The notes under the pieces were generated by a model. That model worked only from the letters and a program-made list of their open reading frames with translations. It ran no database searches and had not been told where the DNA came from. DNA of 64,000 bases, taken from the NCBI GenBank assembly GCA_019722365.1, contig JADFUC010002380.1:248001-312000 (forward strand), read 5' to 3'. The first letter of the stretch is position 1. Every line of letters starts with the position of its first letter. The DNA comes from Lithospermum erythrorhizon. Its lineage: Eukaryota > Streptophyta > Magnoliopsida > Boraginales > Boraginaceae. Below, one piece after another: positions 1 to 64,000 of the stretch. Made by a program: the position numbers and the translations under genes.

Positions 1-2128
1 TTAAAATTATGAGGGATAATTAATAGGGAGTAAAGATTGTTAACGGAAAAAACAAGCTGATTGATATCGTGTCGGATTTTGATTAATTAATATTTGATAT
101 CAAACCGATACCTGTCTAATAACCCTTTTAAAAACTCGGGTTGAATATAAGACGATACATTATCGACACGAAATCAACCCCAAATACGGAGTCTGTTTGC
201 GGCCCCGTCGCCATTGCTCGGTTTTTTAGTAGTGAATCTTTTAGGATACAGAAAATACATATTAAACAAATATTATACCTCAGAATGAATGTAGTAATGA
301 TAAATATATATATATATAAACATTTTAATTCAAAATTTCAAATTGATTTTTTTTCCAGAATGAATGTAGTAATGATGAATATATAAGTGATAGCCCTCTT
401 GCCCATCAATGATCATGAATACATTAATTCATATACACATGTAGTAGTCCAGCAACCTCTGGCAGAGAGGTTGTGGCTTGTGGTAAATTGGCTGCTCACA
501 TGTCTGGTTAAGTATAAATTATTCCATTCCAATTTCAATTCATTTGTGTAAAAGGTCCCTCCATTCTCCAATCTGAGTTAGTTTTTCTTCTGTGTTACTC
601 AAATATTTTGATTTGATGGATGAATAAATGTAATCACACAATGATTTCAATCGACAAGTATATTGAAGAAGCAATTGTGAAGATATTATAGAAAACGTAG
701 GCATTGGAGAACAGTGTTTGACCATTGTTGGTTGTTAGCTAGTAGTGGGAATCCATATATAGTATGGACTTCAACTTTACGTAGAAGAGAAACAATGGGG
801 AAAATGCTACTCTAAAATATCATTAAATTGTAGCTTTTCACTTGAATAAGAGGACATGGTAGGTGTCCCTCTTCACTGCCTTAGATAATAGGTCCTCAAT
901 GTCATATGCGATTTGTAGAATATGGATGTAGGCAGTTGGGGTCGAATATTTAAGCCGAGAGCTCTAAAATTTCTTTATTTAAATGATAATTCGGTCGGAT
1001 AAGAGTATAAAATATTGTTCAATATCTAAATTAACCAGGTAATTACCTGAACTTATAAAGTACGTACATTCATCTGATATTCTCCTAGAACTCTATTACA
1101 CTTTGGTCTATAATGACGACATTGATGCACATTACATCCATATAAGTAACCATATGAAAATTAATAATGTCTAGTAATAGTATGTATTATACAAGAAAAT
1201 GCTCAAAAATTGAAGTGATATCAAGTCGAGTTGTCTAACATTGGAAGGATTATACTCAATTAGATCATTTATGTATAACTAGTTATATGTGCACAGTCTA
1301 GCCGGTGCGAATTATTTCATTATTTTTATAGTAGAAATTTCATAATTATTGATATAATGTATTCAAATTTTGCAACGTATAGAAGTGTTTCACGTTTGAA
1401 AACGAAATACGAATGAATGACTAAAAGAAGATGAAGAGAGCATAATAAAAAAAATAAAAGAAATAAGATGAAAGTTACCATGGAGAAAATGAAGAGATGG
1501 GCGGTGAAATCAATTTTTCTTTTCTCTTTGTGATAATTATTACTGAGTATATAAGATTTGTAGTAGTAGGTTAATGGAAAAGTTATCATATTAGACAATT
1601 ATACTATGGAGAAATTACATTAATTTGGCTTTACTTATAACATTCAATAAAGAATCTTAGACATTATATATGGTACAGCTATGTACGATTAGATTTCATG
1701 TTAAAATTTTAAAAATGAAGTTAGAATGAACTTGATAATAAAACTTGTTGAGTCAAACAATATCTTCATTGCTTCAGCCTCTGTGTCTGCATAAGACTAC
1801 AAATGTTAAAAACAATCCATTCTTAAAAATGATAAGAAAATATCGTTGTTAATTATGTTTAATATTTAAATAGCCTTCTAAGCTACGAACAATTATTTTT
1901 TACTTAATATTATAGTTTATCTATAAAAAAAAGGAGAATATCACTTTTTTTCTAAAGTAACTTATACTTTCAACATAAACGAAATGACGATAGATTTTTT
2001 AATCCTACATTTCACAAATAATGAAATCAAATATTACACAATAAATATTACATAACATTTTCAATATAAAAATAATACAAAAATTAATAGACAATAATAC
2101 GACTACTTAAAAATCGAAAATTATGGTG
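1..2128. other. Gene-free AT-rich left end
   Basis: No supportable gene. The short open frames have no recognisable motifs and AT-rich composition. The stretch at about 1384-1700 resembles about 27515-27812, so at least part is an old dispersed repeat. Confidence 0.6.
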
Positions 2129-2137
2129 ATGCTTATG

Positions 2138-2640
2138 GAGAAATTTAGATAACTAGCACCCTTTTTGAAGGGATTTTAATTTAGCCCTTAATTTTTTCTG
2201 TTTTCTAGTATCATTTTTCTTGGGAAAAGATTAAATTACTCTAAAATACTAGCACCTTTCTTCATCTTCTTAACTAATTCAAACCTAACCCTTCCCCACC
2301 GTCCCTTAATCAAAGCCGTCCCTTCCCCAAAATAAAATTCGCGAAAGCATAAGGCGGGAAGGGTGGGGGCCGTGAGGAAGGTGATGGATTTGCGATGGTG
2401 GGGAAGGGGAAGGGAGAGTGTAGCAGTGGGGGTGGAGAAATGGGAGGTAGTGGAGGGGGTAGTAGGGGGAGGAGGCGGGTGGTAGTGGTGATAATGATAG
2501 TGATGGTTAGGGTTGGTGATTGTATTAATTTTTTAAGGATAATTTAGTCTTTTCTCATAAAAAAAAGTGTTAGAAAACGAAGAAAAAAAAAATCTAGAAA
2601 TTAAAGTACTTTAAAAAAAATGTAGTAATCCAAATTTCTC
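2138..2640. mobile_element. Mutator-like foldback MITE with 9-bp target duplication
   Basis: The left end starts GAGAAATTTAGAT and the right end finishes with its near reverse complement (CCAAATTTCTC). The inverted similarity continues inward for about 100 bp on each side, with shared blocks such as GTTTTCTA and GAAAAGAYTAAATTA. The element is flanked by a perfect 9-bp direct repeat ATGCTTATG (2129-2137 and 2641-2649). Long terminal inverted repeats with a 9-bp duplication are the hallmark of Mutator-like elements; no transposase is encoded, so it is non-autonomous. The core (about 2340-2510) is strongly G-rich on the + strand. It ends 109 bp before the start codon of the next gene, so it probably lies in that gene's promoter or leader. 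Confidence 0.8.
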
Positions 2641-2749
2641 ATGCTTATGTTATGGATATGTCCGTCCATGACTTTGGGCAACACTATAACAGCTGAGCTT
2701 TGAACACCAACAATAACTGGAAAAAAACTCTTACCAACATAAAAAATCT

Positions 2750-5700
2750 ATGGCAACTTTCTCTATTTCATCATATTCTGCTATTTTTTTTAGTTTAGTT
2801 TTCTTGATTTTGCTAAAATCATCGTACGGCTCCGTGAGCTCTAGGCTTCTACAAAGTTTGGATTCAGACAACTCCAAATATTTGAGCACTAATGAGCTTT
2901 GGTTTAATCAGATTCTTGATCACTTCTCCCCTTATGTAATAATCACTTCATCATCTTGATTGTACTCTATTATTACTTTTTAATGTTTTGGGTGTTTTTT
3001 ATTTTCTATGTTAAAGTAGAATTAGTTAGCTTTTAAAGTACTACTTATATCCTAAGTTAATTGGGTGTTTTTTAGTTAAAGAAAGTAGTTATACTTGTTT
3101 TGAAGCTATAATTTATCCATTTTTTTCATCTGTTGTCATAATTATTAATGTTTAATGTTTTGGGTATTTTTATTTTGGATGTTAAAGTGAAATTAGATAA
3201 CTTTCTATACCAGGTTTATTGTTTTTTTTTTGTTAGTTTGAGCACATAGTTAAACTAGTTTTGAAGCAACAATTTATCCATTTTTTTATTAGAAAATTGA
3301 TATCATTTTTTGAGAAAATAGTTAAACTTTATAAGAATTAGTTTGACTAAGATTGGTTTAGGATCAACGTTGAGTTTTTTAAGTTAGTAGTCAAACCTCC
3401 TGATTGGATTGGTTGATTTGAGATGGAGTGTGTGTCTATATATCACATCCAAATAATCCAATTATTGTATTTAGATGAAGTTATTATGCTTTGAGTTCGA
3501 TATTTTGTACTCTGCGAGTCTGTATGCAATTTATGAAACCGTAAAGAAATACAATAGGCGGAAGGTGTTACTTATCATGAACGTATTGTGAATTTCTTAT
3601 GTATTTATTAGATGCCTTAGCTTTGACTGAATTCATTTGTGTCGTCGGAATTTTAAGAACTTGATCACTCAGAGTATTGTCTAATTGGCTATATGTTCAA
3701 TTAGGCGATATGTTCTGTAAATCTGAAATAATTTAGAGGATGAAGTGAAGTAAAAATACTGTGAATTTCGCTATGTTGGGTTGTGTCGTAGTAACCTACA
3801 CCTTTCTACAATTTTAGAATTATGTGGTGCGATTCTCTGAATCGGTTACTTGCGTTACTGAAGAAGGTAACAGAAGAGTAGTCTGTCAGATGTCTTTTTA
3901 TATTATTGGATTTGGTATTCGCAATAATTAATTCTTCTTTGGACTTGTTGAATCAGGACCATCGCCAATTTCCGCAGCGCTATTATGAATACCTTGACCA
4001 CTTCCGTATGCCAAATGGACCAATATTTTTGAAAATATGCGGTGAATCTGCGTGTACTGGGATATCCAATGATTATCTCGGTGTAAGTGAGAAAGAAGTT
4101 CTGCTACAGCACAAACTGCCATCAATTGAAACTTTTGGCCATTTTCAAAGTTTTTATTGTGTTGAGTAGCCTCATGCATTCCATTCATAGTATGTATATC
4201 ATTAGAAATTGTAGATGTAATTCACGATTCTGTAGACTGAAATTGTGGCATATATTCAATATTACCTGTTCAAGTAATTACTTAGATCTCTCTGGATATG
4301 GTTGATGAGGGAACTTCAAAATTTTCAAGCAATGTTAGGTTTATTTATGTGACGTTTCCTAGCAGATCCATATGTGCGTTATTGAGATGCATGGATGTGT
4401 AGTTGAAACCTATACCAAATTCTTTTTTTTTTCCACGATGGAAAATACTTGAAGATCATGTCGATGGGAAGAAGTGGAAATAGAGAATTGGGATTTTATG
4501 TACCTACATGTTTGTTTAACCATCTTCGTTGCAATTTTTATATCCCTTTTCTGCTGGGGATAGGGCTTCCTCATACTTGTAGCAGCACATAAAATTTGAT
4601 AGAAATGAGTGATGGGAAATAAATTTAGAGGATCTGCTTTCATTCTTGATTTTTACATGAATATGTTTTAACATTAACATGTCCCAATGCCTTAGTCTTC
4701 TCCTTTATAAAAAGAACAAAAAACAAATCCTTACTCCTCTAATCTCAAACAGGTTTTGGCAAAGAAGTTTGGAGCTGCTATAGTGTCAGTTGAGCACCGC
4801 TACTACGGGAAGAGCTCCCCATTTAAATCTTTGAGTACGCCCAATCTGAAATATCTTTCATCGAAACAGGCTCTCTTTGACTTGGCCAATTTCCGTCAAT
4901 ATTATCAGGCAAGTATTTGTTCAAGCTTAGTGGAATCTATTTAATCTCGAGGGTTTTCATTTTTGTACTTGCCTGCTCACAATGTCTATCCTTCATCTCC
5001 ATGAGATAAATAAACTGCTAATACTTAAATGTCTCGCCTATTTCATATGCTTAAATCTAGGTTGCTGCTTTATGGTGCTCGGCGGGGTAACAGTTAAATG
5101 CTATTGGTGTACTATCCTGTTGGATAGCATTTTCTTTCTTCTTTATAGTTCTTAAGCTTCCATGATAATCTATTTGCATAACTATATTTTAAACGATTTT
5201 TGTATGCTTTAAATGTAGGAATCTCTGAATGAAAAGCTCAATAGATCCGATGTAGATAATCCATGGTTTGTTTTTGGCGTTTCATATTCTGGAGCTCTTA
5301 GTGCGTGGTTTCGCTTGAAATTCCCTCACCTATCTTGTGGAAGCCTTGCAAGTTCTGGTGTAGTTCTTTCTGTGTTTAACTTCGTTGATTTTGATAAGCA
5401 GGTGAAGCTTTCTATCTTGTTTAACTGCCCTGAATAATCTGTTTATCTGATAATGGAGTACTCTCTTTGGAACCAGTATGCACAAGAGTTTCATGTGTTG
5501 TTTTGACAGTCATCTAATACCTACTTCAGGTTGGTGAATCTGCAGGTCCTGAATGTAAAGCTGCACTCCAAGAAATTACTCAACTTGTTGACCAGAAGCT
5601 TGCATCTAACGGAAAAGAACTGAAACAATTGTTTGGTGCTTCTGAGGTGTGCAATCTTATTTTAGACTGAGAGCCCTTAGTCCATTTGGATTGTTCTTGA

Positions 5701-8700
5701 AGGAACTGATTATGATACTATATACCCGTTTAAATCCTGAGAAGAAGCTATGAGAAAAAACAATGAAGTAGCTGAGAATCTCATCCAAATGTTAAATTAT
5801 AAATTTCTACTCATCTAATGGATATTTTTCACAAGTATTGTTGAGGAGATTTCTTATCAGTTACTACCCCCATAGTGGTTTACTCAGCCAAATTTGCCAG
5901 ATTCTGTGTTTTAGAATTTTGATATAGGAAAAATTATTTTGTTCAGGCACTGATTTTGCTGGACTAAAGATATTTGTTCTTACCCAATTAATGTGTGGTT
6001 ATCTAATCAAATCGTGGTAATCTATCTAAAAGACATCGTTAGCACTTGTCTGTTATAATCAGTATAGGTCCATTTGTTGGCACTTGTCTGTTTCAAGTTT
6101 TCAACACTCCTATCCAATCATTAGAACCTCTGTAAGATCCTTTTTTGTTGCTCAACTAAATGAATTTTCCCATCTACAGCTTAAAGTTGACGGTGACTTC
6201 CTATATTTTCTGGCCGATGCAGCAGTTATAGCAGTAAGTGAGCCATTTATGTAAGTTATCTGAAAATGTCTCTAATTAATTAACTACTTTTTTATTTAAT
6301 GAGTATGTGTGTGTTATATTTTGCAGATTCAGTATGGGAATCCAGATTCACTATGTGTCCCTCTTATTGAAGCGAAGAAAGCAGGAGATGATTTAGTGGT
6401 AATACTCTCTTTTCTCAGCAACAACGTTTCTTTTTTCAGTCTTCGTTCAACTAAACTAAGAGCAATAGTTTCTCTTCTTTTTTATACCAAGTCTCTTGGG
6501 TAAGACTTCCAGAAACACTCGACCTAATTAGGTAACTGGTTTAGGCTCATCCAAGCGTTGTCTCATAAGGAACACAGTTTATTGGAGAGGAAGGATATTT
6601 CTACTATATGCAGGTTAAGCATTCCTATTGAAATGGAGTTTTGTGGGGTCCGCCTGGCCCATCTATTTCCTGCCAACGGATAGGGAATAGGAGAGTAAAA
6701 GCTGATATATCACCTGAGTTGAACCAATACCTCACAAACCCTGTCCGATGAGGGTTAAAGATGTCTTCACATAAGTCGGTTTGTTTTTATGTGTTGCGAA
6801 ACTGTACTACTCTTTATTTATCACTACCTCCATCCCTCCATCAGCATTAGGATTACCAGGTCAGCTTATTATGTGATTCCCCACTTTCATTTATTCACGT
6901 CTAAATGTGCAGAGTGCATATGCCTCATATGTAAAAGAATTCTTCATTGAGAAATTTGGTGTTACTGTTGAAACATACAATCAGCAAAATTTAAAGAGTA
7001 CTTCACTAAATGGTGATACCGCCGATCGACTGTGGTGGTTCCAAGTGTGTACCGAGGTTGCATATTTTCAGGTGGCACCTGCAAATGATAGTGTCCGCTC
7101 TTCAAAGATCGACACTAAGTGAGTGTGAACCTTCTTTCATGTTTTCCAGTTAACTGACCATTAATCTCTCTCAAATGCTTGGTTGGTCTGATAATGTCTT
7201 CAGTTCAAAGTCCAAACTTGAAGAATTTTGATAACATGGTAACTAATTGGTTGCAGATACCATCTAGACCTTTGCAAAAACGTGTTTGGTGAAGGCATCT
7301 ATCCTGATGTAAAAGGAACTAATCTATATTATGGGGGCACAAAAATTGCTGGTATACTTTCACTTTTATGTTTATTATCTCCTTGTGGAAAATTATCTAG
7401 TTTTATTGTCACATAATTGTTATAGAATACATCACCATTAACATGCCCCAATGTCTGCAGAGGCTCCCACGAGCGGGGGGGGTTGTTGTCGGATAGTATG
7501 CAATCTTACCTCTTTGATAACAGGGAGATTGTTTCTGAATTGACCCCAGAATGAAGTTCAAAGACTATTTACTACTGTTCACATAATTCTTTCAGGCTGT
7601 GTTCTTAAAATTTAAGTTCTAGGCAGAAGTTGTTGTCCATTACATGCTAATCAAATTGAATATGAGCTTTATGCATTTATCTGACCATCTCAGTTTGAAT
7701 TTGGCCTGATTACATTTGAGTTGCCTTTGTTATCAGGGGTGGTCAGTGTTCAATATAAACCATAGATACGATGCGAGTGTGCATTATTGATCTTAAACAA
7801 ATTACATTTTGATACTGATGATTTACTTATTGATCTTATTTTTCACTGTACTAAGATTACATCAATTGTCCATTTTATACTGAAAAAATAATAACCATTC
7901 TATTGGCAGGTTCAAAAATTGTCTTCACTAACGGTTCCCAGGATCCTTGGCGTCATGCATCAAAACAGATATCGTCTCCTGATAGTGAGTTTTACATCAC
8001 TCAGATATATTACTAGCATTGATTCTTAAGTTACAAAGTTCCCCTTGATGCAAATATTACTTGTGGTTGAAGTTGCACATTTTCTTGCATATTGGCTGAA
8101 TTTTTTTTCATACCCTGCTTCTTCATTCATAACTTCTTTTTTTCTTTTTTGCTCGCAACAGTAATATTCAATCATGACGATAATAATATGATATTACCTG
8201 CCTAATTCCCTTGTCAGAATGACAAATCTGGCAGCCTGGTGAAGTGCTAGATGATATGAAACAGAAGAATATTCTTCTTGAATATTGCGCGACTTTATGA
8301 CTTTATCTGCCTGTCTCTCCCCATAACCGCCTCTTTATGAAATTATGCAGTGCCTGCTTACATCATCTCTTGCCATAATTGTGGACATGGAACTGACCTG
8401 CGAGGATGCCCTCAGTCTCCCTTAGTCCCTAAAGGTATGTAGTCTCTAAATTTTGAATCCCATTTTCAAACCACACAATAGCTGCTCTATGCTTTTCCTT
8501 GAGTCATGTTTGATTCATGTGTTGGTCTAGATGATTTTGCTCACTTCATGTACTAAGGCCATGGAAATCGAATCTCTTATTCCAGGTGATGCACAGAATT
8601 GCAGTTCTCCTGATGCGGTTTCTAAAGTAAGGCAACAGATTATAGAACACATAGATTTGTGGCTGTCCGAGTGCCAACCTTCAGGTAGAAGTTACATATA

Positions 8701-8701
8701 G
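2750..8701 (+). CDS. EDA2: EDA2-like serine peptidase, family S28 (Pro-Xaa carboxypeptidase type), 12 exons
   Basis: Exons 2750-2935, 3957-4082, 4753-4908, 5219-5401, 5530-5646, 6180-6233, 6327-6398, 6913-7118, 7257-7351, 7910-7984, 8351-8434 and 8586-8701 join in frame to 490 codons including the stop, i.e. 489 aa, which matches the usual length of plant EDA2-type proteins. A hydrophobic signal peptide covers about residues 8-27. The S28 pattern is visible: HRYYGKS in exon 3, the nucleophile in GVSYSGALSAW (Ser178), the acid in NGSQDPW (Asp410) and the base in CHNCGHGTD (His436). S28 enzymes are secreted or vacuolar/lysosomal peptidases cleaving next to proline. In Arabidopsis, EDA2 was named from an embryo-sac arrest mutant. 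All introns are GT-AG except intron 3 (4909-5218), which is GC-AG with a strong AG/GCAAGT donor. The family call is firm; the orthologue name is from memory. Confidence 0.93.
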
Positions 8702-9666
8702 CTGTGTACTATGACTGCTGACATACTATGATATACTTATGAAGTCTGTAACTGGTTGTTATGTAGCGGCTTGAACGTACTTACAGAACGTATATGATGC
8801 TACTGGTTGTTATATAGCGGCTTGAACATACTTACAGATGTTCGTATATGAAGAGCGTCGTCTCTTTAATACACATCTGCCTTCCATGATATACTAAATG
8901 TGCCAGTGGATTTGTCTCAGAAATGTCACTAGGTTTGTAAGTCGATAATGTTGATAAATCTAACAAATTGGTGTCGACAGCATTCAAAATAAATGCTTTT
9001 CAGATTTGTTGTTATGTAGGCAATATGTGCCTCGTCATTAAGAACTACGTCGATTGTATTTTGATAGTTATACAAAAAATTATCATTTGCTATTTTAAAT
9101 ATATCGATATGAGCTTCTATTTGTGTTGTGAGTACACCTACAACTTATACAAGAAAAGGTTGAGCAAAGTATTAAATTCATAATTTCTCCATTAAAAAGT
9201 GCCCAAAATTGGAAGGGAAAAAAATGATTTTTAGAAAATTCTCATTGAAAGGTGCTTGCTTGCTTGAACAAGAAAATGAAAATTTGGTGTGTACCAAGCA
9301 TCAAGTTAGTAATGAAGAGAAGATTCATTCAACATAATCTTCTGAAGATACCTCACTAACATCAAATCTTGTATTGCCATTTCTTGAAAAATTATTGCGA
9401 ACATACAATAGTCGTCCATGAAAGCTCACTACAAATTTGTTTAAAATACCAAGGAAATGGCCTCAAGAATACAGTACCATTTCTTTAAAGCAACCACAGA
9501 TTCTAAAACTCTTCTCAGAAATTCTTCAAAGACGTAACTGGTAACTACTAACCGGGGTGTTCTGCTGAGACTAGAACAACACTTCGATTGCCAACACGTC
9601 TCTAGACAGAGTTTGAAATCAGGTGATCTTTACTATTGCAAAACTGGAATGATCTACAAAATTTCT
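8702..9666. other. Convergent intergenic spacer
   Basis: Contains the 3' ends of the S28 peptidase gene (+) and the CPP1-like gene (-). A short near-duplicate (GTTGTTATRTAGCGGCTTGAA, once at 8755-8776 and again at 8807-8828) lies just after the peptidase stop. No further gene is seen. Confidence 0.6.
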
Positions 9667-11116
9667 TTATTTAAGGTAAGTGGACGACACCCACAGAAAT
9701 ATATAGGTCAATATTGATGTTGTGACTTCTAAACTCCTTGGTCCCTTGAGGATAGGTGGAATCACGGACACCATCAAGAATGTCCCGAGAAGCCAGGAGA
9801 AAGCGAAGGTTCCAGCTCTGCATAACAGTGATAATCAATTAATCAACACTCCTAGAATGAAGTTGACATGGTTACAATAATAGATAAAAAAAGTTGACGT
9901 TAAAGGAAAAAAAATGAACAAAAAAACTGAAAACATGTGAACCTAATTCTCATACTAATTCTTAAAACCTGTATCCGAATAAAGTCAAATTGGTTATGAG
10001 ACGATACCACACTCATCAAGGAAATATTTAAAGGAGTCAAGTTGTTGCATACCCATAAAGAAAGGAACGAAGCATGCTCTTCAGGCGATCATATATGAAA
10101 TAGATGGCCAGTATGAACGAAATGGCAACCTGAAGGGTTGGACCTTCTTCAGTTGGAAACAGTACAGTAAGAGCTCCAAGGACAATGAAAGCAATTGATG
10201 TTTTTATGATGACATTTTTTGATGGTGTCTGAAACCTGCTTGTTACAGCCTGTACAATACGGGACTGAGACAGGTCCCTAACTTTTTTCTTGAGGTCAAT
10301 TTTTGGGTTCCTCCTGTCATAAAACTGTTGCATGATTATCTTGTCATGGGCTGCTTCAATCGCATCTACACTAGGCTTATGACCCGCATATCTCTGTATT
10401 AGATAATTTCTAGCACCTTGGATTTCACCCTCGGATGCCTCCCTGCTAATACCAAGTCGTTTATATGGGTCTTTTACGTTGATTCTGGGAAATACATCTG
10501 CATTCAAGAATGCCCAGTCTTCAGAAACTTAAGGCACTAAGAACACATAACTGGTTGAGCAATATCTTTTAGAAAAAATGGTCTTACTTAACTGATCAGA
10601 ACAAACAGTAACTTAATGCTCTTAGTCTCTCAGAAGAATATTTTTTATTTTTTCTCTTGTCTAGTCTGTTAGCATAACATTTTGGCTCAGGTCAGTGAAA
10701 ACAATGTCAATGTTTAGTATGTACAAACATAAGTTAAACCATAAAGACATGTTTTTTCGACAAGAGAAGAAACAATAAGCTACACGTTACCAGTCGAGTC
10801 ACTTGAGAGATCCCCAAAAGAAGCATCCATTGCACACTTAATCAAATTCATTCTTTGTTGTTTACACCTCTGCTCAGAGCCTGCCCCGATACTGATATGA
10901 TGAAGCGAAAAGGAAGTATATAACTAGCAACCTACCACAATGTTAAAAATCCACAAATAACCAAATCGATAATTACCTATGTCCATACAAGAAGTTTCTT
11001 GATACCACAGAATTAGGATGAAGATAAGCTTGCTTAAGATCTGCTGCTGATCTCTGTGCAGGTATATGAAATCGGTATCCCAAATGGGTTGCAGTTATTC
11101 CAGGCAATGTCATCAT
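9667..11116 (-). CDS. CPP1/CDF1-like chloroplast J-like membrane protein (DUF3353 family), 4 exons
   Basis: Minus-strand exons 11116-10977, 10891-10791, 10497-10053 and 9817-9667 join in frame to 279 codons (278 aa). The first ~75 residues are rich in Ser, Arg and Gln and look like a chloroplast transit peptide. A J-like domain (about 90-142) begins at DPYKRLGISREASEGEI and carries YAGHKPS where a true J-domain would have HPD, so it cannot be a canonical DnaJ cochaperone. Hydrophobic segments follow at about 175-194, 200-217, 230-252 and 262-276. In Arabidopsis, CPP1 is a thylakoid/envelope protein that stabilises the light-dependent protochlorophyllide oxidoreductase. At least one paralogue exists, so I leave the symbol blank. 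A non-coding leader exon probably ends at 12538, with a 1.39-kb 5'-UTR intron (12537-11144). It is convergent with the S28 peptidase gene. Confidence 0.88.
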
Positions 11117-11143
11117 CGCACTTTGTTATGTTCCACCAAACAC

Positions 11144-12610
11144 CTATATCACTTAGGCAAATCCAAGTCGAACAACTAAGGTTAAGGAAGGTGTCAACTT
11201 ATAAGAAATAAACAAAATGCTGCAAGTTATCAATCACGTTGAGTCAATCAACTACGCAACAGATAAGTTTCAACGTTGTTGCCCTAAGACTTCAAATGAA
11301 TTAATTCGAGGAAAAAACTCGACTTTATGATCCCGAATCTTATTGACCCAGTCCTCAAAATGCTAAAACAAACTACTCCGAAGGACATATTTCCTAGTGA
11401 CCAAGGGCTAATACAGTATCAAAGAGAAAAAAAGGGGGCAAAGGGGAATATAATCTTATCTTAACCCAACAACTTGATCACATTAATACTGTAGTACTAA
11501 AGAATTCAGGACAACCCATCAAAGAAATCAACTTCCATAACTCATACCAGTACAAATCTCTACATATCTTCACAATTACTCCCTAAACCCAACAAAGATA
11601 AGATTGTCCAATGTGTTTTCCAACAGTCAAAATTAACGAAATTTAAAGTCTTCATTAACACACGTACCTTTAATTGGAATTAAAATTATCACGTTAATAG
11701 TAAAATACATTTAAAAACACTATCTTTTAGTATATATTTTCACCAAATACTTCACACCATATACAAAAATATTTGAGTTCAAAACATAAAAAGTCAACTA
11801 TCGAATCAAAACTAGATATTCTTTTAGGGATGGAGCCATGGAGCTACTAACTTCTAATTTTTTTTTAAATGAAGTACATCTCCTAATTGCAATAATCCTT
11901 GGTATAGAGATCACTGAACTATCTTTATACCTTTTGAGTTCAAACCTAGGCTATGCAATGAGCCAATGACAATTTAACTAACCAAGGTTACATTTTTTTT
12001 CCCAACTAAATTATAAATCCAAAGGGGTTAGAAACTGGTCTAATGAATACCCGAATTACTTTCTAGTCGACGTAGTAATTGATGGTTACACGGAAAAGCA
12101 AAAACATCAATTAAATTGGAACGGAGACGGAGGTAACTACTAAAATATTAGAACAACCCATCAATGAAATCAACTTCAATAACTCATACCAATGAAAATC
12201 CCCACATATCATTACAACTAACTTCCAAAAATTCAAGAAAATGAAGTACAGCTCCTTACTGTAATAACCCTAGTAACATATCAGTTAACTCACTTTATTT
12301 TGAGTTCAAAATGCAATTTAACAAACTAAGATTACATTTTTTCCACTAAATCATTAATCCAAAGTGGCTAGAAACTGGACTAATTAATTTTATATATATT
12401 ATTTAGAAACTGGTCTAATGAATACATAAATAGTTGAGGTGAAAAAATAAATGAGTCACATCTAGGATTAACTCCGTAATATTCTTGGTGTAGAGGGTTC
12501 GCTTTATAATTGAACTAAAAGAGGAAAAAAGACATACCTACGAAGAAAACGAAATTTGAGGATTAATCTATTGCTGATTATTTCAAGAGCACAAAATGAA
12601 GAGCTGCTAT
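11144..12610 (-). other. Probable 5'-UTR intron and leader exon of the CPP1-like gene
   Basis: On the minus strand a donor (TTCGTAG/GTATGTC, exon end 12538) and an acceptor (GATATAG/GTGTTTGG, exon start 11143) would splice a short leader of about 60-70 nt to a segment 27 nt upstream of the start codon. The 1.4 kb between has no coding frame and contains two near-repeated phrases (around 11513-11545 and 12150-12185), which suggests old local duplication. Transcript evidence is needed; the splice sites are only inferred. Confidence 0.5.
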
Positions 12611-12683
12611 AAAATCATCTTGAATTGTGCTTAATGCTAATGAGTTATAGTCTCCTAAAAATTGTGATTGTGTAGGACACAAA

Positions 12684-12756
12684 TCCGTTGTAGTCTAGTT
12701 GGTTAGGATACTCGGCTCTCACCCGAGAGACCCGGGTTCAAGTCCCGGCAACGGAA
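12684..12756 (+). tRNA. tRNA-Glu (anticodon CTC)
   Basis: 73 nt fold as a complete cloverleaf: acceptor stem TCCGTTG (12684-12690) pairs with CAACGGA (12749-12755), with discriminator A at 12756. The anticodon arm CTCGG-CTCTCAC-CCGAG gives anticodon CTC, reading GAG. The internal A box lies around TAGTCTAGTTGG and the B box at GGTTCAAGTCC. No CCA is encoded, as expected for a nuclear gene. It is transcribed away from the CPP1-like gene, whose probable leader exon begins less than 100 bp away on the other strand. Confidence 0.96.
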
Positions 12757-12763
12757 TACCCAG

Positions 12764-12769
12764 TTTTTT
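12764..12769 (+). terminator. RNA polymerase III T-run terminator
   Basis: Six consecutive T residues start 8 nt after the tRNA-Glu 3' end, the normal pol III stop signal. Confidence 0.85.
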
Positions 12770-13890
12770 AGTACAGGATATTTGTTACTACGTCTAGATT
12801 GGATTGATAAAGTTCGACTTGATGGTTCAAATAGAGTCTCAAATCTTAATTTTAAACTTGATCTATTTCGAGATAAAGACTTGTCTAGACAAAAATAATA
12901 AGGATGCCAAATATGAAAAGCTTTTGAATTTTTTTTTATTTCTTCAGCTAGTTTAATTTAGGTTAAATTTGATCTTGTTCATTTTTTGATAGTCAGAATA
13001 AACAAACAATATGAGTCACACAATCGTCATTGTTGGTAAATATAATTATCATCATATAATCCGTAGTTATTTGTGAGCACGCGATAAGAGTATTGTACAA
13101 GTTGCTTCGCTTGCATTGCTCGAGTATAAGAATGTCGCACACATTCAAAAAAATGATTGATATTATTACTGAGTTGATTGTATTATTACACCTTATCTGC
13201 AAAATTATTGCAATCGATTTAATGCCCACAAGCACAATAGCTTTACATCTTTATTCATGAATCTTCCCCTAAAATGGTGATCTCTATAGAGCTTCACGTG
13301 GTTCTTAATCTTCAAGTAGAAGGCATGTTCATCAAGTGTTGTAGAGGTTCACATGGGTATTCTTTTTGCCTCCACTTCCACTTCCACTTCCATTTCAATC
13401 ATGAAGATGGAACTACTAATTCAAGTCTCCAAACCAATGACTTCAGAAAATATTGGAGACATATATCGAATTATTGACATCATAATATCACATTGTCAGA
13501 AACTTTATTGAAAATATTTGTTTATGTTAAGTTGAAAACAATTCTGACTTTTTTTTACCATTGTGAATTATGCTAATAACTTTACAAGAATTTTGAATGT
13601 AACACAGTTGTCCTTAGCTTAGACTTCGTATATGCTTAATATAAATTAATATGCCCATTTCTCTACGCATGGTTTGGCAAGGAGAGTGCAACCTACATAG
13701 GTGGGGAAAAATTGATGTAGAAGTAACTATAGTACATGTATGATGTACCTACAAAACACCAATCTTCACTATAGTATATACCTTTATTTGGCAGCCTTAT
13801 TTAGTGTTGTTTTATCAACTTTGAGTTTGTTAAAGTGGGGACTATTTTTTCCTAGCTATGTCCAATATTCGAACCATCCTTGATGAGCCA
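12770..13890. other. Intergenic spacer
   Basis: No supportable gene. A short (CACTTC)n-like stretch at about 13372-13398 gives a histidine/phenylalanine-rich open frame that I regard as chance. Confidence 0.55.
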
Positions 13891-13899
13891 GAAATGTGC

Positions 13900-13908
13900 T
13901 ATATAAAG
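13900..13908 (+). promoter_or_regulatory. TATA box of the glycine-rich protein gene
   Basis: TATATAAAG lies 60 bp upstream of the start codon at 13968, a normal spacing for a plant pol II promoter with a short leader. Confidence 0.7.
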
Positions 13909-13967
13909 GGTCCAACAGAAGATCTATTTGCAACAGTCTTGGTTTATTAATATATAGTGATCAAAAG

Positions 13968-14631
13968 ATGGGGTCGTTCTTGCAACCATTTGTGTTTGTT
14001 TTTATAGTTTTGAGCTTTCTTTTGGTTAATGGAGTGAAGAGTGAAGGAGAAAGAAATGAAATTGTTAATGGATTCAATGGCACAACTACTTCCATTAGGA
14101 AGATGGCACATGGACTGAGCTTTGGTGGTGGGAAAAATGTTGTAAGGTTTCTTGATGAGGAAAATGTAGTGGATACCAAAAAGAGTATGGAAAGTGGTGG
14201 AGGTGGTGCTGGGGGAGGTAGAGGTGGAGGGAGGAGGTGGTGGGGGTGGGGAGGAGGTGGAAGTGGAGGAGGGGGGGAGGTGGCGGTGGAAGTGGTGGGG
14301 GTAAGCGGAGGGTGGAAGTGGCAGTGGTGGTGGTGGAGGTGGAGGTGGAGAGGGTGGTGGAAGCGGAAGTGGAGGAGGCAGAGTAGTAACAATGGGAAGG
14401 CAAAAGAAAAAGCACATGCACATAAGCAAAAACATGGTAATGGCAGAGGTGGGGGGTGGGGGTGGGGTGGAGGGGAGGAGGTGGAGGTGGGGGAGGCGGG
14501 GGTGGTGGTGGAGGAGGGAATGGAGGGGTGGTGGTGGAAGAGGTGGTGGTGGTGGTTGGGGATGGGGAGGAGGTGGGAATGGATGCTGGGGTTGGGGTTG
14601 TGGTATGCATGGTCCACCAGGCAACAACTGA
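13968..14631 (+). CDS. Secreted glycine-rich (cell-wall type) protein; reading phase slips in G-runs
   Basis: The start codon is followed by a clear signal peptide (MGSFLQPFVFVF...NGVKS, about 25 residues) and a ~45-residue acidic/basic linker. Then come long GGX tracts typical of plant glycine-rich wall or apoplastic proteins. The natural C-terminus appears to be GNGCWGWGCGMHGPPGNN followed by TGA at 14629-14631, but that is in another phase from the start. The glycine-coding phase moves in order 0, 2, 1, 0, 2, 1 near 14275, 14305, 14385, 14478 and 14528. Each step equals one missing base and each sits at or near a run of G. Either the sequence under-counts homopolymers or the gene has decayed. 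In the starting phase the frame stays open to 14711. No enzymatic role is expected. Confidence 0.6.
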
Positions 14632-15003
14632 GGGTGCATGATTTTGCATGGGCAATACTGTTTGTGCAAAGAGGCCATTCATTGAGAAACAATGAAATTT
14701 CATCCATATAGCTTTGATACTATAGTTGTATTTCTGAATGAATGAAAAATAAAAGATCGATCAGATCATAATCATTCAATCGGTGTTTGTGCTCAACATA
14801 TTTGAATTTGCATCTATACAATATTACAATTTCATCTACTTAAGTTGGTTCTTTTCTCTCCAGTCTTTCATAATATTAGTAATCAAACTAAACATCTCGT
14901 GACGTGGAGTCGTGGACCAGCAGTATCTAATGAAAAAAACATATTAGCATTACTAAGACTTACATTTGACATACCAAGCGTGTATTCCTCATACCTCAAA
15001 ATG
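14632..15003. other. Convergent spacer between the glycine-rich gene and NERD1
   Basis: Holds the 3' flanks of both genes. A plant poly(A)-like motif AATGAAAAATAAAAG lies at about 14740-14754. Nothing else is recognised. Confidence 0.6.
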
Positions 15004-18000
15004 TCACCAATGAACAGAACCAGTCCTTGGTTTCCCTTTTGCAGAATTCAGGTGTTGGGAAATGAAAAGTACAACCATCACGATGATGAGGCAACCGACC
15101 AATGTGCTAAAGAAGAGAGCGCCAGGTTGTCTGGTCTGAACAAAGCCATATACTCCATTAGAGGTGACCACAATAAGGTCTGTTAGCCCATCGTTTGAGA
15201 AGTCCTCGGTCACCAAGGCATGGGTAGGAGATGCAGGAAGCTCAACCGATGAAAGCAAACTACCACCTGGTGACAACACTACTGCTGCTTCTTCTCCTGC
15301 TGCAAGGATCATTTTTCTGTTATCGTGCAAGCGTAGTGAGAATGCTTTTAGTGTTGGTACCACGATACCACCTTCCATCATGCCTGACGGAGATGGAAGG
15401 TTTGACCACTTTGCACCCGTCAGAAGCTGCCAATTCCAGATGGCGTCATGTCCGTGTAAGCCAGGGGAGTACGAGGTAATCTGAACATACACAAGAAAGT
15501 ATAGCAATTTCAAAATATCACCACGAATATAATACAGAAAATAAAAGGACACTAACATTAACTGATGTTCCAAACATTTCATGAATTCACATTTACAAAG
15601 GAACTCCGGAACCAATTCATGTAGGCTTTAATTTTAAACATTTTGTTACTAATACATATACATACCTCGCCTCTATTTGTCAAGAAAACCACATCTCCAT
15701 GGCTTCCCTTACGATGTTTATGCCCATCATACGTTGGGATGAGAATAGGTGTAGCTACTTCCAATGAACTTACATCTAAATGACTTCTAATGCCTCTCGA
15801 GAATTCCCCATGCTGAAATAAGTTCAAAGGAGAACGGTGACATATTGAAGCATTAAAGAGTTGTTCCCGAACAGGAACTCCAGATGTTGCAACTGCCCAA
15901 CATGGGCGCAAGACTTCCATGGATCCACTCACAACAGTCTTTTCAGCACCATTTCCACCAACAGCCTGCAAGAAATCAGATTTTCTTTGTATTGTCATAA
16001 TCTTGGTTATTCAACATTGAGAAACTAGAAACAAAATATAGTCGGAAAAACTTTGAGGATGTTTAGCAGAGCCCATTTACAGGATATTATGTCACCTCAT
16101 ACAGAGGAAGTTTGATTCTGGAGCTTCATTGGTTATTCAAAATTGGAAAAAGCTCCATCAAGCCCCAGCCAGACGAATGCTTATTTTCTAAGAGAAGAAG
16201 CCTACCTAACTCCCAGACTCATCACGCAAGAATTCACTTCTAAAAACACAATTATATTCTACCATTCAATTGGTTAATTTTACCAATGTCAAGAATAAAG
16301 ATGAGACATGTTGAGGAAAGATTTACATAACAATGATTCTGGAAATAAGCAAGCAAACAATTATTTGTCAAAATAAAATCAGAAACATCCGACTTTTGTT
16401 CAGTAAATATCTTAACAATAGACGGTTTAAGAAGTTTAAAAAGTCTAAAATAGTTTACTTCACTCACACTGTTGTTATAATTCCAGTGCTATTGTTAAGA
16501 AAAATAACTGACCTTCAATGTGAATAAATGATGAAATGATCATTTTAGAATAGGAATGACTACAGTTGGCAATTAGTATAATAAACGATAATTCATCTAA
16601 ATTTACCTGAACATGATCCAGGACCCCATCTCCGTTGATGTCAGCATGAAGACCACCTTCTTGAAGATGAAGCTGATCAAATTAATCATGTCTAGGTTAT
16701 GTAAACATATTGTTACAAGCATATGAGTATGCAATGGTCACAACATATCAAGTTGAACGAAAATAATCATCGACTATGAATAATCTCCTAAGCAAATAGT
16801 GAGAACATGAGAAGACAATAGATATTCTGTGGATAGTTTTGCCTGAAATATTGTGCACATGAATAATCTCCTATGCAGTTTTAAACTTAGAGACTGCAAT
16901 CAAATAGTCTCTCGTTCAATTTTTGTTAATTTCTATTCTATCAGTTATCTACATGAAGGTAATGTCATATCAAAATTAACTTCTTGTTCAACATCAGAGA
17001 ATAAACAGCACAAGAAAAAATGATAACTGCTATACTTGTAAGCAACAAGAATTTGAAAACTGTAAAACATACCCTGCAGATAGTGCGGCCAGTTGCCAAA
17101 TGAAGAGCCTCTATCCCTTCCTTTTGATGAGCAACGACAACATTAGGAACCCACCAAAGCTGAGTGTAGTTAGTGATTGTGGGTACATAAGGTGAAGGCT
17201 ACAAGAACCAAAGTGGACAAGTGTCAAATAAAAAAAAATCGACATTGACAACTAAAAAACAATGATCACTGGAAGGTAAAAATGGTCGTGTAAGAAAAAT
17301 TAGCAGCCTTCGAAGAGTCAACTTTTAAATCCAGAAAGCGATAGAAGATGATGGAAGAGATAACTCGAATAAAAAGACTTCCGAACCACTTCACCCACCC
17401 GTTGGCTACCAATATGGTCGAAGAGTTATTATATGCCTTTGATGGGAAGTTCCTATCAAGCAGTAAAAAGCTCCACTTTGAAACTGGCTAGCCAAAGTAA
17501 TGAACAGAGACCAGTCTCATTACTGGAGACATTTAATAAATGGCACATAAGGCTTAACATCAGGGGTCAAATTTAAAGGGTAGATGAGATTTGATGCCTA
17601 TATATTTATTTTCAGGGGTTGAATAAAGATTGGCATAAAAACCGCCAAAAAAGTATGTAAAAGACTTCACCTTTTTACTTTTTGCTCCTTTAGCATAATT
17701 TACTGCCTTCCCAATCACATTAGATATTCTTTTTGTCTCATCTTTTCCTGGAGGGTGGTTTTCCTCTGGCTTGTGGAAAGGATAAGTTGTGTCTTTCCCA
17801 TTTACTTTCTTCAGCAGTTTCCTCTTGTGCCGCCTGAAGTGAGCCAATTCAAATGACGTGTCCTCCCGCCAAGCCTAGTAATAATAGTACTCGCCATCAC
17901 CTCTAAACTTGTATATTAACTAAATTTTGATGATGAGGAAGAGACAAATAAATTAGCATACTTACCCAGTGATGTGGCATAACTCCGAGGATAGATTCTC

Positions 18001-21000
18001 TGAATTCCCTACACTCAAACTGTAGTCAATATATTAGAGCAGCACATCAAAAAAAGCTGTTCTCATTTACACGATACACATCAACTAGATAAATCACCAA
18101 CAGCCTGATAGTATAACTAGTGTAGCATAATAAATATAGTAAATACGGAGTAACAAATAACAAAATGTCAGGAGAATAAAAAAATGTTGCAGAGCTAAGA
18201 AGAAAGGAAATCAGTTAAGGGTTTATATTAAATCCTGCATCCATCTGAAAAATCTTTTTAAATTGCCGTCAATTATTAAATCATTTAAATATTAAGAGGT
18301 TAAGAACAAATTTTCCATTCCTCGTATTGTTCAAGTCTACTACGGGATCACATATCAGAACAAATTGTTTGGCAGCAAATATCCAATAGACATACCAACT
18401 TTCATATATTCTCAGTTTCACCAGCAACGGAATGTAAAATCCCTCGAAGGTAAAATGTCATCTTTTTCGTTTTTTTCCACTTTCTTTATTTACCTTCTGA
18501 AACTTCAGAAGGCTTCTCCTCGGTTATTTCTTGAAGTTATTTCTCGTCCAAATACTAAATCTAACTGTTGCAGAATCTAACTTATCATTGGGAGTCAAAG
18601 CAGTTACTTGTAACATTGGGCTTACCTCTCCCGGGCGGCGGGTGTTCAGAGCATGAACATCAAGCTTGTAATTGTGTTGTGGAATAAGATGTGATGCATC
18701 TGATGACTCAGTTTCAACGTTCTGCAACGAAAAACTGGAAGTTAGTGGATTGATGTCTGCATGCAGGCATTGCATACAATATAATGCCTCCCTATTTTTT
18801 GGATCTCTACATTTTGCTTTATAATGAATGACACTCCACAACTATGAGTGTGTCCATTAACCAGAAAGAGAATAGAGGTATAGTCAATTGGAAAAGGTAT
18901 GAAAAGAGGATACAAAAGATGGAAAGATAAGAGCCCTCTAACTATTTCCCAATACTTCATAATTAGTGAATAATCTAAAAGCAAACTAGAGATTAATTAT
19001 ATAATATAAAATGAACCTCATTCTTTCTGCTCCAGCGAAGCTGACCGGTTTGGCCGGCAAAAGCATAAAATGCAAAATGGCGTAAATCCAGTGTTCCAGC
19101 GTTCTCAGAATCCTACATGAAGTAGAGAGTAATTGTAACTGAAGACCAAAAAGGACTCATTGGAAGTCTAAGAAGGTAGAAATCTCCAGTTGAAAATATA
19201 TGTCAAGACAGCCACTAGCAGCACCTAATCATATGAAAGTAATATACATAACCCTTTGAAATTTATGAATGAAGGCTAGAACATTAATTTTGACAGAATT
19301 GAGGAAATAAAGTTCCTTACTTCCTTCTCAGTAGCACTTCTCCTATGTTGTTCAGCTTTTTTTGCTTCCATTTCAATTTCTTCAAAAGGGTCCATATGCA
19401 GCTGAAATTGAGTGAAACTTCTAAGAGATAAATATAAATGATCAAGAGTTGAAGATGTTTATCAACAATATGAATCACCATGATAAAGCTGAGTGAATAT
19501 TTTATGTAAGTATAAACATTCATAGATTCTAAATAGAAATAATGACCAATTCCGCGATCATAAATTGAGATAATATTAGGTTAGCAGGGACACACAATGT
19601 TTACACTTCCCTTACTCATGCGCTTCCATAAATTCTCTCTTTCCTCCATTATATTTTTTGCGCATGCTTAAAAAATGTCATTCTTTTAAGGTTAGTAAAG
19701 TAAATTTAAACATGTTGAATAACAATCAACAAAAGTTGTCATTAACTGTTTAAGTAAGATCAAATAAGTTGCCAACTTTGAATGGTAAGTTTAGGTTCTC
19801 TAATTAGAATAAATGACTTTAAGAGGTGTGAAACCAACCTCTCCTAGCAAACTCCTTAGACCCTTCAAGAATAATCATAAAACAAATAACAGATCTGCTA
19901 GACATAAAGTTCACTATAGAAGTAAGAAAATTCAATCATAGTAATAACTTACATGAGGCTGCATTTCCATTCTGCCACCAACAATCACCAAGCCAGCGTC
20001 ACCATGCTTTAAGGTATAGTTGCTTATAGATATAGCTACTTCCTGATGATGAGCATTATGAGGAAAATCTTCCTGTCACAACGACAAAGACTAAGGATAA
20101 ACAATAAAGTAATTCAAAAATTGTCAGTGACCGAATATCAATCTAAGTTTCCTATTTGACAAGAAGTTGTGACTTGTGAGACAGGAAGGCTCAACATAAT
20201 ACAACTAATTAGATTTTCTACAACGTTTGCAGTTATTTAAAACAGAATCATACTACGGAAGTAGTTGTCTTTCGCAATGAAGACTGGGGAGGACAAAGTA
20301 TCAATACTGTTGTCAAGACCATGTTACTTCCCTTTCGAATGGTAAAATGAAAAGGAATAAACTACAGGATATCACCTGCAAATTCGCCTCCCACAGCTTC
20401 TTAAGATTGTGATCGAAGCACATCACAAACCAACCTGATGTAACCACAACCAGCACCTGCTTCCGTGGTTCTCGTTTATTATATGTTCGATCTATAAACC
20501 CTGTGGCCATCGCAACAGCAAGTCTCCCTGATGCTATACGAATTTTATCTGGCAAAAGGGACACCTCTGCGAGAACGCGTGCTTCACTATATCCTTCGTC
20601 CAGATGCCTAGCCCGTGGCTCCAATACCTAGCAGAATTATCTAGTATACATCAATAACATTATAAAGAAATCCTTCAATCTACTTTGAAAAGGTACTATA
20701 AGCAAGAATCGAAGCCTTTAAACGAATTAGTGGAGCTACCATGAGCCAAGATCAATTGGAACTGCTACTATCCATGATGTTTTATATTTGAAATTAAACT
20801 ATTAAAACAATCACGTATAATTATCCTCTATGTAGAACTCTAGGGCTAGCCATGCCATACATTTCCATCTCAAGATCAGACAAATTTAGCAAACTGCCAT
20901 TTTAGACGTATAAGGGCAAAGATGGTGAACTATCAGCAATCGTAACCAGAAACTTCTGCATATAAATGCTCACTGAAACCACAATTTTTCATATATAAAT

Positions 21001-21868
21001 GCATTCCAACTAAGTAACTAGTACGTTGAATAGAGATTAAGAACAAATTCAAACAAAATACAACTATAATATATACTTAAAAGAAGAATTCGGTCATAAG
21101 AACTTAAACGAACAAAATAAATGAATCAACTCCTTTACTTGAATTTTGGCATCATGGGTCGCCACAAGAACTTCCTTCTTCCCATCACCATTAAGATCAG
21201 CCACTATTGGAGGTGGCAATCGTTCCGCTTCATATTTGATCGGATACTCATCTAAGAGGTGAAACCACGCTTCTCTAAATGAAAAATCACCTTCATGCTA
21301 TTAAAACAACAGCATTAACTAACATATAAACATTAAATACCCGTAATAAAAGAAAATTCACAAATAAAATTTAATTTAATCACACAAAAAATCACTCAAA
21401 TTTAAAAATACCCAATTCCACAAATTGCAAAATGAATTAGCAGCTGAGCAGATTGAACTATCAAAGCTTAAAATCAATTTAATCACACAAATTTAAAAAA
21501 TACCCAATTCCATAAAATGCAAAAAGAATTAGCAGCTGAGAAGGTTGAATTATTAATAAAACTGAAACTGAAGACTGGAAAATCTTAGGGTTTTGTTAAA
21601 TTTCCAAACAAAAACAAATTCCCAAATATAAGAAACAACTAAATCACACTAATTAAGAAAACCCCACTTCCACAAATTGCAAAATAAACTAAAATTTGAA
21701 CAAATTGAACTATAAAAACTGAAAAAAAAAATATCAAATCAAATTACTATAATTTTTAGGGTTTATGAGGTTTAGTTAGTGTTGAGAAAAAAGGAAATTA
21801 AGTACCTGAAGAGAGAAGAAGATTGCGAAAGCTGAGAGCATCAAAATAGCCAAGTCTCTTTTTCTCAT
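15004..21868 (-). CDS. NERD1: NERD1-type single-pass FG-GAP/integrin-alpha-like protein, 13 exons
   Basis: Minus-strand exons 21868-21806, 21297-21139, 20627-20376, 20072-19953, 19401-19321, 19112-19017, 18721-18626, 18019-17966, 17874-17671, 17198-17073, 16672-16607, 15965-15666 and 15480-15004 are each a whole number of codons. Together they give 697 aa, essentially the length I recall for the Arabidopsis FG-GAP protein NERD1 (At3g51050). An N-terminal hydrophobic segment (about 6-20) acts as signal or anchor. A C-terminal membrane segment (about 659-680) precedes a short basic tail. Three Asp-rich Ca-binding-like loops are visible: ADLNGDGKKE (about 54), ADINGDGVLD (about 427) and EDFSNDGLTD (about 631), as in FG-GAP/beta-propeller blades. 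NERD1 is reported in the Golgi/secretory pathway and acts with the exocyst in root growth. Exon 8 needs the upstream CTACAG acceptor; the nearer TAG site would break the frame. Confidence 0.93.
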
Positions 21869-22990
21869 TTTTTTAAATTAATTAATTTAATATGTATTTT
21901 ATCTACTTAATTGTTCTTCAGTAATGGTTTATCAGTTGATGGGTTGAAGACAAGATGATTCTACTCTCTCAAACATTTAAATTAATTTAATTCACGTTTT
22001 TCATTTCTATCTATCATTTTGAAAATTAATATTCTAAAAATAGTTGGCTAATATTTGATTTCTTTAATGTACATCTCTATCGAACAAATGGGCCTTGCGT
22101 TAGATTTGCGTTATATTAAATTGAGAAAATAAAATGGTGTACATAATTATCGACATTAATAAGCTGTTAATAAATTAACATTAATTTTAATAATTTAACA
22201 TATGCAAAATTAACAAGAACCCGAAATCAACACAAACAATTTACACGTGGAAAACCTCTTCGACCTTAAGAGTAAAAACCACGAACTTTTAAGGAACTAT
22301 TCAACGTGTTAATGTAGGCTTGTAATATAGCGATTGGAGTTCGATTTGTTGATATTAATATTTTGAAATAACTATTCAACATAATTAATATACTTAATTA
22401 ATTTAAGATTCATTATAATATATATTAACACAAAATAAAAATATAATAACAATAAGTTTAATATTATCAACACAATATTTTTTACATTTTAAACATACAA
22501 ACAATAGTTTAGTAATATAATAACTAACATTTTCTAATTACTAATTTTAACATTCCAAAAACATTTCTAAAAAATTAAAAACTAACTAACATAAAACTAG
22601 AAATGAAAAATTTAGTAAAAGATAACATACCGATTTATTTTGTGATGAACTCATATCGAAAATTCTTACAATAAAAACAAAATAAATTTTGAAAGGGTCA
22701 AAAATGTAATTTTACTTTATGGAAAATATATAATTTTATGATTTTGAAAATGAAACAGTTGTATATTTTGTTAAAAAAAAAAATCATATTTAACCATTTT
22801 CAAATCTACACTTGAATTAATATCAAAAAGTAATTATCAACCATAATTGTACTGCTTGCGTGCTTACGTTTTTGGTGACATGAAACAGCGGTGATAAAGT
22901 ATTATCAACAAACCGCATTGTTTGGTGGCTATGCAAGCAGGCCTACAAAATCGCTGATGTTAACGTGAACCCATGTACCACGTGTTAAGG
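21869..22990. other. AT-rich spacer upstream of NERD1
   Basis: Contains the NERD1 promoter side and, at about 22346-22482, a direct copy of the arm sequence of the foldback at 23022-23285. No gene is recognised. Confidence 0.6.
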
Positions 22991-23021
22991 CCTAATTTGT
23001 TGATATTAATATTTTGTAATA

Positions 23022-23285
23022 ACAATTCAACATAATTAATATACTTAATTAATTTAAGATTCATTATGATATATATTAACATAAAATGGATCATGATACA
23101 TATTATTAACAAAAAATTAAAATATAATAACAATAAGTTTAATATTTTTGACACAATGTTCCGGACTTATTGTTATTATATTTTAATTTTTTATTAATAA
23201 TATGTATCATGATCCATTTTATTGTTAATATATATCATAATGAATCTTAAATTAATTAATTATATTAATTATATTGAATTATTTC
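23022..23285. repeat. Large foldback (inverted repeat), about 116-120-bp arms
   Basis: The arm at 23022-23137 is repeated as a near-perfect reverse complement at 23166-23285, with a 28-bp spacer. Differences are mostly single-base changes. A third, direct copy of the arm lies at about 22346-22482. The element is AT-rich with no coding capacity; it could be a MITE or an inverted duplication. I found no convincing target duplication. Confidence 0.8.
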
Positions 23286-24820
23286 AAACAGTAATAACAA
23301 AAATACAAAGCATGGTAATTATTAATTATGTTAAAATATTTGTGTATCAATTTTAACTTATATTATTGACCGCATAGACATTTGTTAGATTGCAGATTTT
23401 CACCCATCTTTCCGTTTATTTTCTCGATTTATGTCTGTCTGAAATACAACGTGTGAGGCCAGATTTATTCGTTATAGAAACTAACTCGTGGCATGTTTGT
23501 CCATTAAAAGCCGGCCCATGAAATGCTGTTCGTTGTACCCGACCAACAAATAAAAAAATTGTTCGTTATAGTACCGTACTTATGGAGTGTGAGGTGGAAG
23601 TCTTTCAGAAATACGTTATGCGATGCGATAGAAATAAATATTTGTGTATAACATATAGCAGAAGCCCAAGTATGAAGTGTGGGGTGAAAGTGATTTCAAC
23701 GCTGGCACCATGCGACCGATAACCAATATGTGTGTCTTATAATGCAAATATAGAGTGTGGGGTGGAAATCTTTGCGGTCGGTAGGGAGTAAAATAGTTAA
23801 AATTTTGTATGCTTGAAAATATATGCAGTATAATAGCCGCATTTAAAATATTTTACATAATTAGAATAAAAATCTATAACTTGATTTTTTTTTACGATTC
23901 CATAATAACCCCTACCCCAGTGTACCTCGGTAAACTTTCACCTTCATCCCCACCCTCATTCCACCCTACCTGCCCCCAACCCCCATCCCCACCCCAAATC
24001 GGAGCTTATAATACCAGCAAATTAATTCGGGAATTGCTTAACACATTGCATGACAAGTGCAAGGAACACGCAATTAAGTGGAGACGAAGGCTTCCTCGAC
24101 GCGGCTGAGTTCTTGAATCTTGATGTCAACAAAGTTAGCCTACAAGTCCTCAACTATTTCAGACCAAACAATAATTTCTTGAATTTCATTTTTTTTACTA
24201 GGATAAATTATTATAATTATGTAAAATATTTTAAACGTGCTCTCTATATTTTAGTTTAGTTTAGGGTAAAGTAATTATTTATAGGTTCAAGACCACGTCA
24301 TAAAAAAACAATAGTATAAGTACCATATCAAAAAAGAACGTATAATTCAAGGACTTAACTGAAAACTAATAGATAATTCAGGGAACAACCTACTAATTAA
24401 CCAAAATATTTTAAAGACAATTTAATAATATCAAATTTATATTTATTCGCATTACGAATAGAAAATAATTGATGATGTAACTTGATATGAAAAAACATAG
24501 ATGGTCATTTGGTCAATCATTTGGAGTAAATGTATTGTATAAGAAATTTACTGATTTTATTTAGGGATTTAAGGATCTTCATCAAGTAGCTTATATATCT
24601 TGCTACTGTGATCATCCTGAACAATTTATAAAACATTGATCTATTCAGCAAATATATTTGCCTGCATACTACAGGAATAGATCAGATATCACTATCAATA
24701 TATCACTACAATATTTCATCATAATCAATGCATAACGAATTCAGACCCTCTGACCACGCCATCGTCCCCTTAATATTCCTGGGCCTGACCGGACTCTATC
24801 CCTCACAATCGTCCCAGGCT
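23286..24820. other. Gene-free region with weak tandem units and a C-rich patch
   Basis: About 23579-23790 holds two to three diverged units sharing GGAGTGTGAGGTGGAAGTCTTT-like phrases. About 23920-24000 is C-rich on the + strand. It is followed by a stretch (about 24000-24140) with more codon-like composition than its surroundings but no recognisable protein. No gene is called. Confidence 0.5.
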
Positions 24821-27349
24821 TCAATCTTTTCGAGCTGAGCTTGAGGTCCATCCATAACCATTCTCTTCCACATGAAGAACCCCATTAGCTTCTTCATGTT
24901 TGCTGGGACTTTCCTTGACATCCTTCACCGCTTCATCCAACTCGATTCTCTTTCTCTTCAGAAGATTCACAACACCTTCTAGAGCTACATCTGGTTCCTC
25001 ACTTCTCATCAATTCCTCTGCAACTTCTGCTGGAGTCACTTTCGAATCCTCAATTAGACCTTCAATCTCACCAAATAACCTCGGATGCTCGTTAATGCCC
25101 AAGTAATTATAGGCTAAAATCTTAAAACTGTTGTTAGTGCAGTATGACATGTGAATATGCATGTCCATTCGACCAGGTCTCAACAAGGCAGGGTCGATTT
25201 TGTCCTTGTGATTGGTTGTGAAGATGATAATCCTTTCGTCTCCACAGCTCGACCACAACCCATCAATAAAATTCAACAATCCAGAAAGAGTCAACTGCGA
25301 CAAACAACACACAATATGAGTTTGACCATTCAATTTGAGATGTTAAGTTGTCCATTCTTCAATATTTATGCAGTATCTACAATGAATCGATGATGGCATA
25401 AATGAAATTTCGAAAAATCAGATCAAGAAATTCTTTGACTAGCATAAACAAGCCATAACTAACTTGATATCCTTCATCTCAAAAACATTATTAAGTTTGA
25501 TTTCAAATAATCGAGATTAACCAACATCTTAGCCTTAATCGACACACATAACTTGGAACTAAAGCAACATTGTACTGTTGGTACTAAATTGAAATTCGAC
25601 CACCAAAATTCAAAACATCGACAATCTTTTTCAATCTAAGGGGTAGCAATAAAAGCAGGATCCAATATCAGCCAAAAAAAACTAGAACAGACAAAAATAA
25701 CAGCCAAATTAGGACAACAAATTTGAAACAAACCTTAGTGTTTGAACCTTCATCTCCATAGTCCCGATCCTGCATTTCAACGCTACAATCAATATCTTCA
25801 ATGACAATAATCGACCTATTCGTTGTTGAGACAAGAATGCTCCTCAACTCGGAATCCGAATATATACCACTAAGCTCCAAATCATATACATCAAACATCA
25901 AATAATTTGCCATTGCAGCAATCAAACTCGATTTTCCAGTACCTGGAGGCCCATGCAACAAATACCCTCTTTTCCAAGCCTTACCAACTTTCTTATAATA
26001 CTCCCTCCTCCTAACAAACCTATCCAAATCATCAATTATGGATCTCTTCATCTCAAACTCCATAGCCAACGTATCAAACGTTGCCGAATGGTCCAAATTC
26101 ACATACCCCCAAAGGCCACCGCCACCACCTTCACCCTCCTCATCATCAAAAGAATCATAAATAGTACAATCTGTAGTATAAAGCTTCACTACTCTATCAC
26201 ATTCTTTAATAGTTTTCGCCTTTTCGATCACGAAAGGCAAATACTCATTTATAACTGTTTCTTTAAACTTCTTATCGAAACTCAGCTCAAAGAACTTTTT
26301 CTCAGGGTTCCCACCTTGAGGCTTAAATGAAACTAACTTCCACGTAAGCAAAACATCCTTAAAACTATCGAAAACATCGTCATTCTTGTCAATTCCAACA
26401 TTAATACTCTTGTACCTCGGGTTCTTTGATACCTGATAGAATATGATAAAGAGGGGAAGAATATGAGAAGAGGCTCATCAATGACCTTGATCTATATTAT
26501 AGTTAGAATACAACATCTACAAAATACACATTAATTGAAACAATTTCTATCGACCTAGACAATATCACCTATTCTAGGTAACTAATAATATAGTTACTAT
26601 AATTATATCAAATCATAATAACACCTATTCCAGATAACTAATAATATAATTCCATTAAATCATAATAACACCAAATCACAATAATATATTTAAATACACC
26701 AAATCATATTATAGGACGTTTTCGTTTTTAATTAGTTCAAAAAATATAAAATTGATATCAATAAATTTGTATTTAAATATATTTTCATAAAAGTAAATTT
26801 TTACAATTTTTCATCATGTAATTAATTCGTTATTGATCGTTAAAGTTGAACATGGAAAAATGAAAAAGTTTTATATTTTGAATTGGAGGATTAACATATT
26901 GTTTATGCTTTAAGTGTTGTTTAGACATGGAAACACATCAAAATACTTTATCATTGGTTGATAATATTCTATTTCCTATTATCATTGGTTGATAATATTA
27001 TTTCTGCTATTAAATTAATAAAGTACTTTTAAGCTATATAATACGTTAGGAATATCTCTAATAATACCCTTAGCCTCTCAGCATTGGGGTTGATCTTGGT
27101 GGCTAGGTAGGTCTCAGCGGCGGCATAGACTTGGTTTCGAGACATCCCAGAATGTTCATCGACAATGATGGTGAGGTGGGTGGATAAGGGGGGGAAGAGG
27201 GAGTGGATGAAGGTGGAAATGTGGGATTTTAGTTGTGGTGGGATGAGTTCATTGGTAATTGAGAGGAGGAGCATCATGGTGGCTGCGACGGAGGTGTAGG
27301 CGGAGAACAAAGTCGTCGCCGTTGACTGGAATTCCGGCAAGTAGTTCAT
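24821..27349 (-). CDS. AAA-ATPase, BCS1-related OM66/HSR4 (AATP1) type, 3 exons
   Basis: Minus-strand exons 27349-27068, 26432-25734 and 25294-24821 join in phase 0 to 484 aa. A membrane segment lies at about 15-34. Next come the AAA-ATP-assoc N-domain (to ~200), a Gly/Glu-rich insert (EEGEGGGGG), Walker A GPPGTGKS (255-262), Walker B IIVIEDIDCS (302-311) and the arginine-containing RPGRMD motif (366-371). The C-terminal 60 residues are charged and variable. Plants carry a large family of these BCS1-like proteins in the mitochondrial outer membrane or ER; several respond to pathogens and salicylate. The intron before LTLSGLLNFIDG is shared with the paralogue at 38383-41523; the first intron (26433-27067) is not. 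Which subfamily member this is cannot be settled by eye. Confidence 0.9.
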
Positions 27350-27360
27350 TTTCTTGAATG

Positions 27361-27416
27361 TTGACTGTGTGTTGACTAGGTGGTTAATGTTGGTTTTTTT
27401 TTGAAACTTATTGACC
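27361..27416. promoter_or_regulatory. W-box cores upstream of the AAA-ATPase start
   Basis: Three TTGAC(C/T) hexamers lie at 27361-27366, 27372-27377 and 27411-27416, within 67 bp upstream of the start codon. They may fall in the leader. WRKY factors bind this core and genes of this family are often pathogen-induced, but the motif is short and could be chance. Confidence 0.4.
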
Positions 27417-27419
27417 GTA

Positions 27420-27420
<1 letters not shown>

Positions 27421-27448
<28 letters not shown>
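27421..27448. repeat. (TA)n microsatellite
   Basis: About 14 uninterrupted TA units in the promoter region of the first AAA-ATPase gene. A second, shorter (TA)n run is at 29097-29117. Confidence 0.95.
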
Positions 27449-27449
<1 letters not shown>

Positions 27450-27452
<3 letters not shown>

Positions 27453-28359
27453 CACCAGTTATAATGTAGCGGTATTATGCGTACTTGAGTGTCTATTGCA
27501 CTAAATAAATTATAATGAAAAAAGACAACAAAAGCCCAAAAATAAGATGAAAAATTATCATTGGAGAAAAAAGATGGGGATTATGAAACAGAAACTTTGT
27601 GCTTGGTGATAATTACGGAGTATACGTAGTAGATAGTATTTATAATAGTAGTTTATGGAGAATTTATCTTTGTTAGGCGGTTACATGTAGAAGAAATTCT
27701 TATAATTAAAATTAAAAAAATTCGGAAGGGTAAAATAGGAATACATTAATTTGAACTGACTTTGTAGTAGTCAATCATGCAACTACTTAGCATTATATAT
27801 AGTATAGATAGATCTGAGTTGTTTATGCCTTTTTGAATGGTAAAAATCTAGCTAATAAGAAGGATATAATTGTATTTTGATAAATTTTAATTAAAATAAA
27901 AGACTATAAATACAAATCTCATAATATAGAGTTCTACATGCAAATAAAATTATTTTATTGTAGGGAATTTGTGTGTATTCTGAGTTGTATATGGTATAAA
28001 ATTATAGGACTCACAATTAATAAAATTATTAAGTTTGATCTGAGAATTATTGCATTATTTGTACTTGAATAATCAAAAGTATTATGTTAAGAATAATTCT
28101 GGGTTAAAAAGACAATGAAAATATTGTTAATATACGATAAAAAATATTTAAAGTATTAATATATTTAACGCAATTTACTACAACTATTATAATTTGTTAT
28201 TCAAATCAATGTTATGTATATAAATTAGGATGACAAAGTTTTTTAATTTGATCATTACAAAATTAGTCTTGATAATCTTTCTCTAATAATAATTTATTAA
28301 TTTTGACCATTGAAAACTCTCTTGGACATGAAAGTAATAATTATATAGTGATCATAAGT
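27450..28359. other. AT-rich intergenic DNA with an old dispersed repeat
   Basis: About 27515-27812 shares phrases with about 1384-1700 in the same orientation: AATAAGATGAAA, a GGAGAAAA/GATGGG block, GGTGATAATTA, and a terminal CATTATATATAGTA. This suggests two diverged copies of one unclassified element. No gene. Confidence 0.45.
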
Positions 28360-28910
28360 TATCAATTTTGTTGGTGGAGTTTTAAATAATTGTGGTATTG
28401 AAAGAAAGGTGACGATCTTTTAGAACTGACGTCATATTTAGTATTTATAAATTTTGAATTTTGGTGGTTGAGTATTAAAAAGAAAATCCATGAACATTTT
28501 AGGGAATGAAAGGTATCACGATCTTGTAGTGCTTTAGTTTAGATTAAAGGTTTTAAATAATTTTAAGCTATTGAACAAGAAAATTGAATGATCTTTTAGA
28601 GATGGATGTAGAATTTAGTATTTATAAATTTAAATTTTGATTGTTGACTTTTAAATAATTTTAATTATTTAAAGAAATCAATTAACCTTTTAGAGATATG
28701 GAGTACTATGATGTTTTAAGTAATTTTAAGTTTTGTCGGTTGAGCTTTTAAAAAATTATTGTAGAAAAAAAATTGAGCAGCTCTTAAGATGAATTTTTGT
28801 ATGTAGTATTCATAATTTAGTGGTTAAATTCTTAATAATTTTGACTATTAAAAAGAAAACCTCTTATATTCATAAATTTAGTATGTAGTATTCTAACTTT
28901 TATATTTAAA
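28360..28910. repeat. Diverged tandem repeat, about six units of ~90-100 bp
   Basis: Successive blocks repeat the order GGTTGAGTTTTAAATAATTT, then AAAGAAAATTGA, then GATCTTTTAGAGATGGA, then GAATTTAGTATTTATAAATT, with many substitutions and small indels. This is an old minisatellite-like array without coding capacity. Confidence 0.6.
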
Positions 28911-31780
28911 TGGTTGAAAAATTATATTATTTATTTAGTTAGATTTCTCAAAGATCTGAGGGTGGGTCATTAATTTCTTAGATGATGTAATTATGCTTAG
29001 TAGATAATAATGTACTAAACGTGAATATATACAAATGTCTTAGATGATCTTAATCATCTTAGTATTCTATAAGAAATAGAAAGAATTTGTATCGAAAATA
29101 TATATATATATATATATCGTGATTGCGTCATCGATAATTATACATCAAAAAGTATTGGAGTCCAAATTTATAAAAGTCAACTTATAGAAATTCCAAAACT
29201 TGACAATGTTTAAATAATGGGCTATACCACATACTAAAAGAAATGCAATCTTATTGAAATTATAATTCTTAGAGAATATTGGAGTATAAGGTAAACATAT
29301 CGTATAATTTTCTCATCATCTTGTCAAACACAATATGCTCATTGTTTTAAACATATGATTCGTTGTTAAACTCAAATGATATTTATACTACTAAGAAAAG
29401 AATCACAAATTAAAAGTAATTCTTCATTGTGATGAAACATACAAATTGACTTTTTACCGATCGAGATAATGATGTTTTAATTTTTATGTCAATAAATTTT
29501 ATTACTAATATATATGGAATAATAATTACGAATAACTTGATTTGATGTATAATAATTTTATTTTATTTTTCAAAACTTTAAGCTATTTTTAAATTATTAT
29601 TATTATTAGATTTACTTTACTATAATAATTTAATTATATTTTATACATATTTCATCTTGTATATTTTTATAAAATTATTAATAGATATTAGCTTCTAAAT
29701 TAGGGATAAATTTGTTCATTTTTATTAAAATTAAATAATACATACAATATCAATTATTAAATTGCAAAGTTTTTCGTATTATATTATAGGTGAAGTTGAA
29801 TCGGTTGGCTGGTACTAAGTGCTTGTTGCAACTGATTCACTTATGATTGGTTTAACTGGGGTGTATCATGGCGTCCTTGTGATTGTAAATTCAGAACTAA
29901 CCGGCTATTGGAATAGAGTTTACATTCATTGGTAGTAGTTGTAGTGTAGTGCGCATTTTTGCTTGATAGCTATAATGAGTTGCAACAATATACATCAAGT
30001 TGCTCTCCTTGCCTTGATGCAGGTGGATCTACAAATCTACAATGCCACTTTACAAGCAAACTATATAGTGAAGAAAGGCATTGAAGGAAAACTCTTTTGG
30101 TTTAAATTTTGTATTTCAAATAATGATGTGGATACTCAGTAATATACATATAAGTTAGATATATATTATAAGTTTAACATTATTAAATTCTCACCATATA
30201 TCATATTAGGTTACATTATTTATTTATTTTACTCATATATTAAATATTAGGAGAGAAATATAACAAGATAAAATAAATTGAAATAATAAAGGAGAACTAC
30301 TCAAATCAAAACTATAAAGGAAGCGTAAAAGCAATAGATAAAATGCAATGCATAATAGACAAAATTTAAGAGATTCACATTTGAAGCCATAATTGAGAAG
30401 ACTAATACTTTGACAAATATAAAATCATTATGAAAACTTAAACTTAGCATTTATCTTTGAGCGAGTTCATAATTAATTTTGGATAAAATAGAAAAATGAT
30501 ATGATTTCAAATTATTTTCTTTTAACTATGTATAATAGTTCTTATTTAGACGGCAAATTATTTAGAAAAATAAAGTGTTAACATTGGCTTGTTTAATATT
30601 CTTATAGTTGAGACAAATTATTAATTTGAAACCAGTATGAGTGAATAACTATGTATATAATAAAAAAATAGAATGGTACACTAAGAAAAGATATAGGCCA
30701 ATGAAAGAATAAAAATAATGGCAGCAAAACAGAAAATAGAGAGTAAATTGATCTAGAGCATAAATAATGATGCATTGAAGATATCAACTTTAATTAACTG
30801 GAAATAAAAGACAAAAGATGGAGAAATTTTGATGATTTAAGTATGGCGGTTGAATTTTTTAGATAATAAAGTTTAAAATATATAAAAGTATAACCAAAAT
30901 TTCACGATTTCATAGTTAAAATTTGCGTCGAGATCCTACACCTCTTTTTATCGTATTATGCATCATGTGTTGGAGTGTTTAGTATAGCTACGTGATGCTC
31001 CATAATACATGAGATCTGATCTTATGGATGCGGAAGAGGCATGAAGGTATCACGATCTTTTATGAGAAAATTGATACTTTTTAAAATATATAAAAGTATA
31101 TTTATTCGATAATTTTATTTTTCTACTACAATTTTATGTTACCTTTTATAATTATAATAATAAAGTCAAGTGTAACAAATCTATCTGATTTAATGTTACA
31201 TTTTATATTTATGACAATGAAATGCTTTATAACAAAAGCTACTTAGTATCTGTGTAGCGTCCTCTTCTGGGTTATTTCAAATACGAGAGTATTCACAGTA
31301 AGTATTCTGAATGCGAGATTAACTTTTTTTTGCTTCTGCTTATTCTGTTGAAACAATGTTAAGAGAGATTACAAACTATTACAAGTAAGAGAAAATCTGT
31401 CTCCCCATTAGGCCTCTTACAACATCTTGGTTGGAGGCCTGAGATTAGACTAGAAGCCATATGCAGGTGGTTAATGGTGGTTTAGGGAGGGAAAGTGTAA
31501 ATTTTGTGATTTTTGGCAAATGATACTAGTGGTTTATAATTTAGTAAGATAAAACTGTCGTTTGCTCGGTTTCGCAAATCCTTGTTTAGAATATTTACTC
31601 AGTAGTAAAATAGAGGACAAGTAAAAAACGTCATTACTTATGTACGGATATAATTCGAATAATTATGAATAAAATTACATGGAAAAAATGGAAAAGTTTT
31701 ATTGGGAAAAAATTGTACGAAACGCGTTTCTTACGAGTATAAAACGTATTACTTTTAAAAGTACGGGATCAAAAATACGG
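28911..31780. other. AT-rich gene-free region
   Basis: No recognisable gene. The segments at about 29790-30110 and 31240-31560 are less AT-rich than the surroundings but lack an open frame or a known motif; they may be decayed repeats. Confidence 0.5.
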
Positions 31781-31920
31781 AAATATAATTTAATATTTTT
31801 ACATTTATTTGTATATAATTGGCCAACTTGAATTTATAAACAACCACTTAAAATATAATTTAATATTTTTACATTTATTTGTATATAATTGGCCAACTTG
31901 AATTTATAAACAACCACTTC
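31781..31920. repeat. Near-perfect 70-bp tandem duplication
   Basis: 31781-31850 and 31851-31920 are two copies of the same 70-bp sequence differing only at the last base, followed by a few bases resembling the start of a third copy. The identity implies a recent duplication. Confidence 0.95.
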
Positions 31921-33283
31921 TCATATAATTTTAGAAAAATAGTAACATCTTTGATCAGTTGCTCAAATTATTTAATAAATACCTATTTAAAATAATTTAT
32001 TTAAAGGATAATAATGAATTTCGTTCACAATTAAAAACAATATCATAAAGTTTAAAATTATTTATCTACTAAATAACTATCATCATATAAATGTGAAATA
32101 TATTCAAGCTGTATTTGGGATCATGTTCTTGACCATCTCAAATGACTGGCGTATCCAATATTATTATTTCCGAATACTAGAACACAATTCTTCATATTTT
32201 TAAATTCTTTATTGTATTCATCCTAAATACTAACATAGACAAATATGTCTAATATTTCATGAGTTACCCTATTTCTATTCTTTATTTGTGCAACTTCAAA
32301 ATTCGGATAAATGCTTTTGATTAAAAAATACATTTTTTACTAAAAAATACGTGCATACATGTTTTATACGCATTTTATACGTAACATTATAAGCGATTTT
32401 TTGAGTATAATTAAATTTGAGCGAATGCGTTTTATGCAAAGATACGTGCGTGCAGTTTATATGCATGCTAGCAACATAGGCATGAGCGAGGATAAATCGT
32501 GTTGTGTCTCGATTGGTTAGAAAACTCAAAGGTCTTAGTTAATCAACTCAATGTGAGGCGGCTTCTAGAATTGAACTCATCTTTTGAGAAAGCATGGCTG
32601 TAAATATGACATGTTAGTTAATTTCTCGCTCATCTATGTCCGAAGACAGGTTTATAATTACTTCTATGTAGAAAAGGCAAGAGAGACGAAAATTGTTTGA
32701 TAATATATCAAGTTTATTTTAATTGATATTTTATTTTTGTGTTAAGCTTTAATAATTAATGTCTTTGAACAGAGTAATCATTATTGTTATAAATATAAAA
32801 TCTATATAATTATATATGTTTTTAAAAATATTTCCATAATATTCTATTTTTATAATTTTTCATAATATCTCTAAAAATTAATTAATATATTATGACAAAT
32901 GATTTCTTTTCTCCAATACGGTTTACCCATTACTCAAGGCCAAACCGAAAACAAGATTGAACTCTTGCGTTTCAACAAGAATTTTGATAAGTTGCGGAAT
33001 TTGATGGTAATCTCATTGATGTGAGATATTTCTTGAATCTCTCGCATATTAGTTATAAAAATTTTGTTCATGAAGATCGTAATAATTTAGCTATCAGTAC
33101 TTCTCCAAGTCCGGGGCAATCAGGACATGTAACTTTTATTATTGATTACCATTATTTATTAAAATAATAATTAGTGTTTAAAGATTAGCAAATTAGAATT
33201 AAAATGAAGTGAAGTATTATGTGAGAGAGAGTAGAATATGCGTAGAATAAAAGGAAGCTTCGTGTCCAAATAGAAGAGTGAAA
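31921..33283. other. AT-rich gene-free region
   Basis: No gene or clear repeat recognised. Confidence 0.5.
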
Positions 33284-33428
33284 TTATTAAGATATATTAC
33301 ATATAATTATAATTATTATGTTGTGCGTTGTATGAATTAAAGTAAATAATGGATTCGTTAAGTTATATTATGACACTATATATTGTATACATTATTCATG
33401 ATTGAGAGATTGTTATATTTTTTTTCTT
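33284..33428 (+). repeat. Left LTR remnant of the copia element
   Basis: Shares GATATATTAC-TATAATTATAATTATTATGTTG, GTTATATTATGA-ACTATATATTGTA-ACATTATTCATGA and TGATTGAGAGATT with 36951-37092. The exact ends are uncertain. Confidence 0.75.
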
Positions 33429-34357
33429 AAAGCTTTCTCCATTGTTACTCGGTAAACAAACAACTCATAAACATTAATTCAATTCGTATTATTTGTCTTT
33501 AATTCAATTAGTACAGTTCGTCTTTTCGGCTGCCGTCATGTCGAAATTTTGCAACATGAATATTCATGTGGATAGTAGTCCAAAAACATATGGGATACAT
33601 ACTCGTTCCGTTGGTGTTGGACAGCCGCGATCCAAATCTCAAGCATGCCTCTCCCATCTGTCGCTTACACAATGGAGGCAATTGAATACTATTCTTGATA
33701 ATTCTGACTCTATTTCTAATGATCGTTTGACTGGTAAGTATTTTACTTAACTTGAATGTAGATTGTGGTGCTTAGTCATGTGGCCAGTGATATTGTGTAT
33801 TGACTTATATTATTAATTTACGCAGTTTGTCGTTTGAGTGCTTTCGGATGGGAAACTAGCTAATGCTACCAAATGTGGTATAGTTCACTTGTCTCGGGTT
33901 TGACATTATATGACGTTTTATATGTGCGCCGATTTCACGCCTTGATATTCCGGTGGCTTCGATTATCTGATAAGATGAATTGCGTATTTTAATTACGAAG
34001 AATGTTTGTCTCATACGAGACCCAGTTTGAGGATCCTGATTGGGGTTGGTGAACGACGAGATGGACTTTATTACTTGTGTAGTATTCCCGAGGCTCGGAT
34101 GTTGCATGTGGATGGGAAAGTGTCTCCGGATTTATGGCATCGTAGATTGGGTCATCCACAGGGCCAGATGCCCCGATCTTTCACGCTTTATCAGTGCTTC
34201 TCATTTGTCGAATCAAGCATATTAGTGTCTTGTCAATTTAAGCACGCTAAATTCATTTATTCTTAGTGAGCATAAGGCTACTCGTCCTTTTGAATTAATC
34301 CATTGTGATTTATGGGGACCCTATCACACGCCATCTTCTTGTGGTGCACGTTACTTC

Positions 34358-34597
34358 TTGACTATTGTTGATGATTACTCTCGTGCCGTTTGGTTATTTC
34401 TATTAATTGACAAAACGGAGGTGTTGAAGTATTTTATGGAGTTTTTTGCCTTGGTTGATAGACAATTTAATGCTAAAGTAAGACTTGTGCGTAGTGATAA
34501 TGAGACTGAATTTCTTTGTCTTCGAGACTATTTCTCCAAAAATGGCATCGTGTTTCAGACTTCTTGTGTAGGGACCCTCAGCAGAATGGGAGGGTAG
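34358..34597 (+). pseudogene. Copia integrase catalytic-core fragment
   Basis: An 80-codon open segment with the DDYSR motif of the integrase core and the second acidic motif around SDNETEF. It is part of the broken pol region and not a host gene. Confidence 0.8.
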
Positions 34598-35812
34598 AGC
34601 GTAAGCATCGTCATATTTTAAATGTTGGTCGAGCATTAAGGTTCCAAGGGGGTCTACCTATTTCTTTTGGGAATTGAATGTTTTGGTACCTTATACGATC
34701 AATCGTACTCCATCTAGTATTCTTGATTTTAAGACCCCATTAGGTTACTTTATTAAACTCCATTAACTTTCTCTACATTTTGATTCTATATGTTTTTCAT
34801 GATCGAGCTAAGTTCGATAAGTTAGTAAATGATCGAAGATGTTTTAAATTAGGGTATCCTTATGGGAAAAGGATGAGGTTGTATGATTAGGAGTCTCATA
34901 CATATTTTTGTTTTCACGTGATGTTATTTTTTATGAACAAGAATTTCCTTATCTTACCTCCACTAGTACTTCAGTCCCTCTTTATAGTTCTTGTGAATGA
35001 TTGTGCCTCGGTATGCGAGATAGAGAATTTGGAGGATTTGCGGGATGTTCATGATATTCGAGAACGGTGTTGGTGTGGGCCTGCGACGAACAACAGCAGA
35101 GCATCTACCGGTGGATCCTCTTTCTTTGGGATAGAGTTTGTCGGCTTGACCCGCCTCCACATGGGGGTTGATGATTCGACAAGTGATAGTGGGGATGGTG
35201 CTAGGGTGCCCGAGTTGGAATGGGTAAGAGAAAAAGCGTGTTAAAGTTCCATACGTCGGTGCGGGGACTATGTTATTAATGCGTGCAAAAGTTAGTGCGT
35301 CTCGATGACACCTTCCTCATCATTCATCAAGTACTCACTTGTCATATTTCGCATTGTTAAATTGTAATGTCGTTTATTGAGCATTTCATGCGGCTATAAC
35401 TTTGCGGAGTAGTGAGCTCAAGTCTTTTTAAAACGAATTGACATCCACAATGGATGAAGCGTCTGAAGGAGATCTGCGTTAGAGGATAATGACAACTTGG
35501 AGTTTGGTCTGATTCTTAAGGTAAGAAGCGGTGGTATACGATTGGGTCTGGTCGAAATATACTTCGAGGCGGTAGTGTTGAAAGGTTCAAAGCAAAATTG
35601 ATTGTATGTAGTAACCATCAAGTGGGTGGTATTGATTATAATGATACTTTCGCTCTAGTGGCCAAAATGATCCGCAATCACGAGACTCACGCGGTAGATC
35701 CAGTTAAGAATTGGTAGTTACATCAAATGGATGTTCTGATGCTTTCTGCCGCGGGGATGCGAAGAGGTTTATATTAGGATACCTCCGGGTTTTAAAGAAT
35801 TAGATCCGGGGC

Positions 35813-36061
35813 TTGTGCGTAAGCCGTAAGTCCATGTATGGACTTAAACAAACACCTCGTTGTTGGGTTTTCAAGTTGGCAACCGCTTTGATGAAGTATG
35901 GATTCTCTCACTCATGCTCTGATTATTCTTTGTTCACTTTCTATAAGGGTCATATTCGTATTCATGTTCTAGTATATGTTGATGATTTGATTATCTCTGG
36001 TAATGATGCATTAACTTTATCTAGCTTTAAACAATATCACCGACTCTTTGCTTTCACATGA
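35813..36061 (+). pseudogene. Copia reverse-transcriptase fragment
   Basis: An 82-codon open segment with the YGLKQ.PR motif and the YVDD catalytic motif (LVYVDDLIISG). A frame break immediately after it interrupts the MKDLRILKYFLGIEV block. Confidence 0.85.
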
Positions 36062-36950
36062 AAGATCTCCGTATTCTCAAGTATTTTCTAGGTATTGAAG
36101 TTTCTCATAGCCAAGAAGGAATATTTATCAGTCAAAGGAAATGTGTCCTTGATATTATCTGACGAGGACTATTGGGTGCTGAAATGGTGCATTTTCTATG
36201 GAAGCGAGAACCACCGTTGCGGGGAGGGGGTGGGTTGACGAGTGCCTTATTGCGGGATGTGGAACATTATAAGCGTTAGTCGGTAGACTGTATTTATCTT
36301 GGCCTCCTCCGACTTATCTTATGCAATTCATATACTTTCTCAATTTATACATAGGAACCACGTCAAGATCATTGGTCCATTACTCACGCATGTAGGAAAG
36401 TATCTCGAAGGGTGTCTGGTCAAGGTATTCTTTTGAGGGCAGAAGCGTACTTGTTTTACATGCTACGAGGTTGGTGTGATTACGATTGAGGCGGGTTGCC
36501 CGACACCCACGTCGATTCGGTTTACAGTTTGGATTGTGTTTCTTGGTGATTCTCTATTTCTGAAGGCGAAGAAGCGGGCGATTCTCGTTCTTCAACTAAA
36601 AGGCTGAATACGGGTCCATAGCTCACAGTGACTTGTGAATTGAAGTGGTTAAAGGGTTTGTTACATTGTTTAGGCGTAGATGCGTCCTCGACGATGAAAT
36701 TGAGTGTGAGTCGTCTGCGTTGTATCTTTATCTGAAATCCGATTGTTTCATGAGCCTTGTAAGCTTCCTTGGGAATTGATTGTCGTTTTCTAAGATATTA
36801 TACTTGGATGAGACTATTTACACTAATCATGTGTCTACTTGGGCGTCAGTGTGAGACATTTTATTAAAGCGGCCCAAGGGAAGAAGTCGATTTGAGTTAA
36901 CTACTTCGTAAGTTGGGCGTCAATTATTTTAAATCTTTCCGGCTTGAAGG

Positions 36951-37092
36951 TATTAAAAGATATATTACGTATAATTATAATTATTATGTTGACGGGCCCA
37001 TAAATATTAGCCTATTAGGTTATATTATGATACTATATATTGTACACATTATTCATGAATAATGATTGAGAGATTATCACATTTTATAGAAA
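36951..37092 (+). repeat. Right LTR remnant of the copia element
   Basis: Direct copy of the left LTR remnant, including the TATTAAAAGATATATTAC start. It contains an extra ATGAATA-like insertion relative to the left copy. Confidence 0.75.
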
Positions 37093-38382
37093 TAATAGAA
37101 TGTGTAAAAGGCATACAAAGGAGATAGAAGATTTTATCCATAAAAGTTTTTGTGGAGTTGGATAAGTAGTGTTTGTATAAGAGTTTACTCTATGGCAAGG
37201 GTCGGTATATGTTTATATGTTGAAGATAGCCAGATAGGTGAAGATACGCACTAGTACGTTGCAACAAAAGTGAGTGATCAAATCTTTCTTTTTAACTCTA
37301 ATGGGAGATGATTATATACCCTAATGAGAAAAGCATTAGCTTTGAACAAGGGGTGGAGGCAGGGGAATGGATGCCGTCTCCCCCACTCAGTCTCTTAATT
37401 TACCTTTACACCTTAACATTTTTGCTGCTTATCATTCTCCATTTGAATACTTCTTTATTGCAAATCTATAAGAAGCCAAAAAGGGAACATCTTGGTAATA
37501 ATTTATGGTTTTTGTCGGAACTCTGCAAGTGAATATTTTATTAGAATATTTCGGAAAATTGATAATTGGATTAAGAAAAGTATTTTAACATTGGAGGGAT
37601 ATGTGTTGTGTGTAACAATTAATGTAGATGCTCTAATTAATCACTATGCATGGTTAATCCAATTATCATAAAATACTACTCAATGATGAAGTTTGGGATA
37701 TAGTCCTTGTAATGACGAGGATCAACTTTTAAGGAGAATAAATGCTCTAATTCAAGTACAAAAATTAGAGTCATGTAATGCCTGATGGTATTCTAACTCA
37801 AAGCATGGAAACCTCTAGCTAACATTTGTATTAAGTATGAATGATATTGCATTGATTGTGAGCATTATTAAAATGCTACGGACTACGGAGTATATGATTA
37901 ATATATGCAGTACTTGTGACCAACGTTATAATGGGTAACATTTGTATTAATTTTAGAGCGGAACAATTTGAATACTAACCCTCGTTAATATAATGTACAA
38001 CAATCATGAGCAATATGAAAAATAATCATAATAGTTCCAAATAATCATAATAGTTCCAAATAATCGTAACAATCAACATATCATCAGAAATGTTGAAATG
38101 ATCCAAGTCATTTTTTGTAACTTTTAAATTTCAAATGAAAAGAAGTTGATTTTGGTTGTGAAAGGAGGAGGAGTTGTTATGTTGCAATTGTTACCAGTAG
38201 TCACAAATCCTTTATTGGATAAGTTGGTCCACATTAAATGACACAATTAGCATCAAATCGTTTCGGCAATAAAATACATAATTTGCAATGTCAAATAAAT
38301 TCAAATTCTCTTTAGGACAAACTAAGAAATAAATCTCCCCAACCTTGTTAGTGAAAAATCACCATGATTTAGTTTTAACCCA
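37093..38382. other. Gene-free spacer downstream of the second AAA-ATPase
   Basis: AT-rich. A short tandem phrase AATAATCATAATAGTTCCA is repeated at about 38021-38060. No gene. Confidence 0.55.
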
Positions 38383-41300
38383 TCACTGATCTAAGGCATC
38401 TTCAATATCAGACTTCATCTCAACTGAATTGATATCAATCTTAGCCTTCTTCAATTCTGGCAAATCACATTCTCCCCCTTCTTTAAAACCAACATTCTCA
38501 ATTTTCTCAATGTTCTTGCGTTTGAGAAAATTAACAACCCCATCAAGAGAAACATGGGCATCATCAGTTTTCATGAGTTCTTCAGCAACTTCAGCAGGGG
38601 TGACTTCAGCTTTCTTGATCAATTCTTCGATTTCCTTCATTTGCGAAGGATGATGGTGATGATCATGTTCATGGATGTCCAGATAATTTGAAGCCAACAC
38701 TTTGAACCCCCCAGGTGTGAGATAGGACATGTTGATGTGGACGTCCATTCGCCCAGGGCGGAGCAGAGCTGGCTCAAGCTTTTCTTTGTGGTTGGTTGTG
38801 AAGATGATTATTCTCTCATCTCCACAACTCGACCACAATCCATCTATGAAGTTCAGTAGTCCACAAAGTGTAAACTGCTACAATGGGATTATGGGAATGT
38901 AAACAATTTTAGTCAATTGTTGTGTGTTGGTTCAATTTGATTAGGCATTCGCATCGAACTTCACATAATTTTTAAAATTTACTTTTAATTGTTACTTTTC
39001 TTATTTTTAGGTTCGTTTTCATGTATTTGTTAATAACTTCCTATTATTCACCAAGTGAAAATTAGATATTTCAAATATGTTAATAGAAATTTAAAGATAA
39101 AATTAAATTTTAAAAGAATAAAAATAAATATTAAATATGGACGTTGAATGAAATATATTTTAATTTATATTTTTATATGACAAAATATTTATTTTTTATT
39201 TTTATTTTATATAATTAAAAAAGAGCAAAAATTAGAGAATAAAAAAATAACCGCAAATTAGAGAGGGTATAAATTTAGGGGGTGAATAGAGTGATTGAAT
39301 AATTTTATGTAGTAAATCCTATTTTAGGAAGCTTAAAGCAATATTTTTATATTTTTCAGTATTAATCACTGTATAAACTTTTAGGGGGATGCAATGTAGT
39401 GCTCTAGAAACTCAAATCTTGGTTCTTTAAAATTAATTTCGTGTTTGTCATACACGCCAATAACTATTAATGTTATCCAAGATGAAAATCGAATATGTCA
39501 ATAAAAATAAAAATTAGAGAGATACCAATTTGAGCAATTGTATATGTAGAAAATTGGGGTCTTATTAAGATTTTGTTCTATTAAGATTCTTAAAAGACTG
39601 TTTTGTAATTTTAAAATTGTTATATGCTTCTTTAGTTATTTTTAAATTTTTATAGGCCAATTTACAAAAGTATAAATTTAGGGGTGAATAGAATATATTC
39701 TTACGTTATTGAATTAAAAAGTTTAGCATTTATAAATATAGTTAACACAATATACTCATTAACATATTTTAGTGTGAGTATCATGTATATTAAAATAACA
39801 AATTTTATTAAGATTATTAATAGCACCGTAACTTGACCGGGTTTAGCATTTCCTTTATTTGATAGGTAATGGGGTCAAGTTTCTTTAATTTTGCTAAAAC
39901 AAGTATTCTTTTCCATCTGGAAAGCCTATTCATAAAGTGTAAATATGGACCACAAATAATGTAACTACACAATGGCCCTATTGAATTGCAACACGTAGGA
40001 GACTTAGTAATATTTTATTAGCAAAAAATACCATACATATATGGTTTTATTTGCATGCTCAAACCTTTTGAAGATATCATGGCCAACTTTTGTCTATTGC
40101 CTGATTTGGTCTTTAAAATCATGGTAATGCAACAAAGTTAATTTTCACTTTTTCAATATTTTCTTTCAAAAAACTAATCACAACATTACTTAGCAAAGAA
40201 GACAAATTTGAAGCCAAATTATTTATTGTGAAGACAAATTTCATGGGTTAATAATTTTTAACTCCGAAAACAAAGTTACTATTTATTGTGGATGAACTAA
40301 CGTTGAAATTTAAGGGAGTAATAACAGAGAACACTCATGGACTATACAAAAAACTAATGATACACTAATTCATAATGGTCAATTAGAAATAATTAATCCC
40401 CATTCCCCAATAATACTAACCTGTTCGGGCTTCTTAGTGTCTACTTGTCCAATAATAGGATCGAATCCACATCTTCCAGGTAGCTTTACAGAACAATCAA
40501 TATCTTCAATAACAAGAATGGACCTGTAAGGGGTCGGGATTTGATGGAGTAGTTAGACACTTACTTATAAGCATAGAGATCGAACATTCAAATTAAACCT
40601 TGCCGCTAAGTTTGAAAAAAAAAATGAAGAATGGACCTGTTAGATGTCCTGAGCAACAATCTCCTCAATGAAGAATCATTATGGATACAAGAAAGCTCCA
40701 AATCATAGACATCAAATTTCAGATAATTTGCAATTGCAGCAATCAAACTAGACTTCCCAGTCCCTGGAGGACCATATAGCAAGTACCCTCTTTTCCAGGC
40801 CTTCCCAACCTTCCTGTAAAACTCCCTCCTCCTCAAAAACCTATCAAGATCATCCATAATCTTCTGTTTCAGGCCTGGATCCATAGCCAACGTGTCGAAA
40901 GTCGAAGGATGTTGAAGCTTAACAAAGTCCCATAGCCTATCATGAGAATATGGATGTGTAGCATAAGTATACAATTTGATCACTCTTCTCTTCTCCATAA
41001 TATCCTTAGCCTTTTGGACAACAAAAGGGAGATATGAACTCAAGACATCATCTTTGTGTTTTTTGTCGAAAACCAACGAAAAATACCTTTTCTCAACATC
41101 ATTGTAACCCGGCCTTGATGGGTTTTCAGATTTTTTGTCAGTGAAGAAGTTCCACACAACCATAACACCATCATGGTTATCAATAATTTGCTCTGCCCTC
41201 CCTAGTTTGACATTAAAAGTTGAGTCTTTTGAGCATTTGGAAAGCTTCAAACAACCAATATTGGGATTGATTTTGGTGCAAAGATAGGTTTCAGCATCTT

Positions 41301-41523
41301 GAAAAAGGTCATTGATCATCATGCCATCTTTTTCCTCAATTAAGATGGTCATTTTGTTTTTGTAATTTTTGAAAAAAGAGTTCATGATGGAGTATACATA
41401 GTCTTGAACTTTGTAGGGTATGATTTGGTTGAAAGCGGTCTTAACCAGCATTACTGAGGCAGAGATTGAAGCATAGGCTGCAAACGCAGAGGATGGAGAA
41501 GGCAAACTAGCAAAGGACTCCAT
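38383..41523 (-). CDS. AAA-ATPase paralogue, BCS1-related OM66/HSR4 type, with a SINE-like intron
   Basis: Minus-strand exons 41523-40637, 40523-40421 and 38874-38383 join in frame to 493 aa. A membrane segment lies at about 13-31, Walker A GPPGTGKS at 251-258, Walker B SILVIEDID at 297-305 across the first junction, and RPGRMD at 369-374. The acidic/Lys-rich C-terminus ends DIEDALDQ. The second intron (38875-40420) matches the one in the paralogue at 24821-27349. The first (40524-40636, 113 nt) does not exist there and interrupts the Walker B strand. Unspliced, it would add 10 codons and stop. It equals a 99-bp poly(A)-tailed insertion plus its 14-bp duplication. Splicing at the duplicated AG/GT restores the exact ancestral reading, so the gene is plausibly functional. 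The donor GTCCAT is weak, so retention is likely in part of the transcripts. Confidence 0.88.
40514..40527. repeat. Target-site duplication, copy 1 (intron acceptor side)
   Basis: AAGAATGGACCTGT, repeated exactly at 40627-40640. On the gene strand it reads ACAG/GTCC and supplies the splice acceptor. Confidence 0.85.
40528..40626 (+). mobile_element. Short tRNA-type SINE-like insertion with poly(A) tail
   Basis: The 99-bp plus-strand insertion ends in a run of ten A (40615-40624) plus TG and is flanked by the 14-bp direct repeat, both signs of LINE-driven retroposition. Near its head is an A-box-like TGGAGTAGTTAG (40545-40556). About 30 nt further is a B-box-like GATCGAACATTC, as in tRNA-derived plant SINEs. 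It lies antisense to the AAA-ATPase gene and forms almost the whole of its first intron. Classification as a SINE is inferred from these signs; no second copy is present in the window. Confidence 0.62.
40627..40640. repeat. Target-site duplication, copy 2 (intron donor side)
   Basis: Exact copy of 40514-40527. Here the same AG/GT supplies the splice donor. Confidence 0.85.
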
Positions 41524-42389
41524 GATATTCTTGAATTTTGAGAGGCAATGAGTAAATAAGTGGTCTTAAAGATTTTCATAGTGTGGGCTTTTGAGTGTAT
41601 CTGAACAATTATGCACATTGAAAAAACTGGTCCTGTAAGTACCTGAGCTGTTATACACACACAAAAATATTGTTGGGTTTAGGTATAAAATGATTATTTT
41701 ATCCCTTATTTGCAAGTGTAGTAGTTAGGAAGTTTCATTAAGGGCAAAATTATCATTTTACTAAAAAATTTACTATTCTGGTGTGTATAGTGTTGCCCTG
41801 TAAGTACACTCCAAATTGTGTCAAAAGTCGTTATGAAAAATGACTGTTTTAACCTTCCCTATTTGTAAGTGTAGTATTTGAAGAAGATTCGTTAGAAGTA
41901 AAATAGTCTTTTCAAAACTTTTTAACACTCTTTGGGTGTGCTTATAGTCCCACTCGACATTTTGACCTACACAAAGTTTTATGCAAATTAGAATTATTCT
42001 CACAATTAAGATTTTCCTCCAATAACTTATTCATTATTTGGTCAAAATGACAACCACTTATGGGATTGCTATTTTGGAAAAATATCTCATACATTTTGGG
42101 TTGGAGGGAGTATCACATTTTGATTTTAATTAGTTGAAACTTTTTGATTTTAGTAGATAGCTTTTAATGTGATATATATTTGTTTGAAAAAAGCAATATG
42201 TAATATTTTTGACATCTTTCTTATTAAGCTTGTTATTTTGATTAATCGAAGTTTTGGATGTCAGCCAAGGTCGTAAGTTTGTTAAATGCTTTTGACAATA
42301 AAAAAGATAAATGTGGCCAATCTTTTTTAGGAATGAAGGTAGTAGTAGAATAGTAGAGTTGAAGAAACACATTTTGGCTCAAAAGAAAC
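41524..42389. other. Gene-free spacer upstream of the second AAA-ATPase
   Basis: The two stretches about 41690-41800 and 41840-41960 resemble each other (a duplicated AACCTT/TCCCTTATTTGCAAGTGTAGTA-like block), suggesting an old local duplication. A GGAGGGAGTA motif at 42102-42111 looks like one end of a Stowaway MITE, but the partner end was not found. Confidence 0.45.
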
Positions 42390-43190
42390 ACAAATGTGTT
42401 TCCTGCAGGAGTCGAAGGCACGATCCGTGTCAAGTTGATCGAACGAAAGAGATTAAAGGCATTGGACGACTGAGATCGATTCTTAGAGTTAGTTGGTGTT
42501 AGTTAAGTGATGTGGAAGCTAGGGGTGGATACGAACGGAATATTTTTTCGAATATTCGAGCTCGAATTCGAATATTCAATGTTCGAATTTGAATGTTGTT
42601 GAGCTCTGAAATCGAGCTTGAATCCGATTTTTAAAATTCGAATAGTAACTTGAATGTCTTATAATTAAATTCGAATTTTTTCGAATATGCTCATTTAGAA
42701 TTCGAATTGAATATTCGGTTCGAATTCGAATATTTGTATAGATAATTTATTAATTTATACGAAAATATGGATAGTAGAATTCGATTTCGAGCTCGAATAT
42801 AAAATATAACGAATATCAAATCGAATTCGAATATTGATAGAATGATATCGAATCGAATTTGAACTTAATTTTAGTATTCAAATACGAATACGAATTGGAA
42901 TGCTATTGTAAAAACTCAAATTCGATGATATTCGATTCGAATTCGATTCGGTTCCTATCCGCCCACAGTGGCGGCGCACTCGATTGTAAAAGCGTGATTG
43001 GGTCGCATATAAATAGGGGTCAATGTACAAATTGTAATTGATAGGTCACTTACGAAATGAGATTTGCTCCCGATTCAATTCTCCCTCTAAAGTTTTACCG
43101 TAATTAAATTTCTGTAAACCCTAGTTCTTAATTGATTCAATTATTCTTTCAATCAATTAAATTGATCAATTCCGCACAATTTATCGGTAT
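42390..43190 (+). mobile_element. Probable copia-type LTR fragment split by a hAT-type MITE
   Basis: Downstream of the MITE there is a promoter-like TATAAATA (43008-43015). It is followed by an AT-rich leader with CCCTCTAAA and a GTAAACCCTAG block, as in many plant LTR U3-R-U5 regions. The sequence upstream of the MITE appears to be the rest of the same LTR. No internal domains or second LTR were found, so it may be a solo LTR. Confidence 0.4.
42520..42967. mobile_element. hAT-like MITE packed with TTCGAA palindromes
   Basis: The left end TAGGGGTGGATACGAACGG and the reverse complement of the right end TGTGGGCGGATAGGAACCG match at 17 of the first 22 positions. Flanking 8-mers GTGGAAGC (42512-42519) and GTGGCGGC (42968-42975) match at 6 of 8. 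Imperfect short terminal repeats with an 8-bp duplication are hAT-like. The interior is dominated by repeated TTCGAATTCGAATATT words and can fold on itself many ways. Confidence 0.65.
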
Positions 43191-46100
43191 CCCTATTTTG
43201 GGGTTTGTAAAAGATATTTATTTAAAGTTTTTTTCTTTTACAGTAATATTTTTTCTTTTTCTATTTCTATGGTATGTTCCAATGATGCATGTCGATAAGT
43301 TTGTTTGAAAATAAATCATAATACTATAAAATAAATAAAAAATATATATTTATCAAATTTTCAGAGTAAAATATTATTCTTCCATCCCATGCCAACAATT
43401 TGCATGGAAAATCCGAACCAAACACCTTGTCCGTTTTGACGTGTTGTTATTCAGTTGATATAGAGGCTTAATTAAGCGTAGCGCATGATCGAGATGTGAT
43501 CGTTTGATATAAAGTTTAATTAAATCATTCTTTTGTAATAGAAATTGCAACGTTGACCGTCGAGAGTTTATAGTAAATAGAAGCTGAATTTGGCGTAATA
43601 ATACGTAAGCATCATCCGGATTATGATGTATACTAAAACGGCTTCGTGTTCTTATTAAGGCATCATGATGGTTTTTATTATTGTATAACTTTCGATTTTA
43701 TTGGCTCATGTCATCTTCTCTGCTTAATAATTCAACAACTATTCAATTTTACAACTACTGATGGTTTTATTTAATAAAATTCAATGTATGAGCTAAATCA
43801 TTATATACCCCGCGTTTTATTTCATATTATTATTTATGATTATATAATAATAATATTTACAATTAAATAAAAATAATTCACACTTAAATAATTTATTTTT
43901 TGATATTTCTAAAAGTGAAATTTATCTAATTAATTTTTTGATATTTTTAAATCTCATATTCTTAATTAAATATTTTACTTTTCTCCGATCCTTTATCAGC
44001 GTCATGACGTATGTGAAAAAATATAATAATTTTTTGTCCAAATGAAATAAATGATGTCTCTATTTATAAACTTTAAAAAATAAGAAAATATTGGTAGAAA
44101 AAATAAATTTCGAATTGTTTGCAATTATTATTAGAAAAGCCAAACATAAAAAAGGGGAAATGAAATTACAAAAACAAAAAAAGTCTGAAATGAAAATGAA
44201 CTACATTTCTGTGATCAGCGCGATTGGAGTTAGCGTATGCGATCTTTGGTGGTGAATAATGCGTGCAAGTCGATATCTGGCAAAGGATGTTAAGTGCGTT
44301 TTAGTGGGCTCCGTTTCTTTAAGGTTTTATTTGTTGAAAAACTTTCAGCGAATTTAATCAAAGTGTTTCAATAGCTGATTTAAACACTCCGTTGCGTTAG
44401 TTATGCGATTGAATCTTTTTTCAACGTACCATTATAGTAGTCTTAGGCTATCTGCAATCTTCACATTCTTCCAATAGCCTCTTTTCGATTCCAAGTAAAT
44501 GCTTACCTTTTTGTAATAATTCCAACATGCTCAAATTTTGTATTTCTGATAGTGGTTGTTTAATAAAATTGACACCTGCCCATACTTTTATCACCAATAT
44601 TCTTATTTACTTATATTTATATTTTTTTATGATTAAATAATTATAAAAACTATCATTTATAATTAAAATAAAGAATAATTAACTTTCACAATAAATAAAT
44701 TATTTTTTGATTTTTTTTAAACGAAAATTATATAAAATATTTATTTAAAATAATTTTTTATCTCATATTTTTTAATTAATTTTTTATAAAATAAGAAACA
44801 CAAGAATTGAAAATAATAAGCTATTAAAAGCAAAGAAAAGTTACAAATAGTCAAATGTAGTAAAATAATCCAAATCCACTGGCGGTACAAGTAATGAAAT
44901 ACAAATAATCACACGATATATTGAAAAAAGGTGATTTTTTTATATCGAAATTGAATGAGTAATTATTTATAGAAAAAAAATGATAATTTTGGTAAAAAAA
45001 ATTAATTTGTTATCAAATAATTGATCGAAATAATTGAGAGGGATAAAAAAATCGAGAAAGAAAATCAGGCAGTACGTCAGCGACAATTGGGTACAGCTAC
45101 TTCTATCTCTGCCTGTGGCTCCTTATTGTCGTCTTGTCTGGGACATGCGGCAATTGCCGAGGCGACAGAGTAATAAAACAAGAACCCCGACATAAATATT
45201 CAACAGCTTAACAAAATTACTCCAATTTAATCCACATCACTTTTCACATTTTTCAACTACCCCATTACACTTCATTTTTTTTATTCAACATGTTGAAACA
45301 AAAATTCAACACATGCATTGTACTTGGTCTTGATATATGAATCGAACTCTGAGGTGCATAAAAGTAGATTAACAATAGAAATGCATTAATACAGTATCAC
45401 AAAAATAGGCAACTTCTTGGCAAATAGTACACAACTAGATGCCAAAGACTCATCTTATTTGGCAAATAGTACACAACTAGCCCCGTGTTCCGTTTTGTCT
45501 ACCTCACCATAACTCTTCTGAGTTGTCAGGGGAAGTATGAAGTGGTGTTGAATTGACAACCGTTGATGTAATTTGATCTAAGGCTTGGGGCTTTCTCTTT
45601 GTTGACACCTGTCCTAGAGCCTATTCTTAAATAGATCATACTTTCTCAGTTTCAATTTAATTAATTAACTATCAAAAATTTATATTTTTTATTATAATGT
45701 CGTTTTATTTCTGCGTCTGCAAGCTTTTTAGATTTAAATTTATTATTATCTATTAATATTATTTTTTCTATTAATTGATATCATTTTTATCTCCTTAAAA
45801 TTGTACAATTAATAATTTTTTTAATAAATTATTTTTTTATAAATTAAGACTGAGATGCTGAAGTATTAATACTTAATTCCTAAAAATGAATTGTGACAGT
45901 TGTCCATTCTTGTTCATCTTTGTTTGCTTCATCAGATACAAATACTCAATTGCTAAGATTCAGAAGATCATAGCCGCCCTAAAAAGGAAATGTGACAGTG
46001 GTCCATGGTTGTTCATTTTTGTTTGCTTCCTCAGAATCTCATATACAAATAAATACTGAATTGCTAATATTCATCAAGATAATAGCGGGACCTATGCATA

Positions 46101-46271
46101 GTAATATCGAGTCAGGTAACTCGTCAGCGGCTGAGCATCGATTCGAATCTTAAATTCGATAGATACATAGTTAATGAGTCGGGAGCAGCGATTGAGTGCT
46201 TGTTTGAAATACGGGCTACATTTCATATTTCTTTCGTCAGTTAATAAATTATCAAAATTTAAAAATATTCT
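43191..46271. other. AT-rich gene-free region
   Basis: No gene. A 22-bp exact direct repeat TTGGCAAATAGTACACAACT(AG) occurs at 45417-45438 and 45459-45480. A ~100-bp diverged tandem duplication occupies 45881-45978 and 45980-46090. Confidence 0.55.
45881..46090. repeat. Diverged ~100-bp tandem duplication
   Basis: Both units run CTAAAAA-GA, TGTGACAG, TTGTTCAT, TTTGTTTGCTTC-TCAGA, TACAAATA, TGAATTGCTAA and a terminal ATAGC, with a 12-bp length difference. Confidence 0.75.
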
Positions 46272-46510
46272 TACACCAATTTTTTTTTTTATTTTGGCGT
46301 TTCGCATGTCGAGGTGAAGCTTTGGCCGAATTCGTTTACTAATTACTCATTATTTTAATAAATATAAAATTTATATCATTAGATTCGTCTTTAAAAATAG
46401 TTTCATAATATTACTTTCTTATAATTTTTAACATATAATTTAAGAATAATCAATAGTCGAAATTCCACCTCGATATGCGAAAACGTCAATTAAAAAAAAT
46501 GGAGGGAGTA
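46272..46510. mobile_element. Stowaway-like MITE
   Basis: The right end carries AACGTCAATTAAAAAAAAT then GGAGGGAGTA, the typical Stowaway terminus with TA target. The inner inverted repeats GGCGTTTCGCATGTCGAGGTG (about 46295-46315) and CACCTCGATATGCGAAAACG pair across a ~140-bp AT-rich loop. The left terminus (TACACCAATTTTT) is mutated. Confidence 0.65.
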
Positions 46511-46902
46511 TAAAATATGTTCAATACATAATCATAAATAAAGATCAATAACATTATTCAAAAGAATTATTATGGTTTATAGATAATTATATTTTATACA
46601 TAAGAAATGTGTACTTTTGTTTAATTATTTCATTTTAATTTATTTAATTAATTAACTTAATTTGAGAAAATTTTTACAAAAGATTTTGAAGGTTTAATTG
46701 AATTCACAAAGATTTTGAAACTTGTCTTGATTAACTTAAGCGCTCGGTACACTCAAGAGCGGAATAAATGTATTTGACCATATCTTTTAGAATATATCTA
46801 ATAGGTGGCAAATGCAAAGATGCCCCAAATTAATTGTTTTTGATGTGTTCTTATTTTAAATTACATACTCGAATATTTCTTGAGCAAGGAATTACTTGGA
46901 AT

Positions 46903-47240
46903 ATAGTGCGGCGAGGTAGAAATCTTCGTCTGATCGTTGGATTCAACACAGTCGGGGTATCGCTGATTGAATGAGGAGGATCGGCTTGTGGTGCGGGAAC
47001 TTATACGTGAATGGTCATGTATGTATCACATTGTCAAATTAGGTACTGGCGTGGTCACGGGTGACATGCGCTCGATACCCGAAGTCGATGCGAATAGTGT
47101 TGTATAATAAATGAGTGAGAAAGTTAACGCACGATGTGGTGGGTGGAGAGTATATATAGTTAAGGCGAGAGCGGTGTATGAGGTGAAGTATTGCCCGCAG
47201 CGTATTCATACTATTGGGCGTAGGCGGGTTAAGCTATGTT
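46903..47240 (-). repeat. LTR copy A of the gypsy element
   Basis: Shares GATTGAATGAG, TTGTGGTGCGGGAACTTA, GTTGTATAATAA, ATATATATAGTTAAG and GTGAAGTATTG, in that order, with 52759-53105. The TATATATA core is nearly palindromic, so it does not fix the strand. The boundaries are approximate. Confidence 0.7.
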
Positions 47241-47939
47241 ATAAAAGCGGGTGGGCTAGTGTAATGATGATGAGCTATACAAGGAGTCATGTCCCGATCC
47301 ACATTATTACTGATATTTATTTGTACTTACAACCGTCGAGTAATGGATATTATTTTAAATGCTTTTCTTTCGTTGGGAGGCGTCCAAGCAGAAATATCAT
47401 CTCCGTTAAAGGATCGCCAGAGAGTTTGTAAAAGAATTAACGGATAAAGTATATCGAGGAATGAGGTTTAACGTAAATTGATCATTTATTCCCTTTTTCT
47501 TGCCCGTTCTTGGGAGCAGAATTCGTGATAGACTGGTCTGACCCTCTACATAAAAGGTGAATTTTGTCTTCCCTTCTTATTTATTGTCTTTCCAACCTCC
47601 TAAAATTCCAAAGATATTCTCACATGCTTTACTACGGAATCGCTTCATATTCAAAACCATTTTCTTCGATTTTCTTGCTTCAATCTTATCTTGTTACCAT
47701 TGCTGGTGACATTGTGTTTAGACTTGTGTTTTGTGAGCGTTCTTATCAATTTTGATTCTCTCCATGTCTCTTGTCCCAAAAACTGTCCAATTTCTCTATT
47801 GTTATTCGAGCGTTGTCTAACGTTTGTCAGCTTTCCCATAAACCCTTACTTATTACAAGATTCCTATTTCTTTGAAACCTGTTCTTTCAATATAAAGTTC
47901 TTGTCCTTTTACTATAACTCCATTCATCGTTATTATTGA

Positions 47940-50900
47940 TTGACCTTTGACCTTCCTTTTCTGAAGATATGGTAGTCTTTGGAATACTAAAGACACTCCT
48001 CCTCCCTGTGAGAACTCTCCGGTGCATACAATAGATCACGAATGCTTTAATTAAGTAGCCTTGGCTTTATACCTACTGTGGTGTTGAAGTTAAGTATGGG
48101 AACTTAATTTTTACCCCTCATTCTGATCCATTCGCGACCATAATCTTGAAACAGGAACAAACTCAACACGATATCTTTGCGGAAATAGATAACTATCCGT
48201 CTAACCCTCTTTGCTCTGGCTTGGCTTCAAAGTTTCAGTTCCATTCGGTCGGCTTGTGATCTGCGGGTGCGGCGATACGACAAGTAATGGTGAAGATTCG
48301 GATTGGCCTCGCCTTTACCTCGTTAATTCGACTTTCCCGTCGTTTCGGATTCCCAATTATGGGACCTTAAGGAGTATTTTTCTATCCCGGATGACGTGGG
48401 CATTAGAGTTCTCGTTGAGGGTGAGACTATAACGGAGCCCATAGTGAATGAAAAGTATATAGATGGGGCCTTTTGTCCAGGGTGGACCCCTTTGTTTTTA
48501 GTTTCTTTTTCTTTAGGTTTGCGATTACCTTTTAGCATGTTTGTGAATGATTTATTAGAAGCGTATATTAGAGCCCGAGGGAAAATTCATCAGATTAGTT
48601 GGTTAAACATCGCTATTTTCAAGTAGCTTGTAAGAAAATTTGGAGTTCAAGCGACCGTTCCACTTATTTCTTCAACCTTTTACATGAAACATAGACCACA
48701 TGATACGCTGGCGGCCTTAAAGGAGGCGGGCGATTAAGTAAAAGCTTCCTATCAGTCCTCGCCCCGATAGATCAATTGAATAGATTTGTGATTGATGGTT
48801 TTGAAAGCGGCGGGGCCGGGGTCCACTATCCGATTGGACCCGCCTGGAGAGGCGGGTTCACATTCTGAGAGATTTCGCTTTTTATAAAGTCGGGTTGAGC
48901 TCTCCGTCGAGCCATTCTGAGAAACCTTGGAAAGTCTCACTGCTGAGAGAGCTCGTTAATCATGGTGCGATTGGTAGATGTATATCCTACGTAATCCTCC
49001 GGTTACTTGGGGTATATATCTTTGTATTCGCCCTTCTTAATGTGTTTTTACCTTTAGCTTGCTTTATTCTAATTTTCTCCTTCTATTTCACCAGTGGTTT
49101 GGGAATCTGTTCAAAATTTGATCCTCAGAGATGGAGGTAAGCTGACTATGAAGGAAAAACGCCTTCCCGCGGCTTTAGCGGCTAGGCGGTGGTGGTTCGA
49201 GCCAGGCCAACTGCAGTGCATTTCACATCCCGTTTTCCTTAGGAAGAGGTTGATAGAGGCGCCGCCTCTGTTTCAAAAAGGCCAAGATAGAGGCAAGTGG
49301 TGCGATACACCTTCCTCGGTCAACTGTCTGGAAGTCATTGCCTTTCTGATGAGTTAACGAGCTTCGCCAGTAGAATCTGAGCATGAGATTTATTAAAACA
49401 GTAAGCAAGCAAATTCCTTACATCCCGGATCCCTCAATTAATATATATTAATCTAAACACAAAAATAAATGTATGAATAAATTCTAATACGTTTCGAATG
49501 AATAATACGAATCACCACTGATAGACACTTGCGTGAAAGCGCTCACAATCTTTTCTAAATCTTTGTTCGACAGAAAGATGTCCTCTAGATTGCCGAGAGG
49601 CTTGAACCAGTACTTGACATGGCGTTTGAAGATGAAAATGAGAATTGGAAGAGAAAAACTCTTCGATTATTTATCAGGAGGGTGGCTATTTGGAGGGGTG
49701 AGGTTTTAGTTTATTTCGCAGAAAAGAACTGTCCCCCTCTTTAAATACCAGTCCCAATTCGAATTCGTTAAGCGGCTTCGTTAAATCGGTTTAACTTTCG
49801 TTGGCAATTAGACATTCTAGACTTCTAATTAAATAATGAGTTACTAGTGAAGTTAATTACATTTTTAATTAACTTAACAAGTCAATTAAAATCTTGACAG
49901 TCATTATCGGAAAATAACTTATAAAGTTATTCATCAATTTCATTGCTTAATTGATTAAACTTACAAGTTTAACCAATTGATGTTAAATCAACATATATTT
50001 GACAAATATATAAATATTGAAATACATTTCGATATATCACAATCTCGTTTAATTTCATTCATGAAATATTATTAAAATATCGTTGTATGTGTGGCCCACA
50101 GGCTCGGATAATAGTAAGTTGTATAATAATAATAATTGACCAATTACACTATTATTATAACGATTAATAGTAGATCTAGCAATATTTCATGCTTGCTTAA
50201 ATTATCGTGAGAGCCATGACAGTAATATCATGGCAATTCTTAAGGTGAGCACTAAAGTTACGGTAACCTCGTTTAACTTGAGCCGGTAAATGAATTGATA
50301 CACAATTATGCTTAGCGCGATAAAGGGAATCGATTCTCATTGATTCCAACAGGGCAAGTGGTGCCAAGAAGGGTTAGGAGAAATCAAAAAGAATGTACAT
50401 TAAAACCTCAGAGCCATTCTCTACTTGGTAAAATTGGAGCGAGTTCTAAGAAAAGGATAGGGAAGGCCGTTAAATCGGCTAGGAGCACTGCAGCGCTATA
50501 CACTCCCGATACATGAAGGCCCATATACCCTCCCAGTAGTGCATGCGTTGAGGAAGGTCATTTGTGATGTAAGCGCGTGGAGGCTTTATATGCAGTTCGG
50601 CCACTCCTTTCGGCGGAAGAAGGGCGGAAACACCCATCTAGCGATCCTATGGATGCTTTCTCCTTATCTGCTCTTTATATGATTAAGGTATGTTTCACTT
50701 TAATATGTTTTTTATATTCCGCTTTCTCGTATTCATCTTCGCTGTCATTTATAGGCTCTTGTGCAGCTACTTTAGACATTCGTGAGGTGATGAAGTAGGT
50801 GTCATCTAAAAAGACACATGCGGAACTGGAAGCTGCTCAAGTTTGTTTGAATGAGAGGGATGAAGAATTTGAATAGGCACGCAAGGAAGCCTTATCCGCT

Positions 50901-51200
50901 AAAGGGCAAAGTGTCCGCAATTGCGAGGAGAAGCTGAGCCATGGAGCTTGGCGTGTTAGAGTGCGCCCACTCACGAGGCCGAGTTGGAGAAGTTGAAGTG
51001 CGGCCAATCCCGGCAGTGAAGATGTAGAAGGCTCTCGCTACGCGTCTTTGGCGAGCTACCACAAACCAAGGAAATTTGAAGCTTAATGCTACTTGACGAA
51101 GAACTTTGTCTGCTGCGGGTTGATGAAGAGGTTGCTCGTAATTCTTGAATTTAAAGATAAGTGAAGAAGGTGATCTTTTTAAGTAGGTAAAGTACGCATC
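47940..51200 (+). pseudogene. Gypsy-type accessory/gag-like ORF remnant
   Basis: Broken plus-strand coding pieces. About 48260-48630 resembles the plant 'gypsy-type transposon' domain (PF04195), with a GVRVLVEGE...GWTPLFLVSFSLGLRLP...F-shaped block. About 50580-51150 is a Glu/Lys/Ala-rich, coiled-coil-like stretch (AELEAAQVCLNERDEEFE). Many stops and frame changes are present and an LTR insertion sits at 49.3-50.35 kb. The domain name is from memory. Confidence 0.5.
49304..50352 (-). mobile_element. Nested LTR insertion (probable solo LTR)
   Basis: On the minus strand the insertion begins TGTTGGAATCAATGAGAATC at 50351, a typical LTR start. It contains a TATTTAAAG TATA-like box near 49746 and ends near 49.3-49.43 kb. 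Exact 12-bp repeats GGCAAGTGGTGC (49292-49303 and 50353-50364) flank it and line up with an interrupted accessory ORF. 12 bp is longer than the usual 5-bp duplication of LTR elements, so the left boundary is uncertain. Confidence 0.5.
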
Positions 51201-51989
51201 GACTTTTCAGGTGAGCTTTCCTCCTTGTGTTTGCTATTGACGATGAATGGGTTATTCGTTGATAGGGAGAACTGACTGATAAACCTAGCAGCTTTTTCGT
51301 AATGTTGTAACTTTTTGAACAATTTTTTCTTGCTTTTGGATATCTTTTTATTTGACATGTTTTAAGCTATTAAATGTCGCGTTTTTATTTGTTTATGTCG
51401 TTTGTCTTTTTGTTTCGCCTTAACTTATATCGTTCCCCACTTGTTTCCCCCGCTTTAGAATGTTTTCCTTTGATAAAAGGAAACATGTTCTTGATAAAGG
51501 GAGTTTAAATATATTCTCGCTTTATTACGTCTAGCGGTTGCATTATGCCTTTATTTGTGGCTAGATTTGAGTTGGAGTTTGCGAGTTGTCCATTTGAGGC
51601 GATCATGAGTGCTTAACGCTTCGCATCTTTAGGACCATCCGAATTAAAAGTTTTCTTGGTTTGGCTCACCAAGCTATTTACCTTTATAAGATATTTGGCG
51701 AATGAACAGTTTGCTGATGAATCTCCATCGAATATATTTACAATAATTTGTCCATTATATTGATTCATTCGCTCTAGTTTGTTGTGAATCCTGAAATAAA
51801 ACTCAAATAAGATGCCTGCAATTCTATTTTATTGAATTTGAAAATGACTTCAACAAAAGATAATGGAAACATCATGGTGCTCGCAGAGCATTCATAGTAG
51901 CGACATAATTAACACTTAAAATAAAATTCAAACATAATACTTCGGAGTTTGGTTGCATGTCATGTGTGGTTGATTGATTTGCCATTTAG

Positions 51990-52758
51990 TTGCGATAACT
52001 CGTATGTTGCAGTCCACGCCTTTATTTATCTTCTTTGGTCACTTGCAGCACCAGCAGTTTGTTTTTGCAATTTGGGTGGGTTATCGCATACATCCTCAGC
52101 ACCAAATCTCCTACTTTGAATTGTTTGTTCTTAACAAAAGCCTATTAAGTTCGGACATGAGATCTTGTCTTTGGACCGTCTTGAGCAGGCTTTATCCTGA
52201 CTAGTGCAGCAAAATTGAGTTCTTCCCAATTCGCGTATTTATTTTCTTCCTCATCGAAAACTGTTTGGTGATAAGATGGCAAGCCTACTTCCACTGGTAA
52301 AACGGCTTCAGTTCCCTACACTAAAGCGAATGGGGTCTCGCCAATTGCGTGTGAGGGTGTGGTGAGCTGTAATAATGACATGGCTTACCGTTGACAATTC
52401 CTACATCCATTGCCCGCTTACTCGGCCCAATATCTTGTCTGATATTTTTCTTTAAGCCACTGAAGATTATACGATTCATGACCTCCACTTGCCCATTCGG
52501 TTGAGGGTAATAGACAGGCGAAAACCATCTTTACATACATACTTTTCGCAAAATCTCTTTCAGCACACTTCCTTCAAATTGTGGTCCGTTATCCGAAACT
52601 AGTACTCTTGGGATCCCAAAACCTTGTTATTATGTGTTTAGGAGAAAGTGTCTGATGTTATACTCCTTTGGTTTGTTTTAGGCGTGGCTTTACCCGGCTT
52701 CTTTGAAATAATCGACAAACGACCTCATAGTCAACACTCCTTTCACGCTTTGGTCCTG
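51990..52758 (-). pseudogene. Gypsy integrase remnant
   Basis: Minus-strand reading gives the core motif FGIPRVLVSDNGPQFEG (about 52620-52570), then YYPQPNGQVEVMNR (about 52510), LPVEVGLPSYHQ and FKVGDLVLRMYA (about 52090). This is the order seen in Ty3/gypsy integrases. Frame breaks occur throughout. It adjoins the right LTR with no RT in between. Confidence 0.8.
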
Positions 52759-53105
52759 ATATAGATGCAGCGAGTGGAAATCCTTACCGTCTGATGGGTG
52801 GATTGGCAGTCAATGCAGCGGATTGAATGAGGGATCACTTGTGGTGCGGGAACTTACTTTTGTGGATGGTCCTATGTATCCGATTATCACGTCGTCTTGG
52901 AAAGCGTGGTCGCTGAGATACGGAATCTTTCCCGATCTTAAAGTCGATCACAGATAATGTTGTATAATAATAAGTGGTAGAAAAATTAAATTGCTCCGGA
53001 GTATGTGGTAGGAGGAGGAATATATATAGTTAAGAGGCAAAGGCGGTGGATATGGAGTGAAGTATTGTCACGCGTATTTACCCTATTGACGTACGGTAGA
53101 CTGAA
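52759..53105 (-). repeat. LTR copy B of the gypsy element
   Basis: Direct repeat partner of LTR copy A, with substitutions and short indels that imply an old insertion. Confidence 0.7.
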
Positions 53106-53989
53106 TTGAGTTAAATTTTTGGAGGTAATATTCAATAAATCTGATAATATTTTATCAAAATCTGGCCAAAAACTAGAATCTTCATGTCGGTTTTGAAAAC
53201 TATGCAGGAGCTTTAAAGGGGAAACTGACAATGCGCCACTTGGCTCTAGCTAGTTGTATTGTTTCTCTTTTTTTATCTCAATTTTTAAATTTAGCATTTT
53301 CTTAATTATTAACAATGTTTGGTGAATACTTTTTGAGATGTCCTTTTATTGTGGAATGTTAAAAGATAGTGAAGATATTTGATAATATGGTGAGAAAATA
53401 ATCTAATTTAATATGTCAAAAAATTATTATTTATAAGAAATCCTCATATTGAAGATAGTCTTATTATTATGAATTGAACTATGTTTCACTCCACAAGATA
53501 GATAAAGTTAAAAGTACTGTACCACGTTTGAGATGGTTTACGATTCATCCAAGTTTTCTTCCAGAGTGTTCAAAATCTTCTGCACATGGTATATTCTCTT
53601 AGTTTCTCCAATCCCTTAAAGCTCAAGACTCAGGAATCAGTATTATACATTTTCAAGTTTGCACACTAGGATAATTGTGGGTTCTAGATTATGTTAAACT
53701 TACTTAATAGTTAATATCATGACAGGTGTTATATTTTTGTATGATTAATAAATTTAAAAGATAAAGGTAGAGTGTTTCTTTTAATTTGGGCAAATGTAAT
53801 AAAAGTATCACATAAATTTGTGACATACTATCCAAATCTATAAATTATCCATATTCCATAAGGTCGTGTATTTCAAGAATTGGGTTGGTGGCCAAGTTTG
53901 CTACTTGTTAGAGGAGGTTATGACACATGATGTATGAGGGTGCTTTTCAGGTCCTTTGAGTTTGTGGAGTTATGGGTGACGCTATAAGC
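53106..53989. other. Gene-free spacer
   Basis: AT-rich; nothing recognised. Confidence 0.5.
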
Positions 53990-54588
53990 CCAGGGTTCGA
54001 TTGGTTTTAGTTAAATAAATCAGGCTTAGGTGATTTTTCGATAAAAAATTAGTCGGATCGGGCCCAGGTTTTAGTATGAATTTAAAATTAGAGCAGGATC
54101 AGGTTATTGATTAAAATCGAAACGGATTATAGCAGGATTCGATCAGGTGCGTTTATATTTAAAAAAAAGCAAAAATTAAGCCCAATATATCTATTTACAT
54201 GTTTGTATTTAACATAATATATCTATTTTATTTTGTAAGGGTGAATTATCGTTGGAGAACTTTGTTGAGAGTTGTCTTTTGGATGTATTGATTTATTTCA
54301 TCATTTTCTTGTATTTTGGACATTTAAACTTTATTATTATTGTTGTTTTTTTGACATTTGAACTTATTATTATTCTTGTTTTTTGATATTTGGAGTTTTG
54401 AAGTCTATTATTGTTATTATTTTGGATTTTGGTAAGTTTTACTATTTTTTGGTTTGTTATGGATTTTCACTTTATTTTGTTATTTTGTTGTGTTTGATCT
54501 TTAAATTAGTTGCGTTTGAATATTGTCGTATCGATTCAGATTTTTCTTCACCCCAAGCGGAAGTAAAATCGGTCCGATCGAACCCCTA
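53990..54588. mobile_element. hAT-like non-autonomous element
   Basis: The left end CCAGGGTTCGATTGG and the reverse complement of the right end TAGGGGTTCGATCGG form imperfect terminal inverted repeats. Flanking 8-mers CTATAAGC (53982-53989) and CTATAGAC (54589-54596) agree at 6 of 8. The 599-bp interior has no transposase frame. Confidence 0.55.
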
Positions 54589-54827
54589 CTATAGACCTAT
54601 GTTTCACATCTTAATAGTTTATTGTGAAAGTTACTTGGAAAGCACATCCAAATACCCTGTCTTAGTCTTGCCTAGATTAGCTGACTCTTATCCGAGTAAC
54701 AGACTGAAGTTGATGCAATCAACAAAATGAACTAAGTTGGCGGCGACACATACCTAGATGGTTGAGTGCTTTAGACTGCCACATGAAGAAAAAGGGAAGA
54801 ATAAAATAGCTGGATTTGACCTACTTA

Positions 54828-55364
54828 GACCATCTACAATGGTTGGTTTAAACAACTGAAAATAATAAGCCAGACAAGGTTGATAGTTTAATTAATATGA
54901 GTGTTGAGAATGATGTGACACTTTTTAGTATTGAATAAATTGGCTTGTGGTTTAAAACTGACTTTAGGTGGATCGAATGAGCAGCTTATCGTATTTGTGA
55001 GGAGGAGAAATGGAAAGCATGTGTTATTTAGGGACGAAATTATTTATTTATTTGGATCACGGATAAAATTAGATATGTGTAATTTTTTATTTGAAATAAT
55101 TATCACATTTAAAAAACTTTTTATAAATTATAAAATTACGTAAATAAATACTTAAATAAAAGAATATTAGATTAAAAAAATTTATTATTTAGTAACTTCT
55201 ATTTGCAGAATTATAGTAATATTTATAAATATATAAAAGCAAGAGATAAATAAAGAAAAATGTGAAATAATAAATAAAGAAAAAATATGAAATAAAAGAT
55301 GTGAGGTATATGTTGATGAGTTTGAAGTGAGAGAATTTTGTTTAAACAAAACCATTGGAGTGTG
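54828..55364. mobile_element. Harbinger/Tourist-like MITE
   Basis: The left end GACCATCTACAATGGTTGGTT and the reverse complement of the right end CACACTCCAATGGTTTTGTTTAAAC share the CATCTACAATGG-type terminus common to plant Harbinger/Tourist elements. A clean 3-bp target duplication is not visible. 537 bp, AT-rich, no long frame. Confidence 0.5.
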
Positions 55365-57639
55365 TAAACATTGAATTGGTGTTGAATTATTAAATAGAAA
55401 ATAGAGAAAATGATGTGAAGTATTGAAAATTAAAAAAGTGGGTGTTTAAACATGTAGCATTGTACATAGTTTTACATGCAAAGAAACAATAATAATAACC
55501 AAGATTATATTTATTGGCTATAGCTTTCAAGCTACAGTAATTTGGGTTCATCCTAGTTGAGTCATTCAAATTTTGCCTCCTTAGCAATCTTTGAAGTTCT
55601 TGCACCAAGTTTTTTGTCTAAAGTCGTTACCAAGTTCGTAAGACCACACATGCTATTATTATACTCGACACCAATTTTATTTTTTTTGATAGTACGCAAT
55701 TTTAATTTTATGATAATAAGTAAAATATTTTTTGAATTGACTTAATAGTGAAATGCAAAAACTCTATCTATAACCTTACAACAAATAACAAGCCCCTAGG
55801 TAGTATAATTATCCATTTTGATTTATGCGATTGGATAAGTAATCATTGAAATACAGAATATTTGTGGATATGCTTGTAAAATAACCTAAAACTTCGATTT
55901 GGCTCGTGAAGTTTCGCTTGAAAGGTTCGATTCAAGGTTCGAGTTCGATGTAGTTGAGGTCGAACTCAAACCTCGACCCACATGTTCGTCAATTCGATCA
56001 ACCTCGTAATCTGCTTTCGAATTATATAAATTTGTAAAATTTTCAAGTTCTTCTTATTTTAACGTGAAAATTTGAATTTTCCTTAGAAGCAGATTCGATT
56101 GAATCTCGAACCTTCAATTTTTGAACGAATCAAACTTTGGATTATCAGGGGTTCCTTGACTACCAGTATAGTATTCTAGGAATTGTTATATTAAAGCCCA
56201 AGCCAAGTCGCATGAGATAAAGTTTGGTATAGTTCATTTCGTTTACATTATTCTGGTGGTGGGCAGTTGTCATTCTAGTACCAGTGGGCGGTCGCAATCT
56301 TATGATAGTGCACCTGCTATTGGATGCGTTGGACTCGAGTTCAAAACATCGATCTGAGTCCAATCCAAATGGAATTGGACCGAGTGTTTGGAGTTGGGAC
56401 AATATTGTTCACAAGACTAATCCAATAACAAAGGTGTATGAGACTATGTGTGTAGCAAATGCAAGATGTCTTCTCTTCTTTGAAGTGAATATCCTTTACT
56501 TCGCAACTTTGCACACAATTATATCTTAAATAAATCTTAATATAGTACGAATCAAAATTCAAAAACTAAATTTTTAAAAATATGCATCAACTGAGACATA
56601 TTTAATGTAATACAAACTCATCCATCAACTATTCAACTTCAAAATGGAAAAAATGGAAAGGGAATTAAATTATCTTTATGAAGCAAATTACATAAAGTTG
56701 AAATACGAGATTGAAAAATCATATTTGATCCTTCAGTCTAGATTTACATAATCTCTGTGTGAGATTAGTTGTTTGGATCAGCATTGGATTGACGAAGCCA
56801 CTAAAAACTTGAAATTTGTATATAGCGCAACATCCTACATTCATACTTATCAATTGCCGCATGCATGTACTAACAGTCCTTTTTATCCGAAATTCACTTC
56901 ATTTAAAAGCCGAATTTTGAAGATTTTTTTTTTAATTAACTATTAACTTGTAATAGTCATTAAAAAATTAGATGTTCTTAACATTTAATACTTAGTCAAT
57001 TTGATTAGTATAAACTATAGTTCGATCCTCCTTATTCTATTTAGACATGAACTCTTTAGATATATAAGGGAATGTTTATGATATTAAGATACTGAATGCC
57101 ATCCTCAATGACTAATCATTCCGCAAAAACCGATTGATATTTGCATCAATAGGTCGACATTTTCTTAAACCGAAAACAATGAAAAAATTTACAAACATCC
57201 TAATAGTAACACCCTAGGGGCAAAAAATCCAAAGGACGATAACCACCGAAAGCAAACAGAATGAGTATGTGTTGAGTTTGAGAGGGGAGTGTAGTGGAAC
57301 TGGTATCTCTATAGATATGCCCCCAATTATATGGAGTCAATGTCCTGAACCATCATACTACATCAGCATTCCATATCTTAAGCTTACTTTTGTTGGAGGT
57401 ATTATTGAAAGGGAGTCCAGACGAAAGTTATAGCCTTATAGGTCAGAACACATTGTCCTCTACTACAAGGAATATTGTAATAACATAGTCTATGAATACA
57501 TTAAGATGCCAATTCATATTAATTAATTATATCTCAATAATATTCTTATTTAACTTACTCCATTTTGTTCATCTCCCAGAAACATAAATGTACTAAAAAT
57601 ATTACACCTTTGGATTTAGTGCTTCAAAAAGTATCAAAG
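55365..57639. other. Gene-free region upstream of the P450 gene
   Basis: About 55900-56110 is rich in TTCGA words like the hAT-type MITE at 42.5 kb, but no ends were found. About 56190-56520 is less AT-rich and looks like decayed retroelement DNA. No gene; the P450 promoter must lie in the right part. Confidence 0.45.
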
Positions 57640-59436
57640 ATGTTCCTCTTCTCAGGGGGAGAACTTATCGATCGGTTGAATAACCACCTTAATATCATCC
57701 TAGCAGTGCTTATTGTAGGAGTATGTTACTTACTCTTGGGGGTCTTTAGAAGAGGTAAAAGTGGAGGAAATGGAATCCCTGGCAGCTTGGGAATACCGTT
57801 TCTTGGGGAGACCTTCGCGTTTCTTGCAGCCACTTACAGCACCAAAGGATGCTACAATTTTGTGAATCTCCGAAGACTGAGGTAATGCAATCTTTTTTTC
57901 CAACAAAACCACCTAAAGAAAAAGCATCAGAGAAAAATATGATCAAATAGGCCACCATAGAAGGTGCTTAAGTTTATTCCTTGAACACCATTTTTGACTT
58001 AGTGAACCAGACATGCACTCAAATTATACTAATAGTTTATTAGTGGTAATATATAAGAGTGTGTATATTTAGAAACATACATAATCTAACTCTTGCCAAG
58101 AATTTAGTATACACAGTTTAAGAAAGGCTTAAAGATCCCTTTTAATCGCCTTAGCCGGATGCCAATAAATCACCTAAGGATGTTTTGATTTCATAATATT
58201 CTTGAATATCAGGTATGGGAAATGGTTCAAGACAAGGATTTTCGGAAAGGTTCATGTATATGTTCCGAGCACTTCTGGAGCGAAAACAATCTTCACTAAT
58301 GACTTCGTGCTATTCAATAAGGGCTATGTGAAGTCAATGGCAGATGCCATTGGAAGGAAAAGTTTACTATGTGTTCCGCATGAGAGTCACAAAAGGATTA
58401 GGCGCCTGCTATCTGAACCCTTCTCTATGAATTCTCTATCTAACTTCGTCCGGATGTTTGACAAAATGGTCCAAGAGAGACTAATGAAACATGAAGATGG
58501 AAAAAGTTTTGTTCTACTTGAATTCAATATGAAGGTATTATTTCAATAGTCAATACAAACTTCTTCAAATCGAATTCCTTATCTTGATCTCAACTTGGGG
58601 ATATTACAGAAGCAACATACCTTAGAATGAAAACAATCTTCACGTATACAAACATTACTTTTCTGTAAGGGCGAAGTTCAACAAACAAAAGATCTAAAAT
58701 AAGATTTTAGTAATTACAGATTTCTGAATAGATCAACAGTTCATATAATAACTTAAGCCGCTAACCTCAAGGCAACATTCTGATCCAGGCAACATTTGAT
58801 GCAATGTGTGATATGTTGATGAGCATTCGAGATCCTTCCTTGCTACAGCAATTCGAGAGACATTGTACTGCTATTTCAGATGCCATGCTTTCGTTTCCAG
58901 TCATGATTCCTGGCACTAGGTACTATAAAGGTATTAAGGTAAGCTCCTTCCCCATGGCGTTAAGAATAAATTGCACAAATGAATATATTATTCATAAATG
59001 TGAAACTATATATTAATTATGCTAGAGAGGAATGCCTGCAATTATAAATGAGAGACAAGTTAAAAAAAATATGGGACATATTCAATATAGATTGCTAATA
59101 ACAGATAAAGGTATTAAGGCACGGGAAATGTTAATGGACAAGTTCAGAGAAATCATTAATCGACGACACGATGATGAGGAGCCTCCACAGGATTTTCTAC
59201 AGTCTATGTTGCAGAGAGACTCATATCCAGATAATGAGAAGTTAGATGATGAAGAAATAATGGACAATCTTTTGACATTGATTATTGCCGGACAGACTAC
59301 TACAGCAGCTGCAATGATGTGGAGTGTCAAATTCTTACATGACAACAGAGAAGCCCAAGACAGGCTCAGGGAAGAACTTACTGCCTCATTAAACAAAACT
59401 ATACAATTTTCCTTAGATCACGTCGCTTTTACACGT
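57640..59436 (+). CDS. CYP722: Cytochrome P450, CYP722-like (CYP85 clan), 3'-incomplete
   Basis: Exons 57640-57881, 58213-58534, 58789-58938 and 59119-59436 join in frame to 344 residues. An N-terminal membrane anchor (about 17-38) precedes the Pro/Gly hinge GIPGSLGIPFLGETF. Next are the helix-C region (SHKRIRRLLSEPFS), the FPVMIPGTRYYKGIKAR block typical of the CYP85 clan and the I-helix oxygen-binding motif AGQTTTA. A TGA at 59437-59439 ends the frame; a one-base shift there would continue LSYLHVLKS. The ExxR, PERF-type and haem Cys motifs are absent from the window. CYP722 enzymes act in or near strigolactone/apocarotenoid metabolism in several plants; the exact subfamily is uncertain. A copia element starts about 140 bp further, so the remaining exons may lie past 64000 or be lost. 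The upstream TTG-initiated extension is not used. Confidence 0.75.
58925..59119. repeat. 15-bp direct repeats at both borders of P450 intron 3
   Basis: ATAAAGGTATTAAGG occurs at 58925-58939 and exactly again at 59105-59119, one at the donor and one at the acceptor. The intron is 180 nt whichever AG/G position is used, and the spliced product is the same. Confidence 0.85.
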
Positions 59437-59574
59437 TGAGTTACCTGCATGTTCTGAAGTCTTTCTTTTATAAACACTTCTCAATAATTCTTCTCAGTCG
59501 TCATATATCGATTAACATATAAGAGATGAATCATCATTACTACTGCTGAAGTCCATTCCTATTCTGTTGATTGT

Positions 59575-62500
59575 TGGGTTCTTGTGATGAAGAGCCTTGT
59601 CTGAAATCATCACGTGAAGTGTATGATCGAAAGAATGGAATTGAAAGATTATCAAAGGCCAGGAAGCATAGTTTGAGTAGGATTTGGAGCGTATTTATTC
59701 AAGATAGAATTGTTCTTTAAGCATTAGGATCGCATTACTAGTAGGATTAGAGCGAGTTTGTATCATAAATAGGGTTACCAAAATCGTATGTCAAGCAGCC
59801 ATGCGAAATTATTAGGTTAGATTCACCCAGAAGTTAGTTTATTGTTTGAGTTGATGATTATTGATTCAAGTTTAATAAACTATTCACAGAAGAGAGGAAG
59901 GTGATTCACCGAGCACCAGCATAAGCAATTGATCTTTGCATTCTTTCCGGTGTCGAATTAATCGATTAGGGTTAAATCATGAATTCTGCAGATTATATTT
60001 GAAATTGAAATTAGAGATTCTTAGGCATTCAAGGTGGGGATTTTCGATTAAGAGCTTGAATAATTGAAATCTGTAATTAGGAATTGTTCACAGGGGCCTT
60101 ATAAATATGATTAGTGCTCAGGCTCGAATTAGAACAACGTCATGGGAGGCTCGATGACGATGATGGTCATCTTGGCTTGACGGCAATATCATCCCCGGAA
60201 AGCCAAGATGCTTGATAGGTTATATGTTAAGAAACTGCTTAGACCTATTGAAGAGTTAGGAATTCGACCGCCTAATATAGATGTGTATGAATGGGTGAAT
60301 TGGATAGAGATCACCAGGTTATATAAAGAGATTATATAGATATAGATTGTGATCCGTCATGTTGATAGTGTTAGTCTTTAACATGGATGCTGGAGGAAGT
60401 TCTGAGGCTGTATGAGAGGAAGCGGTGCTCCTGAGAGTAAACGATTAGGCAATTAGGCAGAAATTGAAGGATATCTGGATGGAGGCCTGCAAAACAAGCA
60501 TCTAAACCAAGTAGAACACATATTTACACAGCGCTAAAGCTCCATGAATTGACTTAGGTGATGAGGTCACTTGAGGCGTTATTGGATTAGGTTATTTGAT
60601 TAAACTCTCTCCGTGTCCACCCAGTTCTTCTGCTTTGATGGAACTTTGTCTAAGAGCCGAAGTTTGTAATTCCATCATGAATGAAGAGCTAAGAAGAGAT
60701 AGTGTAAAATCGAAATGTAACGTTATTAATAATGATGAAACTTATGTATGAAGGAAAGAGTTTATGAAAAAAATAAACAATTTAAACTAAAGTAGGGTCT
60801 TGGCTTGAACAAGAGAAAGAAGACCGCGTGCCATTCTTGCCAATAAGAAGGACACTTGGAAATGCAGGTGTTACTCATTCGAGAAAAGATCAATTTGAAG
60901 GAAAGGTCAAGAAATTTGAAAGCAATGTTGTTGTAGATCGTGAAAGTGATCATTGTGATTCTTTGGAGGAGTGGATGTATGCTATCTTCTGTGCTTTGGA
61001 GAAGAAGATTGGTTGAACTCGGGGCTTAACTTTCATGTGACTCCAAATAAGGACTTCTTTCCTTATGAAGAAGGCAATTTTGGAATTGCAAAGATGAGGA
61101 ATCTGGCACCTCGACCGTGGCAATTGGAAGTGTGTTTGTGGCCAGCGATGGAAAGTTGATTGAATTGAAGGATGTCGGACACGTTCACGACTTGAGGATG
61201 AGTCTTCTATCTTCGGGCAAGCTAGATGATGAAAAGGATATCGTAACATCTTTGGTAATGGACAATGGAGATTCTGAAGGGATCGATAACGATTCTTTGA
61301 AGGAATGAGGATAGTGCAATTTGTACAAAAGCTAAACTCAAAGTACAAAGTGTGAAATTAATGCGGTAGAAGGCGATGTAGATGTTTACAGCACAACGAG
61401 GTTAGGCCATATGAGTGCTAAAGGACTTGGTATTCTCTACTTAAAACAAGTCACTACGTGTGATTACGAAATTGAAGGGCTGCAGTATTGCTTGATGGGA
61501 AAGCAGCAGGGATCAAAGGTGTAAAGCTCGCGAAAGGAGAACGATTCTAGAGCTTATGTACTCGGATGTATGTGTGGGCCTATGAAGTGAAGACAATGGG
61601 GAGTAACTCTTATTTTGTCAACATATTGATGATCGCTCTAGGAAAGGGTTTGGATCTTTGCATTAAAACAAAAGATCGAGTAATGAGAAACTTTTAAGTC
61701 ATTATTGATTAGTTGGAAAGAAAGCCCGGCAAAATCTTAAATGCATTAGGACGAGACAATGGTGGTGAGTACATTGGAGAATTTGATAGATACTGTAAGT
61801 CTAAAGAGATTAGACACTTGAGCAATACGTCACTAAAACACGCCAGTATGATGGTGTGAGGAGAATGAATAAGGACAATTATAGAAGGTAGATGTATGTT
61901 ATCACGTCACTAGTCTTCGAAGACATACGAGATTGAAGCATTAGTACTTACGGCAGTTCAGTTATAAACTTGTCACCTAGTACAACACTAAATGAGGCAC
62001 ACGAGAAGACATAGTGCGGAAAAGATGTATCCTATAAACACTTAGAACATTTGGTTGCATAAGCATGCAGCATGTTCTAAAGATGAGAGAACAAAGCTTG
62101 ATTTGAGTCTAAGAAGTGTGTGTTCTGAGTTTTTGGAGATGAGAAGTTTGGTTATAAGTTGTATGATCTAGGCGACAAAAGATCATTAGAAATTCGAGAT
62201 GTGATGTTCCAAGAAGATCAAGCGTGAAGGATACAGACAAACTTGAAAATTTGAAAGCGATTCTGATAGTGATCTTGTTGATTAGCAAGATAGCATTGAA
62301 GAAATTGATCATAATATCTCGAAATCCATTACGAGCCTATGATCAATAATGAAAGAACAATGATCACACTTCTCTTGACATTGATCCTTTGAAGAAAATG
62401 GAGAGATTGAACAATCACCAAGCTAGCTGCGAAGTGGTACAAACATGCAGAACCGGAAGATCAAATACCTCGAAGATGTCGGGGGAAGTCTTCTAGAGTG

Positions 62501-64000
62501 AGAACAAGTTCTTCCGAATTATTCTCCCATTAGATATGTCTTACTTTCGGATGGGGGAGAACCACTCTACTATCAAGCTATTGATAGTCTTGAAAGGAAA
62601 AAATGGTACATTTATGGAAGAAAGAGATGAACTCTCTGAACAAGAATCATACATTTACAACTTTGGTGAAGAAACAAGACAACTTCAAGGTGTTGAATAA
62701 CAGATGGATCTATAAGTTGAAGATTGATCCAAGTACTAATGTGCCCAGGTACAAAGCCAGATTGGTTGTGAAAGGATTTGCACAAAGACATGGAATAGAT
62801 TTTGAAGAGATATTCTCTCCAGTAGTCAAGATGACTTCAATCAGGCTAGTACTTGGATTAGGCTGCTTTGTATATGACTTAGAAATTGACAGATGGATGT
62901 TAAAGGCGACTTTCCTCCATGGTGATCTTCAAGAGGGACGTATATGTACATGACTTTGAGGTTTTGAAGTGGAAGGCAAGAAAACACTTGTTTGTAAAGC
63001 TGAGAGAAAAGCTTGTATGGACTCGAAACAGAAAGCACCTAAATGATGGTACATCAAGTTGGAGTCTTTATGGAAAGCGAAATGGATTCAAGAAAATATT
63101 GTTGATGTGTGTTCATTTAAAAACTCATTAATGATAACACTATCGTCTTTCTTTGTATATGTAGATGGCATCTTTATCATAGGGAAGGATCGATCAATTG
63201 CTTGCTAAAGATGGAACTCAACAAAGCCTTTGAGATGAAAGACTTAGGAAATTGCCAAATCCTTATACTTGGAGTTGAGATCATCAGAGATAGAAGCAAA
63301 GGGGAAATCACGGTTGTCTCAAGAAAAGTACTTTTCTGAGGGTACTTAAGAGGTTGATATGGACAATGCAAAAATTCGATAAGTTGTCCAATTGGAGACA
63401 CACCTTGAGATGGAGTTCTAAGAGTCTAAGGTAGAAGATGACATAGAAGTACATGGAGAAGGTTCCTTACACCTCTGCGGTAGGAAGCTTGATGTATCTG
63501 ATGAATACGTACAAGATTCGGTATTGCATTTGCGATTAGTTTAATGACTTGATTCTACGCTAATCCGAACCAAGGAACATTGGGAATGTGTGAAATGGAT
63601 CTTAAGATATTTGAAGGGAACTGCTAGCCTGAGTATTTGTTTTGGAACCAGTGAGCCTACACTAATAGCCTATACTGACTCAGACCTAGCAGGTGATGTT
63701 GATTCACTTAAGTCTGTCGAGGATACTTAATGGTGTTTCTTTGAGAGGGAGCAATTTCCTGGCAAGCAAAGTTGCAGAAGTGCATTGCTATGTCTACCCA
63801 CGGAGGCGGGGAATACATTGCTATTGTTGAGTCTTGGAAAGAAATTGCTTTAATAATTTGAAAAGAACTGTTCAAGGTGAGAATCCATGAACAAGTTCAC
63901 CATCTTGTGCGACTCTCAAAGTCTCGATATACTTGAGTAAGAATTCTACTCACACACACTCGAGGAATCCAAGCATTAAGATCAAGTACCATTGGATCAG
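59575..64000 (+). mobile_element. Decayed Ty1/copia (Tork/TNT1-like) retrotransposon, running off the right edge
   Basis: A probable LTR (from about 59575, TGTTGATTGTTGGG) and a leader are followed by gag traces (60.1-60.75 kb) and a CCHC-like knuckle remnant near 60830. The protease region NFHVTPNKDFF is near 61030 and the gag-pre-integrase piece GHMSAKGLGILY near 61415. The integrase piece GRDNGGEYIGEF is near 61755. The RT region [18 protein letters not shown] is near 62755, followed by GKDRSIA after the YVDG motif near 63170. The RNase H piece AYTDSDLAGD is near 63680. Stops and small deletions interrupt every domain. The 3' LTR is not in the window. Confidence 0.85.
62603..62953 (+). pseudogene. 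Copia reverse-transcriptase N-terminal fragment
   Basis: A 116-codon open segment with [23 protein letters not shown] and [11 protein letters not shown], then FLHGDLQEG. This is the best-preserved piece of the right-edge copia element. Confidence 0.85.

Follow-up and report, generated by a model that had tools for sequence, protein, structure and literature searches.

Within the first exon of an AAA-ATPase gene of Lithospermum erythrorhizon lies a SINE in antisense orientation, and it is likely that the duplication of its target site has made a spliceable intron of it. The gene is read from the minus strand of the 64-kb stretch of DNA that was analysed (the window). Translation places exon 1 at 40637-41523 and exon 2, which starts within an Arg codon ahead of Walker B, at 40421-40523; candidate intron 1, which separates them (40524-40636), is 113 nt long, GT...AG and of phase 2. 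Intron 2 (38878-40420) occupies the position of the second intron of a neighbouring paralogue, and exon 3 continues from there to the stop codon (38383-38877), following the reading frame and a database protein, P0001 (Leryth_007010 of L. erythrorhizon, 494 residues). The acceptor of intron 2 is doubled (TAGCAG, 38872-38880); P0001 uses the first copy and consequently has one extra Gln, by which the end of this intron is set. Pfam AAA_assoc and AAA domains, to which exon 1 contributes, fall within the first 328 residues of the spliced product and, the insert aside, all 494 codons form an uninterrupted frame in which the Walker A, Walker B and RPGRMD motifs are kept. The original prediction had put the candidate intron inside the Walker B strand; its place is slightly different, in that it splits the Arg codon immediately ahead of that strand.

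The insert is bounded by perfect 14-bp direct repeats (AAGAATGGACCTGT) at 40514-40527 and 40627-40640, with no further copy on either strand of the window. The 99 bp between them (40528-40626) are the SINE copy, its sense strand being the plus strand; at 40615-40624 it has ten consecutive A (A10), after which comes TG. Both repeat copies read ACAG/GTCC on the gene (minus) strand: the left copy would provide the 3' splice site (ACAG/, the minus-strand AG being at 40525-40524) and the right copy the 5' splice site (ACAG/GTCCAT). Inspection of the sequence confirms these elements as they had been predicted, and the further proposal that both splice sites come from the target-site duplication is consistent with the location of GT and AG, both of which are within the duplicated 14 bp. 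The 14-bp repeat alone is not decisive, since exact repeats of this length at such spacing are not unique in the window: those 60-400 bp apart form several clusters with a total of 44 overlapping word pairs (simulated mean, 0.4). The conjunction of a run of at least eight A with a repeat of at least 10 bp within 4 bases, on the other hand, is found only at this insert in the 64 kb, both strands considered; in 40 simulated windows it has a mean of 0.1 per window, and never with a repeat as long as 13 bp. Another exact repeat, of 10 bp (40623-40632 and 40667-40676), is probably there by chance. A DNA transposon was considered and rejected: the region 40300-40800 is devoid of inverted repeats, and 14 bp is long for the target duplication of a DNA transposon.

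Searches of the genome identify the insert as a member of a dispersed family of ~90-bp tRNA-like SINEs. When the insert is run by BLAST against the assembly it comes from (366 Mb, 2391 contigs), it retrieves itself only, a result that would by itself argue against a SINE and that was reversed by searching with patterns that allow mismatches. A 24-base pattern derived from the insert, with up to three mismatches, is found at six places (the insert among them) and its reversed control at none. A pattern made from one of these copies is found at 56 places in the 366-Mb genome, again with the insert among them, and its reversed control at one. BLAST with another copy, L025, yields 40 matches, itself included, for 40 candidates scored of 58, all with E at or below 1.4e-9. 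The multi-copy SINE family with A tails that the original prediction expected to find in the same genome is thus revealed by mismatch patterns, by BLAST with L025 and by a profile. These searches yielded 66 loci (L001-L008 by BLAST of the insert and the first pattern, three of them being this site, 28 new ones by the second pattern and 30 by BLAST with L025), corresponding to 53 distinct copies; counts of SINE copies are lower bounds. The profile (R1) was constructed from 16 copies, excluding the insert and also leaving out L005, which is probably a chance match, and L006-L008, which are weak. At E up to 10, its single match in the window is the insert, at 40531-40623, aligned from position 2 to position 90 of the 92-position model (52.2 bits, E 3.2e-15).

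A-rich tails are visible in the listed SINE copies. Flanking repeats scoring at least 9 accompany 23 of the 53 copies and none of 53 controls with swapped right flanks (26 copies and 2 controls at a threshold of 8; 3 copies and 2 controls presented no candidate), and the scan found no clear duplication at the rest of the 53. The family alignment A3, together with the profile alignment, places the equivalent of an A box on the plus strand at 40542-40552 (TGATGGAGTAG; family form TGGTGTAGTGG), and the profile alignment places the equivalent of a B box on the same strand at 40586-40594 (ATTCAAATT; family form GTTCAAACC). The family forms correspond to pol III A and B boxes; the GATG variant of the family consensus is one base short of an A-box match. 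A first assignment of the B box, to GATCGAACA, was wrong, the family alignment placing it at ATTCAAATT. The box-like words of the original prediction hold up once the family consensus is at hand, but not in the insert alone, where 22% of shuffles equal them (7% with position and strand fixed). No tRNA match was obtained in Rfam for the insert, L025 or L013, nor by ARAGORN for the insert; viral and prokaryote contigs, scanned by pattern, gave no match, and no literature containing pieces of the SINE sequence was found. Two of the loci, L027 and L031, have the SINE D-arm words twice in succession around 1450-1524, which suggests a nested insertion or a duplication within the element.

LINE-driven target-primed reverse transcription is the most likely route of integration, given that the duplication begins A-rich (AAGAATGG), that the A tail is close to it and that the element is nearly complete. 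Direct repeats flanking an intron could also be generated without retroposition of RNA, by filler DNA captured in the repair of a staggered double-strand break, and many gained introns of Daphnia, flanked by short direct repeats, are ascribed to break repair in the accessible part of a review by Yenerall and Zhou (PMC3443670). For the present insert this is very improbable: the filler would have to be a family member from end to end (2-90 of the 92 model positions), and other copies of the family carry A tails and are flanked by duplications of about the same length. Several details do count against reading the insert as a SINE turned intron, among them the TG that intervenes between A tail and repeat, the failure of plain BLAST to return a second copy, the lack of a tRNA match in Rfam or by ARAGORN, and the place of the insert among the more diverged copies.

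In the SINE-insertion scheme that we favour, a ~90-bp tRNA-like element of the L. erythrorhizon genome would have landed antisense in the first exon of the AAA-ATPase gene, on 14 bp that held CAGGT within the codons for Arg-Ser-Ile-Leu, where the Walker B strand begins. The duplication would then have set AG/GT on either side of the SINE, so that splicing would remove the SINE together with one copy of the duplication and bring back the exact frame. GT and AG, along with the bases on the exon side, would have come from the target. The antisense SINE would have supplied poly(U) near the donor, a branch-site-like CTAAC (40552-40556 on the minus strand, 29 nt from the 3' splice site, recognized only as a consensus match) and a C-rich tract ahead of the acceptor. 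The original prediction of a SINE-like insertion that gives rise to a spliceable intron is supported as an interpretation of the sequence.

Cutting out 40636-40524 generates an open frame through RTSNRSILVIEDIDCS, and this spliced reading is identical to P0001 across the intron-1 junction, in keeping with the predicted removal of 113 nt leaving the coding sequence uninterrupted. Retention of candidate intron 1 leads to a stop at codon 306, and the same stop remains each time that one of four inner donors is tested with the same acceptor; among the donors tested, repeat-to-repeat splicing is the only one calculated to restore the frame. The donor appears to be poor: CAG/GTCCAT scores 5.6 on an Arabidopsis-like matrix on which the donor of intron 2 scores 10.0 and that of the neighbouring paralogue 8.4, and two GT sites within the insert score 5.8 and 5.3. 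The acceptor at 40524 has, on the same matrix, the top score among the AGs scored in the region. The A+T content of candidate intron 1 is 64%, and that of intron 2 is 75%.

That the junction is used as annotated would be implied solely by P0001. The annotation of the L. erythrorhizon genome was made with MAKER2 from transcript assemblies, protein homology and ab initio callers, according to the accessible part of its description (PMC7261806), and because these kinds of evidence were mixed, the gene model is not proof of splicing; its junction may follow homology alone. The contiguous motif N[RK]SI[LIV]VIED[IV]DC is present in 112 of 121 family proteins (the neighbouring paralogue and 120 listed hits, one of which is P0001), eight of the remaining nine having contiguous variants and one, P0079, no such motif. 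A search for literature naming Leryth_007010 found none. One might accordingly picture a real SINE insertion that is not usefully spliced, in a disabled allele or one of reduced function, with the intron merely a creation of homology-driven gene modelling. This would accord with the weak donor and its competing GT sites, with an annotation that drew not on transcripts alone but also on protein homology and ab initio callers, and with the composition of the P0001 cluster, which has NCBI/nr sources only and no listed transcript-derived member. We consider it unlikely all the same: the frame of 494 codons and its motifs have stayed intact although the SINE body has diverged (an argument that would lapse if the source copy already had that divergence), and the acceptor outscores the other AGs scored in the region. 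Splicing of the insert presumably does occur, and efficiently enough, and the intron would be fixed in the species.

The paralogues bear on the ancestral state. A protein search of the genome gives 39 matched stretches. The homologous codons are uninterrupted in 14 other members of the family and in the neighbouring paralogue (24821-27349, minus strand; homologous site AATAGGTCG at about 25817), that is, in 15 of the 15 paralogues read. That count leaves out C1822, C1596 and C2042 (read through by coordinates, with no stops), C214, C307 and C1599 (with stops in their matches) and C1662 (split close by). The paralogues of this one genome suggest that the intron-free state is ancestral in the family. 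The neighbour had been correctly described as free of the intron, but the homologous sites are about 14.8 kb apart and not 13 kb. With 52% amino-acid identity, it belongs to another clade and, being an old paralogue, it informs the ancestral state and not the date. AGGT is present at the homologous site of the neighbour (AATAGGTCG) and in none of the 14 other members. The opposite history, with an old intron lost from the paralogues and the repeats arising by chance, might appeal to the grasses, for which loss is reported to be far commoner than gain (accessible part of PMC4256211). It is nevertheless barely credible, as it would have to accommodate 15 of 15 paralogues without the intron, perfect repeats located exactly at the splice sites, and an interior that is a SINE.

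How long ago the SINE arrived is a separate matter. Over 83 aligned bases the insert shares 82% identity with the family consensus, which ranks it 44th of the 53 copies. Changes from G to A or from C to T account for nine of its 15 differences from the consensus, a pattern such as the decay of methylated DNA would give. At substitution rates of 5e-9 to 1.3e-8, the insertion would be 16-41 million years old if all of the divergence came after it; this is a maximum, since some of the differences may have been in the source copy already. At 18% divergence, the chance of finding 14 sites unchanged is ~6%, and that of finding eight unchanged is ~20%. The gain had been called recent-looking, which is not established: the duplications are perfect, but the body is 18% off the consensus, and absence of the intron from the neighbour does not imply a recent gain, since that paralogue is old.

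Other members of the family share some of the features that would favour splicing. CTRAY occurs within the last 45 antisense bases, ahead of the C-rich end, in 32 of the 37 copies with a complete 5' end, a proportion that has no control and is biased upward, since the CTRAY word was part of the patterns by which about half of the loci were retrieved. With that word and the C-rich end in antisense, a copy that came down on AGGT might be open to splicing immediately. Among the 25 copies with an exact duplication of at least 8 bp, the present insert is the only one to have AGGT in that duplication; its joined flanks provide a frame of 357 codons, the next longest being 135 (for random positions, the 95th percentile of joined frames is 197 codons and the maximum 409). 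The inexact duplication of L060 also starts with AGGT but falls in no long frame. It is quite improbable that the family constitutes a ready-made antisense intron and so acts, at a low level and in the manner of introners, as a supplier of introns to a land plant. If true, it would place an introner-like source in the land plants, a group in which, by the accessible part of PMC9860276, none was found.

Few intron gains have an identified source. At this locus the source family is present in the same genome, the target duplication is perfect, both splice sites derive from it, and a set of paralogues lacks the intron. Iwamoto et al. are said to have described, in 1998, a rice catalase intron with a SINE-like retroposon, which would resemble the present case as a SINE-like element serving as a plant intron and differ from it in gene, plant lineage and element. 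The maize Ds intron, reportedly described by Giroux et al. in 1994, would likewise be a plant transposable element that is spliced as an intron from an exon, but the element there is a DNA transposon and the allele a laboratory one. The mechanism itself has already been published: the accessible part of the Yenerall and Zhou review tabulates 35 events under a model of transposon insertion at AGGT, from Oryza, Drosophila, Oikopleura and Zea (PMC3443670). The likeness is close (an element on AGGT, the duplicated AGGT as both splice sites, and the coding sequence unchanged), the difference being that a general model is set out there, and a new SINE family and species are added here. As far as that part of the review allows a comparison, this is a well-documented and unusually complete new case of the AGGT transposon model.

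Introners, defined in the accessible part of Gozashti et al. 2022 (PMC9860276) as families with at least four introns per genome, also make introns by exon insertion of mobile elements, sometimes with target duplications, whereas a single exonic case is known here. The potato RdRp intron is another plant intron gain with an identified source, which in that instance is a tandem duplication of gene sequence and not a mobile element (accessible part of PMC4974935). The conditions quoted in the same text for strong evidence of gain are a clear phylogeny and an identified source; at this locus the source is identified, and the phylogeny rests on paralogues. According to the accessible text of PMC4256211, no proposed fixed intron gain had been traced to a transposable element. 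No report of this intron or of its SINE family was found in the literature searched, subscription papers lying mostly outside it. The locus offers a compact test case for the tolerance of a new intron beside a catalytic motif and for the question of whether antisense SINE sequence favours splicing.

Elsewhere in the window, an ORF with a CPP1-like domain is located at 10037-10507, and a GGT/GGA-rich segment at 13896-14711 is open in several frames on both strands, the ORFs tested there matching nothing in Pfam. At 12684-12756 there is an intact tRNA-Glu(CTC) gene, and a 70-bp unit is repeated 2.2 times, with 96% identity, at 31781-31931.
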